Shown piece after piece: positions 1 to 64,000 of a stretch of DNA of 64,000 bases (positions within the stretch are counted from its first letter, which is position 1; every line of letters starts with the position of its first letter). A model generated the notes under the pieces. The model was not told where the DNA came from and did no database searches. It worked only from the letters and a program-made list of their open reading frames with translations. The position numbers and the translations under genes are program-made. Location of the stretch: contig JAGXRM010000044.1 of assembly GCA_018335855.1 (NCBI GenBank), positions 1 through 64,000 of the forward strand, read 5' to 3'. Source of the stretch: Clostridiales bacterium. GTDB lineage: Bacteria > Bacillota > Dethiobacteria > Dethiobacterales > Dethiobacteraceae.

Positions 1-255
1 TATGAAGTTTTGAATGAAATGATGAATTTTTTTGAAACCTGGTTCCCAATGGAAGAATCAGACACAGAAGAAGATATTGAGCTGTACAAAAAAAGATTCG
101 CCACAACTAAGCTATGCCTAGAATTGGGAGAATATACTAGAGAAGACTACGACTATCTCTTTTTAGTTCGTGAAATGGTGGTTGATAATAGAAACTACTA
201 TAAGGCAATCGGCGTGTACATTGAGGCGTTATCTGAGGAATATGGCTGGATATAA
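1..255 (+). CDS. small acidic hypothetical protein, possibly 5'-truncated by window edge
   Basis: The reading frame is open from the first base of the window, so the true start may lie to the left. Inside the window the first candidate starts are TTG at 10 and ATG at 19 or 22. The product is about 80 residues, rich in Glu, Asp and aromatic residues, with no membrane segment and no motif I recognise. It ends 33 bases before the reading frame of a truncated type III restriction subunit resumes. It could therefore be an unrelated gene brought there by the rearrangement that removed the 5' part of that subunit. Function unknown. Confidence 0.4.
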   Translation, partial: YEVLNEMMNFFETWFPMEESDTEEDIELYKKRFATTKLCLELGEYTREDYDYLFLVREMVVDNRNYYKAIGVYIEALSEEYGWI

Positions 256-288
256 GGAGCTTTGAGTGAGAAAAAAACAGGAAGTTAA

Positions 289-2823
289 GGTTTATATGAT
301 AACACGATTTATAATTATTTCTTTTACGATAGCAGCAAGTTAGAACAAGTACGTAGTTTTGCAGTAAGTGATGACATAGAGATTATGGTTATTAATATTG
401 ATGCTTTTAGAAAGAGCTTTGATAACCCAGAAAATGAGAACAAAGCAAATATTATCCATAGGACTAATGATAAGTTAAATGGTATGAAGCCTATTGAACT
501 TATTAAAGAGACACGCCCTTTTGTTATTATTGACGAACCACAATCGGTGGACACGACTCCAAAATCTAAAGAAGCTATTAAATCACTGAATCCTCTTTGT
601 ACTTTGAGATATTCTGCAACTCATGTAGAAAAGCACAATCTTGTATATAAGCTTGATGCAGTAGATAGCTTTGATTTAGAACTTGTTAAGCAGATTGAAG
701 TTTCAGGGTTTGAAACAAAAGATTATCACAATAACGCCTATATGAAATTAATGTCTGTAGATAACAAGAAATCCCCTGTTACAGCAAAAATTGAACTTGA
801 TATAAAGGATAAAAAGGGTGAAGTCAAGCGCAAACCAGTAGTTATTAAGCGTGGCAATGACCTTTATGAGAAGTCAGGAGGTAGAGACATCTATGAGGGT
901 TATATTGTTAACGAGATTTACTGTGGAGTTGGTAATGAGTATGTATCGTTCACCAGTAAAGAAGATATTCTGCGTATTGGTAAGCCTATTGGTGATATAG
1001 ATGATATTGCAATCAAAGAGCAACAGATTAGAAAGACTATTGAGGAACATTTGGATAAGGAGCTTGTGTTAAATAAGCTAGAAATAAAGGTGCTGAGTTT
1101 ATTTTTCATTGATAGAGTAGCAAATTATCGTTATTATGATGAAGATGGAAATCCTCAAAATGGTGTCTATGCGAATATGTTTGAAAAGCATTATTTGGAC
1201 CTAATCAAACAACCTAAATATAATACTTTATTTAAGGATGTTGACTTTGATACGGCAGTCCAGGATGTTCATAACGGGTATTTTTCCATAGATAAAAAAG
1301 GTGTAATAAAAGATACGACTGGTACAACTGTTGCAGATGAAGATGCTTATAGTTTAATTATGAGAGATAAGGAGCGACTATTATCCTTTGATACAAAGCT
1401 TAGATTTATATTCTCTCACTCTACATTACGTGAAGGCTGGGATAACCCAAATGTATTCCAAATATGCACTTTGAATGAAACAAGAAGTGAGGTCAAAAAA
1501 CGCCAGGAAATAGGTCGTGGTCTCCGCCTTTGTGTGAATCAAGATGGTGAACGGAAGCATGGGTTTGCAATTAATACTCTTACAGTAATGGCAAATGAAA
1601 GCTATGAACAGTTTGCAGCAACATTACAGAAAGAATATGAACAAGATGAGGGGATTCGTTTCGGTATTATTGAAAATCATTCTTTTGCAAATATTCCAGT
1701 AAAGCAAGTTGACGGAACCAACAAATATTTAGGCCAAATGGCCTCTGAAGCTATTGTTAATCATTTTAGAAATATAGGATATATAGATAGTTCAGGAAAC
1801 GTGAAAGATGCACTAAAAACCGCAATTAAAAACAATACCATAGATATTCCCAAGGAATATGAAAGTGTTAGACCAGCAATTACTGCATTAGCTAAAAAAG
1901 TTAGTAGTAGTCTTAATATTAAAAACAATAGTGATAAGAAGAAAATTGAACTTAACAAACAGGTGTATCTTGACCCTGAATTCAAAGAGTTATGGGATAG
2001 AATAAAATATAAAACTACCTATTCAGTTGAGTTTGATAGTGAAAAGCTAATCCAGGAATGTTGTAGAGAAATGCAACAGAGGCTATCAGTTAGTTCTGCA
2101 AAGCTTATATATACTAAGGCTTCTTTAGATATTAGTGCTGGTGGCGTTGTTGCCGAAGAATCAGATAGATATGCTGTTTCGGTAGAAACCCTTAAGGAAA
2201 ACATCCCAGACATCATTGCATACTTGCAAAACCAAACTAACCTAACTAGAAAGACTATTGTAGAAATACTGATTAGAAGTAAGACCATCCCATTATTTAA
2301 GAAAAACCCCCAAAGGTACATGGAGCAAGTATCACAAATTATATCAACTAAAATGAGATTAATGATTGTTGATGGCATTAAGTACACTAAAATTGGTGAG
2401 CATGAATACTATGCCCAGGAATTATTTGAGAGTGAGGAACTTACAGGTTACTTATCAAAGAATATGATTGAAAGTAAGAAATCAGTATATGAGTATATAG
2501 TCTATGATAGTGGAAATGAAGAAAGTTTTGCAACAAGCTTTGAAAATAATAAAAGCGTAAAGCTGTACGCAAAGTTGCCAGATTGGTTCAAGATAGCGAC
2601 ACCACTAGGCTCCTATAACCCAGACTGGGCTATACTAATTGAAAGAGATGGAAAAGATAAACTTTACTTTGTATTAGAAACTAAAGGAGATATATTATTT
2701 GACGCACTAAGACCTTCTGAAAGTGCAAAAATTATATGTGGACATAAGCATTTTAAAGCACTTGATTGTGATGTTATTTTTGAAGAAGCAGATAACTTTA
2801 ATACTTTTATAGAGCAAATTTAA
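289..2823 (+). pseudogene. type III restriction enzyme Res subunit, N-terminally truncated
   Basis: Res is the helicase/nuclease subunit of type III restriction-modification; it translocates on DNA and cleaves when enzymes meet. Here a DExH-type box (DEPQS, residues 50-54 counted from the ATG at 385), a helicase motif VI (QEIGRGLR, about residue 375) and a C-terminal PD-(D/E)xK nuclease (NPDWA ... ETKG, about 746-768) are present. Family-typical sequence continues upstream of that ATG (SSKLEQVRSF, INIDAFRKSF) back to a TAA at 286-288. The roughly 150-200 residues that normally hold the Walker A helicase motif are missing. No Mod methylase is in view. I read this as a 5'-deleted remnant; a non-ATPase product starting at 385 might still be made. 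Identification of the family is firm, loss of activity is inference. Confidence 0.8.
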
Positions 2824-3188
2824 TTAGACAATGTATAGGATAGTTTCTTTGGGTTCTGAAAGGTAAGGCTTAATATAATAAACAGAATTAGTGCCTAATT
2901 AAATCAAAATAGTTTAAAGAGAAGCCTATTATAATAAAAAGACAGCGGAGTTCATTTCTCATGCCGCTGTCTTTTTGATTGTAATTTTTGGTTGCGATTT
3001 GGCATTCTTGCACCTCAAATGGAACCTGTTACACCTCGTAGGGATTATTTTTTAGGAGCTATTTCTGAATAAAAAGAGAACAATGCTAAAATTGTAATTA
3101 TTAAAGGGAATTAGCATAAACTGGTAGAATTATGTTTTAGTAGATTTTTTAACACCAATTTATCATTTCAGGTAAGGGGATAACAAGG
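2824..3188. other. intergenic region after res remnant
   Basis: About 365 AT-rich bases without a convincing gene. It contains one clear intrinsic terminator (2936-2976) and the ribosome-binding region of the next small gene (AAGG followed by an ATG at 3189). Nothing else was recognised. Confidence 0.6.
2936..2976 (+). terminator. intrinsic terminator
   Basis: Stem GACAGCGG (2941-2948) pairs with CCGCTGTC (2964-2971), flanked by an A-run and followed by TTTTT. The flanking A/T runs extend the stem and make it usable in both directions. It closes transcription from the res remnant. Confidence 0.8.
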
Positions 3189-3566
3189 ATGAATAAGGTG
3201 CAGGAAAAAATCAAAAACTTATTTGTAGCAGTGGTTTCCACAGCATTGATATTTTTAATTATTCTTTCTTTCTCTGGTACAGTTTTGACGAGCCCAGAAA
3301 ATGTTATAGTTTTTGTTAATGACATAGTAGAAAAGACGTACATACCTCCACCCTACTTACTTGATAATATGTTTATTGTTGACGAGTTACGTGTAATGAC
3401 TAAAAGTGAGGCTGTTAAAATAGGATACAAACCTGACCGTGACGCTGTCAATCAAAGTTACTTTGTACAAGACGGCAGGAGTGTTATTGGGATGCTACTT
3501 CAAAAAACAGGGTTACTGAAACCACTACCAAGAAGATGGAATGAAGACGGAACATGGAACTGGTAG
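3189..3566 (+). CDS. hypothetical protein with one N-terminal membrane anchor
   Basis: 125 residues. Residues about 10-32 form a single hydrophobic segment (VAVVSTALIFLIILSF) preceded by Lys residues, so this is a membrane-anchored or secreted small protein with an exported C-terminal part ending in a Trp-rich tail. No family recognised. It stands alone between a terminator and a non-coding gap, in the AT-rich accessory region. Start ATG at 3189 has a modest upstream purine stretch. Confidence 0.5.
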   Translation: MNKVQEKIKNLFVAVVSTALIFLIILSFSGTVLTSPENVIVFVNDIVEKTYIPPPYLLDNMFIVDELRVMTKSEAVKIGYKPDRDAVNQSYFVQDGRSVIGMLLQKTGLLKPLPRRWNEDGTWNW

Positions 3567-3894
3567 TTCCTCAACTTTTTTTAAATCGTGCTAGGAGGAA
3601 TCTGATAGATGAGTGACCTTGCAGAGGAAACCGCTGCGGTCTGGTCAAATTTGTCTACGGGATTCTCCTGTTCCCAAAGCAACAGCCATATGTGAATATC
3701 TCAGGCGATTAGCTATGACTGTGATTATTTATAAGTAGCTTGTCAAGTTTTCCATGAAGTTTAATTCGAGGGGAAGTCTTCATCCACTTTCACTGGATGA
3801 AGCATTTAAAATGTGTTTAATATCGCTTTAGTAGGAATTTGGAAATAAAGAAGAATTATCTTTAGTAACTAATTTATTTGAAAGGAGTCGTCTC
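3567..3894. other. intergenic region with one possible micro-ORF
   Basis: About 330 bases between the small membrane protein and the RDD gene. It holds a well-spaced AGGAGG (3593-3598) followed by a 28-codon ORF (listed separately) and an imperfect hairpin GTCTTCATCC...GGATGAAG near 3776-3800. The last 20 bases carry the AAGGAG ribosome site for the next gene. Confidence 0.5.
3609..3695 (+). CDS. possible 28-residue micro-ORF (or broken gene start)
   Basis: An AGGAGG lies 10 bases upstream of the ATG, much better than chance. The product would be MSDLAEETAAVWSNLSTGF and nine more residues. A +1 shifted frame continues with GILLFPKQQPYVNIS to position 3710, so this could be the frameshifted remains of a somewhat longer gene. 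No similarity recognised. Confidence 0.25.
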   Translation: MSDLAEETAAVWSNLSTGFSCSQSNSHM

Positions 3895-4941
3895 ATGTTA
3901 TTTGTGCTCTTTTTAGCGCTTTTAGTATTTTGCTACTTCTTTTTTTGGAATGTAGTTTTTAAGTGGGGCACAATGTGGCCAAGCTTCCTGGTTGATAAAA
4001 AAGTAAGGAAATATATTGAAGAGGAAGAGAACCCCTCTGTTCTAGACATAATAATAATTCATTTTCTTACGACTATAATTAATACATTCTTCTATGGCTA
4101 CTTGATTGCTGTGGTTACAGCATCAATGTCGGGAAATGCATCTTATCCATGGGTTTACTTTATCATTGGTGGTCTTTTTTCTTTTTTAACTATGATAGCT
4201 CCTTCAGGCGAAACTTCCTTAGTAGCACAGTCTGAAGCCCTTGTGGTTTATGTTTTTATGTTGGTTGTTATCAGTTACTACCCGTCACTATTAGAACCAA
4301 TTTCGTATATTTTATTTGCCATAATGGGTTTATCGTTTTTTATTCAACTGTATTTTTTGAAAAATGGGACTTGGAATGGGAAAGAAATATCCGAGATTAG
4401 CGAAAATATAGTTGTAAATCCAAAGGCGACTACTATTCGACCATGGGTAAGATGGTTTGCGAGAATTATAGATTATACAGTTTGGGCGCTAATATTCAGT
4501 TTTGCTTTCTTTTCAAGTATTGCGATTGTTATACCGCATTCATACTATACAATTGTTTCTTTCTTTAACAATAGCATGCTTTTTACCATATTGATTATGG
4601 CATCATGGATACCTGTCGAAGCATTTTTATTATCAAATTTTGGCACGACAATCGGAAAGTGGCTATTAAATACCTCTATTACTAAATACAGTGGAGCTAA
4701 ATTAAGTTATTCTAATGCCTTAAAGAGAAGTGGGCTTGTTTATCTTTCTGGGGTTGCGCTTGGTCTACCAATATTTAGTCAACTTGCAATGGTCGCATCC
4801 TTTGTACACCTAAGAAATAATGAAAGCACAATATGGGACACAAATGTGAATAGTTTTGTATGTCATAGTAAACTAGTATGGTGGAGGTCAGGGGTTGCAA
4901 TAGTAATCGTTATTGCATCCTGGGCAATTTTGTATTTCTAA
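3895..4941 (+). CDS. RDD-family integral membrane protein
   Basis: 348 residues with about seven hydrophobic segments. The C-terminal half carries the RDD-domain signature: an Arg/Asp pair in a first helix (WVRWFARIIDYTVW, about residues 184-197), then a helix with PVE and a glycine turn with the TIGKWLL motif (about 260-268). RDD proteins are poorly characterised membrane proteins, some linked to transport. The N-terminal half is an extra multi-pass region of unknown role. An AAGGAG precedes the ATG. It lies 27 bases upstream of a TPR gene in the same direction, so the two are probably one operon; this pair directly precedes the Wadjet locus. Confidence 0.7.
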   Translation: MLFVLFLALLVFCYFFFWNVVFKWGTMWPSFLVDKKVRKYIEEEENPSVLDIIIIHFLTTIINTFFYGYLIAVVTASMSGNASYPWVYFIIGGLFSFLTMIAPSGETSLVAQSEALVVYVFMLVVISYYPSLLEPISYILFAIMGLSFFIQLYFLKNGTWNGKEISEISENIVVNPKATTIRPWVRWFARIIDYTVWALIFSFAFFSSIAIVIPHSYYTIVSFFNNSMLFTILIMASWIPVEAFLLSNFGTTIGKWLLNTSITKYSGAKLSYSNALKRSGLVYLSGVALGLPIFSQLAMVASFVHLRNNESTIWDTNVNSFVCHSKLVWWRSGVAIVIVIASWAILYF

Positions 4942-4968
4942 AAATTTTTATAGAAAAGAGATGCAAAC

Positions 4969-6399
4969 ATGGGTAAACTGGACGACTTAATTACCACAGG
5001 GCAGATAAGTGAAGCAATAGCAATGCTTGAATCTGTAACTAAGAACGCCCCAAAAGATTGGGAGCTTTATTATAAGTTAGCATTTTGTTATCGTAGTATT
5101 AATAATTTTGATAAAGCAGTGGAGAATTATGAAAAATCTATAGTCCTTAATCCAGAGGAGTACTCTACTTACCTAAACCTTGGTGTAGTTTATCAGCTTA
5201 AAGAAGATTTTAATAAGGCTATTCAAACATTAAAGAAAGCTATAGAAATAAAAGATGATTATGTGCTCGCTTATAATAGTATTGCATTAACTTATAAAAA
5301 AATGGCAGATTATTCAACGGCACTTAAATGGTATGACCTAGGAATTAAAAAACTTTTTGGTCAAGTATATAGAAGAATAATATCGGCTGAAAAAGTTGGT
5401 TTTGAAGAATTTATTGAAGGAAACTGGAATGAGGAAGCTACAAATGTTTTTATTTATTATGCAGTAAGGGATGGTTGCGACGGAGTTTTATTTCCTACTG
5501 AAGAAGATGTAATTCAACATTATAACTCAAACAACGGCGGACAGTACTTTGTAGACAAAAAAACAGAGAAAGGTAAAATGCGTATGATGCTACCAAATTA
5601 TTGGGGTGCCTTTCACAAAATTCTTAAGTCTGATAATACATACTCAGTATTATTAAATAATAAAGGAGCAGTTCTGGTTGAGGAATATAATTATGATGAG
5701 GCTGAAGCTTGTTATAAAGAGTCAATACATTTTATTCCAGAAGGATTAGACTATCAACCTCCCTATGTAGGGTTAGAAAAATTACGTAAAATAATTGGAC
5801 GAACGCCTAAAAAGAATAATAAAGCTGTTTCTCCTGTGCCTGATGATGCTAATCAATTGGCAATGCGTTCTGCCTGGTTAGCTTTTCAATGTTTTATAAA
5901 GTGTAAAAAAACATTAGACGAAATGACAGGTCATTATTTAATCAAAAGTTGGCTTGATGAAGATAAAGAGCGGAAGGTTCACTATGAAGCAGTGATTCTC
6001 GCTTTGTCATATGCGTACCAAGAATTAAGAGTGCGACTCGGATATGCATTTAGAACCACAAAAACCCATGAAGAAATAGAGACGATATGGACTAATTGCT
6101 TAATTAGCACCCTTCATGCTGTAGAGAAATGCTTTCCAGAAAAGGAATATGAAAAGATTATTAATGTTTTTGTGAGCTACACATGGTATGAACAGGTGAC
6201 TGATAAAGAGACGAAAGAAGACCATTACGCTAGAAGAATTGGCAAAATATATAATGTAATTGATGCACAAAAGGTTGTTAGTAATGCTAAACAATTTATT
6301 TCGAAAATTGGTGTAGACCTACTTGATGATGCTTTTATTAACATAAGGCAAGAGGAAATAAACCATGATGTTACTGTTGTATTTAACTACAGTAATTGA
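4969..6399 (+). CDS. tetratricopeptide-repeat protein
   Basis: 476 residues, soluble. Residues 1-130 hold three to four consecutive TPR units (for example YKLAFCYRSINNFDKAVENY and YLNLGVVYQLKEDFNKAIQT), a helical scaffold for protein-protein contacts. Another TPR-like unit is near residues 230-260 (NKGAVLVEEYNYDEAEACYK). The helical C-terminal 190 residues (from about 285) are not a family I recognise. It is probably co-transcribed with the RDD membrane gene upstream, which suggests a membrane-linked complex. Function unknown. Confidence 0.7.
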   Translation: MGKLDDLITTGQISEAIAMLESVTKNAPKDWELYYKLAFCYRSINNFDKAVENYEKSIVLNPEEYSTYLNLGVVYQLKEDFNKAIQTLKKAIEIKDDYVLAYNSIALTYKKMADYSTALKWYDLGIKKLFGQVYRRIISAEKVGFEEFIEGNWNEEATNVFIYYAVRDGCDGVLFPTEEDVIQHYNSNNGGQYFVDKKTEKGKMRMMLPNYWGAFHKILKSDNTYSVLLNNKGAVLVEEYNYDEAEACYKESIHFIPEGLDYQPPYVGLEKLRKIIGRTPKKNNKAVSPVPDDANQLAMRSAWLAFQCFIKCKKTLDEMTGHYLIKSWLDEDKERKVHYEAVILALSYAYQELRVRLGYAFRTTKTHEEIETIWTNCLISTLHAVEKCFPEKEYEKIINVFVSYTWYEQVTDKETKEDHYARRIGKIYNVIDAQKVVSNAKQFISKIGVDLLDDAFINIRQEEINHDVTVVFNYSN

Positions 6400-6579
6400 A
6401 AAATATATTTCTTCTTACAATTGAGGCGAGAAAGACATTTTTGGATTAAGTCATTTCATATTAAAGGGCGATGTTATTACTTCTTCATAACAGCATTGTC
6501 TCTTTTTATTTAAGAGCGTTACATATGTATTCATCAAAAATAGGGATAATATAACTTACGCTAGACTGGGGGTATGCTT
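6400..6579. other. gap before Wadjet locus with weak terminator
   Basis: An imperfect stem (GGCGATGTTAT ... ATAACAGCATTGTC, about 6466-6500) followed by TCTTTTTATTT looks like a weak terminator for the RDD/TPR pair. The promoter of the jet genes must lie in the following 60 bases; TAGGGATAATATAA near 6541-6554 is a possible -10 region. Confidence 0.35.
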
Positions 6580-7632
6580 ATGCTTGATATACTCGTGCAC
6601 ATTATTGCAACACAAAAATTAAAAACGGTAGAGACAATACATTTAGAAACAGAATTGATACAGAAAATGGGGATATCTTATGGAAAGCAAGGGGGATATC
6701 TTGCTTTTTCTCAGTGCATTCAAGAATTATGTGAGGACAAGCTACTAGAAGCTATAAAAGCTTCTAAGAGTAACGGGAGAAATCCCGCACTTTTTAACCG
6801 TTATAGGAAACAGCGAGAGGTTTTATCTAAAGAAGAGCAGGCAGAGTTTTTATTTTACCATTATAAAATTAAAACAACTAGATTTTTAAATCACCCTGAT
6901 ACTTATCGAAAATATAAACAGTACGTTCAGATACTAAGCGAATTTTTGTACAGACCTGATATAGAAGCGATTTTTTCCGTTCCCAATACTGCTAAAGAAC
7001 GGTCGTTCCAAATCTTTAAAGAGGAAAAGTTTTTGGAAGATAAAAATGGTAGGGAGTTTCTAACCATAACTGGTTTAACACTAAACGACCTAAATTGTTA
7101 TGTAACGTACGAGCCGTTTTTTTATAGTGATTTTACAAAAATAGAACCACAAGGGAAAATCCTAATTATTGAAAATAAGGACACCTTCGATTCACTAGAC
7201 AGGTGCTTTACTGCAGCCTACCCTAAGATTTTTAACATGCCAATTCGCCTTTTAATTTACGGCGAGGGTTGGAAGATTACACGTAGTCTTGGCTTTCTCT
7301 CTCGCATAATTGATGGGCCATGCCAGGTTTATTATTTTGGAGACATTGACGCGACAGGGATTGAAATTTTCGGAGAGCTTCAAAAGACATATCCAAATAT
7401 ACCTATTGAACCATATGTTCAGCTTTATGAACAATTACTGGATAAGTATTATAAAGATGCTCCGCCTATTCGGGACAAAAAACAACAGAAGAAATATGTT
7501 AGCGAGTTTCTGCATTATTTCCCAGAGCAATCTGCAAAACGAATTAAAACTCTCTTGGTAGAGAATAAATACATCCCACAGGAAGGATTGTCTTTTGGGT
7601 ACTTTCGGGAGGTGATACGTACTGATGTATGA
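6580..7632 (+). CDS. jetD: Wadjet protein JetD (toprim nuclease subunit)
   Basis: JetD is the DNA-cleaving, topoisomerase VI-like subunit of Wadjet, which extrudes and cuts closed circular DNA such as plasmids. The toprim core is visible: an acidic strand (ILIIENKDTF, about residue 196) and the DxD strand (YYFGDIDATGIEIF, about 250-263). The N-terminal half is the wing/arm region typical of DUF3322/DUF2220 proteins. The track start ATG at 6574 lies only one base after GGGG; ATG at 6580 has seven bases spacing and is preferred. The last 8 bases overlap jetA. Placing jetD first (D-A-B-C) differs from the well-studied A-B-C-D order. Confidence 0.85.
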   Translation: MLDILVHIIATQKLKTVETIHLETELIQKMGISYGKQGGYLAFSQCIQELCEDKLLEAIKASKSNGRNPALFNRYRKQREVLSKEEQAEFLFYHYKIKTTRFLNHPDTYRKYKQYVQILSEFLYRPDIEAIFSVPNTAKERSFQIFKEEKFLEDKNGREFLTITGLTLNDLNCYVTYEPFFYSDFTKIEPQGKILIIENKDTFDSLDRCFTAAYPKIFNMPIRLLIYGEGWKITRSLGFLSRIIDGPCQVYYFGDIDATGIEIFGELQKTYPNIPIEPYVQLYEQLLDKYYKDAPPIRDKKQQKKYVSEFLHYFPEQSAKRIKTLLVENKYIPQEGLSFGYFREVIRTDV

Positions 7633-9193
7633 GCTCAAAGATTTTGGCGAACGTATGAAGACTTTGGTGATGTTTGAGCCATTTTTTCAACTGCGTATTA
7701 ACCAGAAACATAATGAGAAATACAAGAAGTACGACATTGTGGCTATCGGTTTTGCCCTATTAATTCACTTAGCGGAAACGACCATGAATGGCCGTCCTCC
7801 GTGCAGTTTTAATGATATTAGAGCATTCTTTGATACTCTAATTCGAAATAACTACCACCAGGTTATGAGTGATGAAGAAACTATGGATATGGCGTACTAT
7901 TTTCTCGATATTTTGCAAAACAACGGGCGAGATTTTCAGGTGACGTATCAGGACTTGGAAACAGCAACTGTTTCCGCATCCACATTTAACCTTATTGAAG
8001 CTAAAAGTGATGATTCGTATTCTGACATACGCTACCGTCTCTCCAATACGGGGCTGGAGTTTCTCTTTAAATCACGGGAAATCTCAAAAGAATTGCGTAT
8101 GACAGTTGCACAAATCTACTTCCACCAGCAGATTGAACGAGGAGTGTTCAGCGGTGCTTTAAAATCCGTTCGTGATATGGAAATGCAGGTAGACAACCAG
8201 AGCGAAGAATGGGAGAGAGAACAGCAACGACTGGCTCGCAACATAAAACAGTTTGACCCAGATATGTACAGTGAGAGAGAAGAAAAAATGTATGACCAAT
8301 TTAATAAAGAAGCAGAAATGTTCCAGACGCTACAAAACCTCTTGGCGGAGCGGGTAGATGAGTTTCGTTCCCGTACCCTAACGGAAAAGGAACAGCAAAG
8401 CTTAAATCAACTGCTCGACATCAAAAATTCCCTTAACCGTGTTATTAACAAGCATAACCTACTGCTAAGCTTTAAAATGGGGTTTGATGGTTGGATTATT
8501 AAAGCAATGGCTGACAGTGTGGTCAGCAGTTTTCTAACGAGAGTAGACTTCTATCAGGAGTTCATTATCCCCATTCTTCAAAATGACCCACCACTGACCG
8601 ATGTGGGAAAAGTTTTAGCCCCGCTATTCCCGAAGAAACAAAAGAGAACCTTTAATCTGATGCGGGCATTTGAACCGCAGCAGTTGCCAAAGGATGTGGA
8701 TGATGGTGAAGACGAGCCGATACCCATCCCAACAGAAGAAGACTATGCTGAAGCAGCAAAGCGAGACAAGGTCATAATGGAACGGCAAAATCGTAAGTTT
8801 CTGGAATACATTTCCCTTTTTCTTACTCCGCTTCACCAAGGTCATACAAGATACTCCCTAAAAGAAGTGCTAAAAACGTTACATGTAAAACATTATGCCC
8901 GTGTTATTGGTGAAGTGGACTTTTATGCTTTTGTAGTTCGCATGCACCAACTTACAGCAATTCCTCTTTCAATTGATTCAGAAATCAAAAAAACCGCTGT
9001 GTTATCAAGTGACGACAACTTAATCTTTCTACTTATTAAATATGTGGAGGCACATCCCGAACTGGCATACTTACAGCAGGCTATCGTGTATTCCGATGAA
9101 GAAGAATTAGTTTTGCCAAACGGGTGCCGAATAACCAATTTCTATATAGTTGCCGACCAGAAAGGGGAAGAGAAACTTGTTCGAGTCTTATAA
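7625..9193 (+). CDS. jetA: Wadjet protein JetA (kleisin-like subunit)
   Basis: 522 residues. JetA corresponds to the kleisin (MukF-like) subunit that bridges the SMC-like heads. The N-terminal region is winged-helix-like (KYDIVAIGFALLIHL), the middle (about 185-260) is charged helical/coiled-coil, and the C-terminal region is again winged-helix-like. GGAGGTG lies upstream of the ATG, inside jetD, and the reading frames overlap by 8 bases, indicating translational coupling. I assign it from its position between jetD and a MukE-like gene and from general resemblance to the non-type-I JetA family; the exact Wadjet subtype is not resolved. Confidence 0.8.
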   Translation: MYELKDFGERMKTLVMFEPFFQLRINQKHNEKYKKYDIVAIGFALLIHLAETTMNGRPPCSFNDIRAFFDTLIRNNYHQVMSDEETMDMAYYFLDILQNNGRDFQVTYQDLETATVSASTFNLIEAKSDDSYSDIRYRLSNTGLEFLFKSREISKELRMTVAQIYFHQQIERGVFSGALKSVRDMEMQVDNQSEEWEREQQRLARNIKQFDPDMYSEREEKMYDQFNKEAEMFQTLQNLLAERVDEFRSRTLTEKEQQSLNQLLDIKNSLNRVINKHNLLLSFKMGFDGWIIKAMADSVVSSFLTRVDFYQEFIIPILQNDPPLTDVGKVLAPLFPKKQKRTFNLMRAFEPQQLPKDVDDGEDEPIPIPTEEDYAEAAKRDKVIMERQNRKFLEYISLFLTPLHQGHTRYSLKEVLKTLHVKHYARVIGEVDFYAFVVRMHQLTAIPLSIDSEIKKTAVLSSDDNLIFLLIKYVEAHPELAYLQQAIVYSDEEELVLPNGCRITNFYIVADQKGEEKLVRVL

Positions 9194-9935
9194 ACCTGAT
9201 ATAGCCCAGACAGCCGTGCGGGTCCTGCTTGAATTTATAAAAAACGGACAAATCACTCGAGTTAAGAATCCCGAACTGTTTGATGAGTATTATAAAAATC
9301 CCGATGTGCAGATGTTTTTTGAAAATATCGTCAACCCTACAGCCGACGTGACTCTATTGGAAACGCCTAATATGGTTGTTTTTTGTCCCAATCCTGATAA
9401 TCGATTTTTTGGCTACACTAACGAAGAGTTGCGTAAACAAATGATAGGCTCTAATACATCGAATACTGACTTATATCTAGGTTATTTTATAATTCTTTGC
9501 CTTCTTGCCGAATTTTACGGCCCAAATATAATAGATAATGAACTGTCAAACGGGGGCATTACCTACGTAAAAATTTCTGAACTGGTGAAAACGGTAACTG
9601 ATAGACTCCAGACAGTCGCAGACCGTGACGAAGACGAAATTAGCATGCTGGAATTTGAAACGGACACTAACCTAAAACAGGCCGCTAGGCACTGGCTGAA
9701 TAAGCCCGAGTATAATCCACGCTTGAAAATTCAACGGATTAGCCACCTAACACGAATGGGATTCGTGTTAAAGGTATGCAAATTTTTAGAGGACGAGGGC
9801 TTAGTCCATACTCAAAATGACCGAGAAGTCTACCTTAAAGAAAAGGCTCAGTTAATGGTACGTAGGTATTATGGGGACGCCCAGCGGAAAGAAACACTAA
9901 TGAAGTTTATCTTAAAACAGGAGGGACTTACCTAA
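9177..9935 (+). CDS. jetB: Wadjet protein JetB (MukE-like subunit)
   Basis: About 252 residues, helical, with two winged-helix-like parts, as expected for the KITE/MukE-type accessory subunit of an SMC-like complex. The start is decided by the ribosome site: AAAGGGGAAG (9161-9170) sits 6 bases before TTG at 9177, whereas the longer frame from TTG at 9150 has no such site. This start overlaps jetA by 17 bases. The stop overlaps the jetC ATG by one base (TAATG). Overlaps on both sides argue that all subunits are made in fixed proportion. Confidence 0.8.
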   Translation: MFESYKPDIAQTAVRVLLEFIKNGQITRVKNPELFDEYYKNPDVQMFFENIVNPTADVTLLETPNMVVFCPNPDNRFFGYTNEELRKQMIGSNTSNTDLYLGYFIILCLLAEFYGPNIIDNELSNGGITYVKISELVKTVTDRLQTVADRDEDEISMLEFETDTNLKQAARHWLNKPEYNPRLKIQRISHLTRMGFVLKVCKFLEDEGLVHTQNDREVYLKEKAQLMVRRYYGDAQRKETLMKFILKQEGLT

Positions 9936-12900
9936 TGCCACAAATTTGGCGTATTCGTCTTTCCAACATACAGTATGAGAAAGGTAAAAAAGTTATCAAT
10001 GATGAGATATTTCAAACGCACGGTGAAAACACGTTAATACAACTTACAAACGGGGGTGGAAAAACCCTCTCCATCCAACTGGTAATGCAGGTTGTGCTAC
10101 CTAATGTAGAGTTAAACAAACGAAAACTCGTTGAACTTCTGCATCAAAAATATACTGGTCATATACTCGTTGAATGGAAGCTTGACAACGTGTCAGACGA
10201 TTTTCTTTTGACAGGCTTTTGTTTTGCCCGTGGAAATAATGAAAATGGGTCGTTAAAATATTTTATGTACACCATACAGTATCAAAGCCTAAACGAACTT
10301 GACATTATGAATCTTCCCCTACGTGGTGAACAAGGGTATATTTCTTATCAGGAATTAAATGAATTTCTAAATGAACAGCGTAAAAGAATGGACGTTCAGG
10401 TGAAAATTTATGACAGGGACAGTAAACGGAGTGACTACCTTAGGGACTTGGAGTCGTTCCATTTATACGAAAAAGAGTGGAAAAACATTCGTAATACTAA
10501 TACCAAAGAGGGTGGCGTAGATGAGTTTTTTAAGTCTGTTGAATCTACCGTGCAACTCTTTGACAAGTATATCATTTCTTCTGTGGAAGAAGTGGTCTTT
10601 GGTGGCAAAGAGGAAGCCGAGTCACTTGCAAGCATTTTTCAAGAACACCAAAATAAACTCTGTCAAATTCCAGAAATTGAAAAACAGCTTCAGGCTTTCG
10701 GAAGTTTGGAAAAGGGTGGAGAAACCATCGTTGGTGAAGTTTTAGCACTGTCTACGGTAGATGATGAGTACTTGGTACAAAAAAGCCAAGCCCGCTTGCT
10801 TCATAATCGAATTGTTACAGAACAACAGATGCTAAGAGAACAAATCTATACGGCTAAAGAAGATTTGCATGGTTTTGCAAATAACCTAAGTGAACTACAA
10901 TACCAAAGTGCGAGTATTCCCTACGCTGAGTTAAAAGAAAAAGAGAAGGCGGCTCTAGAGCTGCGTGAAGTTTTGCACTCGAAAATAAACGAAGCTACAA
11001 TAACCCAAAATAGATTAGGGGAGCAACTTCGCCAGATGAATGCGAGCAACCTCTGGTTTGATATTCAGCTCTTAAAGGGAGATATTGCAGAAGCCAACAA
11101 AGGTATAGAGGTAGAAAGCAAAGAGAATAAGCTCGAGGTGCTATATAATGAACTCGATGTTTATCGGGCTACCTTACATGAGCGACTAAAAGAGCAAAAA
11201 GATGGTTACACAAAGCAGTTTAAGGCAGCTACCAGCTTACACAATCGCTATAATACAGCCCGACGCAAATGTGAGCCGTTAATTTCCAGAATGCAAAATG
11301 AAGTTGGTATTCTGAGCAATGAGATAACCCACCTGAAAAATGATTTACAAACAATATCCAATAAAGGCGTCGAACTGTTTGATGAATATCAAAGTATTGA
11401 ATGGATTGATAACCCCAATACTGCCATCGCTCATTTTATTAAGGAAGCATCCCGCATCCATAGCGAAAAGCAACGCATAGTACAGCGCCTTACTCAAATT
11501 GAACATGAAAAGGTAGAACACCAAACTAGAATGTTTGCCCTTACTTCCAAATTAGCAACCGCTATTCAGGAGCAGACACAGAAAAACAAAGAACATCAAG
11601 ACTATATGGAACAACTTTCTACCATGCAAGGAAAACTCGGGCACCATGAACTCTACAGTAAGGATATATTCGAGGACCAGGGTCGGCTATTTGCATCGTT
11701 AGAGCATAAAAAAAGCGAATTTTATACTCGTTATGACAGGTTTAGTGCGGAAAAACAACTATTAAGCGACCAGCTAGAATTGTTATCAGAAGGGCATTAC
11801 ATTCCAAACCGTAACATCATTCAACTTAAAGAGTTGTTGGAATCCACTGGCGCTGTTGTAATTACGGGTAGCGAGTGGCTTTCACGCATGCAAATAGATG
11901 GGACGAGAAAGGAACAGCTCCTGCGCAGCCAACCGCTGTTGCCTTACGCTGTGGTGATTTCGGAAGCTGATTTCAAAAAGATAAAAGCTCAAGTTTCCTT
12001 ATGGAGAAGGGTCACCATGATGGCATCCCCTGTTCCTATAATCGTCTACGGGGAGCACTTGCAATCCCAGGTCGATTCAGAAGACCACTCACTTCTGGCT
12101 GTAAACCAAAGCACCTACTTGGCGTGGCATAAAGGCTATCAATGTACCTTGTCAACCGAGGCGCTGGCTGATGCCCAACAGGAGTTACAGGAGAATATTT
12201 TCAGCAAGGAAAATCAGTTGGAGAAATTGCAGGATAGCATCCAACAGGTTACGGCTACACAAGCCATATTAACTACCTTTTACGGGCATTACACTAGCAA
12301 CACTTTGCCCGACCTTACAGCAGCTATAGAACGGTTAACAGCAGATATTTCAGCATATAAACAAGAGTGGGAAACACATGAGAGAGACATTAATGCCATA
12401 CTTTATGAACAGGAACAATTACAGGGTAAAAACGAGGAATTTGTGACGGCACAGAAACAAGCTGAACAATCTTCTAAGCGTTTTAAAGAATGGGCACAAG
12501 ACCTCTTAACTGAAAAAATTGCTAAAGGTGAAAAAAGAACCAAAGAATCCCGCCATGCGGTTTTGGAAAAGACCGTGGCGAAAATGATAGTAAATCGTGA
12601 CCGCATGAACGATAAATTGGAGCAGATAAAAGAGGTTACAGTCAGAACAGAGCAACTAATTCTTGAGACGGAAAAAGAACAAGCAAAATACCCATATCCC
12701 GTCAAAGCTGTAAGCTCGCTAAGTATTGGTCTGGCACAGGCGATTACGGGTTATGTGCAGCGTGAGGCAGCTATTAATAAAGTCGACTCCCGTATTGAAA
12801 TGTACAATGATAGAATACGGATGTGCGAGAAAAGGATTCAGGAGAAAATAGAAGAAATAGCTGAATTGCAAATTCCATATGATATGATTCAGCCAATCCA

Positions 12901-14353
12901 TTTAGCCTATCCAAGGAATGAACTATCCCAGGTGAAAAAATATGAACGGGATGTATCTGCCACTGTAAAAGCTTTAGAGTTGGAATGGCAGGCCGCAGAC
13001 AAAGAGGTCGCCAAACTGGGGAGCAACATCCAGCTCATCTTAGAGCGGATTGCCCAAGAGTATGAAGGAAGAAGGCCATATGCGTTTTCAGCCCTAGGAC
13101 TGGCTAAAGAAAGGCTTCCCCTGCTTCTCGCTAAAGCGGAGGACGACAAAACTCAAAAGCAGGCTGAAATCGGTACGCTAACGGAACTGTCTAACCAATA
13201 CGAGTTGGGCAGTGTTCGCCTTGATGCATCACTAAGTGATTACAGTATTATGGATGCAATTGGTGCCTTGCCTGACGAAGAATGGCTCACTATTAAAGAC
13301 ACTCTCGTTCCCTATATCGTTAGCATACAGAGTAGATTAAAAGAAATTAGCGGACGCTTTACTACAAAACGTGCTGAAGTGGATAAAGCCTATGAAGGAT
13401 TTTCCAGAACTCTTCAAAGCGAGGGAAATCAAAAACTTAAAACACTGGTCGATATGCTCCATGCGACAGATAAGCGATATCAAAAGGAGTATGTTACCGA
13501 AATGTTTTCGGAGGTATTTGCTCGTATTAAAATGCTTCGTGAGCGCGCAGAAAGCCAAAAGGAAACATGTGAACGGGAAAAGCATGAGTTGGTTAGACGT
13601 TGTGAACTGCATGCTCGGCGCCTAGCGGAAGAAATCGGGTCTATTGATAAATGTATGATGATTGAGTACGGTGGCAGGTCGCAAAAAGCGCTACAAATAA
13701 ACCTAAAAGAGCGGATGCAGCAACCGTCTTTAGAGTTGATGGCGCAATACGTAAATGAGTGTGTGGAGACTCTAAAAGATAAAGCGGACAACGGAGAATC
13801 CGAAGAAAAGCAGGAGCAGTATATTAGGCAATGTATGACATCCCGCCAGTTATTAAATGTCCTATACAATGTCAAGGATAGCACGATTCGTCTTCTAAAG
13901 CCCGAGGAATACCCTGGTCAGTCCCCACAGTATGACCCTTGGGAAGATGTGCATAAGTGGTCAGGTGGTGAAGGTTATGCAGGATGCATGGCTGTTTTTA
14001 TGGCTATTCTTAGTTATACACGGAGTCAGATTTGCGGGCTTCGAAATCCTCATAAGGTGCTACTTGCAGATAATCTGTTTGGCAAAGCTTCGGCCGCCCA
14101 CATACTTGATTATATTTTCCAACTTGCAAGTAATAATAATATCCAGTTACTTTGCTACACCGCCCTTACTTCAGGCACAATTTATCGGTATTTTCCTGTT
14201 GTGTACAGCCTGAAATTACGGAAAATCTATGACAGGGAATATATCCATACATTGCTGGCAAAAGATGAGGTTTTAAATATTGAGGCTGGTAATTATGATA
14301 TCACAGTACTAGAGCAGGAGCTGGAGGAAATGCGGCAAAGTAAGCAAGATTAA
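9935..14353 (+). CDS. jetC: Wadjet protein JetC (SMC/MukB-like ATPase)
   Basis: 1,472 residues. Walker A is at residues 39-44 (NGGGKT), the ABC signature at about 1342-1346 (SGGEG) and Walker B at about 1375-1379 (LLADN, followed by LFGK), i.e. head halves at both ends separated by long Gln/Glu/Lys-rich coiled coils with a hinge in between. This is the architecture of the motor that extrudes DNA loops in Wadjet. The Walker B Asp is followed by Asn, as in MukB/JetC-type proteins, not by Glu. It ends the jetDABC operon and faces the oppositely transcribed JAB-E1 gene with only 23 bases between stops. Confidence 0.9.
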   Translation: MPQIWRIRLSNIQYEKGKKVINDEIFQTHGENTLIQLTNGGGKTLSIQLVMQVVLPNVELNKRKLVELLHQKYTGHILVEWKLDNVSDDFLLTGFCFARGNNENGSLKYFMYTIQYQSLNELDIMNLPLRGEQGYISYQELNEFLNEQRKRMDVQVKIYDRDSKRSDYLRDLESFHLYEKEWKNIRNTNTKEGGVDEFFKSVESTVQLFDKYIISSVEEVVFGGKEEAESLASIFQEHQNKLCQIPEIEKQLQAFGSLEKGGETIVGEVLALSTVDDEYLVQKSQARLLHNRIVTEQQMLREQIYTAKEDLHGFANNLSELQYQSASIPYAELKEKEKAALELREVLHSKINEATITQNRLGEQLRQMNASNLWFDIQLLKGDIAEANKGIEVESKENKLEVLYNELDVYRATLHERLKEQKDGYTKQFKAATSLHNRYNTARRKCEPLISRMQNEVGILSNEITHLKNDLQTISNKGVELFDEYQSIEWIDNPNTAIAHFIKEASRIHSEKQRIVQRLTQIEHEKVEHQTRMFALTSKLATAIQEQTQKNKEHQDYMEQLSTMQGKLGHHELYSKDIFEDQGRLFASLEHKKSEFYTRYDRFSAEKQLLSDQLELLSEGHYIPNRNIIQLKELLESTGAVVITGSEWLSRMQIDGTRKEQLLRSQPLLPYAVVISEADFKKIKAQVSLWRRVTMMASPVPIIVYGEHLQSQVDSEDHSLLAVNQSTYLAWHKGYQCTLSTEALADAQQELQENIFSKENQLEKLQDSIQQVTATQAILTTFYGHYTSNTLPDLTAAIERLTADISAYKQEWETHERDINAILYEQEQLQGKNEEFVTAQKQAEQSSKRFKEWAQDLLTEKIAKGEKRTKESRHAVLEKTVAKMIVNRDRMNDKLEQIKEVTVRTEQLILETEKEQAKYPYPVKAVSSLSIGLAQAITGYVQREAAINKVDSRIEMYNDRIRMCEKRIQEKIEEIAELQIPYDMIQPIHLAYPRNELSQVKKYERDVSATVKALELEWQAADKEVAKLGSNIQLILERIAQEYEGRRPYAFSALGLAKERLPLLLAKAEDDKTQKQAEIGTLTELSNQYELGSVRLDASLSDYSIMDAIGALPDEEWLTIKDTLVPYIVSIQSRLKEISGRFTTKRAEVDKAYEGFSRTLQSEGNQKLKTLVDMLHATDKRYQKEYVTEMFSEVFARIKMLRERAESQKETCEREKHELVRRCELHARRLAEEIGSIDKCMMIEYGGRSQKALQINLKERMQQPSLELMAQYVNECVETLKDKADNGESEEKQEQYIRQCMTSRQLLNVLYNVKDSTIRLLKPEEYPGQSPQYDPWEDVHKWSGGEGYAGCMAVFMAILSYTRSQICGLRNPHKVLLADNLFGKASAAHILDYIFQLASNNNIQLLCYTALTSGTIYRYFPVVYSLKLRKIYDREYIHTLLAKDEVLNIEAGNYDITVLEQELEEMRQSKQD

Positions 14354-14376
14354 CAGTTCTATCTAATACAAGTGTC

Positions 14377-15747
14377 TTACCTGCATGAAGAGGTCTTCAT
14401 AGATGTTGACCCTTCACTACCCATACCCTTTAATGAATCACAATAGCGACAACTTGATTCCTTAATTATATCCATTGTTAATAAGTCTCCCTCAAGCATG
14501 TCATAACACTTCACGTACGATATTTGGTGCCCCAAGCAGCCAGTTATTAAGTCAATAAATGTAGTAACTGCCTGAGAAGCTATTAATGAGTTTAATGAGA
14601 TAACAGATGGACGTTTGATTTCATAGCCATGAACATATCCCTTATAACGTTTATCTAACAGCATTTGCTCTTGCAGAAGAGCGTCTGCGCTTATTCTCTT
14701 TAAACATTGTAAACATGCTATTCCAGGGATAGCGAGGTATATCTTTCCCCCCGCAGAAAACACCTCACCATCTTTAGCATTTATGCCAACTCCAATGTCT
14801 ATAATTGGAATCAGGTATCTTAATGATATGTCGTTTAGAATGGCTCGACTTATCATAGAGTCGGTACAAAGAAATAGAACCTGACTTTCCGTTAACTCAA
14901 ATGGCACATTATCCGCACGTAAATTCTCTTTAAACACTTTAACCTTGGCCTCAGGGTTTATCCTGCAGATTGTATCAGCTAAAACATCCGCTTTGTATTT
15001 ACTAATATCTTTGGGTGAAGCCCCAAGGAGTCTATTAAGGTTGCTGTGTTCAACCAAATCTTCATCCATAATTGTAAAATTGGTTACTCCTAAATACGCT
15101 AACTGGTTACCAATAACGGAGCCTGTTCCCCCTGCACCGATTATCGTAACAGGTGTTTCAGCTAATAGTTTTTGTCCGTCATGCCCAAACATCTTAACCT
15201 GTCTGTCATATAAAAAAATATCAACATTAGATTTTCGAGAATGATTGCTGGTAGTCGGGATGTTTTTCATTGGCCTCCCAATAATGTTTATCCAATCAAT
15301 TGGTGTAGGAGAGGCCTTGCCTGGCGACCAAAATCGGGCATCCATTCTGCCCTTTGAATCCATTACAAGGGTACCATGAGGGATTGAGTTGTCTGTTAGC
15401 ATAAGAAGACGCGGCATCATTTCACTTTCATTGTTGTCGTCTGTTGTAGAAAAAGTATTTAGTGTCCCTGGGTGACTGTGGGCCATAATTAGTGATAATC
15501 CTTGATTATACGCCTTTTCAGCCAGCTTCATAAAAGCAGAAGCTTTTAATCGTCTTCCAGTAGAATGTTGATACACCATATCGTTTTGGGGGATAGGCAA
15601 AACTTCACGTATCATAAAAATATTTTTGCCCTCTCGTTGAACATGACCTGCGAATAATGCAGCTCCTTGTTCAACGTTTTTCATAGAAAGCAAGGCCTCA
15701 ATCAGGCAACTATAATCATTTTGGGTGATTCTAAAAATATTGGACAT
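14377..15747 (-). CDS. JAB (JAMM) protease-E1 activating enzyme fusion
   Basis: 456 residues. The N-terminal JAB/MPN peptidase domain has an intact zinc site: H90-S-H92, seven residues, S100, D103, with E26 as catalytic base candidate. The C-terminal ThiF/E1-like domain has the nucleotide loop GAGGTG (204-209), Asp228/Asp230, Asn238-Arg239, and two CxxC pairs (345/348 and 433/436) for zinc. The first enzyme would trim or remove a ubiquitin-like tag, the second would adenylate it. The ATG directly follows the stop of the upstream Ubl-E2 gene, with GGAGG inside that gene, so both are coupled. Similar fusions occur in bacterial Bil/Bub-type anti-phage conjugation systems. Confidence 0.85.
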   Translation of the reverse strand: MSNIFRITQNDYSCLIEALLSMKNVEQGAALFAGHVQREGKNIFMIREVLPIPQNDMVYQHSTGRRLKASAFMKLAEKAYNQGLSLIMAHSHPGTLNTFSTTDDNNESEMMPRLLMLTDNSIPHGTLVMDSKGRMDARFWSPGKASPTPIDWINIIGRPMKNIPTTSNHSRKSNVDIFLYDRQVKMFGHDGQKLLAETPVTIIGAGGTGSVIGNQLAYLGVTNFTIMDEDLVEHSNLNRLLGASPKDISKYKADVLADTICRINPEAKVKVFKENLRADNVPFELTESQVLFLCTDSMISRAILNDISLRYLIPIIDIGVGINAKDGEVFSAGGKIYLAIPGIACLQCLKRISADALLQEQMLLDKRYKGYVHGYEIKRPSVISLNSLIASQAVTTFIDLITGCLGHQISYVKCYDMLEGDLLTMDIIKESSCRYCDSLKGMGSEGSTSMKTSSCR

Positions 15748-16305
15748 CTATTTTACCTCCATCCATTTTTGTATGGCACATAAATAAGAATTGATGCCAT
15801 CGCGCTGTGGGTTCCAATTGCTACAGCTATAACATGATTGATTTATATTTTGTAAAGGTGAGTTAAATTGAATGCCAGTAATTGACGATTGAGGGTATGT
15901 TGAATTTACTATGATTTTAAGGACACCTATACCGAATTTTTTCTGAAGATGTGGTAATGTTGGGAAGTTAGAAATGGAAATTTCCCAATGATTGTTGTCG
16001 ATGCTACAGATGTTTATGTTTTCATTGCCATGTATCCTTCCAATTTCCTCAATGTCGCTTAGTAAAATAGGAGGAAGAGACTTTTCAGTCTCTCCCTCAA
16101 TCCAGTCAGGTACATCGAAATAATGTTGCCCCTGACGTAATAAAAAATTTTCATCAGTAACTTCAACGAAACTTCTGCCATCTCTTAGGTAGAGAGGACG
16201 TCCCACGGTAATTTCAAGTATGTTGCGGAACTGGGCATAGCTTACATCTTTTGGTATGTCATGCTTCTGCCTGTTTAAAAAAATCGGAATCGTTGTTTTG
16301 CTCAT
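15748..16305 (-). CDS. ubiquitin-like (multiubiquitin-type) domain fused to E2-like domain
   Basis: 185 residues. Residues about 5-68 look like a prokaryotic beta-grasp Ubl domain (IPIFLNRQKHDIPKD ... HYFDVPDWIEG). Residues about 80-185 look like a prokaryotic family-E E2-like fold: TYPQSSITGIQF matches the YP/P part of E2 enzymes, and CYSCSNWNPQRD places Cys158 and Cys161 just before Trp164, where E2 proteins keep the catalytic cysteine. The protein ends in MEVK, with no terminal Gly-Gly, so the Ubl part would have to act internally or be processed by the neighbouring JAB domain. GGAGG lies 6 bases before the ATG. Domain calls are by eye and the E2 part is the less certain one. Confidence 0.65.
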   Translation of the reverse strand: MSKTTIPIFLNRQKHDIPKDVSYAQFRNILEITVGRPLYLRDGRSFVEVTDENFLLRQGQHYFDVPDWIEGETEKSLPPILLSDIEEIGRIHGNENINICSIDNNHWEISISNFPTLPHLQKKFGIGVLKIIVNSTYPQSSITGIQFNSPLQNINQSCYSCSNWNPQRDGINSYLCAIQKWMEVK

Positions 16306-16500
16306 TGAGTACCTCCGTACAAAATTTTTGTTATATTAGCAGGTCATTAAAATAATGCCTGGAGAAAAGGGATGGGGGTAAGTAAGTTACTATCACCTCC
16401 TATATAACTGGCTCAAAATAAAAGAGACCGTTAGGAATCTTTCCCAACAATCTCGTCGATAGAATTATAGCTCTTTACTATATATACGAAACAGTCTTTA
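16306..16500 (-). promoter_or_regulatory. leader/control region of the Ubl-E2/JAB-E1 genes
   Basis: About 195 bases between the ImmA-like gene and the Ubl-E2 gene. In transcription order it contains the shared 23-bp motif (16501-16479), a possible TATAAT (16466-16461), an intrinsic terminator (16457-16419), an AGGAGGTGATAG that could serve a 21-codon leader ORF starting GTG, and the GGAGG of the Ubl-E2 gene. A terminator inside the leader means either that a second promoter lies after it or that it is an attenuator. Confidence 0.5.
16419..16457 (-). terminator. intrinsic terminator or attenuator upstream of Ubl-E2
   Basis: On the minus strand GAGATTGTTGGGA pairs with TCCTAACGGTCTC across the loop AAAGAT (using G-T pairs), followed by TTTTATTTT. 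It ends the sigma/ImmA operon but lies downstream of the 23-bp motif, so it would also act on any transcript starting at that motif. Confidence 0.75.
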
Positions 16501-16501
16501 T
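16479..16501 (-). promoter_or_regulatory. copy A of a shared 23-bp motif
   Basis: The plus strand reads TATATATACGAAACAGTCTTTAT, written here as one 23-bp unit in two parts: TATATATACGAAA and CAGTCTTTAT. The second copy at 18170-18192, upstream of the sigma gene, differs only at one pyrimidine (C/T). This copy overlaps the ImmA-like stop codon and precedes the Ubl-E2 gene. It is probably a promoter element or operator shared by both transcription units. Confidence 0.7.
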
Positions 16502-16983
16502 CAAAATTTATTGAGTTTTTGTAGTGAAATAAAAATCACCTCATTGCTAACACAACATCTTGATGCCATTTCTGGAATGGTTAAACCTTCTTTATTAAAA
16601 AGATTTATATGCTTTAATGGTACTAATAACTCCCGTGCAAACTCAAAAGCTTCATTTTCCTGTACATTGCGGAACTTTTCAAAGTCATTAGATTGTCCAT
16701 TATAGTTATGAAAATCTATATCATGATGTAAGAAAATGTGACCTAATTCATGCGCGATAGATAATCTTTGTCTGTGAAGATGGTCATTCTTATTTACAAC
16801 AATAACTTTTTCTTGTCTGTTAAATTGTGCACAGACAGCCATTAATTCATATTCAACGTCAAATCCTTCGCCCTGCGCAACATACACAACATCAACTGGA
16901 GGCACAAGATTATATTTTTTTGAAACTTTTCTGGCCATTTCCCGTGTATAGCCAACACGAACTTTTTGCTGCTCATCAAACAT
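16501..16983 (-). CDS. ImmA/IrrE-family metallopeptidase
   Basis: 160 residues. The zinc-protease motif HELGH is at residues 78-82 and the third ligand region ExxAxxFAxxLLxP follows at 109-122. ImmA/IrrE proteases cleave a partner repressor or regulator in response to stress, for example phage or mobile-element regulators and DdrO in Deinococcus. A GGGGGG site precedes the ATG. It is the third gene of the sigma operon, 15 bases after the 216-aa gene. The nearest candidate substrates are that 216-aa protein and the sigma factor; this is inference. Confidence 0.85.
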   Translation of the reverse strand: MFDEQQKVRVGYTREMARKVSKKYNLVPPVDVVYVAQGEGFDVEYELMAVCAQFNRQEKVIVVNKNDHLHRQRLSIAHELGHIFLHHDIDFHNYNGQSNDFEKFRNVQENEAFEFARELLVPLKHINLFNKEGLTIPEMASRCCVSNEVIFISLQKLNKF

Positions 16984-16998
16984 ATTTTACCCCCCAAC

Positions 16999-17649
16999 TT
17001 AAAGAAGTTCTTTTGCTTTCTCTAGGAAGTTATATTTCTTCCTTAGTTCTCTTTTAAAAGAGACATAATCAGCGGAAACTTCTTGTGCTTTTTGCTGTTC
17101 TCTTGCTTCAAATTTAGTGTCAGACCTGGCAAGGACAGTTCCTGTGCTAGATGGGACAGGAAACGTGGCCATAATAGAACTAAGCAAATCATCAAGAGAG
17201 CAATTTAACGTTTCCTGCAATTCCTTAAGACGTTCAATTGATAGTCGCCAGGGAGAAAATCTTCGTTGTTTTAGCAGTTCTACATCTTGTGGGTTAAGGT
17301 TTATTGACTGTATAATTTGGTTCATATCTATTACTTTATCTTCTAAGTGAGAATCAATGAATTTGAAAAAGTCAATAGACCCTACAGAAGATATCTTTTT
17401 TTCTTCAAGTCCACGAAGAGCTGAATATAAAAAAGCTATATGAGTTGCTTCGGAAACTCTTTCGTCAAGGTCAAGAGCAAAGGTAATATTAAAGATATCC
17501 TCATCAAAACGACCATCACTTTCTAAAGCGGCTTCATACATTAAATCATCCATTTCATTAATATCCTCAATTATGTCTACGGGTGCGTTCTTTTCTATTT
17601 GTTGTGCTTCTTTTTGTAATTCTATAAGCCATTTCGGCAAATTGGCCAT
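16999..17649 (-). CDS. unknown 216-residue protein between sigma factor and protease
   Basis: Soluble, acidic N-terminal half, charged helical C-terminus. Residues about 130-165 (SPWRLSIERLKELQETLNC) have the feel of a small helical DNA- or protein-binding segment, but no helix-turn-helix family is assignable. The ATG has AAAGGGAG 7 bases upstream. Its place between an ECF sigma gene (15 bases upstream) and an ImmA-like protease suggests the role of a soluble anti-sigma factor or protease substrate. No direct evidence of this is in the sequence. Confidence 0.6.
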   Translation of the reverse strand: MANLPKWLIELQKEAQQIEKNAPVDIIEDINEMDDLMYEAALESDGRFDEDIFNITFALDLDERVSEATHIAFLYSALRGLEEKKISSVGSIDFFKFIDSHLEDKVIDMNQIIQSINLNPQDVELLKQRRFSPWRLSIERLKELQETLNCSLDDLLSSIMATFPVPSSTGTVLARSDTKFEAREQQKAQEVSADYVSFKRELRKKYNFLEKAKELL

Positions 17650-17664
17650 TAATTTACACTCCCT

Positions 17665-18153
17665 TTAAGATTCTAATTTTTCTTTTATCATAGTCTTTAA
17701 TTTATAAATCATGAAACCAACTGTTCCACTTTTTACGCACAATATTTCCCCGATTTCTTCATAAGTGTAACGATGTTCAAAACGAAGAGCATAAAGTGCT
17801 TGGTATCTTTCATCTAGAGTATCTACAATTTCTCTCACATGGTGTTTTATAGCTCCCTTATCTCTGTCAACAGATTTCGTAACAGGAGTATAGTCTGTTA
17901 GTGCAACCTGTTCAATATTTTTCATTTTTAATCTGTCGTAGCATAGGTGCTTCGTTACAGTGTAGAGCCAGTTTTTGGGGTTCCCTTTGTTTTTGTCAAA
18001 AGAACAGAATAAGCGATAAAAGACATCGTTTACAATCTCTTCAGCATCTTGTTTGTTATTAACTACTCTTTGAGCATACCAAAAAAGTGGACCTTTGAAT
18101 AACGACACAATCTGTTCCAACTCTTCCTGCGTAACATTGCCGTCTTCACTCAT
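17665..18153 (-). CDS. ECF-type RNA polymerase sigma factor
   Basis: 162 residues. Region 2 is at about 10-80 (QDAEEIVNDVFYRLF and NWLYTVTKHLCYDRL) and region 4 at about 108-160 (LDERYQALYALRFEH, YTYEEIGEILCVKSGTVGF). This two-domain layout is diagnostic of ECF sigma factors. There is a very strong ribosome site GGGGAGGGG. The 23-bp motif ends 16 bases before the ATG, leaving room for only a very short leader. The same motif lies before the Ubl-E2 gene, which suggests autoregulation plus control of the conjugation genes. Confidence 0.9.
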   Translation of the reverse strand: MSEDGNVTQEELEQIVSLFKGPLFWYAQRVVNNKQDAEEIVNDVFYRLFCSFDKNKGNPKNWLYTVTKHLCYDRLKMKNIEQVALTDYTPVTKSVDRDKGAIKHHVREIVDTLDERYQALYALRFEHRYTYEEIGEILCVKSGTVGFMIYKLKTMIKEKLES

Positions 18154-18169
18154 GACTTACCCCTCCCCT

Positions 18170-18192
18170 TATATATACGAAATAGTCTTTAT
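18170..18192 (-). promoter_or_regulatory. copy B of the shared 23-bp motif, upstream of the sigma gene
   Basis: On the minus strand it reads ATAAAGACTATTT then CGTATATATA. It is identical to copy A except at one position. CGTA resembles the -10 element of several ECF promoters, but no conserved GAAC-like -35 is present at the usual distance in the two copies, so whether this is a promoter or an operator is open. Confidence 0.7.
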
Positions 18193-18316
18193 GAAGGCCA
18201 GATAAACAGGTTAACAAAGTCTATTGGGTTTTATTATATATTAATTAAAAATTTACCAAATCCTGCAAGTTAATTAAAGAATTTGTAAATAATTAGATTA
18301 TTATAGGATAAATAGA

Positions 18317-18358
18317 AAATAAGTGGCAAGCCCTGAAATTGGGTCATGCCACTTATTT
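18317..18358 (-). terminator. hairpin terminator, probably bidirectional
   Basis: AAATAAGTGGCA (18317-18328) and TGCCACTTATTT (18347-18358) are perfectly complementary. The minus-strand continuation ATTTTCTATTTAT is U-rich. It would close the EVE/HTH gene and its small downstream ORF, separating them from the sigma operon. Confidence 0.7.
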
Positions 18359-18410
18359 AATTCTGCCACTTTTTAGATTCTGAATTAATTGAGCGACTAT
18401 GTTATTAACT

Positions 18411-18593
18411 TTATGGAACTGGGTATGAGCGAAGCCATTTTTCATTAAATTTATCCCTAAATTCCTTAAGGACTACCTCAAACCTGGTAAACCCTTCAGC
18501 TCTCATCATCTTTGCGAACCTTGTACTTTTTTCCGTTCCACTAATAGCTGACCAGAAATAGTGAATCATTCCTAAAGCATCATGTTGCTGCAA
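18411..18593 (-). CDS. small hypothetical protein or gene remnant
   Basis: Up to 60 residues from a TTG at 18593, or 52 from the ATG at 18569; neither has a good ribosome site. The sequence (FAKMMRAEGFTRFEVVLKEF) is amphipathic and protein-like and lies 41 bases downstream of the HTH/EVE gene, before a terminator. It may be the tail of a decayed gene. Confidence 0.3.
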   Translation of the reverse strand: MQQHDALGMIHYFWSAISGTEKSTRFAKMMRAEGFTRFEVVLKEFRDKFNEKWLRSYPVP

Positions 18594-18634
18594 TCGAACT
18601 ATTGTTAGCCTCTTTACTTCCCTCTTATCTTATT

Positions 18635-19309
18635 TTAATGGAGCCTTAAAAACTGCTCCCAATCATAATCATCCTGTGTTTCAAGTATCGCAAGAATCTT
18701 ATCAAAAGTGTCTTTATCTATGGCTTTAAATGTATCACCAGGTCTTGGCCTAAAATCAATACCAGCTTCTTTTAAGGTCAGACCTGTTTTTAGTTTTGGG
18801 GTAATAAGCTCATGCGGTACTACATATGGCCACCTTGCAAAGATTTCTGCTTGGTCTGGCCAGTTTTTTTTGCCATCTTCAACAGTGCCCGTAATGGTGG
18901 TTGCTCCAACAATCCGTTTAATTGGGCTAGTTAAATAAATTAAACAATTTGTCCCTGGGGTCATACTTTCAGCAACAGTTTTACGGTTCTTGGGGAATGC
19001 CAGCCGTTCCGTTCTGTTAACCCAGTCTGCATATAAAACCTTAAGGCCATAGCCGCTACCTAGCGCCTCGGATTCTTTAAATAATACTACTTCGTTTAAT
19101 GAAAATAACAATTGTCCCTTAGGGGTTTTTATTGCATCCATTTTTCCTTCTTCAACCCATCTCCTAATAGTCAACTCCGATTTCCCAATCTCCCTAGCAG
19201 CAACATCTAGAGTAAGGAAGATTTCTTTGTTTGCTTTTATTAAATTCACCTCTTTTTCCAGCTCTTCGAGTCTTGTTTCAATACTTTTAAATCGGCTGTC
19301 ATAGTTCAT
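18635..19309 (-). CDS. helix-turn-helix plus EVE/PUA-like domain protein
   Basis: About 224 residues. The N-terminal short coiled coil (RFKSIETRLEELEKEVNLIK) is followed by an excisionase/MerR-like helix-turn-helix (LDVAAREIGKSELTIRRWVEEGK, about 35-57). From about residue 90 the sequence (YADWVNRTERL, GTNCLIYLTSPIKRIVGA, FARWPYVVPHE) resembles the PUA-like EVE/ASCH fold that can bind modified bases. ATG at 19309 is chosen because GGAGG is 7 bases upstream; the TTG at 19315 is too close. In a defence island such a protein could sense modified DNA, which is inference. Confidence 0.55.
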   Translation of the reverse strand: MNYDSRFKSIETRLEELEKEVNLIKANKEIFLTLDVAAREIGKSELTIRRWVEEGKMDAIKTPKGQLLFSLNEVVLFKESEALGSGYGLKVLYADWVNRTERLAFPKNRKTVAESMTPGTNCLIYLTSPIKRIVGATTITGTVEDGKKNWPDQAEIFARWPYVVPHELITPKLKTGLTLKEAGIDFRPRPGDTFKAIDKDTFDKILAILETQDDYDWEQFLRLH

Positions 19310-19769
19310 CGGCAAACCTCCTTAATATTATGATTATAGTGTAAGCATATTTATCATCTATGTCAAGATGAAAAATATAATATCAACACATAATATGGAA
19401 TCCTTAGCTACAAATATCGTGGTCCAAAACATTAAATTTATGGTTTTGCTGGGCTATTTTAGGAGCATCAACTCATCCAATTTATGGGCCTAGCTAAATA
19501 AATGATTTGTAATGACAAATAGTCTCAAAAGCTCCTAATCGCAATTTTAGTCAAAAAAAAAGATAAGAATTACTTTAAAAATTCCCTGTTCACAAAGCTT
19601 TAGGCCAATACGTCTCTGCTGTATTGTGACAGATTTTTCTCTGTCCGCGGATTTTTCCTAAATTACAAATATTTAGGAGGAAAAAGATTCTAAAGCCCTC
19701 AAAATCTACTTATATCTTTTAGCTAGTAGCGTCGTTTATAATGGCGTTACCACGAAGGGGGGACACAAG
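19310..19769. other. AT-rich intergenic region with inverted repeats
   Basis: About 460 bases without a gene. It contains TTAGGAGC (about 19460) inverted against GCTCCTAA (about 19533), a short palindrome ATTTGTAATGACAAAT (about 19508-19523) and an extended inverted repeat at 19656-19678. It separates the minus-strand accessory genes from the plus-strand tns genes, so it should carry promoters for both. Confidence 0.5.
19656..19678. repeat. inverted repeat, candidate operator or hairpin
   Basis: TCCTAAAT (19656-19663) and ATTTAGGA (19671-19678) are perfect inverted arms around ACAA-rich DNA; the symmetry extends outward imperfectly (GGATTTT ... GGAAAAAG). No following U-run for the plus strand, so an operator is more likely than a terminator. 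Confidence 0.5.
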
Positions 19770-20051
19770 ATGCTAATAAACTCATTTATTAAATCACAAT
19801 ATAGTTTCTACTGGATATGGGGGGAGATAATGATAGATAGCTGCTTCACCTGTGTTTATGCCAAAGTTTATCCAGGGCGCTATGCCACATATTACAGTCC
19901 GCCAGAGCCACCTGAGGCAGAATGCACCCTTGATACTGAGCAAACAGGGATTACCGAAGAACTGGAGGATATATTACAGCGGAACAAGGCAAAACTGGCT
20001 GAATACTGCATGTGCTATCAACCTTTGCCTGAGAGTAAGTATGATGTCTAA
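19770..20051 (+). CDS. small cysteine-rich (zinc-binding-like) hypothetical protein
   Basis: Two starts have good ribosome sites: ATG at 19770 (AAGGGGGG upstream, 93 residues) and ATG at 19830 (GGGGGGAG upstream, 73 residues). The shorter product begins MIDSCFTCVYAKVYPG and has a CxxC near its start, a single Cys mid-protein and a CxC near its end, suggesting a metal-binding knuckle. The longer form would add a hydrophobic, aromatic N-terminus. It lies upstream of the tns operon. Function unknown. Confidence 0.5.
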   Translation: MLINSFIKSQYSFYWIWGEIMIDSCFTCVYAKVYPGRYATYYSPPEPPEAECTLDTEQTGITEELEDILQRNKAKLAEYCMCYQPLPESKYDV

Positions 20052-20259
20052 AAGCTGTAGTAAGGGCTATATTGCATGTACCATCGTCAACTCGGGGATG
20101 CCAGATTTTGGGAAAACAGGAATGACATAGTAAAATATGTCATAATTACAAAAAAACAATTATTATATCCATTAGCTTTGGGGACTATACACTATAATGT
20201 ATAAAAATTGATTGCCTGGGTAATATATCCATTAATTAAAATGAGGGAGTGCAATTTCG
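20052..20259. promoter_or_regulatory. gap with two palindromes before tnsA
   Basis: A perfect inverted repeat ATGACATA-GTAAAA-TATGTCAT (20122-20143) and a second one TATACA-CTATAA-TGTATA (20186-20203) lie in this gap. They could be operators of the tns operon. If the Tn7-like element begins just upstream of tnsA, its terminal binding sites should be here, but I see no clear match to the repeats at the other end. Confidence 0.45.
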
Positions 20260-20432
20260 TGAGAAATAAACAGTTAGAGTCAACCCAAGCGGTTATTGTC
20301 GATTTCCTGATATACAAGTTAGAACGGCAACAAGTAAGTCGACAGACTAGCCCGAACCTCTCCATGCCAGGTAAATTAATTGAGTTACAACAGTGGAATC
20401 AAAGAAAAAAGGGCAGAAAGAGCCTTAAGTAA
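20260..20432 (+). CDS. small basic hypothetical protein upstream of tnsA
   Basis: 57 residues from GTG at 20260, with GAGGGAG 7 bases upstream; a longer frame from 20208 lacks a ribosome site. The product is amphipathic then strongly basic at the C-terminus (QRKKGRKSLK), consistent with a nucleic-acid-binding small protein. It is 78 bases before tnsA and in the same direction, so it may be the first gene of the tns transcript. Confidence 0.45.
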
Positions 20433-20510
20433 AGGCCCCTCAACAACGGATTAGTAAATCAGTTGCGAACTTAATAAAATATTTTTATTCTAGCTTGAGA
20501 GGTGAATTTA

Positions 20511-21338
20511 ATGGCAAAAAATCTTGCAGCAAAAGATAAGCGCAGATTGAAAGAGGAAAGAGGTGCTGGCGTTGGTGAAAACTACAAACCTTATATACGC
20601 ACTCAAGATGCGGGTAAACTTGGAAGGACCACTAGGGTAAAAGGGATTAAAACCAATAGAACCCATAATCTTCTATCGGATTTGGAAACCAACTTTATGC
20701 ATATATTGGAATATTCAGATATCGTTGTTGATATTAGGGAGCAATTCCCGCTAGATTTAGAAGAAACAAATAGGATTGCTGAAGACCTAGGAGTTAAACA
20801 TCCCGTCTGCTCGACCACGAAAGAACCAGTAGTAATGACAACAGACTTCTTAATTACAGTTCGTTATAATAACAAGCAGATGGATGTAGCAAGAACCTGT
20901 AAGTATGCCAAAGATTTAATTGAGAGGCAGATTATAAAGTTCGAAATCGAAAGGGAATATTGGGCTAGGAAAGGCGTAGATTGGGCGATTGTAACTGATT
21001 TCGAAGTGAATAAAACGTTTGCCCAAAATATTAAGTTCATTCACAGTTTCTACAGCTTGGACAACCTGGAAGGCTTCGAATCTATAAAAAAACAAGAGCG
21101 AGCAAGGCTTATTCAGTCATTTAAGCAGCAGATTGTTGGCGACAGCGTTATCATTCGGGACATTTCAAGTAACTTTGATGACAGCAATTCCCTACTCGTA
21201 GGTACAAGCCTTTCGATTTATAAACATCTGCTTATGACGAAACAGATTTCTGTAGACCTAAATAAAAAGCTCAACTTTGACCACCCTGAATCAGTAATCC
21301 TTTATCCCCATGAGAGAATGGAGAGAAGAGCTGTATGA
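20511..21338 (+). CDS. tnsA: TnsA-type endonuclease of a Tn7-like transposon
   Basis: About 275 residues. TnsA makes the 5'-strand cuts at the transposon ends, working with TnsB. The N-terminal nuclease domain is recognisable (LLSDLETNFMHILEYSD with the metal-binding Glu, then VVDIREQFPL and TTDFLI with the catalytic Asp near residue 110), and the C-terminal helical domain follows. ATG at 20511 is chosen over GTG 20502 because of the GAGAGG spacing. The last four bases overlap tnsB. TnsA implies cut-and-paste, not copy-in, transposition. Confidence 0.85.
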   Translation: MAKNLAAKDKRRLKEERGAGVGENYKPYIRTQDAGKLGRTTRVKGIKTNRTHNLLSDLETNFMHILEYSDIVVDIREQFPLDLEETNRIAEDLGVKHPVCSTTKEPVVMTTDFLITVRYNNKQMDVARTCKYAKDLIERQIIKFEIEREYWARKGVDWAIVTDFEVNKTFAQNIKFIHSFYSLDNLEGFESIKKQERARLIQSFKQQIVGDSVIIRDISSNFDDSNSLLVGTSLSIYKHLLMTKQISVDLNKKLNFDHPESVILYPHERMERRAV

Positions 21339-23467
21339 TTGAGCTACTGTATAAGAATATGGTACTTCAATTCGGTGATGGAGAGTTAGTACGGGTCATT
21401 AGGATGGGTGAGGTCTGGACTTACTATGTAGAGCTTCGGGGTTCAGGAACTATGCCAAAATCCATAGCCACCAGAGAAATTGAGGCGAATATACAGGAAA
21501 ATATTTGGCGTGTTGTTGATGACCCTTTCCAGCAATTAAAAGATGAAAATTCCCTTCCAGATAAGTATAAGGATGTCAGGGATAAGAATTCTGAGGTAAT
21601 GGATTATATTTTCAAAGAAAGAATTGATGAGTTCTTAACTTATTCTACCAGGGGAACTGTAATAAATGAGGCTGCTGAAAGGTTTAATGTGCCTGTGGTG
21701 ACGGTAAGAAAACTATCCGTAAGATATATGCAGCGGGGAATGACGAAAAATAGCTTGCTCCCTGACTATGATAATTGCGGATTGAGAGGACAGAAGAAGA
21801 AGGTTTCTGATAAAAAAAGAGGAAGGCCCAGAGACCCAGATAGCAAGGGGAAAATAATTTCTGGCATGAATACCACGTCAGAAGATGAAGAGAAGTATAA
21901 TAGTGCAATTAAGAAATATTACAAAGAGGATGATAGGCACTCAATTGCAAGAACGTACCAAATGCTATTGTTAGATGAGTATTCGGAGCTTGTTTTCGGG
22001 AAGAATGGTACAGTCACCCCCAAAACCTATGGTGTCGAGCATATTCCAACTTACCACCAATTTTACTATCACCTAAAAAAGAGCCTAGATAAAAAGGAGA
22101 TTATAATAGCTAGATACGGTGAAAAAGAATATAACTTAAATCACCGACCTCTCGTGGGTAATTCCATGCAAGAGGTACTTGGACCTGGTTCAAAGTATCA
22201 AATTGATACTACACAAGGAAAGATTAAACTGGTAAGTCCCTTGGATGGTAAATCTGAAATTGGCAAGCCATGGTTTACGTTCGCAATTGATGTGTACTCA
22301 AGGTTAATAGCAGCGATGTATGTTTCACTTCAAAATCCATCATGGATATCAGCGATGATGACTTTGGAGAATATGATAGCGGACAAGGACGAATTTTTAA
22401 GACAATACGGATTGGATGTGTTAGTCGGAACACAGTGGTCTTGTAGCAATTGTTTGCCAGAAGTAATTTTAGCCGACAAGGGCGAATGGAAATGGTATAA
22501 CGCCAATAATCTGGTAAACAACCTTAATATCCGAGTCGAGAATGCTCCTTCGTACAGACCAGACTTGAAAGGTATTGTAGAAAGTCTAAATCGTTCAATT
22601 CATGAGAGAATCAAAGCACTTCCTGGTGCTACGTACAGACCTGGGCAACCAGGGGAAAGGGAAGAAGAGGCCGCATTGACGCTTAGGCAACTCACGCAAA
22701 TTGTAATATGGGAGGTCTGGAGGCATAACACAACTACCAAACCGCACTGTCATAAAGAAGAAGCGTTAACTATTGATGGCATTTCAAGCAGACCCATTGA
22801 TGTATGGAATTGGGGTATTGAAAACAGGAAAGGTGGCTTCTTCAAGGTGGATAAAAATATTGCTAGGCTTCATTTCTTACCCAAAGCAGAAGGGGGACTA
22901 AGTGATGTCGGACTCAGATTTAAGGGTCTAGGCTATACACCAGTTTCAAGGCGATTACAAGAACAGCTATTTGTTAACAGGAAAGGTGAACAAGTTGAAG
23001 TTGCCTATGACCCAAGAAATATGGATAACGCTTATATTATTTGCGACGGTGGTAAGGATTTTATAGCTTGTACGTTGACAGAAAAGTACAGCATGTTTCG
23101 GGAGAAGTCAGAAAAAGAAATTCAAGTGCAGAAAAAAATTAATAAGAATATAGATTTAGATTATGTAGACAGTGATAACGATACGAATGCATTGGTAAAT
23201 CAAGCGTACCAAAACATGGTGAAAGGAATTGCTAAACAGAACAGGTCAAATAAGGCAGCACCGAACAAGCAATCCGTTACTGAGAACAGGAATGCAGCTA
23301 AAAAAGAACAGAGTGAAGAAGAGATTATTAGGTTGGTACCCAGTACTGAGTCTGTGTCAAATGTTGTTCCTGTTTGGAAACAGCAAGTTTTCGAGAGAAG
23401 CAGGCATGGCAAAGACCGCATTATCAGTAAAATGCAAAAGAAATTGGACGGTGATATAGGTGGTTAG
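21335..23467 (+). CDS. tnsB: TnsB-type DDE transposase
   Basis: 710 residues. This transposase binds the transposon ends and makes the 3' cuts and joining. The catalytic triad is visible: Asp in YQIDTTQG (about 290), Asp in VILADKGEW (about 381) and Glu in KGIVESLNRS (about 417). N-terminal helix-turn-helix DNA-binding segments and a C-terminal beta-barrel plus charged tail that would contact TnsC complete the family layout. The ATG overlaps tnsA (ATGA) and the stop overlaps tnsC, indicating a coupled operon. Confidence 0.9.
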   Translation: MIELLYKNMVLQFGDGELVRVIRMGEVWTYYVELRGSGTMPKSIATREIEANIQENIWRVVDDPFQQLKDENSLPDKYKDVRDKNSEVMDYIFKERIDEFLTYSTRGTVINEAAERFNVPVVTVRKLSVRYMQRGMTKNSLLPDYDNCGLRGQKKKVSDKKRGRPRDPDSKGKIISGMNTTSEDEEKYNSAIKKYYKEDDRHSIARTYQMLLLDEYSELVFGKNGTVTPKTYGVEHIPTYHQFYYHLKKSLDKKEIIIARYGEKEYNLNHRPLVGNSMQEVLGPGSKYQIDTTQGKIKLVSPLDGKSEIGKPWFTFAIDVYSRLIAAMYVSLQNPSWISAMMTLENMIADKDEFLRQYGLDVLVGTQWSCSNCLPEVILADKGEWKWYNANNLVNNLNIRVENAPSYRPDLKGIVESLNRSIHERIKALPGATYRPGQPGEREEEAALTLRQLTQIVIWEVWRHNTTTKPHCHKEEALTIDGISSRPIDVWNWGIENRKGGFFKVDKNIARLHFLPKAEGGLSDVGLRFKGLGYTPVSRRLQEQLFVNRKGEQVEVAYDPRNMDNAYIICDGGKDFIACTLTEKYSMFREKSEKEIQVQKKINKNIDLDYVDSDNDTNALVNQAYQNMVKGIAKQNRSNKAAPNKQSVTENRNAAKKEQSEEEIIRLVPSTESVSNVVPVWKQQVFERSRHGKDRIISKMQKKLDGDIGG

Positions 23468-25121
23468 CCCTGAAACGACGTTAAGAGGGGAAGTTATTGA
23501 AGACCCGATATATCTTCCCCAACCTTTAGAGGAGTATGATTGCAACCCATTTATTCAAGCTTTGAATCCGATATCTAATGAAGATGAGGTGTTGGATTAT
23601 AGTACTAATTACCCCTTATTTAAGGTATCAGAAAGGGAATATGGGCCAGAAATTAGAGCGCATATGATTGTGAGGTTGAAGGAATTTAGGTATCCCATGC
23701 ACCTGAATGTTCGTCTCGAACGTGCTATTTCTATTAAAATTAGAAGGGGATACACATCCCGCAATCCACTTAATAAAGAATTTCATCTGAAATTATTAGA
23801 CTTATCTGAGATAGATAAGTTGGAAGATGATAATTTAAGAAAAGAGAAGATAAAAGAAATTAAAAAAAAATATCCATCGAGTGCGGACTGTTTAACGGTA
23901 ATTGGCACTAGCGGTACTGGGAAAACAACTGGAGTCGATAATATTTTGCAAAACTATCCGCAAGTTATCAGGCACACTTTCGAAGGTGGTGTTGTAACTC
24001 AAATAGTGTGGCTGAAGCTAGAATGTCCCCATGATGGTTCAGTAAAAGGCTTGCTGTTACAATTTTTTATATCAATTGATGAAATCTTAGGTACAAATTA
24101 TTTTAATAAATACAAACGGGAAACGGTAGAGCTACTTCAAATATTCGCAGCTCAGACAGCCTCACGACATGGGATTGGTCTGTTAGTTATTGACGAAATC
24201 CAGCACTTAAAGAACCCCAAGAACAAGGATTCTGATGATAAAATAATGAACTTCCTTGTGAAACTGGTTAATACTATTGGTGTTCCTATCGTACTAATCG
24301 GAACACATGCAGCTAGAGAAATTCTTACAAAGACCTTCCGTCAGGCAAACAGGGCTGCAGGGGAAGGAACAATAGAATGGGATAGGATGGAGAACGATAC
24401 AGAATTCAGGCTTTTTGTAAAAGAAGTAATGAGGTATCAATGGCAAAAAAATGCAATCCAGTATTCAGACGAGTTTGGTGACGTTTTATACTATGAGTCA
24501 CAGGGTATTGTTAAAGTTGCGATAAGTCTATTTATCTTGGCTCAGTTAAGAGCGATACTTGATGGGGATGAGACCATTAGCGGTCAGCTAATACATGATG
24601 TGGCTGTAAAAGAACTTAATCTGTATCAGCAAATGCTAGATGATTTGAGAAATGGTAGGAAAGACAAACTTAAACTATATAAGGACATGCCAGATTTAGA
24701 TAAAATAATAGAGTTTAAAGTTAATCAGGTGGAAAAAAATAATTATCTTGAGCGCGTAAAAGAGCAGCAAACAAAAAATGAACATCAAAATATTCTAGAA
24801 GACCTACTATTTGAATTAGAGAATTCGGGCATGTTTAATATTCTTGGAAGAGAAGCATTGAAAAAAGTTGTCAATGCAGAATTTAATGTGTTAAATAATT
24901 GGAAGGGGGACATGGCTGAGTTAAAAAGATTATGCTTTGAAGCGGCGCTTCAAGAAATAAGGAAATCTGAAAGCAAGAAGCGTAACCCACGAAAACGAAA
25001 ACAAGAAAATAAAGGCGTGCTAATACAGATTTTTGAAAAAGCACAGAAAGATAAAGTCTCTGTTTATGAAAGACTAAAATCAGAAGGCTTCATTAAACAC
25101 AGTAGTGAGTTTTTAGAGTAG
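23460..25121 (+). CDS. tnsC: TnsC-type AAA+ ATPase regulator
   Basis: 553 residues from a GTG start inside the end of tnsB. Walker A is GTSGTGKT (about 149-156) and Walker B is LLVIDEIQH (about 241-249), typical of TnsC/TniB/MuB-like AAA+ proteins that assemble on target DNA and recruit the transposase. The N-terminal 120 residues probably contact TnsB or TniQ; a very basic region (KKRNPRKRKQENK, about 510-525) lies near the C-terminus. It is followed within 16 bases by the first tniQ gene. Confidence 0.9.
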   Translation: MVSPETTLRGEVIEDPIYLPQPLEEYDCNPFIQALNPISNEDEVLDYSTNYPLFKVSEREYGPEIRAHMIVRLKEFRYPMHLNVRLERAISIKIRRGYTSRNPLNKEFHLKLLDLSEIDKLEDDNLRKEKIKEIKKKYPSSADCLTVIGTSGTGKTTGVDNILQNYPQVIRHTFEGGVVTQIVWLKLECPHDGSVKGLLLQFFISIDEILGTNYFNKYKRETVELLQIFAAQTASRHGIGLLVIDEIQHLKNPKNKDSDDKIMNFLVKLVNTIGVPIVLIGTHAAREILTKTFRQANRAAGEGTIEWDRMENDTEFRLFVKEVMRYQWQKNAIQYSDEFGDVLYYESQGIVKVAISLFILAQLRAILDGDETISGQLIHDVAVKELNLYQQMLDDLRNGRKDKLKLYKDMPDLDKIIEFKVNQVEKNNYLERVKEQQTKNEHQNILEDLLFELENSGMFNILGREALKKVVNAEFNVLNNWKGDMAELKRLCFEAALQEIRKSESKKRNPRKRKQENKGVLIQIFEKAQKDKVSVYERLKSEGFIKHSSEFLE

Positions 25122-25136
25122 GCAGGAGTGAAAGCC

Positions 25137-26882
25137 GTGCTTCCTTATTTCCCCCGTCCCTATATGGAAGAAATCTTATATAGCATAATTGCCAGGTATC
25201 ATTATTACTCTGGCAATCATGCTTATAAGGACACACTTGTCGATGTTTTTTGCTCTAATTCAATTATCCCAACAGTAGAATTCCCAACAAACCTTGAAGT
25301 CTTATCAAGTAGACTTTCGAGTGAGCAGTATAGCGTCGACAATATAATTAATTGTTACACCCTTCTTCCATTTTACAGCCCCTTTTTACCTGTGGAACGA
25401 CGGCAGGAATTATCTAACCTGATGGCTAAGGGGAGTGGTCAGGGTATCTATACAAAAATTGGGTTTGTTGCAGGTAGTGTATGCAAAAAAGATGGATTGG
25501 AATATTGTCCAAAATGTATTGAAGAAAACCATAATAACTATGGGGAAGCATATTTTCACAGAATTCATCAATTGCAAGGGATAAAGGTTTGTACAACACA
25601 TAAATGTAAACTTAAGCTATATCCTGTTACAAAAAGACACGCAAGTCGGATTAGTTTTATCAGGCTAGATTATAGGCTGGCAGATATGTCCGTTGAATAT
25701 GTTAAAGATGATTTTGTGGCGGCTAAATTACACCAAATTGCCGAACAAGCATTTCTCATTAAGGACTACTTAAAAGAGTTTGATAGGAAAAAGCTTCAAG
25801 CCCAATATTTTACCATGCTGGGGGAGAATGGCCTACTCACCCAAGGTGGTCGTGTCAGGCAAAAAGATTTATGCGGTGAATTTAAAACTTACTATGGTGA
25901 ACTATTACTCAATGAGCTAGACTCAAACTATTCTAAAGACGAAGGTTGGAATTGGTTAAGTGATATAATCTGGAAACCGCATAAAGTTTCACACCCGATA
26001 AGGCATATACTTCTCATATTGTTTTTAAGCAGAACTGTAAAAGAATTTGCTCAATACATCCCAACACAAAAGTCAGAACCATTTGGTTTAGGACAGTGGC
26101 CTTGCCTAAATAAAGCTTCAAGTCATTATAAAAAGAAAGTCATAACAAATTGTAACGTAACACAGGACAGCAAAACTAAACAACCTGTTGGAACCTTTAC
26201 TTGCTCATGTGGTTTCGTTTACTCTCGACGTGGCCCAGATAGTAGTGAGGAAGATTTATATCACATAGGTAGGACAAAGAAATTTGGATATGTCTGGGAA
26301 CAAAGATTAACGAACTTAATTAATCAAAATAAAATGAGTCTTAGAGCTTTAGCAAGGGAGATGGGCTGTGACCCTAAAACAGTAGTAAATATGGCACATC
26401 AAATGGGGTTAGAATCAAAGATTCAATCAAAAATGCAACCAAAGCAAATAATCCGAAATAAATCAACAGAGTTAAAGGGGTTATATCATACACAGAGTTC
26501 ATTGAAATCAAAAAAGCAACCTAGGTTTAAAGTTGATTGGGCACAAAGAGATGCTGATGTGGCTCACGACGTAGAGGTTATATGTGAAACAATCCTGAGT
26601 AATGTGCCGCCACAGAGAGTAACTAAATCCCTAATAGAAAAGAAGATTGCCAAATCAGGGATACGGCATTATCTTAACAAAATGCCAAAAACAAAACTCC
26701 TAATTGACAATCAAACTGAGTCTGTTAAAAAATTTCAAATACGAAGGGTTCACTACATCTCCAGAGAGCTTTTAAAGAAGAACCAAGAAGTTAGGGAATG
26801 GGAGGTAATGAGGTTAGCTGGATTGAAACAAAATAGCTCCCCCGAGGTCATAGCGGCAATACAACAATACATAGAAATGTAG
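25137..26882 (+). CDS. tnsD: TniQ/TnsD-type target selector, long paralogue
   Basis: About 581 residues. TnsD/TniQ proteins recognise the insertion site and recruit TnsC. The N-terminal TniQ domain starts YFPRPYMEEILYS; a zinc motif follows (YCPKCIEEN ... FHRIHQL ... CTTHKC, about 125-165). A second Cys cluster (CSCGFVYSRR, about 360) and a helix-turn-helix segment (SLRALAREMGCDPKTVVNMA) form the C-terminal DNA-recognition part of TnsD. GTG at 25137 is preferred over GTG at 25128, because GCAGGAG then has proper spacing and the start aligns with the next paralogue. Confidence 0.85.
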   Translation: MLPYFPRPYMEEILYSIIARYHYYSGNHAYKDTLVDVFCSNSIIPTVEFPTNLEVLSSRLSSEQYSVDNIINCYTLLPFYSPFLPVERRQELSNLMAKGSGQGIYTKIGFVAGSVCKKDGLEYCPKCIEENHNNYGEAYFHRIHQLQGIKVCTTHKCKLKLYPVTKRHASRISFIRLDYRLADMSVEYVKDDFVAAKLHQIAEQAFLIKDYLKEFDRKKLQAQYFTMLGENGLLTQGGRVRQKDLCGEFKTYYGELLLNELDSNYSKDEGWNWLSDIIWKPHKVSHPIRHILLILFLSRTVKEFAQYIPTQKSEPFGLGQWPCLNKASSHYKKKVITNCNVTQDSKTKQPVGTFTCSCGFVYSRRGPDSSEEDLYHIGRTKKFGYVWEQRLTNLINQNKMSLRALAREMGCDPKTVVNMAHQMGLESKIQSKMQPKQIIRNKSTELKGLYHTQSSLKSKKQPRFKVDWAQRDADVAHDVEVICETILSNVPPQRVTKSLIEKKIAKSGIRHYLNKMPKTKLLIDNQTESVKKFQIRRVHYISRELLKKNQEVREWEVMRLAGLKQNSSPEVIAAIQQYIEM

Positions 26883-26920
26883 GGACTATGACCTTGACTT
26901 GGGGAGAGGAGTTTGGGGGG

Positions 26921-28294
26921 ATGTTGGCATATTTTCCAAAGCCATTGCCAGAAGAAATGCTGTCAAGTATGGTCGCACGTTATCATTATTACTCTGGTGG
27001 AGGCGGAAGTTATGCTACTTGTGAGGAGTTGTTTTGTAAAAAAACAATTACCTATGACTTCCCCTCAGGCCTTGACCATTTTACTAGCCAATTATGTGCT
27101 GGAGAACCGTATAATAGTGAGTTCTTTATTTTTAATCATACTTTGGCACCTATATTTCTCCCATTTTTTGATGATACCAATAAAGAAGAGATTTTAGTGG
27201 AAATGAAAACTGTTAGCTCTAAGAACTTACACACAAAAATGGGCATGATGGGTGACATTAAAAATAAAACCTATATGGAGTATTGTCCAGTGTGTGCGAA
27301 AGAAAATATTGAGAGCTATGGCGAACCATTTTTTCATAGAGTACATCAGGTGCCAAAAGTATTGATTTGTCCTGAACATGGTTGTTTATTAAATGAGTAT
27401 CAAGAAATTCATAAAATTAATGATAAAAATATCATCATAAAAATGAGAGGAGATAATCTCAACTTAGTGCCACAGTATATATCAGACTCTACTTTTTCTG
27501 CGCAGCTTCAAATGATTGCAAAATCGGCATTATTTTTTTTAAAGCTTGCCCCGAGTAAGTTTAACAAATCATTTATATTTGAAAAATATAGGAAGCTTTT
27601 AGAAGAGAAAGATTTGGCTTATTCAAGTGGTTTGATAAAACAAGAAGTAATTGCGAAAGAGTTTTATAAGTTTTATGGAGAAAGATTATTAGAATCGATG
27701 GAATCCTCAAATATGGCAAGGCAAAACTGGCTTGAATATATTACAACTACAAAAGGCTTGAAACATAAAATTCATCCAATCAGGCATATCTTGTTTATGA
27801 CTTTCCTTTGCGGAAGCGTTCAAGCTTTTTTTAACTTTCCAATTGAACAAAATGATACCTTTTGTCCTAAACAGACTTACAGTGTAAATATTGAAGTTAA
27901 GCTACTAAAATCATCTAATAGTAGGCTAAAAGTAAATTGGGGTGAAAGAGATATTGAAATTCGAGAGAAACTAAAGCATGCGTATGTTGAACTGTTACAA
28001 CTTGAATGGCCAGTTAGAATAACTAAACTATCCCTCGCCAAGCATATAGATATGCGTGCAGTTATCATGAAAAACAAAAAACGGTTGCCAAAAACGTATG
28101 AGTTTTTAAATAAAGTTGTTGAAAGTAGTGAGGATTGTCAGCTCAGGAAATTGGATGCCGCAAATAATATACTTTTGAAAGAAGGGGAACCCCCAAATGT
28201 TGGTAAGCTATTAAGGACTGCTGGAATAAATAGTGGTCATCTATCAATAAAACTGAAGGACAAAATAAATTTATTGTTACAGAATAGTGCTTAA
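26921..28294 (+). CDS. TniQ/TnsD-type protein, short paralogue
   Basis: 457 residues. It is clearly a sibling of the gene just upstream: both begin with YFP-P-EE and ARYHYYSG, share the CxxC...H...C zinc motif (YCPVCAKEN ... CPEHGC) and end with the same module (KVNWGERDIEIRE here, KVDWAQRDADVAH there). It lacks the block of about 100 residues holding the second Cys cluster and the helix-turn-helix. It may therefore direct insertion elsewhere, as with TnsD/TnsE or double-TniQ Tn7-like elements. ATG at 26921 follows GGAGAGGAG; a frame from 26888 would add 11 residues. Confidence 0.85.
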   Translation: MLAYFPKPLPEEMLSSMVARYHYYSGGGGSYATCEELFCKKTITYDFPSGLDHFTSQLCAGEPYNSEFFIFNHTLAPIFLPFFDDTNKEEILVEMKTVSSKNLHTKMGMMGDIKNKTYMEYCPVCAKENIESYGEPFFHRVHQVPKVLICPEHGCLLNEYQEIHKINDKNIIIKMRGDNLNLVPQYISDSTFSAQLQMIAKSALFFLKLAPSKFNKSFIFEKYRKLLEEKDLAYSSGLIKQEVIAKEFYKFYGERLLESMESSNMARQNWLEYITTTKGLKHKIHPIRHILFMTFLCGSVQAFFNFPIEQNDTFCPKQTYSVNIEVKLLKSSNSRLKVNWGERDIEIREKLKHAYVELLQLEWPVRITKLSLAKHIDMRAVIMKNKKRLPKTYEFLNKVVESSEDCQLRKLDAANNILLKEGEPPNVGKLLRTAGINSGHLSIKLKDKINLLLQNSA

Positions 28295-28313
28295 TGGGTT
28301 GCCATTAGGCACT
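28286..28313. terminator. bidirectional hairpin between short tniQ and DUF2442 gene
   Basis: AGTGCTTAATGG (28286-28297) pairs with CCATTAGGCACT (28302-28313) with one G-T pair, loop GTTG, followed by ATTTATTTACTT. It begins inside the end of the short tniQ gene and separates the two converging genes. Confidence 0.75.
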
Positions 28314-28315
28314 AT

Positions 28316-28816
28316 TTATTTACTTGACTTTTCTTCGTATGGTATACTGTCCCAGTACAGTGAATCGGGGCATAAATCCATATTATCTCCCCAGGAAATG
28401 GCATAGTCATAGATTAAGTGAACCTGCTTAAATCTTTCTTCATCACGTAAGGAACGGAAGATAGGCAAGTTGAGAATAGGTCTTGCATTGTATACTTTCT
28501 TTTCCCCAGATTTGAATTCTAACAACAGCTTATAATCATCCATCGGGATAACGCTTTTCACTAGGTTTACTGGCTGTGGATATTTGGGATAACGACCTTC
28601 GCGCCGTAATCTCTCATCAGCCGCCTGTATCAACTCATCGGGTAAAACACAATCAACCACTATACATGGTTTATCGCTTACTATGTCGTTTGCGCCTGTC
28701 CTAATTGCTTCAACGAACTTATCGGCTAACTCTTTAGGAATCTCAGAACTGCCGAAAGCAAAACGCTTAACGCCATAACGCTTCTTTTGCCTAAATCTTT
28801 TAAGTATACCTAGCAA
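28316..28816 (-). CDS. DUF2442-domain protein
   Basis: 166 residues. The C-terminal half (VKSVIPMDDYKLLLEFKSGEK, FKQVHLIYDYAISWGDNMDLCPDSLY) is the DUF2442 domain, often found beside DUF4160 and toxin-antitoxin-like gene pairs, with no established function. The N-terminal half is not recognised. The start is TTG at 28816 with GGGGGTGA upstream. It converges on the tns operon and lies between tniQ and the putative transposon end, so it is likely cargo. Confidence 0.7.
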   Translation of the reverse strand: MLGILKRFRQKKRYGVKRFAFGSSEIPKELADKFVEAIRTGANDIVSDKPCIVVDCVLPDELIQAADERLRREGRYPKYPQPVNLVKSVIPMDDYKLLLEFKSGEKKVYNARPILNLPIFRSLRDEERFKQVHLIYDYAISWGDNMDLCPDSLYWDSIPYEEKSSK

Positions 28817-29017
28817 GTCATCACCCCCTACTTATTCTACATACAGTTCTACCCATAGTTACTGGAAAATATAAAATTGTAGATAGATTATCCATTTAGT
28901 AAGGCTTGGAAAAGTTTACCGAAAATAAAGAAGGCACCTAAATTTCGATTGTGCATGACCCCAAACTGGTAGGGGGTTCCGTTCAGAGGTGCAAACCCAC
29001 AATCAGCATAAAAAATA

Positions 29018-29053
29018 GCGTGTCACTGGATTGCCATTTGACACGCCTTTTTT
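29018..29053. terminator. bidirectional intrinsic terminator
   Basis: GCGTGTCA (29018-29025) pairs with TGACACGC (29039-29046), with CTTTTTT after it on the plus strand and TATTTTTTATG on the minus strand. On the minus strand it follows the two small ORFs at 29075-29400. Confidence 0.8.
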
Positions 29054-29074
29054 ATATGGAGTTTTTTATATTAT

Positions 29075-29236
29075 TTATTCTTCTTCTGTGCTGTTGTCCT
29101 CATTCATTGATGATAAAGTCGCTTGATGCAATGCAAGAATACCACCTAAGGATATAATATGTAGCGCAATTTTGCCTAAATTCTTCTTTGATAGATGTGG
29201 AATGATTTCTTGAAAAGCTGTTTGCAAAAACCCCAT
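29075..29236 (-). CDS. 53-residue hypothetical protein
   Basis: Begins MGFLQTAFQEIIPHLSKK and ends with an acidic tail (NEDNSTEEE). The middle (IALHIISLGGILALHQ) is hydrophobic and could be a short membrane segment or buried helix. AAGGAG lies 9 bases before the ATG. It is 17 bases downstream of another tiny ORF with a perfect ribosome site, and a terminator follows, so the two form a small operon. No family recognised. Confidence 0.5.
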   Translation of the reverse strand: MGFLQTAFQEIIPHLSKKNLGKIALHIISLGGILALHQATLSSMNEDNSTEEE

Positions 29237-29253
29237 CTTCCATCCACTCCTTA

Positions 29254-29400
29254 TTACTTCTTACCTTCTTGTCTTATTGTTCCTATCTTTTTGTCGCTAC
29301 GTGTATCTCTACCGTTTTCATTGCGTATTGTTCCTGGGGGTAAATCATGCTTTTTTTCAAATGTTCCTACCCTACAATCACTTCTCGTTTTTCGTGTCAT
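29254..29400 (-). CDS. 48-residue basic hypothetical protein with internal repeat
   Basis: Perfect AGGAGG 9-10 bases before the ATG. The product starts MTRKTRSDCRVGTFEKKH and ends TRSDKKIGTIRQEGKK, so the pattern TRSDxxxGTx occurs twice with LPPGTIRN between. It is highly basic and hydrophilic, suggesting nucleic-acid or protein binding. Paired with the 53-residue ORF downstream, near the transposon right end. Confidence 0.5.
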   Translation of the reverse strand: MTRKTRSDCRVGTFEKKHDLPPGTIRNENGRDTRSDKKIGTIRQEGKK

Positions 29401-29694
29401 TTTTAATTGCCTCCTAATCAAATAGTTTTTTCATGTATCTTAATTCCCAATAGCTGTAGTTACACCCCCACAATTGGTATGACAGGAGAGCCCCTGAAAC
29501 ACATAACCCTGCCCAATGACATATTCAAAGTGTAAGATGGAACATTTTCCTATTTCCGATGGATGCTACTCTTCCGTTGTTTATTGATAATATAATTAAA
29601 CGTTTTCTATAGATTTCCTTTAAATGCAAAAAAATGCATCTGATAAAGAGGTAAATAATAAGATTTGAAGTGAACTTTTTTATTCACATTGTTC

Positions 29695-29713
29695 TGATAA
29701 AACTATATTTTAA
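29695..29713 (+). repeat. 19-bp transposon-end repeat, copy 1
   Basis: TGATAAAACTATATTTTAA. Same orientation as copies 2 and 3, starting 75 bases before copy 2. Proposed TnsB binding site. Confidence 0.65.
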
Positions 29714-29769
29714 TAAAAACTTATGGAAAAAAAATCCATATAGAATAATTTGAAAGTAAATATATGTTT

Positions 29770-29788
29770 TGATAAAACTATATTATAA
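29770..29788 (+). repeat. 19-bp transposon-end repeat, copy 2
   Basis: TGATAAAACTATATTATAA; one base differs from copies 1 and 3. Starts 66 bases before copy 3. Proposed TnsB binding site. Confidence 0.65.
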
Positions 29789-29797
29789 AATGGAAAT

Positions 29798-29827
29798 AAA
29801 TAAAGCCCTATTTTAAAGGCTTTATTT
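29798..29827. terminator. perfect hairpin between end repeats
   Basis: AAATAAAGCC (29798-29807) and GGCTTTATTT (29818-29827) are exact inverted arms around a 10-base loop. It looks like a bidirectional terminator that could shield the element from outside transcription. Confidence 0.6.
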
Positions 29828-29835
29828 ATGTTGAA

Positions 29836-29854
29836 TGATAAAACTATATTTTAA
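29836..29854 (+). repeat. 19-bp transposon-end repeat, copy 3 (outermost)
   Basis: TGATAAAACTATATTTTAA, identical to copy 1, 22 bases inside the proposed terminal ACA at 29874-29876. The nested spacing toward one end is what is expected of TnsB sites. Confidence 0.65.
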
Positions 29855-29876
29855 GTTATCAAAAAAATGTATAACA

Positions 29877-29925
29877 AAAAGCAGAGGAGCTACTCATTGT
29901 TTTTAGAGTAACTCTTCTGCTTTTA
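29877..29925. terminator. long hairpin just outside the proposed transposon end
   Basis: AAAAGCAGAGGAGCTACTC pairs with GAGTAACTCTTCTGCTTTT (two G-T pairs) around a 10-base loop, ending in TTTT. It starts exactly where the proposed transposon ends, so it may be the terminator of the gene behind which the element inserted. Confidence 0.7.
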
Positions 29926-29986
29926 AGTATTAACGGTATCTCCACGTCACATACAGTATTTCTGTAAGTTAAATTGCGAGACCCCA

Positions 29987-30015
29987 TTGACACATGAGGG
30001 TAGCATCGCTATAAT
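29987..30015 (+). promoter_or_regulatory. consensus sigma-A-type promoter
   Basis: TTGACA (29987-29992), exactly 17 bases, TATAAT (30010-30015). Both hexamers are perfect matches. It reads toward the DUF3793 gene and is followed directly by a palindrome at the expected transcription start. Confidence 0.85.
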
Positions 30016-30022
30016 AGAAATA

Positions 30023-30047
30023 AGTGAAAATGAAATTCATTCTCACT
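30023..30047 (+). promoter_or_regulatory. Fur-like operator palindrome
   Basis: AGTGAAAATGAA (30023-30034), centre A, TTCATTCTCACT (30036-30047): 12-base arms with one mismatch. The inner 19 bases (30026-30044) match the classical Fur consensus at 15 of 19 positions by my count. Position over the start site fits repression. A different metal regulator cannot be excluded. Confidence 0.6.
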
Positions 30048-30086
30048 AGATTGGCAGATTCTGATTGTGCACTGATGGGAGGAGAC

Positions 30087-30713
30087 ATGGTGGAGAGTTC
30101 TATTTTGCTGACATTTCTAAACAAGCAGAAAAAAATGGATGAAAAAAGTTGTTTGATAACGACCATTGCTTTTAACGCAGCCCCTACACTTATACATAGC
30201 AAGCCGTCTTCACTCACTTCCTTTACGAAAGGCAGGCGGAATCTTTATAATATCTGGGACAAATACAAAAAGGATGTTCCCGCTATTTTAGGAATCGAAT
30301 ATTTTGAGCTTAGGAGAACACCTGATCGTATCCTTGTTTTGTTTTACAAGCATGATCATCTCAGTCAAGTACTGCTTAACGTGCAAAACACAACATTCTT
30401 GAACAGTAAAGGGTATCCCGACGGAATGACGGTGGTTGAGGCACTACTCCGCTTAAAAGGCAGAATACAGAAAGGTTTTCCCCATGAGATTGGTATTTTT
30501 CTCGGCTATCCCATAGAAGACGTGACAGGATTTATAGAGAAAAACGGAAAGGACTATCTGCTATGCAAGTATTGGAAGGTTTATCATAATCCAGACAGAG
30601 CAAATGATCTTTTTGAATCCTATGACAGAGCACGAATTCAGGTTATTAACTCTATGAACAACATTGTTGAAGGGTCGCTTGCTCCAAATTTCAGAGGCGT
30701 GCTAGCATGCTGA
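30087..30713 (+). CDS. DUF3793 family protein
   Basis: About 208 residues, soluble. Family landmarks: NAAPTLIHSKPSSL (about 29-42), RILVLFYKHDHL, and FPHEIGIFLGYPIEDVTGFI (about 135-155). DUF3793 proteins are common in anaerobic Bacillota, have no known reaction and, from memory, are often found near iron-uptake genes. ATG at 30087 follows GGGAGGA; an upstream in-frame GTG at 30024 would start inside the Fur-like operator and is unlikely. The promoter and operator upstream indicate metal-responsive expression. Confidence 0.75.
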   Translation: MVESSILLTFLNKQKKMDEKSCLITTIAFNAAPTLIHSKPSSLTSFTKGRRNLYNIWDKYKKDVPAILGIEYFELRRTPDRILVLFYKHDHLSQVLLNVQNTTFLNSKGYPDGMTVVEALLRLKGRIQKGFPHEIGIFLGYPIEDVTGFIEKNGKDYLLCKYWKVYHNPDRANDLFESYDRARIQVINSMNNIVEGSLAPNFRGVLAC

Positions 30714-30789
30714 AAATGTGTAATGTTAGCATAGTGACAGAAAAAGAGAAATGTGGATAATTATTATCATGTTCGGAGTGTGAAGACAA

Positions 30790-30978
30790 GTGCAAAATGA
30801 AAATAATGAAGTAATACTGAACAAAATATACCAACTTTATGAAACGTTATTTCTACATAATGGTTATGGTGAAATGAAAATAGAAATGAGAATACTAAAA
30901 AAGGGGCAAAAAGAGGTTATACTTCATTGTGGAAAGCAATACCGGTTTGTTGTCGATTACACGACGCAGCCTGAATAA
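30790..30978 (+). CDS. small hypothetical protein
   Basis: 62 residues from GTG at 30790 (CGGAGTG upstream). A short helical start then strands (MKIEMRILKKGQKEVILHCGKQYRFVV), compatible with a small alpha/beta fold. It follows DUF3793 by 76 bases and precedes the terminator/attenuator. Function unknown. Confidence 0.5.
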   Translation: MQNENNEVILNKIYQLYETLFLHNGYGEMKIEMRILKKGQKEVILHCGKQYRFVVDYTTQPE

Positions 30979-30994
30979 AAAAATATAAGACCGT

Positions 30995-31046
30995 GAAGGT
31001 GGTTCTGTGGGTGAACCCTTCAAGAGATAATCTTGGAGGGTTTTTT
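30995..31046 (+). promoter_or_regulatory. terminator with overlapping alternative hairpin (possible attenuator)
   Basis: Terminator: AACCCTTCAAGA (31014-31025) pairs with TCTTGGAGGGTT (31031-31042), then TTTT. Alternative stem: GAAG/GGTTC (30995-31005) pairs with GAACC/CTTC (31013-31021), which would occupy the terminator's 5' arm. Two exclusive structures are the hallmark of attenuation, and the chelatase operon starts 36 bases later. The terminator is clear, the switch is inferred. Confidence 0.55.
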
Positions 31047-31082
31047 AATTACCATTTAAAAGGGAATGGAGGTGACAAAGAG

Positions 31083-31712
31083 GTGCTTTTTGGGGTTACC
31101 GTTTTTTTAGCCATCGTTTTTTTACGGCAGTTAGGGCATTGGGCTGATAACCGGAATAAGCGGATAGTACTGAGTTTATTAGCAGGAATTGGGTTTTATG
31201 TGGGCACAATGGGTTCCTTACTTTTTTACAAGCTAGCCTTACTTTATGATGAGCAGTCTGTAATTATCTTTTTAGTTAGCGGGTTTTTTACGATCGGCTT
31301 GAGTATGGTTTTTAGAAGAGTTTTGGGCAGGTATAAATACATTGTCCTAATTCTGATTGTGAGTTCGTTTTCGATTATCTTGGGCGGGTTCACATTTTCA
31401 ATGCCGGCAGCGGAAATGAGTTCTTGGCTGGTTTCGGCAGGATATGTTCTGTTCATTTTCTTTTTTTGTACGGCTGATCTGTCAAGACGCTTAAACGGTA
31501 GCAGAGCAATGTCTGATGAAGACGGAATTGGTAAATGGGGCTGGGGATTTATTGCTCTTAGCCTCATGACAAACGCTTTGGATGAAGTTTCCCTTACACT
31601 ATTTCAACCAATGCAACTACCGCAAGTAAGAGGTGGCTGGCTTTTATTCCCGCTAGCCGGAATTCTTATTTTGCTAGGTCACTACAAATCTAAGTTCACA
31701 CTAAGGGGTTGA
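31083..31712 (+). CDS. multi-pass membrane protein of the CobN/ExbB-like cluster
   Basis: About 209 residues with six to seven membrane helices (FGVTVFLAIVFL, LLAGIGFYVGTMGSLLF, IIFLVSGFFTIGLSMVF, IVLILIVSSFSIIL, LVSAGYVLFIFFFC, GWLLFPLAGILILL). It probably corresponds to the DUF2162-like membrane component found with DUF2149, MotA/ExbB-like and CobN-like genes; that family name is from memory. GTG at 31083 is chosen because GGAGGTGA lies 7 bases upstream; the longer frame from 30993 would begin inside the terminator. It is 6 bases upstream of the ExbB-like gene. Confidence 0.6.
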   Translation: MLFGVTVFLAIVFLRQLGHWADNRNKRIVLSLLAGIGFYVGTMGSLLFYKLALLYDEQSVIIFLVSGFFTIGLSMVFRRVLGRYKYIVLILIVSSFSIILGGFTFSMPAAEMSSWLVSAGYVLFIFFFCTADLSRRLNGSRAMSDEDGIGKWGWGFIALSLMTNALDEVSLTLFQPMQLPQVRGGWLLFPLAGILILLGHYKSKFTLRG

Positions 31713-31718
31713 TTATAA

Positions 31719-32390
31719 ATGTCCATACCCGGTTCGCAGTATCTTGGCATGTTGTTGCATGTATTGTCACAGAGTCTGTTAGTTCCTGTAATTCTAGGCC
31801 TGCTTTTTTTCCTGGGTAAAGTTTTAATGGAGTTGGGTGGCCTGCTTAATGAGTTTAAAGTTAGAAAGAAAGTAAAGGACATTGATTACAAGCAGTTAAG
31901 AAGGTTGGCAGATGCACCCTTTCACACAGCTCATGAGACCTTGGAAACCTTACAGGCTATCCCGGAGCACGTGAAATCTTCATTAGTTGAGATTCGTGAT
32001 GCAGACTACTCGTCCCGTCGCGTCTTGGCCGGTAAGCTTCTCGATGAGGAGGAAGAAAAAGCACTTGCTACACTGGAAAGGACCGAACTGATTGCAAGAC
32101 TAGGGCCGATGTTCGGCCTTATGGGAACATTGATTCCGCTTGGTCCAGGTCTTGCGGCTCTTGGCGCGGGCGATCTGAACGCATTAGCGCAGGCCATGGT
32201 CATTGCATTTGACACCACTGTGGCAGGGCTAGCCGTTGGAGGCTTGGCTTTTTGGATTTCAAAGACGCGTCGCCGTTGGTACACAAAGGAATTATGCCTT
32301 GTGGAGGATGTGCTGGAATTGTTTTTGGGGGTGAATGAGAATGCTGCGCCATCATCTAAAACAGCGTTTGTCTCAGGCGGAAGACATTGA
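31719..32390 (+). CDS. MotA/TolQ/ExbB-family proton channel protein
   Basis: 223 residues with three membrane helices: one near the N-terminus (about 10-35) and a pair late in the protein (GPMFGLMGTLIPLGPGLAAL, about 129-148, and a Thr/Gly-rich helix AFDTTVAGLAVGGLAF, about 165-180) with the long cytoplasmic loop between, as in ExbB/TolQ. These proteins use the proton gradient to drive a partner. The partner here should be the DUF2149 protein, whose gene overlaps it by 56 bases. Confidence 0.85.
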   Translation: MSIPGSQYLGMLLHVLSQSLLVPVILGLLFFLGKVLMELGGLLNEFKVRKKVKDIDYKQLRRLADAPFHTAHETLETLQAIPEHVKSSLVEIRDADYSSRRVLAGKLLDEEEEKALATLERTELIARLGPMFGLMGTLIPLGPGLAALGAGDLNALAQAMVIAFDTTVAGLAVGGLAFWISKTRRRWYTKELCLVEDVLELFLGVNENAAPSSKTAFVSGGRH

Positions 32391-32688
32391 CCCAACATCC
32401 GGTTTGGCTAACATGCTGGACGTTATGCTGGTTTTCTGCTGCGGCCTGATGGTTGCTCTCGTGCTCTCCTGGAACTTGCAAAGTGTACTTTTTAGCGATG
32501 TGTCCCCGCAAGAAAAGGAGCGGCTTTTAGAGGCTATTCGTAACGCGATAGAGGTACAGCAAGCACGTGAGTTGGATGAGGTGCCTGACTTTTTGGACAG
32601 TGGCGGTGGGGGGAGCGGCTTTCTGGAGATGGGGACAGTTTATCAGGATCCCGAGACAGGGAAGTTAATTTTAATCCAGTCACAATAG
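32335..32688 (+). CDS. DUF2149 protein (ExbD/TolR-like partner)
   Basis: 117 residues: short basic cytoplasmic start, the D-P-x-S-G-L-A-N-M-L-D-V-M-L motif preceding one membrane helix (about 28-50), then an external domain with a Gly-rich loop and TVYQDPETGKLILI. The Asp in the membrane entry resembles ExbD/TolR/MotB-type ion-path residues. It overlaps the ExbB-like gene and is followed 29 bases later by the exported CobN-like gene. Start is ATG 32335 or 32341; GGGGGTG favours the second slightly. Confidence 0.85.
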   Translation: MRMLRHHLKQRLSQAEDIDPTSGLANMLDVMLVFCCGLMVALVLSWNLQSVLFSDVSPQEKERLLEAIRNAIEVQQARELDEVPDFLDSGGGGSGFLEMGTVYQDPETGKLILIQSQ

Positions 32689-32717
32689 CAAAAAACCCGA
32701 GAGAGGAAGGATTATAC

Positions 32718-35700
32718 ATGATAAGAAGAAGTAAAACAATGGGATCCGTTATCATGCTTCTGTGCATGATTGTGCAAATTCTATTTCCCCTGACTGGCAT
32801 ACGACTGGCAAGGGCAAGTGAAATCAGTGACGCTGTAAAGTTGGTAAATGAGGCGGAGAGCCTGGATGCAATCCAGGCGGCCATTGAATCACCGGATCTG
32901 GAGCTGGATTTAACTCTGTATAGTAAATTAACAACAAAAGAAGAGAAACTGTCAGTGGCACAGGCAGTTTATAATGAAAGACCATATGAATGGAAGGCAG
33001 AAATTCAGGTTATTGTTGATTCGCAGGCTGAATTACATCTCGCGACACAGAGAGCAGCCATGGAAGCGGTCAATAATGCTGAAACCGCTGAGGAAATGCA
33101 GGCTGCAATGGAGTCTGAAGCTCTGAGCCTCGATTTAACGCGCTACCATGCACTCACTGCCGCACAGCAGACAGCGGTGGCGGAAGCGGTACTGACGGGA
33201 AAGACCGACAAGCAATATGAGACCAAAGAGGAAATTCAGGCTGTTATAAATGCCCAAGTTATGATGTTTGGCAAGAAGATTGTGATTTTAACAGGCCGCA
33301 CAGGCTTCGACCTCTTATTTAATTACGGCAAAGAAAATGCTGACTACAGTATTAATTTACAAATCCTGCGTGTTGCGGCCACAGCTTCCACGCTGGCGAA
33401 TGCCCTAACAGACGCAGATACGCTTATTGTTTTCACACATTCCGGCACAGATACCACAGAATTGGAAAAGTTTCGTGAAGTGCTGGAAAATTACCGTGCA
33501 TCGGGCGGCATTATTGTTATTCCCACAGTAAAAAATGACACACAATTTGCCACCGTTAAAAATCCTGAACATCCGTTTATCGAGCGCTATTGGATTAATG
33601 GCGGCGGTGAGAACATCCGGCGGTTGTATAACTATGTCGGCCATCATTTTCTCGGGTTGGAGTCCGTGCCCGTAGAGCCGCCTGTGGAACTTCCCGTAAC
33701 CGGTATTTATCACCCGAAAGCGCCTACCCCCTTTGTGAATCTTGAGAGTTACCTGGAATGGTATAAAGACCACGGGTATGATTCCCAAAAACCGCTGGTG
33801 GGTATGAAATTCTTTAAAACCTGGGTAGCCCGGGAGCAACTGGATCCGGTAAATGCCCTGGTTGCTTCACTGGAAGCCAAGGGAGCCAATGTGGTTCCCA
33901 TTTATCTGATGAATGCCAAAGAGCGAGCTCATGAAAGCGACTATGACGAACTGAGTCTCTTTAAAATCGACGGTCAGGTTATGATAAACAGTCTGGTAAA
34001 CTATATACACCATGGCGGCCCTGCTCCTCACACAGCACGGGTAGAGCATTTGGCCGGCTTGGATGTCCCACTGTTGCATGCCGTTGTGTCTACACTTACT
34101 GTGGAGCAGTGGGAACTGTCAACGCAGGGTATGCCGGTTTCCAGCATCCATATGCTCTTAATCCCGCCGGAACTAAGAGGATCCATTGACCCGGTGGTGG
34201 TGGCAGCCGGAAAAACATTACCCTCCGGTGATACGGTCAGTGTAGCCATTCCCGAACAGGTGGAACACTTTGCAGGCAGGGTTATGGGGTGGTCTATGCT
34301 GGGCATTAAGCCGAACAGCGAAAAGAAGGTTGCGATCATCTACTACAATTATCCCTCCGGAAAAAGCAACCCCGCCGGGGCCAGCAACCTTAATGTTTTT
34401 CGTAGCTTACCAAAGGTATTAGAGGCTATGGCTGATACGGGTTACAATACCAGTAGCCTGTCTGAGGATGAACTAGAATACATTTTGACGCACGAAGTGC
34501 GAAATATCGGTTCAACGGAAAAGCACGCCTTAAAAGGCCTGGTAGAGAACGGAAACGTTGCCCTGCTGCCTGAAGAAACATATCTGGACTGGTTCTATCA
34601 ATTGCCTCAGGAAAAACAGGATCAACTGGTGGCGGCCTGGGGACCGGCGCCCGGGGATACCATGGTCTATACCGATGGAAACGGTAAGCGGTTTTTGGTG
34701 ATACCCAGGCTTCAACTGGGCAATGTCATCGTGGCACCGCAGCCTTTAAGGGCAGATGCGGGCGATGATCGTCAAAACTACCATAGCACCAGTCTTCCAC
34801 CCACACACCAATACGTGGCATTTTACCTGTGGCTAAACAATGAATTTGGGGCGGACGCCATTATCCATTTTGGTACCCATGGCACCCTGGAGTTTTTGCC
34901 GGGTAAGGAAAGACTGCTGGCGGCCCATGATTGGCCTATGCTGCTGGTTCAGGATATGCCGGTAATTTACCCCTACATCATGGATAATCTGGGTGAAGGA
35001 TTAACCGCCCGCCGCCGGGGTTCCGCTGTTTTGATTAGCCATCTTACACCTCCTCTCATTGCGGCAGGGCTTTATGGGGAGTTGGTACTGATTCACGATT
35101 ATATCCATTATTATTATGAAAGCGGTGTGGAGATAGTCCAGCAGGGGTACAGGGAGGCGATTCTGAAATTGGTTTCCGAACTTCACCTGCATCATGACAT
35201 GGGCGTGGATCTGAACAACATCACGGACTTTGATGAGTTTTTAACAGACCTGCATCTGTATTTGCATGAGCTGGAAGACCAGAAAATGCCATACGGGATG
35301 CATACATTCGGCCAACTGCCGGATGAGTGGCTACTTGTTGCCACTGTCAGGGAAATGTTAGGTAAACGTTATAAAAAACTGGTGGAAGAAATGCTGGAGG
35401 ACCAGTTGCAGGGATTGACCAGCCTGCAGCAGGAAAAACTGCTGGAGGAGACAGTGGATGAAATCCTCAACCGGCTTCTTCTGGAAGGCCTGCCAACGGA
35501 GGTCGTGCAGGATGAACTGCTGGGACAGGTCAACGAGGAACTGACGGCATTGCTTAACAATGCGCTGAAATACTGGAACGACTTCCTCGATTGCAAGGAA
35601 ATTGAAGCTCTGCTCGGAGCTCTGAGCGGAAAATACATCATGCCGGGCCCCGGCGGTGATCCGCTCCGTAATCCCGGAGCCATTCCTACTGGACGAAACC

Positions 35701-37409
35701 TGACAGCCATTGACCCGGCTACCATTCCAACACCGGTAGCATGGGCTATCGGGAAAAAACTGACCGATGACCTTTTAGCCGATTATTACGCGAAACACGG
35801 ACAGTATCCTGATAAAATCGCTATTTCTCTGTGGGGCGGGGAAACCTTACGCACACACGGCGTTGCCGAAGCTCAGGCACTGTATCTGCTCGGGGTTGAA
35901 CCCATTTGGCAGGGTGGTAACGCAGGCGGCCTCGTAACCGGGGTAAAGCTGATTCCGCGGGAACAGTTGGGCCGTCCCCGCATTGATGTGGTTATGTCCA
36001 TTACCGGGATTCACCGTGATTTGTTTCCGAATTTAATCGTCCTGCTGCACAAAGCTGTTATGTTGGCAGCTCAAGCTAATGAAGAAGATAATTATGTCCG
36101 CCAAAACACGCTGAAGCTCCTGGAGAAGCTGGAAAGTGCCGGAATTACCGGGGACCAAGCCTTTAAGCTGGCAACCGGGAGAATTTTCTCCGCTGAAACA
36201 GGCGGCTACGGTACGGGGTTAACGCAGGTAGAAAACAGCGGAAGCTGGGAAACAGATTTGGAGTTAGCCGAAATCTATTTCCAAAATCAGGGTTATCTCT
36301 ATGGTGATGGAATCTGGTCGCAGCTTAATACAGAACTGTTTAAAGACGTTCTCAGCGGTACAAAACTCGCTCTGCTTACACGTTCCAGTAATCTTTACGG
36401 GATGCTGACAACCGACGATCCGTATCAGTATTTGGGAGGGTTGGGTTTGGCCATCCGCACATTGGACGGAACGACGCCAGAATTATGGATTGCCAACCTG
36501 CGAGATCCGAATAATGCCAGGATGCAAACGGCGGAGAAGTTTTTAACGGATGAACTACGTAGCCGCTATTGGAATGAATTGTGGATTGAAGGGCAAATAA
36601 ATGAAGGTTTGTCCGGGGCCAGCCAGATAGCGCGTGTGTTGGAGAACCTTTGGGGTTGGCAGGTCATGGCCCCTGAAATCGTTGGAGACTTTATGTGGGA
36701 AACGTTTAAAGCCATTTATGTAGACGACAAATATAATATGGGAATCAACGACTGGTTCAATCAACATAATCCCTATGCTTTCCAGTCTCTCGTAGGTAGA
36801 ATGCTGGAAGCCATACGTAAGGATTATTGGGACGCGTCAGAAGATACAATCCGACAACTGACGGACGCATATTCACGTTCGGTTAACCAGTTTGGCCCAG
36901 CGGGGACAGTCCATTTAAATTCACCCCAGTTTAGAGCATTCCTTGATAGCATTCAGTCAACCCCAACTCCTATTTCCGCTATTGATAACTCAACGCAGCT
37001 ACCGATAGAACTGGTACAATTGCCGCAAGAATCTATTGAAATGCCAGCAATACAACCGGGTCAACCGCCAGCAATAGAATCAACCAGTTCTGTGCCCGCA
37101 GAACCTAACAAGACGAATGAAAGAAGTCCTGAAATTACAGTATCGCCGGTAAGTTACCAACCTAAACCGGCTCAACAAAAAAACGAGGAGAAATCTATTG
37201 ACGAACCAGTAGCTCAGGAAGAGAATGCTGAAGCAGTTCAGGAGAAAACCGAAGAGCCAAAAACAAAAGCATATGAACTAAAAAAACCTGATGAAGAACG
37301 AGAAAAACAAAAACTTCCCGCTGCTGTTTTACCAGGTATCGCATTGGCTGTTTCCGGTATCGTAGGTTTAGGCAACATCCTGACAAAAAGGAAGTTTAAA
37401 CTACAGTAA
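32718..37409 (+). CDS. exported, membrane-anchored CobN-like chelatase
   Basis: 1,563 residues, longer than a usual CobN of about 1,200-1,300. An N-terminal signal peptide (basic start, hydrophobic core, cleavage near ARAS, about 37) is followed by two tandem ~65-residue helical repeats (about 36-165) like those of Gram-positive surface proteins. The CobN/magnesium-chelatase domain spans about 170-1420 (HFGTHGTLEFLPGKE, SLWGGETLRTHGVAEAQAL, DKYNMGINDWFNQHNPYAF). A Pro/Glu/Lys-rich linker and a C-terminal membrane helix with KRKF end it. It would handle a tetrapyrrole outside the membrane. With ExbB-like and DUF2149 neighbours it resembles HmuS of haem-utilisation clusters. Confidence 0.85.
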   Translation: MIRRSKTMGSVIMLLCMIVQILFPLTGIRLARASEISDAVKLVNEAESLDAIQAAIESPDLELDLTLYSKLTTKEEKLSVAQAVYNERPYEWKAEIQVIVDSQAELHLATQRAAMEAVNNAETAEEMQAAMESEALSLDLTRYHALTAAQQTAVAEAVLTGKTDKQYETKEEIQAVINAQVMMFGKKIVILTGRTGFDLLFNYGKENADYSINLQILRVAATASTLANALTDADTLIVFTHSGTDTTELEKFREVLENYRASGGIIVIPTVKNDTQFATVKNPEHPFIERYWINGGGENIRRLYNYVGHHFLGLESVPVEPPVELPVTGIYHPKAPTPFVNLESYLEWYKDHGYDSQKPLVGMKFFKTWVAREQLDPVNALVASLEAKGANVVPIYLMNAKERAHESDYDELSLFKIDGQVMINSLVNYIHHGGPAPHTARVEHLAGLDVPLLHAVVSTLTVEQWELSTQGMPVSSIHMLLIPPELRGSIDPVVVAAGKTLPSGDTVSVAIPEQVEHFAGRVMGWSMLGIKPNSEKKVAIIYYNYPSGKSNPAGASNLNVFRSLPKVLEAMADTGYNTSSLSEDELEYILTHEVRNIGSTEKHALKGLVENGNVALLPEETYLDWFYQLPQEKQDQLVAAWGPAPGDTMVYTDGNGKRFLVIPRLQLGNVIVAPQPLRADAGDDRQNYHSTSLPPTHQYVAFYLWLNNEFGADAIIHFGTHGTLEFLPGKERLLAAHDWPMLLVQDMPVIYPYIMDNLGEGLTARRRGSAVLISHLTPPLIAAGLYGELVLIHDYIHYYYESGVEIVQQGYREAILKLVSELHLHHDMGVDLNNITDFDEFLTDLHLYLHELEDQKMPYGMHTFGQLPDEWLLVATVREMLGKRYKKLVEEMLEDQLQGLTSLQQEKLLEETVDEILNRLLLEGLPTEVVQDELLGQVNEELTALLNNALKYWNDFLDCKEIEALLGALSGKYIMPGPGGDPLRNPGAIPTGRNLTAIDPATIPTPVAWAIGKKLTDDLLADYYAKHGQYPDKIAISLWGGETLRTHGVAEAQALYLLGVEPIWQGGNAGGLVTGVKLIPREQLGRPRIDVVMSITGIHRDLFPNLIVLLHKAVMLAAQANEEDNYVRQNTLKLLEKLESAGITGDQAFKLATGRIFSAETGGYGTGLTQVENSGSWETDLELAEIYFQNQGYLYGDGIWSQLNTELFKDVLSGTKLALLTRSSNLYGMLTTDDPYQYLGGLGLAIRTLDGTTPELWIANLRDPNNARMQTAEKFLTDELRSRYWNELWIEGQINEGLSGASQIARVLENLWGWQVMAPEIVGDFMWETFKAIYVDDKYNMGINDWFNQHNPYAFQSLVGRMLEAIRKDYWDASEDTIRQLTDAYSRSVNQFGPAGTVHLNSPQFRAFLDSIQSTPTPISAIDNSTQLPIELVQLPQESIEMPAIQPGQPPAIESTSSVPAEPNKTNERSPEITVSPVSYQPKPAQQKNEEKSIDEPVAQEENAEAVQEKTEEPKTKAYELKKPDEEREKQKLPAAVLPGIALAVSGIVGLGNILTKRKFKLQ

Positions 37410-37498
37410 CTATCCAGATTCTCTGAACCACTGTTCGTTTTATTCCATATAAAAAATAGACTCACAACACATTTAACAAAGTGGTTTCAGACTGTGAC

Positions 37499-37540
37499 AA
37501 AAATGCTTTTAGGCATCAATGCCTAAAAGCATTTTTTTAT
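37499..37540 (+). terminator. strong intrinsic terminator
   Basis: AAAATGCTTTTAGGCAT and ATGCCTAAAAGCATTTT are perfect arms with loop CA and a run of seven T. It closes the chelatase operon. Confidence 0.9.
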
Positions 37541-37828
37541 GAACAGTCGCTCCCCTCTATAACCGTTCCTACATTGCAGAAGAAAAATTTCTCTTTGAAT
37601 TCTGGTCAATGTGATGGTGACTGAGTATAATGCCCCTGACACTGGACAAATCTTTATTAAAAACACGGGTATTATTAAATAAGGCTAATCCCTAAAAAGT
37701 AGAAACCTAGCGGGTATGTGAGCATAGTTACTCTTTCTATAATAAACAAAAGAAGCCCTGCCCATGAGAAAAAGACGTGCAGTTTTTTGGATTTAACTTT
37801 TCATTTAAGTATCCTTCATAAAACTTTA

Positions 37829-37882
37829 TTGATATTGTAAAGAAATTTGCGTATAATAATGGTAGAATATTTGTATATTCTA
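37829..37882 (+). promoter_or_regulatory. promoter and palindromic operator of the toxin-antitoxin operon
   Basis: TTGATA (37829-37834), 17 bases, TATAAT (37852-37857), then the perfect palindrome TAGAATAT-TTGT-ATATTCTA (37863-37882) over the likely start. This is the expected place for Phd/ParE autorepression. Confidence 0.75.
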
Positions 37883-37911
37883 TTTATACAGTTGAGAGGA
37901 GTATACTAACC

Positions 37912-38175
37912 ATGTTAATTAAGTCTTCCTCCACATTGCGGAATGATTATGATAATCTCGTGAAGCTATCAAATGAAAAGAATGAGCCAATTTATATTAC
38001 ACGCAACGGTGAAGGCGAAATGGTTTTTTTGTCTATTGAGGCATATGAAAAACGGGAAGCAGAGCTTAAGCTGCTGCAGCTCCTGCTGACTGCGGAAAGG
38101 AACCGGCTTGCCGGAGTGCCGACCCATACGACTGATTCTCTACGCAGGGAGTTAGAGGATATCTACAATGCCTAG
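37912..38175 (+). CDS. Phd/YefM-type antitoxin
   Basis: 87 residues. The N-terminal part (STLRNDYDNLVKLSNEKNEPIYITRNGEGEMVFLS) has the Phd/YefM fold that binds the operator; the acidic helical C-terminus wraps the toxin. GAGAGGAG precedes the ATG. The last 8 bases overlap the toxin gene, so synthesis is coupled. The palindrome upstream supports autoregulation. Confidence 0.85.
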   Translation: MLIKSSSTLRNDYDNLVKLSNEKNEPIYITRNGEGEMVFLSIEAYEKREAELKLLQLLLTAERNRLAGVPTHTTDSLRRELEDIYNA

Positions 38176-38476
38176 GATGAAAGTAGTTCTGTTAAATGAG
38201 GCGAGAATGGAACTCCGCGATATTGCAGTTTACCACAAGCTGAAAGTAGGAACTAACTCTGCCCGTAGAATAACAGACCGCATCTTAGGTGCGCTTGATC
38301 GGCTTGTTGACTTCCCGGAGATGGTAAATATACCTCCGTCAAAAATGATTGCCGAGGCAGGATTTCGTGTCTTAATCGTAGACGATTATCTTTGTTCCTG
38401 TCAGGTGGTTGATGACCAGGTTTTCGTTTACCATATTGTTCATGGAAGTACCGACTATATTAAACGCATATTCTAA
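38168..38476 (+). CDS. RelE/ParE-superfamily toxin
   Basis: 102 residues. ParE/RelE signature: NEARMELRDIAVYHKLKVG at the start, then SARRITDRILGALDRLVDFPEM, then strands with GFRVLIVDDYLCSCQVVDD and the terminal HGSTDYIKRIF. Family members cleave ribosomal mRNA (RelE) or poison gyrase (ParE); which applies cannot be told here. Directly coupled to the antitoxin. Probably a stabilisation or stress module. Confidence 0.8.
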   Translation: MPRMKVVLLNEARMELRDIAVYHKLKVGTNSARRITDRILGALDRLVDFPEMVNIPPSKMIAEAGFRVLIVDDYLCSCQVVDDQVFVYHIVHGSTDYIKRIF

Positions 38477-38630
38477 TTTATTATCCATTTTATGTTTGAA
38501 AAATGAATGTGCAAAAGATTTAAGATATCAATAAAAGTGAATGAAATATCCGATGACTTAGTTCGTATGTTATGATAGAAATGCATAATATTAATCGATG
38601 GTTTTTTAAGACGTAGGGGGAGAAATTGCT

Positions 38631-40010
38631 ATGAATCAAAGGTATGATGTGGTTATTATCGGCGGTGGGCCGGCTGCAATTTTTGCAGCGTATGAACTGA
38701 CGGAGAAATATCCGGATACGAAAGTGGCTATTTTTGAGGCCGGTCATGATATATATAAAAGAAAGTGCCCGATTGTTGAGCATAAGGTTTCCCATTGTAT
38801 TGGGTGTAAGCCTTGCGGTGTGATGAGAGGGTTTGGCGGTGCCGGCGCATTCTCGGACGGGAAGTACAACTTTACTGCTGAATTTGGCGGCTGGTTAACT
38901 GAGTTCATGACGGAAAAAGAAATCATGGAACTGATTGAGTATGTTGATGAGATTAATATGAAATTCGGGGCACCCAGTGAATTATACAGTACGGCAAAAA
39001 GTACTGTGGGTAAAAAGGCGTTGGCCTTTGATCTTCATTTGTTGGAAGCAAAAGTGCGTCATTTGGGGACGGAGAACAATCTGAAAATTTTGCAGGGGCT
39101 TTATGAATGCTTGCGGGAAACATGTGATCTCTTCTGTGATACGAAAGTGGATAACATTGTGCGAGACGGTAAAGGATTTCTGCTTGAAATTGAGGGCGGG
39201 CCATCCGTTGCCTGTGATTTCCTGGTTGCTGCCCCCGGCCGGGCCGGTTCCGAGTGGTTTTCCGGGCAGTGCAAGGAGTTAGGGATGCCGCTTTTCAACA
39301 ACCAGGTAGACGTTGGGGTGCGTGTGGAAATTCCTGCAGAAATTTTCGAGCATATTACCGATGAAGTATATGAGGCGAAGCTGGTTTACCGTACTAAGCG
39401 GTACGGCGATTTGGTACGGACGTTTTGTATGAATCCCAACGGCTATGTTGTGGCGGAAAATACCGACGGAATTGTAACCGTAAATGGTCATAGCTACCGT
39501 GATAAAGAGTTGCACAGTAAATATACCAACTTTGCTCTACTTGTCAGCAACCGGTTTACCGAGCCTTTTAATGAACCGCATCAGTACGGCAAGCGTATTG
39601 CTTCGTTTTCCAATATGCTCGGTGGGGGCATACTTCTGCAGCGTTTCGGTGATTTGGTTAAAGGCCGCCGGACCAATGAACACCGGTTGTCAAAAAGCTT
39701 TACCAAGCCCACATTGAAGGCCACGCCGGGCGATTTGAGCTTAGTGCTTCCTAAACGCCATCTGGATAATATTATTGAGATGATTTACGCACTCAATAAT
39801 ATTGCCCCGGGAATGACCAATGATGATACCCTTCTCTATGGAGTGGAAGTTAAATTCTACAGTTCCCGGCTGAAGCTGTCCAAGCAATTGGAGACGGAAA
39901 TACCGAACATGTTTGCGATCGGTGACGGTGCCGGCATTACACGTGGGCTTTCCCAGGCCAGTGCCAGTGGCGTCCATGTGGCGAGAGTCATTGGTGAGAG
40001 AATGGCGTAG
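38631..40010 (+). CDS. FAD-dependent dehydrogenase/oxidoreductase
   Basis: 459 residues. FAD-binding Rossmann motif DVVIIGGGPAAIFAAYEL at 5-22, then a Cys-rich stretch (CPIVEHKVSHCIGCKPCGVM, about 44-63) and GGAGAFSDGKYN. C-terminal FAD motif NMFAIGDGAGITRGLSQASA (about 425-444). It belongs to the uncharacterised FAD-dependent dehydrogenases of the YhiN/HI0933-like or COG2509 type found in many anaerobes. The CxxCxxC could hold a metal cluster. AGGGGGA precedes the ATG; the gene is monocistronic. Confidence 0.75.
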   Translation: MNQRYDVVIIGGGPAAIFAAYELTEKYPDTKVAIFEAGHDIYKRKCPIVEHKVSHCIGCKPCGVMRGFGGAGAFSDGKYNFTAEFGGWLTEFMTEKEIMELIEYVDEINMKFGAPSELYSTAKSTVGKKALAFDLHLLEAKVRHLGTENNLKILQGLYECLRETCDLFCDTKVDNIVRDGKGFLLEIEGGPSVACDFLVAAPGRAGSEWFSGQCKELGMPLFNNQVDVGVRVEIPAEIFEHITDEVYEAKLVYRTKRYGDLVRTFCMNPNGYVVAENTDGIVTVNGHSYRDKELHSKYTNFALLVSNRFTEPFNEPHQYGKRIASFSNMLGGGILLQRFGDLVKGRRTNEHRLSKSFTKPTLKATPGDLSLVLPKRHLDNIIEMIYALNNIAPGMTNDDTLLYGVEVKFYSSRLKLSKQLETEIPNMFAIGDGAGITRGLSQASASGVHVARVIGERMA

Positions 40011-40069
40011 TGTAACCGTCATTCAGCGAGATATCCAACAGCGCTTTTTACAAAATAGAAACATTTTAT

Positions 40070-40098
40070 TTGACAAATTATCAGTATTTTCTTACAAT
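40070..40098 (+). promoter_or_regulatory. promoter of the thioesterase gene
   Basis: TTGACA (40070-40075), 17 bases, TACAAT (40093-40098); the start codon at 40145 is 47 bases downstream. Confidence 0.7.
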
Positions 40099-40144
40099 TT
40101 AAAAGAGCCATTGGATTTTGGCGGGTGTTGAATAGTATAGAGGA

Positions 40145-40603
40145 ATGGGCGTGAGTCAATTGGTAGAGAGTACAGATTTTCAGCCTACCGACAAGAACTT
40201 TGAGAGCAAGGTGCATGAAAGTTTTGCAAAACAACCTTTCATGAAGACACTGGGGGCAATTCTGACAAAAGTGACACCCGGATATTGCGAGATACGGTTG
40301 CCCTTTCATGAACAGTTAACGCAGCAAGACGGTTTTTTTCACGCCGGAGTCATCGGGACCATCGCGGATAACGCAGGAGGTTACGCAGCACATTCCCTGA
40401 TGCCGGAAGGAGCATCTGTGCTGACGGTGGAGTATAAACTGAACCTGCTGACGCCGGGATGCGGTGATTATCTTGTTGCCCGGGGCAGAGTGGTCAGGCA
40501 AGGCCGCAAGCTCACCGTCTGCCTTTCAGAAGTCTCATCTGTTAAAGATGGCCAGGAAAAAATATGTGCCATGGCTGTCGTGACATTGATATGCATCCAG
40601 TAG
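40145..40603 (+). CDS. PaaI-type hotdog thioesterase
   Basis: 152 residues. Hotdog-fold acyl-CoA thioesterase: ITLPF-like strand (EIRLPFHEQLTQQDGFFHAG), then the active-site helix (GTIADNAGGYAAHSLMPEG, about 76-94), with Asp in ADNAGG as catalytic candidate. It probably hydrolyses an aryl- or short-chain acyl-CoA. ATG at 40145 has GAGGAATG upstream. Not in an operon. Confidence 0.8.
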   Translation: MGVSQLVESTDFQPTDKNFESKVHESFAKQPFMKTLGAILTKVTPGYCEIRLPFHEQLTQQDGFFHAGVIGTIADNAGGYAAHSLMPEGASVLTVEYKLNLLTPGCGDYLVARGRVVRQGRKLTVCLSEVSSVKDGQEKICAMAVVTLICIQ

Positions 40604-40664
40604 CTGTGAAAATTTTTTAAGTACTGGCGTTTACTATACGTTTTACTATAGGGAGGTTAACCAG

Positions 40665-40769
40665 ATGAAAACTGTTGAAATTGAACGTAACGGCGCAATT
40701 GAATTCAAGCAAGCGTATACCAGCACAGGGTTATGTCCTGACGGAGGGCTGACCGCATTCTTCATTTAA
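40665..40769 (+). CDS. 34-residue micro-ORF with strong ribosome site
   Basis: GGGAGG 8 bases before an ATG; product MKTVEIERNGAIEFKQAYTS and fourteen more residues ending in FFI. The first half looks like genuine protein. It could be a leader peptide for the downstream gamma-glutamyltransferase gene or the start of a decayed gene. No family recognised. Confidence 0.35.
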   Translation: MKTVEIERNGAIEFKQAYTSTGLCPDGGLTAFFI

Positions 40770-40882
40770 TCCACTTGTATCTCCATTTTTCTTCGGCCAC
40801 CAACTGGAACGGAAAGCCTCTTTCCGGAATCAGGGGGAGGCCGTTCATTTTATGGGGCGTGTATATAGCAGGAAGGGAATAT

Positions 40883-42553
40883 ATGTCTTATGGTGAAACA
40901 GAAATAATAAAGATAAAGATAAAGATAAAGGGGAACATGGGGATGAAAAGCGTTCAGAAGAAAAAAGTTAGTACCGCGAAGAGCAGGCACGGGATGGTTT
41001 CCACAGCATCTGCGAGGGCTACCGATGCTGGTGTGCAAATGTTGGAAAAAGGCGGTAATGCCGTGGATGCGGCGGTAGCTGCAGCTTTCTGCTTAGGTGT
41101 GACCGAACCGCAGGCTTCAGGCCTGGGCGGGCAGAGCATGGCACTGTTACGTTTGCGTTCCGGTGAGCTGATTGCCGTGGACGGTTCATCCCGGGCGCCC
41201 TTCGGATTGGATTCGCGCAATATCCCGGCACAGCCGTTAAAGCTGGGAATAAGGGCGACCACTGTTCCCTCCACTCCGGCGACCCTGGGTTATCTTTTAG
41301 AACGATACGGTACACTAGCGCTGCGGGATGTGCTCGAACCGTCCATTATTGCTGCGAGAGAAGGATTTATATTTTCCGCTCTGCAGCATAAGCTTCTTTT
41401 ACGAGAGATTACAAAAATGGATTGGCAGACTGCGGAAGTTTTTAAAAAAAATAACAGGCCACTGCATGCGGGTGAAAATGTAATACAGTTGGATTTGGCT
41501 TTTTGCCTTGAGAAGATGGCGGACGCAGGCTGGCTGGACTTCTACCAAGGTGAAATTGCCTCTATGATTGCTAAAGACATGTCAGAAAGGGGAGGCTTTA
41601 TCTCTGACATCGACCTGAGTAAAGTCCCCGCTCCCGTGGAGCGGCAAGTCTTAAAAACAACATACCGGGGGTATAATATCGCCACATTTCCTCCCCCCGG
41701 TGCCGGGCGGGCACTGGTGCAAATAATGAATACGCTGGAAAACTTTTCTCCCGAGGAACTGACACCGGACACGCCGCCATATGCGGTGATTCTGGCGATT
41801 GCGTTTCGTGCGGCGCTCATGGACAGGGAGAGAAGTCCGGCAGACCCTGCTTTGTATCCGCAGGAAATGAATAAGTGGATGCTGGATAAAAACTATGCTA
41901 CAATTGTGGCGCAACGGATTAAAAAACTGGCTGCCATGAGGGGTGTATTGCCGTATGCGCCTCCCCGTACAGCGGGGGAGACCACCCATCTGTCAGTGGC
42001 CGATAATGATGGAAATACCGTGGGGATTACCCAGTCGGTGGAGTTGGTCTTCGGGGCCAAAACCGTGGCTAAGAATCTCGGCTTTTTTTACAATAGTTAT
42101 ATGAGTGCGTTTGACTACAAAGATATCTTGCACCCCTTTTATCTTCTGCCTGGAGTGAGACCGTGGAGCAGTGTGGCGCCTACACTGGTTTTTAACGGCG
42201 AAATCCCTAAATTCTTATTGGGCAGCCCCGGTAGTGAGCGAATTTCCACCTCATTGGCGCAAGTACTTACCAGAGTATTGGATGCGGAGCAGGACTTGGC
42301 CGATGCGGTGGCGGCACCGCGACTCCACGCTGGCAGCACCGGCAGGGTATCTATCGAGCGGGAGCGGTTTGCCCCGGAGGTGATAGCAGCCTTGACCGAT
42401 GTGGACTGTGAAGTCAGCAAGCGGGGCGCGTATAGTTTTTATTTGGGTTGTGTTCAGGCACTGCAATTGCCCCAGTCCCCAAATGAGATGTTTTATGGAG
42501 TGTCTGACCCGCGTCGTGACGGAACAGCAAAAGGACCGAAAAAGGGGGAGTAA
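40883..42553 (+). CDS. gamma-glutamyltransferase family protein
   Basis: About 556 residues; no signal peptide, so probably cytoplasmic. Cleaves or transfers gamma-glutamyl groups after self-processing. The nucleophile Thr is in ETTHLSVADNDGNTVGITQS (about residue 370); the Gly pair in GLGGQSMALL and the SPGSER loop match the substrate pocket. ATG 40883 has GGAAGGG upstream; starts at 40937 or 40943 with AAAGGGG are also possible. Between them a four-fold ATAAAG repeat encodes Ile-Lys repeats. It is the first of three genes (with ATP-grasp/M20 and N-formylglutamate amidohydrolase) spaced by 3 bases each. Confidence 0.85.
   Translation: MSYGETEIIKIKIKIKGNMGMKSVQKKKVSTAKSRHGMVSTASARATDAGVQMLEKGGNAVDAAVAAAFCLGVTEPQASGLGGQSMALLRLRSGELIAVDGSSRAPFGLDSRNIPAQPLKLGIRATTVPSTPATLGYLLERYGTLALRDVLEPSIIAAREGFIFSALQHKLLLREITKMDWQTAEVFKKNNRPLHAGENVIQLDLAFCLEKMADAGWLDFYQGEIASMIAKDMSERGGFISDIDLSKVPAPVERQVLKTTYRGYNIATFPPPGAGRALVQIMNTLENFSPEELTPDTPPYAVILAIAFRAALMDRERSPADPALYPQEMNKWMLDKNYATIVAQRIKKLAAMRGVLPYAPPRTAGETTHLSVADNDGNTVGITQSVELVFGAKTVAKNLGFFYNSYMSAFDYKDILHPFYLLPGVRPWSSVAPTLVFNGEIPKFLLGSPGSERISTSLAQVLTRVLDAEQDLADAVAAPRLHAGSTGRVSIERERFAPEVIAALTDVDCEVSKRGAYSFYLGCVQALQLPQSPNEMFYGVSDPRRDGTAKGPKKGE
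40907..40930 (+). repeat. hexanucleotide tandem repeat (ATAAAG)4
   Basis: Four exact units. Being a multiple of three it would not shift the frame of a protein starting at 40883, but it changes spacing to the later start codons at 40937/40943. Confidence 0.8.
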
Positions 42554-42556
42554 AGA

Positions 42557-44701
42557 ATGAAGATCGCGATTATTTATAACCGGGACAGCCAGGCGGTCAT
42601 CAATCTCTTTGGTGTGCCAAACCGGGAAAAGTATGGTTTGGAGACGGTTGAGCGTATTAAAAAAGCATTGGAAAGTGGCGGTCACCAGGTGAAAGCTTTT
42701 GAAGGTGACAAAAATATTATCTATAAACTTGAGGAGTTTATGCCGGCGGTGATCTCCGGCGAGCGTCCCGGCCTGGTGTTTAATTTAAGTTACGGCATTC
42801 AGGGGCGGGCGCGCTACACGCATATCCCCAGTATTTTAGAGATGCTGGGTGTGCCATATGTGGGGTCCAGTCCGGAAACTCATGGCATTGCGCTGGATAA
42901 AGTCGTTACCAAGATGATTTTGAGTCAGAAGGGTCTGCCTACGCCCAAATACACTGTGCTGGACGAACCGAATTCACCAATGACCGAAGATTTGAAATAT
43001 CCCTTAATTGTAAAACCGAAAGATGAAGCAGTATCGTTTGGATTACGGATTGTCCGCAATGAACAGGAATTGCGCGAAGGGGCCAAAGTCATTTATGGTA
43101 AGTTCAGATCACCTACTTTGGTGGAAGAATTTATTGAAGGCCGGGAGGTTAATGTAGCACTGCTGGGTAATGATCCGGTGGAAGCTCTGCCTCCTGTGGA
43201 ATTGGTATTTCCTGAGGGGGAGCAGATATACACCTATGAAGATAAGATTAACCAAAGCGGCAGAAAGGTAGAAAAAGTGTGTCCGGCTGCGCTTACACCT
43301 GAAAAGACGGAAGAAGTGCAAGCGCTGGCTATTGCAGCATTTAAGGCGCTGGGGTGTTTTGACAGCGCCCGGGTTGATTTTCGTCTTGACAAAGACGGTA
43401 AGCCTTATATTCTGGAGATGAATTCCATGGCCAGCATGGGTCTTGGCGGGTCATATGTGTTTGCGGCGGAAAAAATCGGCCTGGATTACAATGCTCTGGC
43501 CAACCGCCTGATTGAGATTGCCAGTAAGCGCTACTTCGGCACTGCTGTGCCGGAAAAAACACTGGACGGCGATGACAAGGGAAAAGTGTTTTCGTTTCTT
43601 ACCATGAACCGGGACTCCATGGAAGATGAGTTGAAAAGCTGGACCAACCTGCCAAGTTGGACAGATGATGCGGTGGGCTTGGGGGCTGTTGTGAAGAAGT
43701 TTGACGAGAGAATGGGAGAATTGGGTCTGGAACCGGTAGAGCCATATACTAATCTTCGCTCTGCCTGGACTTGGCAGACAAAAGCCGGTTTTTATGGGGG
43801 GACTCTTTTAGTTGTCCCTGTGGATATTCCCCGTGACAGAGGTCAGGGCTATCCCATACCATTTCGCCTGGATCCCGAATGGCTGTACGGTGAAGGGGTT
43901 GCCTCCAGCCGTGCCGGCATCGTTTGTATGTTACAGGCATTAGCGGCTTTGGGCGAAATTAACAGGCTCCATGAAACGAAGGTCGGAATACTTATTTACT
44001 CTGATGAGGGTCGGGGAATGCGTTACAGCAGTCGTGTGCTGCGTGAGGCAGCCAGCCGTGCCGGCCGTGTGATTGCTCTGCAGCCCGGGTTTCAGGGAGG
44101 CAAAGTGGTTGACCAGCGCCGCGGCTCCCGTAAGTTCAGTATTCAGGTAGAAGGGGTGTCGCTGCGTATTGGGTTCCGCGGTAACCAGGAAGACGTACTG
44201 GCCTGGTTCCTCAAAAAAGCTGCCAGCGTTTCCGACTTGAGCAGGCCGGAACAAAGGCTGTCCGTGGCCGTTCAGGATGTCCATTCGGAGCGGTTCAGCA
44301 TGCTGCTGCCCCACCGGGTGCGCGCCACTGTATATGTAACGTACCTGGAGTCTCAGTTAGCCGATCTGGCAGAAGCAGAAATAAGGAAAGTATTTACGCC
44401 GGCGTACCCTGAGGTGCGTGCGTATGTGGAAAAGCTGGAGGAAAGGCCGCCACTGATTCGTTTAGACGCGGCGGCACCGATCATCTCCCGCTTGAAAAAT
44501 ATCAGTGAAGACTGGAAACTGCCCTTTGGGGTCGAATCCAGCCTGCTCCCGTCAGCCGCGGGAGAAGTTCCGTCTGAGATTCCTGTCCTTTGCGGCTTTG
44601 GCCCCGCCGGCCGGGATGTTTATACACCGTATGAATGTGTCCATCGCGGTGAGTTTTTGCAGCGGGCACTCCTGCTAACGCTGTATTTACTGGAGGATTA
44701 G
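42557..44701 (+). CDS. ATP-grasp (D-Ala-D-Ala ligase-like) and degenerate M20 peptidase fusion
   Basis: 714 residues. Residues 1-315 are an ATP-grasp ligase of the D-Ala-D-Ala ligase type (PYVGSSPETHGIALDKVVTK, YPLIVKPKDEAVSFGLRIV, SARVDFRLDKDGKPYILEMN with the Mg-binding E and N). Residues about 330-714 have an M20-peptidase shape (GEGVASSRAGIVCMLQAL, IYSDEGRGMRYSS), but the usual metal ligands are altered: GVAD-M-KG reads GVASSRAG and DEE reads DEG. The C-terminal part may thus bind, not cleave, a peptide. Expected role: ATP-driven ligation of an amino acid or peptide, linked to the flanking glutamyl enzymes. Confidence 0.75.
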   Translation: MKIAIIYNRDSQAVINLFGVPNREKYGLETVERIKKALESGGHQVKAFEGDKNIIYKLEEFMPAVISGERPGLVFNLSYGIQGRARYTHIPSILEMLGVPYVGSSPETHGIALDKVVTKMILSQKGLPTPKYTVLDEPNSPMTEDLKYPLIVKPKDEAVSFGLRIVRNEQELREGAKVIYGKFRSPTLVEEFIEGREVNVALLGNDPVEALPPVELVFPEGEQIYTYEDKINQSGRKVEKVCPAALTPEKTEEVQALAIAAFKALGCFDSARVDFRLDKDGKPYILEMNSMASMGLGGSYVFAAEKIGLDYNALANRLIEIASKRYFGTAVPEKTLDGDDKGKVFSFLTMNRDSMEDELKSWTNLPSWTDDAVGLGAVVKKFDERMGELGLEPVEPYTNLRSAWTWQTKAGFYGGTLLVVPVDIPRDRGQGYPIPFRLDPEWLYGEGVASSRAGIVCMLQALAALGEINRLHETKVGILIYSDEGRGMRYSSRVLREAASRAGRVIALQPGFQGGKVVDQRRGSRKFSIQVEGVSLRIGFRGNQEDVLAWFLKKAASVSDLSRPEQRLSVAVQDVHSERFSMLLPHRVRATVYVTYLESQLADLAEAEIRKVFTPAYPEVRAYVEKLEERPPLIRLDAAAPIISRLKNISEDWKLPFGVESSLLPSAAGEVPSEIPVLCGFGPAGRDVYTPYECVHRGEFLQRALLLTLYLLED

Positions 44702-44704
44702 CCA

Positions 44705-45508
44705 TTGACAGCGCCTTTGCCTGTTTTGCTGTCTGTGCCCCACGGCGGGCTCATGATCCCCCGGGAAGTACTGGATGATTTCCGCCTTGATCTGGATGCT
44801 GTGCTTTACGACGGCGATACCTACGCGCGAGAGCTTTATTCCTTAGAAGAGCGGGTTGAGCACTATATGGATACGGAGATTGCCCGGGCTGTCCTTGATT
44901 TGAACCGAGCCGCAAGCGACAGACCTCCACAAAATCCTGACGGTGTCACTAAGACGGTGGATGTAAGCGGGAAGCAGATTTGGCGGGAGAAAGACGGCCT
45001 GTCCCCCGAGACGGTGGACCGTTTAATTATAAACTACTATCAGCCGTACCATAAAACCCTTGCGATGGTGGCAGCCAGTGGTAAGGCAGTCGTTGGCATT
45101 GATTGTCATACCATGTTAGCTGAGAGCCCCGGATCCGATGAGACCCAACGCGAAGTGCGACCGATGATTTGTATCAGTAACCGGGGGGACGGGGAAGGAG
45201 AGCCGGTTGACGAGCCTGTTACTGCCCCGGCAAACCTGCTCAGAGCTCTACGGGATGCCTTGCTGAACCAGTTTCAGCATGAGGATATGTCTGCAGAGCC
45301 GGTTTCCCTAAACCGCCCGTTTAAAGGGGGTTATATTACGAAGCACCACGGAAAGGAAGGCCCGCTGCCCTGGATTCAGATAGAATTTAACCGCGCACTT
45401 TACATTGCTCCGCATGCAATCCTTGCGGTGAAACCGGACATGAGAACTGAAAAGCGTTTAGCGGATCTGAGGGAAAAGTTTTACCGTGCTATAAAAAACG
45501 TGGTATAA
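44705..45508 (+). CDS. N-formylglutamate amidohydrolase family protein
   Basis: 267 residues. Family landmarks: LSVPHGG (about 8-14), DLNRAASDRP (about 64-73), VVGIDCHTM (about 134-142) and IQIEFNRAL (about 228-236), which include the zinc ligands. The family removes N-formyl or related groups from glutamate. The start is TTG with GGAGG 8 bases upstream, inside the end of the ATP-grasp gene. It completes a three-gene operon all of whose members handle glutamyl amide bonds. Confidence 0.8.
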   Translation: MTAPLPVLLSVPHGGLMIPREVLDDFRLDLDAVLYDGDTYARELYSLEERVEHYMDTEIARAVLDLNRAASDRPPQNPDGVTKTVDVSGKQIWREKDGLSPETVDRLIINYYQPYHKTLAMVAASGKAVVGIDCHTMLAESPGSDETQREVRPMICISNRGDGEGEPVDEPVTAPANLLRALRDALLNQFQHEDMSAEPVSLNRPFKGGYITKHHGKEGPLPWIQIEFNRALYIAPHAILAVKPDMRTEKRLADLREKFYRAIKNVV

Positions 45509-45585
45509 TCCTTTCAAATCACCGCAAAAATGGGGCCTGGGACTGGATTATTCGACTAACGTTTGTGCGAACACGGAGGCAGTTT

Positions 45586-46467
45586 ATGACGGACAGAAAT
45601 AAAGGCATCTTGTACATGGTATTGTCGTCCCTGTTTTTTGCTATTATGGCAACCTCGGTTAAGCTGGCCGGAAATTTGCCTACCTTGGAGAAAGTTTTTT
45701 TCAGGAATGTGATCGGCTTTGCCGCATCCGGGTACATCATTTACAGGACACGAGGGAGTTATTTGGGCAACAACCGAAAAGCACTGCTTTACAGATCGGT
45801 TTTTGGCCTGGTGTCACTGATTTTTTATTTTTATGCCATTGACCGGCTACCGCTGGCCAATGCGGTAATTTTAAATCAGATGAATCCGTTCTTTGTACTG
45901 ATTTTAGCGTTTATGTTTTTACAGGAACAAATTGCTAAGCTGCAATGGCTGGCCATCTTCACTGCGATGGCAGGAGTCGCCTTTATTGTTCGGCCGGGCC
46001 CCGGTTATCATCTATTGCCTGCTGTCATCGGATTACTCTCCGCCGTTTTCGCCGCGGCCGCGTACACGACGGTCCGGCATCTTCGTCTGACTGACCATCC
46101 GCAAACCATTATCTTTTATTTTACCGGAGTAACTACATTGGCTACGCTGCCGTTTATGTTTCTCGGGCAATTTGTCATGCCCGATAGTTTTCAGTTTGCG
46201 TCCCTGTTGTCTGTGGGTATCTTTGCCACCGTTGGCCAGTTTTTTATGACAAACGCCTTCCGTTACTGCGAGGCCGGGGACATTTCTATTTACTCATACG
46301 GCAACACCATCTTCGCAATTTTTATCGGCATCTTTGTCTGGAGAGAATTACCGGACGCATTTAGCCTGCTGGGTGTCCTTCTCGTTCTCGGCGGAGCATA
46401 CATGAACTACCAGGCGAAACGCGAAAAAATAAGTGACCATAGCGACTGTGTCAAAGAAGACAGCTAA
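45586..46467 (+). CDS. EamA/DMT-family transporter
   Basis: 293 residues, ten membrane helices in two five-helix EamA halves (starting KGILYMVLSSLFFAIMATS and LPAVIGLLSAVFAAAAYTT). Drug/metabolite-type exporters move amino acids, nucleotides or other metabolites. ATG at 45586 is chosen for CGGAGG 7 bases upstream; an in-frame GTG at 45565 is worse. It follows the glutamyl operon in the same direction and may export its product, but there is a 77-base gap. Confidence 0.8.
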   Translation: MTDRNKGILYMVLSSLFFAIMATSVKLAGNLPTLEKVFFRNVIGFAASGYIIYRTRGSYLGNNRKALLYRSVFGLVSLIFYFYAIDRLPLANAVILNQMNPFFVLILAFMFLQEQIAKLQWLAIFTAMAGVAFIVRPGPGYHLLPAVIGLLSAVFAAAAYTTVRHLRLTDHPQTIIFYFTGVTTLATLPFMFLGQFVMPDSFQFASLLSVGIFATVGQFFMTNAFRYCEAGDISIYSYGNTIFAIFIGIFVWRELPDAFSLLGVLLVLGGAYMNYQAKREKISDHSDCVKEDS

Positions 46468-46560
46468 GTGTTCCAAAATAGTACACGCGTAAGGGTTTTA
46501 AGTAGATATGGAGTGTTATATAATTAAGGAGAAAGTTGGCTGTTTACGGGGGGGTACGAA

Positions 46561-47781
46561 ATGATTCCACGCTCGCAATATACGACGGATAAACCGGCAT
46601 ATGAAGTTGATCAGGAAGTATTCCGGAGGTTTCCGGTGCCAAAACAGGCTTTTGTTACGTTGGGGCAAAAGGATACCGGACAAACAGGGATTTTGTATTC
46701 CCTGGAAAAAATGTTTGCGGCAATGGGCAATAATATCATGAAAAACACACCCGGTAAAACGCGTTTGGACTACGCTCTCCACCTGGGTGCCAATGCGGTG
46801 AATATGGTTTTGGGAGAGTATGGTTTGCCTAACAGCCACTTTCTCAAATGGGAGCCGTTATTTATCCCTGAATTACTGACGGAGCGGCCGGTGGAAACAG
46901 ACCCGGAAACGCTGACGGAACTAGTGAAAAATGCAGCGAACGTGTACGGGAGTGATATGACGGGAATCACCGGGCTGGATAAGAAGTGGGTCTATTCCCA
47001 GGACCTTGAAAAACCATTTGTATTTCAAGATGTGGCAAAGCCCGCCGAAACCGAGAATGAATTTATTATCCCGGATTCGGTGACCCATGCAATTGTGATG
47101 GGCGTAGGCATGAATATGGATTTCATTGATACATCACCGGCGGTCTTGGCGAGTACAGCTGCTTCTGTCGGTTATTCACGGATGGGTATTCTCGCTGTTT
47201 CCCTGGCAGAGTTTATCCGTTCCCTGGGATATATTGCGATTCCCTGTATGAACGATACGGCGCTGAGTATACCATTGGCCGTTGATGCCGGGTTGGGTGA
47301 AATCGGCAGGCACGGCCTGCTGATTACCCCGGAGTTTGGTTCCAGTGTACGCCTCTGTAAAGTTTTGACCAACATGCCGCTGATCCCGGATAAACCCATC
47401 GATATGGGGATGACGGACTTTTGCAATCAGTGCTTACTCTGTGCTGATGTTTGTCCCTCCAGTGCGATTAGCAAAGGAAAGCCTACCTTTGACGGTGTCT
47501 GCGAAAACAATAATCCGGGCATTAAAAAGTGGTATATTGATGCGGAAGCATGCCTTAAATTCTGGCAGATTAACGGTACAGACTGCGCGCAGTGCATTTC
47601 GGTCTGTCCATTTACTTATGGGTATGAATGGTCACAGTGTGTAAAATGTGAGCGGTGTGAAACCACACAGGGCTGTGCACTGCACGTTGTCACTTTTCTG
47701 CGGCAAAAGTACGGCTATATTAAGGACGCCCACTGGGGTTCCAGACCTGTAAACAATCCGTTACTCAGAACGGGACTATAA
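46561..47781 (+). CDS. reductive dehalogenase-like corrinoid/Fe-S protein (cytosolic)
   Basis: 406 residues. Two Fe-S motifs: CNQCLLCADVCP (about 287-298) and a second set ending CAQCISVCP (about 342-350) with its first Cys further upstream, plus an extra Cys-rich tail (CVKCERCETTQGC). The corrinoid-region signature DAGLGEIGRHGLLITPEFG (about 241-259) is that of RdhA and epoxyqueuosine-reductase relatives. No Tat signal peptide, no membrane anchor and no rdhB gene, so it differs from respiratory dehalogenases. Substrate unknown. GGGGGGG lies 6 bases before the ATG. Confidence 0.75.
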   Translation: MIPRSQYTTDKPAYEVDQEVFRRFPVPKQAFVTLGQKDTGQTGILYSLEKMFAAMGNNIMKNTPGKTRLDYALHLGANAVNMVLGEYGLPNSHFLKWEPLFIPELLTERPVETDPETLTELVKNAANVYGSDMTGITGLDKKWVYSQDLEKPFVFQDVAKPAETENEFIIPDSVTHAIVMGVGMNMDFIDTSPAVLASTAASVGYSRMGILAVSLAEFIRSLGYIAIPCMNDTALSIPLAVDAGLGEIGRHGLLITPEFGSSVRLCKVLTNMPLIPDKPIDMGMTDFCNQCLLCADVCPSSAISKGKPTFDGVCENNNPGIKKWYIDAEACLKFWQINGTDCAQCISVCPFTYGYEWSQCVKCERCETTQGCALHVVTFLRQKYGYIKDAHWGSRPVNNPLLRTGL

Positions 47782-47783
47782 TA

Positions 47784-47823
47784 GATGTGGCCGGGAGATA
47801 AACTTCCGGCCACATCTATTTTA
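47784..47823 (+). terminator. intrinsic terminator
   Basis: GATGTGGCCGG and CCGGCCACATC arms around GAGATAAACTT, followed by TATTTTAT. Ends the RdhA-like gene. Confidence 0.85.
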
Positions 47824-47957
47824 TCCTGCGGAAATTATCATTTTACATTTTTAACCATAATTTAAGTGTCATACATTATTTTTATCACCATATAATTATT
47901 TTGTGTGTATTAAAAATTCAGAAAAAGAGGGGTGAAATTCCGGAAAAAAAGCAGCAG

Positions 47958-47986
47958 TAGACACATAAAAGAGCAAGGTGTATAAT
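47958..47986 (+). promoter_or_regulatory. promoter of the pha operon
   Basis: TAGACA (47958-47963), 17 bases, TATAAT (47981-47986). It reads into a leader of about 230 bases with a hairpin before phaJ. Confidence 0.65.
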
Positions 47987-48129
47987 GGGCTTAAAGGAAA
48001 ATTAAGTCAGTATATCAGGCTTCCCGGAAATTTTCTAAATACGTGCTAAGTATTGCTAAACACATGTGAAGATGATAACAAACTATGTTATCAAACATGG
48101 AGCAATGTACATTCAGTATGATAAGTACC

Positions 48130-48184
48130 AGAACACCTCTATTCGGGACTGCTTAAAAGCCCTGAGACGAGGTGTTTATATTTT
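48130..48184 (+). terminator. hairpin in pha leader, terminator-like
   Basis: Outer arms AACACCTC and GAGGTGTT, inner GGG/CCC pairs, then TATATTTT. Because it lies between the promoter and phaJ it may act as a partial terminator or attenuator. Confidence 0.5.
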
Positions 48185-48223
48185 CCAGAAATTCAAAAAT
48201 TATATAAAAAGAGGAGGGTTAAA

Positions 48224-48637
48224 ATGGTTGACAGACCTTTTGAGGAAATCCGGGTTGGTGACAAAGCAAGTTTTACGAAAACAATCAGTGAAGCTGACGT
48301 GTACGCGTTTGCCGGAATAACCGGTGATTTCAACCCGATCCATGTGAATCAGGAGTTTGCTGCCCAAAGCCGCTTTAAACAGAGAATTGCCCACGGTATG
48401 TTGTCCGCGTCTTTTATTTCAACTGTCATCGGAACTGAACTGCCAGGTGTGAACACCGTTTATTTAGGTCAGGATGTGAAATTTACAGCGCCGGTTTATT
48501 TCGGGGACACCCTGACAGCGGAAGCCGAGGTGCTGGAAAAAAGGGAAGACAAAAGAATTTTAACGTTAAAAACAATAGTGATGAACCAGCATGGTAAAGT
48601 TGTCGTCGACGGTCAGGCGAAAGTCATGAAATTGTAG
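48224..48637 (+). CDS. phaJ: (R)-specific enoyl-CoA hydratase, MaoC family
   Basis: 137 residues. The hydratase-2 motif is intact: FAGITGDFNPIHVNQEFA (about 28-45) with the catalytic Asp/His pair, and RIAHGMLSASFIS after it. It converts crotonyl-CoA and related enoyl-CoAs to (R)-3-hydroxyacyl-CoA, the monomer for polyhydroxyalkanoate. AGGAGGG upstream of the ATG. Its place before phaE and phaC makes the pathway role firm. Confidence 0.9.
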   Translation: MVDRPFEEIRVGDKASFTKTISEADVYAFAGITGDFNPIHVNQEFAAQSRFKQRIAHGMLSASFISTVIGTELPGVNTVYLGQDVKFTAPVYFGDTLTAEAEVLEKREDKRILTLKTIVMNQHGKVVVDGQAKVMKL

Positions 48638-48668
48638 TACGGTAGTATATTTGGGGGGAGAGAGAAGA

Positions 48669-49805
48669 ATGAGTGATAACAAAGATTTAATGACCAGTTG
48701 GTGGGATGCGCAACAAACGTTGTTTAGTTCCTGGAGCGAAATGTTTACAAAAACACAACCCAACACGATGAATGATATTTTTAGTAAACAAATGGAAATG
48801 TTCGGGATGAAAAACTGGGGACTAAACACGGGAACGGCAAATTTTTATCAGGACTGGCTGGCAAAATCAAACCAGGGCTTCCAGGAATTTTTAAAGTGGG
48901 TTCCCAACAGTGTTGGTAAAGATACGATGGAAAAAATGGTGCAGGCCGGAGATGTTTATACAAAGCTTTACTCTTTCTGGTCAAATATGGCTGCCAATAT
49001 GCCTGGTCAGGGTGAGGTTGAAAAGTGGCAGGATTTCGGGAAGACAATGATTCAGAATTATAATCAGGTTCTTGACGGCTTTTTTGGCGTTAATTTACCG
49101 GATCCGGTGAAGATGATGATGAAAAGCCCTGGTGAAGTATGCGGCCTTTATCAACAAACATGTATGAGCTTGGCTGATCCATGGCTGGAATCTTCCGATG
49201 AATTAAAAGAACTATTCGCGAAAGCTCTAAAAGGCGACCGTGATGCATACAGTGATTTCATGCGCATATGGTATGAGACCTACGCAGAGACAACGGGTAA
49301 AGCTCTAAATATGCCAATGTTTGGTTTAAGCCGTGAGTCTGTGGAAAAGATGATGAAAGGTTTAGATTCGTATATTAAGTTTATTACTGCATCCAACAAG
49401 TTTTCCACCAGTTTATATACAGTTGGTTACAACGTTATGGAAAATCTGATGAAAAATGTAGCTCAGATGGCAGAAAAAGGGGATGCGCCAGAAAGCTTTA
49501 AAGATTTTTACAAAATGTGGTGGCAGACCAATGAACAAGCTTACTTCGAATTGTTTCAAAGTGAAGACTTTTCCAGGATGATGGGCGATGTGGTTGATGC
49601 CTGGCTCAGTTTTAAAAAACAAAATGACGATGTACTTGTAGAGATTATTAGCAGTAATTTGCCTATTCCCACAGACAGAGAGATGGACAGTTTAGCTAAA
49701 TCTGTACAGCAGTTAAAGCGAAATATGTGGGAGCAAACAAAAAAGATTAAGGAATTACAAGAGAAAATTGAGGAACTTACCGCAAAAGGGGGTGGGGAAC
49801 TATAA
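48669..49805 (+). CDS. phaE: class III PHA synthase subunit PhaE
   Basis: About 378 residues. PhaE is the non-catalytic partner of PhaC in class III synthases. It is rich in Trp, Met and Phe with helical repeats (WWDAQQTLFSSWSEMF at the start) and ends in a coiled coil (VQQLKRNMWEQTKKIKELQE), as is typical. ATG at 48669 follows GGGGGGAGAGA. The stop overlaps the phaC ATG by one base. Confidence 0.85.
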   Translation: MSDNKDLMTSWWDAQQTLFSSWSEMFTKTQPNTMNDIFSKQMEMFGMKNWGLNTGTANFYQDWLAKSNQGFQEFLKWVPNSVGKDTMEKMVQAGDVYTKLYSFWSNMAANMPGQGEVEKWQDFGKTMIQNYNQVLDGFFGVNLPDPVKMMMKSPGEVCGLYQQTCMSLADPWLESSDELKELFAKALKGDRDAYSDFMRIWYETYAETTGKALNMPMFGLSRESVEKMMKGLDSYIKFITASNKFSTSLYTVGYNVMENLMKNVAQMAEKGDAPESFKDFYKMWWQTNEQAYFELFQSEDFSRMMGDVVDAWLSFKKQNDDVLVEIISSNLPIPTDREMDSLAKSVQQLKRNMWEQTKKIKELQEKIEELTAKGGGEL

Positions 49806-50905
49806 TGCTAGCCCCCACAACCTTGAACATGCAAAAAACGATGGAAGAAGCCATGGAAGTAAATAAAAAAATAATCAAGGGAATTGATACCCTGCTTTCT
49901 ATGAAAGATGTGGAAGTAGCAGTCACGCCAAAAGAATTGGTTTACGAAGAAGATAAAATGAGACTTTTTCATTACCTGCCCAAAGTAAAAGAAGTCAGTG
50001 CAGTTCCGACGCTCATCGTTTACGCTTTAGTCAACCGTCAATATATGATGGATCTGCAGCGGGACCGTAGTGTCATTAGCAGTTGGCTGGACCACGGGCT
50101 GGATGTCTATATCATTGACTGGGGTTATCCTGACAGAACCGACCGGTATCTGACCATGGAAGACTATATTGACGGGTATATCGATAGAGCGGTGGACACC
50201 GTCCGGGAAAGGAGCGGTCAGGATAAAATCAACATTCTCGGCGTCTGTCAGGGCGGGACATTTAGTACGATTTATGCCTCACTTTACCCGGAAAAAATTA
50301 AGAACCTCGTTACCATGGTTACACCTATCGACTTTTCAACGAAGGACGGACTGCTATACATTTGGAGTAAACACTTAAATATTGACGGTATGGTAGATAC
50401 CTACGGTGTGGTACCCGGTGATTTTATGAATATAGGCTTTCTGATGCTTAAGCCTTTTGCGCTGATGCTCGATAAATACATGGGCCTTTTAGAAAACCTG
50501 GATAACCCTGATGTGGTCAGGGATTTTCTCCGCATGGAAAAATGGATTTTTGACAGCCCGGGCCAGGCGGGAGAGGCATTCCGCAAATTTATTAAAGAAC
50601 TGTTCCAGGAGAACCGGCTAATCCAGGATAAATTTGAACTGGGCGGCAGAAAGGTCAGATTAAAGAATATTACAATGCCACTGCTTAACGTGTTTGCCCA
50701 GCAGGACCACTTGGTTCCACCGGCCTCCAGTATCCCTTTAAACGATGCAGTAGGAAGCCAGGATAAAGAAATGATTTCCTTCCCCGGCGGCCATATCGGC
50801 CTCTACGTCAGCTCCAAGGCACAACGAGAAGTATCACCCGCCGTGGCAAAATGGTTGAACGACCGATCCCAGCCGGAAAAGGGAAAAAAGAAAACGAAGA
50901 AGTAA
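49805..50905 (+). CDS. phaC: class III PHA synthase catalytic subunit PhaC
   Basis: 366 residues, the usual class III length. Polymerises (R)-3-hydroxyacyl-CoA. The lipase-like box is GVCQGG with catalytic Cys near residue 148; Asp near 301 (AQQDHLVPP) and His near 329 (GGHIGLYV) complete the triad. The C-terminus is Lys-rich. Translation is coupled to phaE by a TAATG overlap. No phaA/phaB genes are nearby, so monomers come through PhaJ. Confidence 0.95.
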   Translation: MLAPTTLNMQKTMEEAMEVNKKIIKGIDTLLSMKDVEVAVTPKELVYEEDKMRLFHYLPKVKEVSAVPTLIVYALVNRQYMMDLQRDRSVISSWLDHGLDVYIIDWGYPDRTDRYLTMEDYIDGYIDRAVDTVRERSGQDKINILGVCQGGTFSTIYASLYPEKIKNLVTMVTPIDFSTKDGLLYIWSKHLNIDGMVDTYGVVPGDFMNIGFLMLKPFALMLDKYMGLLENLDNPDVVRDFLRMEKWIFDSPGQAGEAFRKFIKELFQENRLIQDKFELGGRKVRLKNITMPLLNVFAQQDHLVPPASSIPLNDAVGSQDKEMISFPGGHIGLYVSSKAQREVSPAVAKWLNDRSQPEKGKKKTKK

Positions 50906-50945
50906 GGGATTAAAAACTGCTACCAGTTATTGCGCCGTATTATCG

Positions 50946-50978
50946 AAAGAGCATGCCAGCATTTGGCATGCTCTTTAT
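50946..50978 (+). terminator. intrinsic terminator after phaC
   Basis: AAAGAGCATGCCA and TGGCATGCTCTTT are perfect arms around GCATT, followed by a weak T stretch. Confidence 0.85.
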
Positions 50979-51087
50979 TGCTTGCAGGAACAGGCATTTC
51001 GGTTGTGGAATAGAATTGCAACAGAAAACTGTGGAAAACTACTAAGTAGACAAAAATAAGCCAATAAAAACAGGAGAGATTCGTAGA

Positions 51088-52218
51088 ATGGCAAAAATTG
51101 AGATGATCGCCACAGCAGCTTTTGGTCTGGAAGCTCTGGTGGCCAAAGAGTTAAAACAGTTGGGCTATGCAGACCAAATGGTGGAGAACGGCCGGGTCAC
51201 GTTTTGGGGGGATGAGGAAGCGATCTGTAAAACCAACCTCTGGCTACGCACGGCAGACCGGGTTTTAGTTAAAGTGGGGGAGTTCACGGCCACAAGCTTT
51301 GATGAGCTGTTTGAAAAGACAAAAGCACTGCCGTGGGCCGACTGGCTTCCTGAGGACGCAGAATTCCCCGTAGACGGTAAATCGGTGAAATCCACATTGT
51401 TTAGCGTTTCCGACTGTCAGGCCATTGTAAAGAAAGCCATTGTAGAAAAAATGAAGCTGAAATATAAGAAGGACTGGTTTGTGGAGAACGGCCCCCGTTA
51501 CCGTATCGAAGTGGGACTGTTAAAAGACGTGGCGACCCTGACCATTGACACCAGCGGGGCCGGGTTGCACAAACGGGGTTACCGCCAACTGTCAACGGTT
51601 GCTCCCTTAAGGGAGACACTGGCTGCAGCACTGGTGATGCTCAGCAAATGGCCGGCGGACCGGGTACTTGCCGATCCTTTCTGCGGCTCGGGCACCATCC
51701 CAATAGAAGCAGCACTGATTGCGCAAAACATGGCTCCCGGTCTAAGCCGTGAATTTGCAGCGGAGCAGTGGCCCAACATCCCGGGATCGTTATGGCGCAG
51801 CGCCCGCCAGCAGGCCAGAGATGAAATACGAACGGATATGGAATTACGTATCTTAGGCACCGATATCGACGAGGAGGCACTGAGCCTGTCCCGTCATCAT
51901 GCTAAAAGAGCGGGGGTGGACGGGCAAATTCATTTCCAGAGGCAACCGTTTGCCGAGATGCGTTCACGCTTCCAATACGGCTATATAATTTGCAACCCTC
52001 CCTACGGGGAACGGTTAGGCGAAGTTAAAGAAGCTGAAGAAATCTATAAAGAAATGCGCCGCGTTTTTAACGCACTGGAAACATGGTCATTCTTTGTCAT
52101 TACTTCACATATGGGGTTTGAAAAGCTTTTCGGTCGTAACGCGGATAAGAAACGCAAGCTCTATAACGGACGCATTCAATGTAATTACTACATGTACAAT
52201 AACCCTAAACCCGAATAA
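51088..52218 (+). CDS. rlmL: THUMP-domain 23S rRNA (guanine-N2)-methyltransferase
   Basis: 376 residues. The N-terminal ferredoxin-like/THUMP RNA-binding part (about 1-155) is followed by a Rossmann methyltransferase with the SAM loop LADPFCGSGTIPIEAALIA (about 190-208), Asp in GTDIDEEAL and the N2-guanine motif IICNPPYGERLG (about 305-316). Such proteins methylate 23S rRNA G2445 (RlmL type, YpsC in Bacillus). Only the RlmL half is present, not the RlmKL fusion. Confidence 0.85.
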   Translation: MAKIEMIATAAFGLEALVAKELKQLGYADQMVENGRVTFWGDEEAICKTNLWLRTADRVLVKVGEFTATSFDELFEKTKALPWADWLPEDAEFPVDGKSVKSTLFSVSDCQAIVKKAIVEKMKLKYKKDWFVENGPRYRIEVGLLKDVATLTIDTSGAGLHKRGYRQLSTVAPLRETLAAALVMLSKWPADRVLADPFCGSGTIPIEAALIAQNMAPGLSREFAAEQWPNIPGSLWRSARQQARDEIRTDMELRILGTDIDEEALSLSRHHAKRAGVDGQIHFQRQPFAEMRSRFQYGYIICNPPYGERLGEVKEAEEIYKEMRRVFNALETWSFFVITSHMGFEKLFGRNADKKRKLYNGRIQCNYYMYNNPKPE

Positions 52219-52255
52219 AAAAGACGCTACGCGTTTTCAGATGAACGTCTTTTTT
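52217..52255 (+). terminator. intrinsic terminator
   Basis: AAAAAAGACG and CGTCTTTTTT arms with a T run. Starts at the stop codon of the methyltransferase gene. Confidence 0.85.
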
Positions 52256-52256
52256 A

Positions 52257-52350
52257 TTCCGCTAGGGGCTGCCGCCCCTTCGGCGGGTCTGAGGACCCTG
52301 AGCACCCCGCAAGATTAAGGGGGAATCCCCCTTAAAAACCCCCTTGCATA
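52257..52350. repeat. GC-rich intergenic repeat-like element
   Basis: Nested inverted repeats: GGGGCTGCCGCCCC, GGGTCTGAGGACCCTGA, AAGGGGGAATCCCCCTT, then a second CCCCCTT. Composition is strikingly different from the neighbours. It resembles dispersed palindromic intergenic units seen in many Bacillota, but only one copy is in the window. Confidence 0.5.
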
Positions 52351-52439
52351 GGATCGTAGCTTCCCTGAATGTTATAATTTCCTATGCAATAAAAAAACAG
52401 AGGAATGTGTTTGCATAAAGTGATTTGCGTGTTCCCAGG

Positions 52440-53276
52440 TTACTCCGCATTGGGGAAGAACAGTGTATCGCCGTAGGGCTTGAAATTTGCGATGAGCTCC
52501 TGGCCTTCGGCTGAAATAAAGAACTCTGTGAGAAGTTTCGCTCCTTCATAATCCCGTTGAGGCCAATTTTGCGGGTTTACTGCCATAATGCCATATTGGT
52601 TTAAGAGGTTCACATCTCCCTCAAAGAGAATATCCAGTTCGAGAGTGTCACGCAAAGAGAGGTAGGTTGCACGGTCTGTTAATGTGTAACCTTCTTTTTC
52701 ATCGGTCATCCGCAGTGTGTCTGCCATGCCGGAACCGGCCGCGACGTACCAACTGCCGATTGGTTCTATGCTGGCGGCAGACCAGACAGCAAGCTCTTTT
52801 TTATGGGTGCCGGAGTCGTCTCCACGGGAAATAAACGGGCTTTGTGTGTTGGAAATCGTTGCGAGGACATCATTTAAATTAGCAGCTTCTTTGATAGCTG
52901 CCGGATCTGCAGCGGGGCCCACCACCACAAAGTCATTATACATCACGTCATAGCGGTCAATGTAGTGTCCCTGTTCCACCATGTCCAGTTCGGCCTCCTT
53001 GGCATGAACAAGGACTAAGTCACAGTCACCGTTTTTGCCAAGTTCCAGAGCAGCGCCGGTGCCGAGAGAAACCACCTTTACTTCGTAATTGTTTGCTTCT
53101 TCAAAGTAAGGGAGTAAGTAATCAAGAAGCCCGGAATCATAAGTACTTGTTGTCGTTCCCAGAATCAGTTCCTGTTTAGGAGCCGGATCCTGCGAAGGGA
53201 CAGTCGAACTGTTGCACCCCATAACCATACCCGCAACCAATAAAACTAAAAACAAAACACCCCGTTTTTTAAACAA
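52440..53276 (-). CDS. tupA: TupA-like tungstate-binding lipoprotein
   Basis: About 278 residues. Lipoprotein signal peptide with lipobox GMVMGC (Cys about 21). TupA hallmarks: LGTTTSTYDSGLLDYLLP near residue 40 and SRGDDSGTHKKEL near 150, which bind the oxyanion. It would deliver tungstate (or molybdate) to an ABC importer, but no tupB/tupC permease or ATPase gene is adjacent. TTG at 53276 is chosen because GGGGGAG is 7 bases upstream; the TTG at 53291 is not. Confidence 0.85.
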   Translation of the reverse strand: MFKKRGVLFLVLLVAGMVMGCNSSTVPSQDPAPKQELILGTTTSTYDSGLLDYLLPYFEEANNYEVKVVSLGTGAALELGKNGDCDLVLVHAKEAELDMVEQGHYIDRYDVMYNDFVVVGPAADPAAIKEAANLNDVLATISNTQSPFISRGDDSGTHKKELAVWSAASIEPIGSWYVAAGSGMADTLRMTDEKEGYTLTDRATYLSLRDTLELDILFEGDVNLLNQYGIMAVNPQNWPQRDYEGAKLLTEFFISAEGQELIANFKPYGDTLFFPNAE

Positions 53277-53350
53277 TAATATCTCCCCCAATCGCTATGT
53301 TCATCTGTGCATAACGATTTTACCATGCACTATTAAGGATGTCAATTAAG

Positions 53351-53383
53351 TTTGCAACCCGGGGACGGTTCTCGAATTGCAAA
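53351..53383 (+). repeat. GGGGACGGTT repeat, copy 1
   Basis: TTTGCAACCCGGGGACGG then TTCTCGAATTGCAAA. The ends TTTGCAA and TTGCAAA are themselves inverted. Copy 2 follows after two bases. Confidence 0.85.
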
Positions 53384-53385
53384 TA

Positions 53386-53416
53386 TGCAACCCGGGGACG
53401 GTTTTCGAATTGCAAA
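53386..53416 (+). repeat. GGGGACGGTT repeat, copy 2
   Basis: TGCAACCCGGGGACGG then TTTTCGAATTGCAAA; direct copy of the unit with one base changed. Confidence 0.85.
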
Positions 53417-53446
53417 ATATATCTTACTCAGATTGGTACCTATAGC

Positions 53447-53479
53447 TTTGCAACTCGAGAACCGTCCCCGGGTTGCAAA
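53447..53479 (-). repeat. GGGGACGGTT repeat, copy 3 (inverted)
   Basis: Reverse complement of the unit (TTTGCAACTCGAGAACC then GTCCCCGGGTTGCAAA). With copies 1 and 2 it can form a long stem. Confidence 0.85.
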
Positions 53480-53540
53480 GCTTCTGGGCAAAAAGAAAAG
53501 GACTTCTGTATAAAGTACAGAAATCCTTATGATGGCTGTC

Positions 53541-54662
53541 TTACAGCCTTCCTTTTTGCCGGGCGATACTGAGCATCTGTTCCTTTTTGTTTTTGGGTGG
53601 GACGTAGATTTCAAGCCGTCTTTTTAGGTGCATGGCTGCTTTTTTGCAGCCGCGGATACAGGCACCGCAACCTATACAGCGATCGTTACTGATTTTAGCA
53701 GTGCCGCCTTTTCCCGCAACGGCGCCTGTTATTTCGATAGCTCCGATATGGCACCGTTTAACGCAGATGCCGCATCCGGTACATTCTGCTTCGTTAATTT
53801 CCGGGATAAAATTGCTGGGATGGACAGAGTGTACGTCATGTTCGTTCATGCCACGTAATACGCCGCAACAACAGCCGCAGCAATGGCAGATATAAGCAGT
53901 GTTGTTTTGCACATTGTCGGCAAGGTGAACCAAGCCCAACTCTTCGGTCTTCTCAAGAACGCGCAGCAGTTCATCGACGGAGGCAAAACGGGCAAACCCT
54001 CTGCGTACCAGCCATTCCGAGGCGCCACCCAGAGACATGCAGACATCATCTATCGGTGCATCGCATGCAACACCGCGGTGGTGCGCCTGGTGGCGGCAAT
54101 AGCACATGGTCAGTGAACCGCCCCCGGCATCACGGATCATCTCCGAGGCTTTCTCGTAATTGAGCACTTCCGTTTCCACATCCTCAGGCATTAAGCTTTC
54201 GTACGCCCAGGTCTGAAACATTTTTGTGTCTCCGCCGAAAAATTCTTCACTGACTCCTTTTTCATGGTGGTACTGTTCGAAAAGGTCAGCCAGGTCTTTT
54301 AAGGGCAGGCTGCTGTCTGCCCGCATAAAGGTGTATTCAAAGAAGCCGATTACCAGAGGCGTCAGCATATAAAACATCTTATCTTCCCGGGGCACATCGA
54401 TGACTAAGCCCTTTTGCGCCATGCCGTCCAACCGGTCTGTTATCTCTTCCACGGAAATCCCGGTACTCGCTGATAATTTCTCAGCCGTGGTAAATCCCAT
54501 GGGAAAATTACTGCCGATTTCTGCTTCTTTCTCCAGGAACATGGTATGCAATATTTTCATCAGTGTCTCTGAAAACGGCGCACCGACGGGGTTACGGTTT
54601 AATCGTTTCGCCAATGCTTTAAAAACATCTGTTTTATCAACGCCAAAATGGCCCATAAACAA
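53541..54662 (-). CDS. cysteine-rich 4Fe-4S ferredoxin with N-terminal winged-helix-like part
   Basis: About 373 residues. The C-terminal third has two ferredoxin motifs, CTGCGICVKRCHIGAI and CIGCGACIRGCKKAAM. Upstream lie unusual Cys/His groups: CYCRHQAHHRGVACDAP and ICHCCGCCCGVLRG. The first 100 residues look like a winged helix (TTAEKLSASTGISVEEITDRLDG). Such proteins are widespread in anaerobes and unassigned; electron transfer coupled to a sensing domain is a guess. Start TTG 54662 or ATG 54656, both served by AAGGAGGTG. Confidence 0.7.
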   Translation of the reverse strand: MFMGHFGVDKTDVFKALAKRLNRNPVGAPFSETLMKILHTMFLEKEAEIGSNFPMGFTTAEKLSASTGISVEEITDRLDGMAQKGLVIDVPREDKMFYMLTPLVIGFFEYTFMRADSSLPLKDLADLFEQYHHEKGVSEEFFGGDTKMFQTWAYESLMPEDVETEVLNYEKASEMIRDAGGGSLTMCYCRHQAHHRGVACDAPIDDVCMSLGGASEWLVRRGFARFASVDELLRVLEKTEELGLVHLADNVQNNTAYICHCCGCCCGVLRGMNEHDVHSVHPSNFIPEINEAECTGCGICVKRCHIGAIEITGAVAGKGGTAKISNDRCIGCGACIRGCKKAAMHLKRRLEIYVPPKNKKEQMLSIARQKGRL

Positions 54663-54763
54663 TAAACACCTCCTTTTTCCTATCTTCGCTGCAGACAGGG
54701 AAAACCCTGCCAAAGATACTTGCAAAGTGAAATATTTGTAAAATCATATTAGGGAGGAACGAA

Positions 54764-55219
54764 ATGTATAGTGTTATTTTATTTGACTTAGACGGCACAC
54801 TGACTGATCCATTAGAAGGAATTACTAACTCTGCATTGTACGCTCTGGATAAAATGAAAATAGACGCCGGGGATATGGCGTCATTTAAAGTATTGCAGCA
54901 CTTCCAACTGGATAACTATTTTTCCATGGTTATAGGCAGTAACTTAGACGGGACGCGCAGCGCCAAAGCGGAGATTATTAAATGTATTTTGGACACGCTT
55001 CCCGGTGTGCCGAAAGAGGCGGTAGTAATGGTAGGGGACCGTATGTTTGACATTGATGGTGCCCGGGCCAACGGTATTGACTCTGTCGGCGTGACATACG
55101 GATTTGGGACCGGAGAGGAACTGACAGCTGCCCGGCCTGATTATCTGGCATCCTCTGTTGCGCAGCTTAAAAGGATACTTGCCGGAGGAGAAAGCTGTCC
55201 CGGTGACTTGCAGGAATAG
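54764..55219 (+). CDS. HAD-family phosphatase with the cap region deleted
   Basis: 151 residues instead of about 210-220. Motif I FDLDGTLTDP is intact at 7-16 and the C-terminal half (LDNYFSMVIGSNLDGTRSAK, VMVGDRMFDIDGARANGI) matches phosphoglycolate-phosphatase/pyrophosphatase-like HAD proteins. Between residues about 34 and 44 the whole helical cap and motif II (the Ser/Thr-Lys segment) are missing, in frame. The result may be a decayed gene or a capless enzyme. Strong AGGGAGG before the ATG. Confidence 0.75.
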   Translation: MYSVILFDLDGTLTDPLEGITNSALYALDKMKIDAGDMASFKVLQHFQLDNYFSMVIGSNLDGTRSAKAEIIKCILDTLPGVPKEAVVMVGDRMFDIDGARANGIDSVGVTYGFGTGEELTAARPDYLASSVAQLKRILAGGESCPGDLQE

Positions 55220-55320
55220 AAAAACAGGCGGCGAAATATGTATTATTACAGAAAAACTTTTCCATTTTTGTACTAAGGCAAATATAATTTCCAGATGAAG
55301 AAATTATCGGGGGAGTTCTT

Positions 55321-55833
55321 GTGTGGATGAAGATATGGAAAGAGTGGATTATGCCGTTGTTGGTTGCTTTGATGATATCTCTGTTAATGAGAGGGTTTGT
55401 CGCCGAAGCCAGGGTAATACCCAGCGGGTCAATGATCCCCACACTTCAAATAAGTGATCGTGTCATCATTAATAAAGTTTTAGCGCTTACTGAGCTGGAG
55501 CGGGGCGATATTGTTGTTTTTTGGCCTCCTGACAGTGTCAACCAAAAGTATCCCTTTATTAAAAGGATTATAGGCCTGCCAGACGATACCATTTATCTGT
55601 TCGGAGGCGATGTCTATCTAAACGGCGAACGACAGACAGAGGTCTATATCAATGAAGCTTGTTGGGGCGATTATGGACCTGTTGTGGTGCCGGACAATAA
55701 ATTTTTTGTGCTGGGAGACAACCGCAATGACAGTATGGACAGCAGATCCTGGGGTTTTGTCGAACAGGATAAACTATTAGGTAAAGCAGAGTTGATTTTT
55801 TGGCCGTTGACGCGGTTTGGCCGTTTACATTAA
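55321..55833 (+). CDS. lepB: signal peptidase I
   Basis: 170 residues, one N-terminal membrane helix (IMPLLVALMISLLMRGFV). Catalytic Ser in SGSMIPTLQ (about residue 36), Lys in FIKRIIGLP (about 80) and the conserved GDNRNDSMDSRSWG box. It removes signal peptides of exported proteins at the membrane's outer face. GTG start with GGGGGAG 6 bases upstream. Confidence 0.9.
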   Translation: MWMKIWKEWIMPLLVALMISLLMRGFVAEARVIPSGSMIPTLQISDRVIINKVLALTELERGDIVVFWPPDSVNQKYPFIKRIIGLPDDTIYLFGGDVYLNGERQTEVYINEACWGDYGPVVVPDNKFFVLGDNRNDSMDSRSWGFVEQDKLLGKAELIFWPLTRFGRLH

Positions 55834-55951
55834 ACCGGAGACCTATTGTGTCACTTCTGCGAGCGCTCAATGTTTATCCCTCCAATCATCAATTGAAACA
55901 TCCTTAGTATTCCCTTGAATTATACCTCCATGTGAAAGGAGAAGAAGAAAT

Positions 55952-56149
55952 ATGCCATATGTCAATATTAAAATTACCAAAGATGGTGCAACTGCCGAAC
56001 AAAAGGCCCGGTTAATTGCTGGTGCAACGCAATTGCTGGTAGATGTTCTTGATAAAAATCCCCAAACAACTGTGGTGGTCATCGATGAGGTCGATACCGA
56101 TAACTGGGGAATTGGCGGGGAATCAATCACTGTCAGGCGTCGTAAGTAA
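55952..56149 (+). CDS. 4-oxalocrotonate tautomerase family protein
   Basis: 65 residues. Starts Met-Pro, leaving Pro1 as the catalytic base after Met removal, followed by YVNIKITKDGATAEQKARL and the conserved TVVVIDEVDTDNWGIGG. Family members isomerise enol/keto acids; the substrate here is unknown. GAAAGGAG precedes the ATG. Confidence 0.85.
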   Translation: MPYVNIKITKDGATAEQKARLIAGATQLLVDVLDKNPQTTVVVIDEVDTDNWGIGGESITVRRRK

Positions 56150-56234
56150 TAGTAATTATTAACTAAAAGGTATTTTAACGCCTTTTGTCGAAATGAAAAA
56201 GGCATTTCATTTCTGTGCTAAAAGGTGGGTCTTC

Positions 56235-57908
56235 ATGTATTTGCCGAAACGAAATACCTTAGGTTGGCGTTATCTATGGACCATTAGTACGATTATCACA
56301 GGCGTACTGCTTTTTAATTTTGTCTGGAGTACATATACGATCAGAGTTAATGAATACGAACAACAGAAGGAAAAGGCATATATTTTGACAGAGCAGCTCG
56401 TTTCCATGCGGGCGTTCATCGCCCAAAATCAGGACAGAATTAATTACGATTCTACAGGTCATTTTGAGTATAAACATTTATCACCGGCCGTTGTGGGCAA
56501 AGGCGTGGGTGATATTTTTAATACAAGAACCGATTATTCGCTGAAGCAGACCAGGTTAGGTGTCCGGAATCCGGAAAATGAACCGGATGATTTTGAAAAA
56601 GCGGCTCTGGTAAGCTTCCTCACAGAAAGCAATAGAAAAGAGTATTTCGGTCAGGATGTTATTGACGGCAACAGAGTTTTTCGTTATATAGTGCCGCTTT
56701 ATACTGAATCCCTGTGTTTGCCGTGCCACGGTGGGCCGGCCGGGCAGATTGACTTTTCCGGACATCCCAAAGAAGGTCTGCGCGAAGGGGACTTGGCCGG
56801 GGCCATCAGTGTGTCGATTCCGATGGAGAGCTATTATGCGACTCTTGCGGATAACCGTAACAGTATGATACTATTCAGCTTGATTTTACTGGTTGCCACC
56901 CTTATCGGGATTCTCTTTACCACCAGCCGTCTTGTCGTTCAACCGTTGCAAATGTTAACAGACAAAGTGCTGAAGGTTGCAGACGGGGAACTGGCAACAT
57001 CATTCGAGGGATTCCCAATGTACGGGGAGATTGAAACCCTCGCCGGCGAATTCTCTTCGATGGTAACAAAACTACAAGACTTCTATAAGAATATAGAGCG
57101 GAAAGTCGCAACCCGTACCCGGGAATTGGAAGTGGCGAATCTGCACTTAATAGAGAGACAGAATGCATTAGCGCAGTTAAATCAAAAGCTGAGTGAAAAC
57201 AACCGCTATAAAAGTGAGTTTTTAGCGACAGTAACCCATGAACTGAGAACGCCGCTCACATCCATTTCCGCATTTACGGAATTACTTCTGGATGAAGATA
57301 TGGGACCGCTTACTGTGGAGCAGCGTGAGAATTTGCTTGATATCAAAACGAGTGCGCAGCAACTGATGATGCATATCAGTGATATCTTGGATATGGCTAA
57401 GTTGGAAGCCGGTCACCTGCAGATTGCCCGGGAAAGAGTGGATTTAAACGACGTGTTCCGTATGGTACGCCGTTCCATGTCGGCCATTGCTTTTCAGGAG
57501 GGAGTTCAACTGAATCTGGACCGGGTAAAAGTTCCCTTAGTGTATGCTGACCCTGACAGGTTACGTCAGATTATCGGCAATCTGGTGGCTAATGCAATTA
57601 AGTTCACCAAAGAGGGGGGCCGTATCCACGTCACTGCTGCTGCTGAGCAGTACCATGCTGTAATAAAAGTAACGGATACAGGTGTGGGGATTCCGGCAGA
57701 AAAAATTCCTCATATTTTTGAGAAATTTGAACAAGGGGATGCGTCGATGACTAAGCGTCGCTCTGGTACGGGGCTGGGGTTGACACTGGTGAAATTACTG
57801 ACGGAGATGCATGAAGGGCAAGTCCACGTAGAGAGTGAACCGGGTAAAGGATCAACATTCTTTATTCGTATTCCGTATAATGGGAAAGGGGATGCCAAAA
57901 ATGTCTAA
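56235..57908 (+). CDS. sensor histidine kinase with haem-binding (DUF3365/Tll0287-like) sensor domain
   Basis: About 557 residues. Membrane helix (WRYLWTISTIITGVLLFNF), an external DUF3365-type domain containing the c-haem motif CLPCH (about residue 165), second membrane helix (LFSLILLVATLIGILF), HAMP, coiled coil, HisKA with FLATVTHELRTPLTS and an ATPase with GTGLGLTLVK. It probably senses redox or a gas through haem and signals to the overlapping response regulator. ATG 56235 follows AAAGGTGG and is preferred to ATG 56193. Confidence 0.85.
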   Translation: MYLPKRNTLGWRYLWTISTIITGVLLFNFVWSTYTIRVNEYEQQKEKAYILTEQLVSMRAFIAQNQDRINYDSTGHFEYKHLSPAVVGKGVGDIFNTRTDYSLKQTRLGVRNPENEPDDFEKAALVSFLTESNRKEYFGQDVIDGNRVFRYIVPLYTESLCLPCHGGPAGQIDFSGHPKEGLREGDLAGAISVSIPMESYYATLADNRNSMILFSLILLVATLIGILFTTSRLVVQPLQMLTDKVLKVADGELATSFEGFPMYGEIETLAGEFSSMVTKLQDFYKNIERKVATRTRELEVANLHLIERQNALAQLNQKLSENNRYKSEFLATVTHELRTPLTSISAFTELLLDEDMGPLTVEQRENLLDIKTSAQQLMMHISDILDMAKLEAGHLQIARERVDLNDVFRMVRRSMSAIAFQEGVQLNLDRVKVPLVYADPDRLRQIIGNLVANAIKFTKEGGRIHVTAAAEQYHAVIKVTDTGVGIPAEKIPHIFEKFEQGDASMTKRRSGTGLGLTLVKLLTEMHEGQVHVESEPGKGSTFFIRIPYNGKGDAKNV

Positions 57909-58608
57909 AATCACTAAAATACTGGTAGTGGATGATGAAACTAAAATAAGGCGGGTTGTGGAGCAGAGCCTGCGTAAGGATGCTTATCGGGTTGTGCATG
58001 CGTCTGACGGCCTGGAAGCTTTGCAGAAAGTGGAAGCAGAAAAGCCTGATTTAATTATTCTTGATTTAATGATGCCGGAGATGGATGGGTTTGAAGTTTG
58101 CAAAGCATTACGTAGTAAGGGTGATAATACGCCGGTAATTATCCTTTCTGCCCGGGATGAATTGGACAATAAAGCCCACGGTTTTAACCTGGGTGTGGAC
58201 GATTATGTAACAAAACCGTTTAGCCCGGCGGAACTGGCGCTGCGCGTCAAAGCCGTCCTGCGCCGCCTGAGCGGGGAAGATCTGGCCCCACGGTTAAGGG
58301 AAGGAACCTTTGATGACGGCAGATTGTATATTAACAGTAAAACACGGGATGTTAAGCTCAATGACGCCGCTGTTTATCTCACAGCGAAAGAATTTGATCT
58401 GTTGTGGGTACTGGCGACAAATCCGGGACAAGTCTACAGCCGGGATCAACTTCTTGATCTCGTCTGGGGGAATGAATATTTCGGTGATGCCGGCACAGTG
58501 ACGGTGTTAATCCGGCGCATCCGGGAAAAGATAGAAAAAGATCCGGCGAACCCCACCTATCTCCGCACAGTATGGGGAATCGGCTATAAATTTGAAGCCG
58601 TCTTATAG
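57901..58608 (+). CDS. OmpR/PhoB-type response regulator
   Basis: 235 residues. Receiver domain: acidic pair in VVDDE, phospho-acceptor Asp in LIILDLMMPEMDG (about 53), Lys in DDYVTKPF; C-terminal winged helix with VWGNEYFGDAGTVTVLIRRI and TVWGIGYKF. ATG 57901 has AAAGGGG at 9 bases and overlaps the kinase gene by 8 bases. Target genes are unknown. Confidence 0.9.
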   Translation: MSKITKILVVDDETKIRRVVEQSLRKDAYRVVHASDGLEALQKVEAEKPDLIILDLMMPEMDGFEVCKALRSKGDNTPVIILSARDELDNKAHGFNLGVDDYVTKPFSPAELALRVKAVLRRLSGEDLAPRLREGTFDDGRLYINSKTRDVKLNDAAVYLTAKEFDLLWVLATNPGQVYSRDQLLDLVWGNEYFGDAGTVTVLIRRIREKIEKDPANPTYLRTVWGIGYKFEAVL

Positions 58609-58649
58609 AATATAACGGAACCGGAGATAATTGATTGTGAGGGATATTT

Positions 58650-59030
58650 TTGAGCATCCGCTGTGGAGTGGATATTATTGAAATTGAGAGAGTCGGCCGT
58701 GCTTGGCGCAAGCGGCCCGACTATTTTTTACGTCGGGTATTTACAGAGGAAGAGCAACAAGCTATAGAGGGACGTCCTTATCCTGTGAAGCACCTGGCAG
58801 CACGTTTTGCGGCGAAGGAAGCGGTTTTTAAACTCCTGGGCGCCGGAATTGGTGAGCTGTCCTGGACCGATGTGGAGATTTTCTCCCGCCCCAGCGGCGA
58901 GCCATGGGTGCGCTTAAGCGGCCGAGCCGCGGAGCGCGCAAGAACGCTGTCCGTCGGGGATATTGCCGTTTCACTCAGTCACAGCCGTGAGTTGGCGATA
59001 GCTCAGGCAGTGGCCATTTGTAAAGACTAA
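58650..59030 (+). CDS. acpS: holo-[acyl-carrier-protein] synthase
   Basis: 126 residues. Transfers phosphopantetheine from CoA to acyl carrier protein. AcpS motifs: CGVDIIEIERV (5-15, metal Asp) and FAAKEAVFKLLG (about 51-62, metal Glu), then VSLSHSRELAIAQAV. The start is TTG at 58650 with GAGGGA upstream. Confidence 0.9.
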   Translation: MSIRCGVDIIEIERVGRAWRKRPDYFLRRVFTEEEQQAIEGRPYPVKHLAARFAAKEAVFKLLGAGIGELSWTDVEIFSRPSGEPWVRLSGRAAERARTLSVGDIAVSLSHSRELAIAQAVAICKD

Positions 59031-59074
59031 ATATTACGAAAAACTAAAAAATAATTGAAAACTCTTTTTAACTC

Positions 59075-59108
59075 TTGACTGGAAAACTACCGTCTGGTAG
59101 TCTATAAT
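59075..59108 (+). promoter_or_regulatory. promoter with palindromic operator of rrf2-isc genes
   Basis: TTGACT (59075-59080); the palindrome ACTACC-GTCT-GGTAGT (59086-59101) fills the spacer; TAGTCT (17-base spacing) or TATAAT (59103-59108) is the -10. A bound Rrf2/IscR dimer here would block polymerase, so autoregulation is likely. Confidence 0.75.
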
Positions 59109-59153
59109 AAAGCCGAGTAATCTTATCGGGATTTAGACGGGATGGTTTTGCTT

Positions 59154-59576
59154 ATGAAAGTATCAGCAAAGGGAGAATACGGCGTACGCGCCATGGTTAT
59201 TCTAGCCTTAGATTTCAGTACCGGCCCCGTCCCGCTTCGAGAGATTGCACAGCGGGAATGTATCTCTTACCAGTTTCTGGAGCAAATTTTCCTGCCGCTT
59301 CGCCGCGCCGGCCTGATTGAAAGTGTACGTGGCGCTAAAGGGGGTTATGTTCTTGCCAGACCTCCCGGTGAAATTAAGGTAGGCGATATCATTCGTGCTC
59401 TGGAAGGGCCGATTGCGCCTGTGGAGTGTGTGGCGGAAGGTAAAACCGGTTCTTGCAGCCGCGGTGATACTTGCCTGACCCGCGGCATCTGGCAACGATT
59501 GCGTGACAGTATGTCTGAAGTATTGGACGATATTACCCTTGCCGATGTGATTTGTATGTCGGCGGATTCAACTTGA
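59154..59576 (+). CDS. iscR: Rrf2/IscR-type Fe-S regulator
   Basis: About 140 residues. Rrf2 winged helix (GEYGVRAMVILALDF, REIAQRECISYQFLEQIF, RGAKGGYVLARPP) and three Cys in CVAEGKTGSCSRGDTC (about 93-108), spaced as in IscR for a [2Fe-2S] cluster. It is expected to sense cluster status and control the cysteine desulfurase genes just downstream. ATG 59154 matches the family start MKVSAKGEYG; ATG 59142 would add four residues. Confidence 0.85.
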   Translation: MKVSAKGEYGVRAMVILALDFSTGPVPLREIAQRECISYQFLEQIFLPLRRAGLIESVRGAKGGYVLARPPGEIKVGDIIRALEGPIAPVECVAEGKTGSCSRGDTCLTRGIWQRLRDSMSEVLDDITLADVICMSADST

Positions 59577-59587
59577 GGAGGCTGACC

Positions 59588-60754
59588 ATGAAGAAAATTT
59601 ACTTGGATCATGGGGCAACAACGCAGCTAAGCGAAGAAGTATTTGAAACGATGAAGCCGTATCTCTTTGAACTTTACGGCAACCCTTCCAGCTTGCACTC
59701 CTTCGGGCGTGAAGTTCGTAAAGGTTTGGAAGAGGCCCGGGAGAAAGTGGCTGCCGCCATCGGCGCCCAACCCCGGGAAATCGTTTTTACATCCGGCGGG
59801 ACAGAATCAGACAACCTGGCAATCCGGGGCGTGGCCAGGGCACAGCAGAAAAAAGGGAATCACATCATTACCAGTGCCGTTGAGCACCATGCTGTGATTG
59901 ATACCTGTCATGCCTTAAAGGAAGAGGGCTTCGACATTACAGTGGTCCCCGTTGACGAAACCGGCATGGTTTCCGTTAAAGATGTGGCAGCAGCCATTAC
60001 AGATAAAACCATTCTAATTACAATCATGATGGCCAATAACGAAGTGGGAACGATTCAACCTGTGGCGGAGATCGGTAAACTTGCCCGGGAAAAAGGGATC
60101 ACGTTTCATACAGACGCTGTACAGGCGATTGGCAATCTTCCAATCAATGTGGAAGAATTAAACTGTGACCTGCTTTCCTTATCAGGGCATAAATTTTATG
60201 GCCCCAAAGGGACTGGAGCTCTGTATGTGCGTAAGGGCACCCGGTTAAAGGTATATAGTTTCGGCGGTTCCCAGGAACGTAAATTACGCCCGGGCACAGA
60301 AAACGTCCCGGGTATTATCGGTCTGGGTAAAGCAATTGAACTGGCAGTAAAAGATATGGAGCAGAAAACGGCCAGAGTAGCCGGATTAAGAGACCGGCTG
60401 ATTGACGGTCTGCTCAAGTTGCCGGATGTCCGCCTGAACGGTCACCGAACCCAAAGGCTTCCCGGTAATGTAAATGTCTCTATTCAGTATGTGGAAGGGG
60501 AATCCCTGATTCTCAGCCTGGACTTAAAAGGAATTGCCTCATCCAGCGGCTCTGCCTGTACGTCGGGCTCCCTTGACCCATCCCACGTGTTGCTGGCCAT
60601 GGGTTTAGACCATCAGACCGCCCACGGATCGCTCCGGCTTACCCTTGGCGTGGAAAATACTGACGAAGAAATTGATTATGTGCTGGAAGTTGTTCCGGAA
60701 ATTGTGGAGCGCCTGCGCGCCATGTCACCAGTATACACTTGTAAAAACGATTAA
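59588..60754 (+). CDS. iscS: cysteine desulfurase (IscS/NifS type)
   Basis: 388 residues. Supplies sulfur for Fe-S clusters using PLP. Lys in SGHKFYGPKGTGALYV (about residue 202) holds PLP; the catalytic Cys is in SSGSACTSGSLDPSHVL (about 323), the loop of IscS/NifS type. GAGGAGG precedes the ATG. Co-transcribed with the Rrf2 gene and iscU (17 bases apart). Confidence 0.95.
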   Translation: MKKIYLDHGATTQLSEEVFETMKPYLFELYGNPSSLHSFGREVRKGLEEAREKVAAAIGAQPREIVFTSGGTESDNLAIRGVARAQQKKGNHIITSAVEHHAVIDTCHALKEEGFDITVVPVDETGMVSVKDVAAAITDKTILITIMMANNEVGTIQPVAEIGKLAREKGITFHTDAVQAIGNLPINVEELNCDLLSLSGHKFYGPKGTGALYVRKGTRLKVYSFGGSQERKLRPGTENVPGIIGLGKAIELAVKDMEQKTARVAGLRDRLIDGLLKLPDVRLNGHRTQRLPGNVNVSIQYVEGESLILSLDLKGIASSSGSACTSGSLDPSHVLLAMGLDHQTAHGSLRLTLGVENTDEEIDYVLEVVPEIVERLRAMSPVYTCKND

Positions 60755-60771
60755 TAGCGAGGTGGAGTTAG

Positions 60772-61152
60772 ATGTACACGGAAAAAGTGATGGAGCATTT
60801 TACCAATCCACGTAATGTCGGGGAGATAGAAAATGCGGACGGTGTTGGTGAAGTGGGGAATATGAAGTGCGGCGATATCATGCGTATTTACATTAAAGTA
60901 AATGATGAAAATGTGATTGAAGACGTCAAGTTTCGTACATTCGGTTGCGGGGCGGCTATCGCTACCAGCAGTGTGGTAACAGAAATGGTGAAAGGGAAAA
61001 CCATTGAGGAAGCACTGGAGATTACCAATAAACAGGTAGCAGAAGAACTGGGTGGTTTGCCGGAAAACAAAATGCATTGTTCCAACCTGGCAGCAGATGC
61101 TCTCCATAAGGCTATTGATGATTTAAAAAATAAGCAAAACGAGAAAAAATAA
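60772..61152 (+). CDS. iscU: Fe-S cluster scaffold IscU/NifU-N
   Basis: 126 residues. The three scaffold Cys are in MKCGD (about 34), FGCGAAIA (about 61) and MHCSNLA (about 104), with the Asp after the first. No C-terminal NifU extension. It takes sulfur from the IscS product just upstream. GAGGTGGAG precedes the ATG. Confidence 0.95.
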   Translation: MYTEKVMEHFTNPRNVGEIENADGVGEVGNMKCGDIMRIYIKVNDENVIEDVKFRTFGCGAAIATSSVVTEMVKGKTIEEALEITNKQVAEELGGLPENKMHCSNLAADALHKAIDDLKNKQNEKK

Positions 61153-61170
61153 GGGCTACAGGAGGAAATT

Positions 61171-61548
61171 ATGAATCCAATGGAACTGGCGGAACAACTG
61201 GGTGAAGCAATACTTGCATCGAATGAGTATAAAAACTATACCGATGCCAAGGAAGCCATGGATAACAGTGATGAAGCAAACAATCTGGTGGAAACCTTTC
61301 AGGACCGGCAGCAGGCTCTCCGTGACAGTCAGTTAACGGGAAGGAAGGTCACGCAGGAACAGATTGACGAGTTACGTGCCCATCAGCGTAAGATGCTGGA
61401 AAACCCAGAAATCGGCGCGTATTTAGAGGCGAAGAAAAATGTGGATACTCTACTCGCTGCTGTGAACGAAGTTATCTCCCGTGTGACAGGAATGGAGTCG
61501 GGAGGACACAGTCACGGTGCAGGCGGCTGCAGTGGCGGTTGCTGTTAA
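61171..61548 (+). CDS. YlbF/YmcA-family protein with Cys/His-rich tail
   Basis: 125 residues, helical (NPMELAEQLGEAILASNEY, NLVETFQDRQQALRDSQ) as in the YlbF/YmcA family, whose Bacillus members with YaaT bind Fe-S clusters and act on RNase Y. The C-terminal tail GGHSHGAGGCSGGCC carries three Cys and two His. Its position 18 bases after iscU suggests the tail binds an Fe-S cluster or iron. CAGGAGG precedes the ATG. Last gene of the isc operon. Confidence 0.8.
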   Translation: MNPMELAEQLGEAILASNEYKNYTDAKEAMDNSDEANNLVETFQDRQQALRDSQLTGRKVTQEQIDELRAHQRKMLENPEIGAYLEAKKNVDTLLAAVNEVISRVTGMESGGHSHGAGGCSGGCC

Positions 61549-61592
61549 AAACTTTATGGCGAACAGCCTGAACGTAAGATAAACTCTTCATG

Positions 61593-61624
61593 AAAATCAG
61601 GCGCATAGATGCGCCTGATTTTGT
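61593..61624 (+). terminator. intrinsic terminator of the isc operon
   Basis: AAAATCAGGCGCAT and ATGCGCCTGATTTT are perfect arms with loop AG. Confidence 0.9.
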
Positions 61625-61689
61625 CTAACGGAATTATGGTATAATATCCCTTGAAGTGCGTTTCCCATGGAAAAAGAGGGAGTGGTATC

Positions 61690-63228
61690 GTGGAAATTAT
61701 CACAGCGGCACAGATGCGCGAAATTGACCGCAGAGCAATAGAAGATTTCGGGATTCCCGGGATTGTCTTGATGGAAAACGCCGGGTTGCGCATTGTGGAG
61801 ACTGTCCGCACGCTGCCTTGCACAAATGTGGTTATCCTGGCCGGTCGTGGTAATAACGGCGGGGATGGCTTTGTGGCTGCCAGACACCTTCGAAATGAAA
61901 AAAATGTTTCTGTTTGGATGACAGCGGAGCCGCAGACGTATCAGGGAGATGCCCGGACCAATCTTATGATTTTGCAACGGCTTGAGCAACCGCTCCGTGT
62001 TGTCCGCGGGGAAGAAGATTTGGCGGATCTGGCAGGAGACCTGGCGCAGGCAGATCTGGTGGTGGATGGACTCCTTGGCACCGGTGTTTCCCGGCAGGTG
62101 GATCCTCTTTATGCCGGAATCATTCGCCTGGTGAACAGAATGGGAGTTCCTGTTGTGGCCATAGACATTCCCTCAGGAGTTTGCGCCGACACAGGAAAAA
62201 TCCTGGGCAGTGCTATACGTGCATCTATTACAGTAACATTTGCTTTGCCAAAACAAGGGTTGTTGTTTTTCCCCGGTGCCGCTTGCACCGGCCGGCTGGA
62301 AGTCGCCGATATCGGCATTCCGCCGGCACTGGTCACAGGGTACAAGTTTAATTTGCTGACTTCTGCGGATATGGTAAGGCTTTTGCCGCCAAGGCCGTCG
62401 GAAGGGCATAAAGGTACTTTCGGTTCAGTTCTGTTGGTTGCGGGATCCCGTGGGATGTCAGGCGCGGCCGCTCTTTCCGCCCGAGCAGCGTTGCGCGGAG
62501 GTTGTGGTATGGTTTATGCGGCTATTCCGGAAAGCATTCAGCCAACGCTGGCCGCCCAGACCCAGGAAACGGTGACGCTGCCTTTGCCTGAGAACAGGCA
62601 CGGCCGTTTAAAGGCGGAAGCATTGGACATGCTTCGTGAAAAGTGGGCTGTTTGCCAGGTGGTGGCCGCAGGGCCCGGCCTTTCCCGGGATTCAGACGTA
62701 ATGCCTGTTTTAGCAGGAATTTTACGGGAAAGCCGTCTTCCTGTGGTCCTGGACGCGGATGCTTTAAATCTGCTGGCAAAGGACCCCAGCCTGACCCGGG
62801 ACAGGGAAGGATCGACGCTGCTCACACCGCACCCGGGTGAAGCGGCGCGATTGCTGAATACTACTGTAGAAGCAATACAGTCGGACAGACTGGGCGTTGT
62901 CCGGCACCTGGCGGAGCGTTATCACAGTACGGTTGTGTTGAAAGGCGCCCACACTTTAATCGCCGACCCATCCGGAGAGATCTCCCTGAATGTGACGGGT
63001 AATAACGGGATGGGTACTGCAGGCAGCGGTGATGTGCTTACCGGACTTGCCGCAGCTCTCCTGGCACAGAGGTTAACCGTTCCTCAGGCGGCGCGACTCG
63101 CTGTCTACATTCACGGTTTGGCCGGTGACCATGCCGCAGCTGTTAAAGGAGAGAGGGCTCTGATGGCCGGAGATATTATTGAAGAGATTCCCAAGGCATA
63201 TCTGGAATTAACTAAAATACATATGTAG
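61690..63228 (+). CDS. nnr: bifunctional NAD(P)HX epimerase/dehydratase
   Basis: 512 residues. The N-terminal epimerase half (AQMREIDRRAIEDFGIPG, LAGRGNNGGDGFVAARHL, DGLLGTGVSRQVD) and the C-terminal ADP/ATP-dependent dehydratase half (HKGTFGSVLLVAGSRGMSGA, LTPHPGEAARLL, NGMGTAGSGDVLTG) are both complete. It repairs hydrated NADH and NADPH. GTG at 61690 follows GAGGGAG; an upstream ATG at 61651 has no site. Confidence 0.95.
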   Translation: MEIITAAQMREIDRRAIEDFGIPGIVLMENAGLRIVETVRTLPCTNVVILAGRGNNGGDGFVAARHLRNEKNVSVWMTAEPQTYQGDARTNLMILQRLEQPLRVVRGEEDLADLAGDLAQADLVVDGLLGTGVSRQVDPLYAGIIRLVNRMGVPVVAIDIPSGVCADTGKILGSAIRASITVTFALPKQGLLFFPGAACTGRLEVADIGIPPALVTGYKFNLLTSADMVRLLPPRPSEGHKGTFGSVLLVAGSRGMSGAAALSARAALRGGCGMVYAAIPESIQPTLAAQTQETVTLPLPENRHGRLKAEALDMLREKWAVCQVVAAGPGLSRDSDVMPVLAGILRESRLPVVLDADALNLLAKDPSLTRDREGSTLLTPHPGEAARLLNTTVEAIQSDRLGVVRHLAERYHSTVVLKGAHTLIADPSGEISLNVTGNNGMGTAGSGDVLTGLAAALLAQRLTVPQAARLAVYIHGLAGDHAAAVKGERALMAGDIIEEIPKAYLELTKIHM

Positions 63229-63243
63229 AGAGGAGCAACTCAA

Positions 63244-63690
63244 ATGTTCGCAAAAGATATTATGACACCAGAAGTCGTCACGGTAACGAAGGATACAACG
63301 GTAACGGAAGTCGCGCGGTTATTGACAGAGCATAAAGTCAGCGGTCTGCCGGTCATTGACCAGGAAGGGCGCGTGGCCGGCATGGTCAGTGAGGGCGATT
63401 TAATTCACCAGGATAAAAAGCTCCATACGCCGGCGTTTCTTGAAATTTTAGGCGGAGTTATTTATCTGGAGAACCCGCAGCGACTGGGTCAGGATTTGAA
63501 AAAAATGACGGCCGTAAAAGTAGCGGAAATCATGACGCCGAAACCTTACACGGTAAAAGAAGACGCAACAATAGAGGATATTGCCACTATTATGATTGAA
63601 CGGCAGGTTAACCGTGTGCCTGTGGTGGACGGTGCGGGTAAACTGGTGGGCATTGTAAGCCGCCAGGATTTGGTGAAAGCAATGATATAA
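63244..63690 (+). CDS. tandem CBS-domain protein
   Basis: 148 residues consisting of two CBS domains (MTPEVVTVTKDTTVTEVARL at the start; MTPKPYTVKEDATIEDIATI from about 96). Such stand-alone pairs bind adenine nucleotides and regulate partners. AGAGGAG precedes the ATG; 15 bases after the nnr gene, so probably the same transcript. Confidence 0.85.
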   Translation: MFAKDIMTPEVVTVTKDTTVTEVARLLTEHKVSGLPVIDQEGRVAGMVSEGDLIHQDKKLHTPAFLEILGGVIYLENPQRLGQDLKKMTAVKVAEIMTPKPYTVKEDATIEDIATIMIERQVNRVPVVDGAGKLVGIVSRQDLVKAMI

Positions 63691-63717
63691 ACAAAAAAAG
63701 GGGCGAGGCTGTTGTCA

Positions 63718-64000
63718 TTGAAGTCTCTGGCTTGCGTACTGTTGCTGACGGTACTGATTACCGGGTGCTCCATGAACGGGGAGCGACTGGTTGATCGGAC
63801 TGCAAAAAAGGTTGATAAGCTCCAGGGCTTTTATGCGGAACTGGATGCTGTAGTATTTAGCCTGGAAGGGGAGCAGCGATATCGTGTTAAGCAATGGTTG
63901 CAAGTGCCCGGACGTTGGCGAGTCGAAGTGGAAACGGATACGGGGGAACAGATATTCTTATGTGACGGTGAGCAAGTTTGGATTTACCAGCCGGGAATAA
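63718..64000 (+). CDS. LolA-like lipoprotein, 3' part cut by window edge
   Basis: The frame runs to the end of the window. It starts at TTG 63718 (or TTG 63712) after GGGGCGAGG. A lipoprotein signal peptide with lipobox LITGC is followed by a mature start (KVDKLQGFYAELDAVVFSLE, RYRVKQWLQVPGRWRVEVE, LCDGEQVWIYQP) like Gram-positive outer-membrane-lipoprotein-sorting (LolA/YdcC-like) proteins. The gene order nnr - CBS - this lipoprotein is common in Clostridia-like genomes. Confidence 0.75.
   Translation, partial: MKSLACVLLLTVLITGCSMNGERLVDRTAKKVDKLQGFYAELDAVVFSLEGEQRYRVKQWLQVPGRWRVEVETDTGEQIFLCDGEQVWIYQPGI

Follow-up and report, generated by a model that had tools for sequence, protein, structure and literature searches.

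A 23-bp motif, ATAAAGACT[A/G]TTTCGTATATATA, occurs twice on the minus strand of a Clostridiales bacterium contig (Dethiobacteraceae; JAGXRM010000044.1), first ahead of a gene for an ECF sigma factor and again ahead of putative Ubl-conjugation genes, and paired elements are found in corresponding places beside sigma and immune-type operons of other bacteria. We consider it probable, though by no means assured, that the ECF sigma of the locus reads both copies as promoters and that it is freed when the M78 peptidase encoded beside it cleaves a 216-aa inhibitor. The window analysed here comprises positions 1 to 64,000 of the contig, and the features of the locus are listed in Table 1.

Table 1. 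Features of the sigma/M78 and Ubl-conjugation locus.
Feature	Position	Strand	Remarks
Motif copy 1	18170..18192	-	ATAAAGACTATTTCGTATATATA; 16 nt between its end and the sigma ATG; proposed autoregulatory promoter
Motif copy 2	16479..16501	-	ATAAAGACTGTTTCGTATATATA; first base is the last base of the M78 TGA stop; proposed promoter of the Ubl genes
ECF sigma factor, 162 aa	17665..18153	-	Pfam Sigma70_r2 (44.5 bits) and Sigma70_r4_2 (29.6 bits), both above cut-off
216-aa protein	16999..17649	-	Proposed sigma inhibitor and M78 substrate; role suggested by position
M78 (ImmA/IrrE/CapP-like) peptidase, 160 aa	16501..16983	-	HELGH intact; Pfam M78 60.6 bits
Putative Ubl-E2 fusion (BubA+BubB-like), 185 aa	15748..16305	-	Weak profile matches
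JAB-E1 fusion (BubCD-like), 456 aa	14377..15747	-	ThiF 128.5 bits and Prok-JAB; best PDB match Citrobacter BubCD
Strong terminator-like hairpin, U-rich tail	16424..16454	-	Between copy 2 and the Ubl-E2 gene; -18.5 kcal/mol, z -4.7
Sigma-A-like match	16477..16504	-	TTGATA-N16-TATAGT; overlaps copy 2
Sigma-A-like match	18300..18329	-	TTGCCA-N18-TATAAT; upstream of copy 1; consensus match only

The minus-strand genes run in the order ECF sigma, 216-aa protein, M78 peptidase, putative Ubl-E2 fusion and JAB-E1, an arrangement best taken as a Bub-type operon accompanied by a regulatory set of sigma and M78, in which the Ubl-E2 gene is weakly assigned. The sigma factor has the Sigma70 regions 2 and 4 without region 3 that define ECF (group 4) factors, and is SigW-like by comparison with the PDB, in which SigW and SigE were matched. 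The peptidase belongs to the CapP family of CapH+CapP systems (PADLOC capP, E=1.8e-17); the protein is shorter than the model, of whose 242 positions the match spans only 6-145. The 216-aa protein between them has a sub-threshold match to the Pfam profile HTH_26 (residues 101-157) and none to the PADLOC capH model; no relatives of it were found in 398 genomes of the phylum and 98 of the class, in plasmids, in IMG/VR or in a pattern scan of GTDB contigs, and its single-sequence fold (pLDDT 39) was not used. The JAB-E1 protein joins an E1 to a JAB deconjugase, corresponding to BubC and BubD of Bub systems. The 185-aa ORF ahead of it has a weak C-terminal match to BubB (E 4e-4), a weaker N-terminal match to BubA (E 0.025) and no Pfam match, and no such ORF was found in plasmids. 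Further along the window, Wadjet-type genes at 6574-14353 (plus strand; a 352-aa candidate JetD, then JetA, JetB and JetC, the last three with PADLOC matches) are oriented toward the BubCD-like gene, and these neighbours give the locus the appearance of a segment of a defence island. Four plus-strand ORFs at 20502-26882 (278, 710, 553 and 584 aa) resemble by eye a Tn7-like TnsA/TnsB/TnsC/TniQ set.

The two copies are identical at 22 of 23 positions without gaps, and at 24 of 26 when the comparison is extended; upstream of the 23-mer there is no conservation between them. They are direct repeats 1691 nt apart, enclosing exactly the sigma-216 aa-M78 cassette, and the motif is not palindromic. 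Among 1000 dinucleotide-preserving shuffles of both upstream regions the best 23-mer match was 19 (mean 15.8), and the observed match was never reached (0/1000), which excludes a chance pair. When a 19-base core was searched across the whole 2.96-Mb genome at up to 3 mismatches, the two exact copies were accompanied by four matches, each at 3 mismatches; the reversed core, used as a control, gave two matches at 3 mismatches. The first-pass annotation had placed the near-identical copies where we find them, had put the first 16 bases before the sigma start codon, and had seen no third copy in the window. These observations stand, and the last now extends to the entire genome for the core at up to 2 mismatches; the scattered genomic copies that it had named as grounds for refutation were looked for, and at this threshold the two in the locus are the only ones. 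The motif string given there contains a dash that is not a base, and counted as one (24 bases) it has no matches. At up to 1 mismatch the core is absent from all 97 of the other genomes of the class. An exact 17-mer of the motif has seven matches in IMG/VR, none of them close to homologues of genes of the locus.

As promoter-like sequence the copies have in common only a (C)GTATA block and what adjoins it. Neither has a -35 element at the distance usual for ECF target promoters, whose -35 and -10 elements lie 16-17 nt apart; this difference concerns the promoter assignment and not the sigma protein. Matches to the sigma-A consensus are no more numerous in the region than in shuffles. The one upstream of copy 1 is possibly a basal promoter, judging by its sequence, and overlaps the terminator hairpin of the upstream gene (18317-18358).

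To place the locus among its relatives, BubCD homologues were scanned, giving 80 genomic loci plus plasmid loci, and sigma-like genes near bub were sought by iterated profile searches. Such a gene adjoins bub in ten loci from several phyla (L106, L083, L101, L084, L091, L093, L058, L050, L023 and L078), usually in the order sigma - X - M78. The peptidase varies among them: L050 carries its M78 gene on the other strand, L084 has M78 joined to a UvrD helicase, L093 encodes a caspase-fold peptidase in place of M78, and in L091 no peptidase was recognised. The L084 fusion (L084:156-3602) is a 1149-aa protein with an N-terminal M78 domain, encoded by the third gene after sigma and X; ORFs of ~1100 aa near bub in L046, L052, L054, L057 and L060 also match M78 profiles and may resemble it. 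The L093 enzyme (L093:2455-3273), a Peptidase_C14 within the sigma-X operon at the position of M78 elsewhere, suggests that peptidases are exchanged within the sigma-X set. Over the whole collection of loci, about forty have an M78-like gene, in some cases together with a CapH-like HTH, an arrangement already published for Bub operons. Eight more matches came from searching 395 Bacteroidota genomes with the bub-sigma profile; among them L165 is a CBASS operon (Cap15-type effector, CD-NTase and E2), L166 is an E1/E2/Ubl operon, in L160-L164 sigma and M78 occur but no immune operon was recognised, and L167, lacking M78, resembles an ordinary ECF locus. In the phylum of the window, 29 of the nearest ECF loci served as a control, and none has an M78 neighbour. 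The sigma family was not found in IMG/VR. X has no recognisable HTH in several relatives, and in several no DNA-binding protein other than the sigma was recognised in the set; the 216-aa protein and the X proteins have no detectable relationship.

Six of these loci (L106, L083, L101, L084, L091 and L093) have a divergent gap between sigma and bub that holds two TGTCACGCTT-type elements, one directed toward each gene; a GTAT/TTTA block usually comes 2-4 nt after the element. A similar pair precedes the CBASS operon of L165, and an altered version, GTAACGGTTT, was seen by eye in L166. An alignment anchored on the element shows almost no variation at positions 1-9, with additional conservation at +12, +15 and +17. 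In leave-one-locus-out scans, 8 of the 9 loci had their top match in the gap where it was expected, L166 being the failure, and it is this cross-locus scan that carries the case for paired elements; the inverted-pair test on single gaps is weak alone, its null being reached in shuffles 30/30 times for L083, 11/30 for L093 and 8/30 for L084. The distance from element to start codon is 37-47 nt in the relatives and 39 nt to the sigma ATG in the window. The sigma proteins of the paired-element loci share only 23-41% identity with the L106 protein, so that an element common to these loci is unlikely to reflect mere recent ancestry. A strict form of the pattern has 0-3 matches in each of the relatives' genomes, and additional TGTCACGCTT matches inspected outside the sigma locus lie mostly within coding sequence.

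The inverted elements of the six sigma/bub gaps are spaced 8-10 or 20-21 nt apart; a spacing of about one helical turn may reflect a same-face constraint, as seen in these six loci only. No significant pair was found in L050, L058, L078 or L023: the candidate pairs in L058 and L023 were dropped as self-matching palindromes, and those in L050 and L078 are not claimed, a gapped two-block promoter search giving p=0.06 and p=1. The same gapped search on the window gave p=0.15 and is far less powerful than the ungapped test. A match of the element matrix in a phage contig (L028) overlaps a small ORF, with no sigma gene nearby, and was set aside.

In the placement of the elements the window agrees with the relatives, as it does in having a (C)GTAT(A) block at an equal offset. 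Its layout is that of L161 and L164, in which an element stands before sigma and again just after M78, ahead of the next gene; these are stand-alone sigma/M78 sets (L161:4772-7300 and L164:4724-7640), the second element preceding a HicB-like gene. The exact motif of the window is in no other locus found, its upstream block ATAAAGACT is its own, and the matrix built from the relatives does not recognise it (rank 3660 of 127964), a difference to be expected if each sigma has its own specificity. Since the match is in layout and not in sequence, the comparison supports the design and not the sequence. A long leader and a hairpin also set copy 2 apart from the operon-side elements of the relatives. 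The earlier expectation that homologous loci would carry the same motif in the same two places is thus borne out in form only, by paired elements beside Bub, CBASS or E1/E2/Ubl operons and, in L161 and L164, by elements in the two places occupied in the window.

From these data we infer that copy 1 is read by the sigma and serves as the promoter of sigma-216 aa-M78, giving autoregulation, and that copy 2 is the promoter of the Ubl-E2 and E1-JAB genes. In resting cells the sigma would be held inactive by the 216-aa protein, whose roles as sigma inhibitor and peptidase substrate are proposed from gene order and by analogy with CASP and Calp. A signal would then activate the M78 peptidase; DNA damage or ssDNA is the most likely one, because such M78 peptidases are ssDNA-activated, as in Deinococcus PprI and in CapP. 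The active peptidase would cleave the 216-aa protein, and the freed sigma, by binding the element at both promoters, would raise its own operon and the Bub operon together. The sigma is favoured as the reader because it is the only DNA-binding protein recognised in several relatives and the element accompanies these sets. Common control of the sigma operon and the Ubl genes, as originally proposed, is supported by the paired elements in independent sigma-X-M78 sets; of the two controllers then suggested, the sigma itself or a repressor cleaved by the protease, the former gains ground and the latter is kept open by the weak HTH of the 216-aa protein.

The main rival casts the 216-aa protein as that repressor, with the motif as its operator over housekeeping promoters, M78 cleavage derepressing both operons, and the sigma acting elsewhere or additively. 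The weak HTH of the protein is in keeping with this, whereas X in relatives of the same design has no recognisable HTH and the motif is not a palindrome, unlike most HTH operators. A sigma-A-like match does lie over copy 2, but copy 1 is the poorer match. CapH+CapP, in which CapP cleaves CapH, is a published form of control of Bub operons, and CapH-like and CapP-like genes flank other Bub loci; repression would, however, leave the recurrent sigma gene unexplained, and we judge this reading rather unlikely, if serious. A separate activator could instead bind the motif and act together with the housekeeping polymerase, in the manner of PafBC at its -26/-10 promoters, where a conserved block lies just upstream of the -10 and not at -35 (PMC11804915). 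The copies have this layout, the conserved block being directly beside a -10-like block with no -35, but PafBC promoters are read by WYL proteins with the housekeeping sigma; no WYL protein or other activator was recognised in the sets of the window or its relatives, and the elements accompany a sigma gene. We hold an activator to be very improbable.

Control might also be exerted after initiation, copy 2 transcripts ending at the U-tailed hairpin that directly follows it, as a short RNA or attenuated leader, and the Ubl genes being governed by read-through. If copy 2 drives the Ubl operon, this hairpin must indeed be read through or otherwise overcome, and a structured leader lies behind it. 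There is no minus-strand sigma-A-like match between the hairpin and the Ubl-E2 gene, so that on this account the gene would be without a promoter of its own, and the leader has no Rfam match; as a full explanation we hold it to be very improbable, and as an added layer it is compatible with sigma-driven transcription from copy 2. The leader itself (118 nt, 16306-16423, minus strand) has long-range pairing around GGAGG, with a z-score of -2.4 over its whole length. Lastly, the copies could be end repeats that remained after the cassette inserted or recombined, since they directly repeat on either side of just these three genes and elements enclose the corresponding genes in L161 and L164, or else a chance pair, but eight divergent loci have inverted pairs inside one short gap with no cassette enclosed, the distance to start codons is fixed and chance fails the shuffles, making both readings unlikely in the extreme.

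Relays of protease, anti-sigma and ECF sigma are established in CASP (PMC10028731) and Calp. CASP/Craspase of type III-E CRISPR loci (Csx29 protease, Csx30 inhibitor and CASP-sigma) resembles the window in having a protease, an inhibitor (here a proposed one) and an ECF sigma in one defence locus, and the CASP-sigma motif is present in several promoters of its own locus (PMC10028731); the window likewise has an ECF sigma and a peptidase gene within one set and a repeated motif in its own putative promoters, in two copies confined to the locus. It differs in that the Craspase peptidase is a target-RNA-activated TPR-CHAT protein and not M78, the operon is another, and the inhibitor is unrelated as far as can be seen. 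CalpL/CalpT/CalpS of type III CRISPR uses a cA4-activated Lon protease, with no M78 and no Ubl genes. CapH+CapP, an HTH repressor and M78 peptidase of CBASS and Bub operons, shares with the window a CapP-like M78 beside the same kind of operon, whereas here a sigma is added, the protein encoded between sigma and peptidase does not clearly qualify as an HTH repressor, and positive rather than purely negative control is proposed. In Deinococcus the ssDNA-activated M78 peptidase PprI (IrrE) cleaves the regulator DdrO, and ssDNA activation is also known for CapP (PMC10904395); the target of PprI is a repressor of a DNA-damage regulon, and no sigma factor takes part. CapK+CapS and CapW are further controllers beside Bub operons (PMC13373217), comprising a kinase/repressor pair or a WYL repressor with neither sigma factor nor M78 peptidase. 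A 2021 survey mentions, as a related notion, ECF sigma factors adjoining caspase-containing conflict systems, in the parts available to us without M78 or Bub (PMC8195603). We found no description of a sigma-X-M78 set in the open-access literature searched, and an earlier one may exist outside it.

The protease-linked sigma set looks like a self-amplifying switch for immune-type operons. Somewhat more tentatively, it may be a general controller, in which an M78 peptidase, CapP-like and sometimes helicase-fused, frees a dedicated ECF-type sigma to act on compact promoters lacking a canonical -35, at Bub, CBASS and other Ubl operons in several phyla. In the accessible literature, the controllers known for Bub operons (CapW, CapH+CapP and CapK+CapS) are repressor-based, whereas a protease-released sigma, if true, would be a positive and self-amplifying switch, and would link the CapP-type DNA-damage peptidases with the protease/anti-sigma logic of CRISPR loci. 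A design with two promoters lends itself to simple tests, and further immune operons could be found by their sigma-X-M78 signature.
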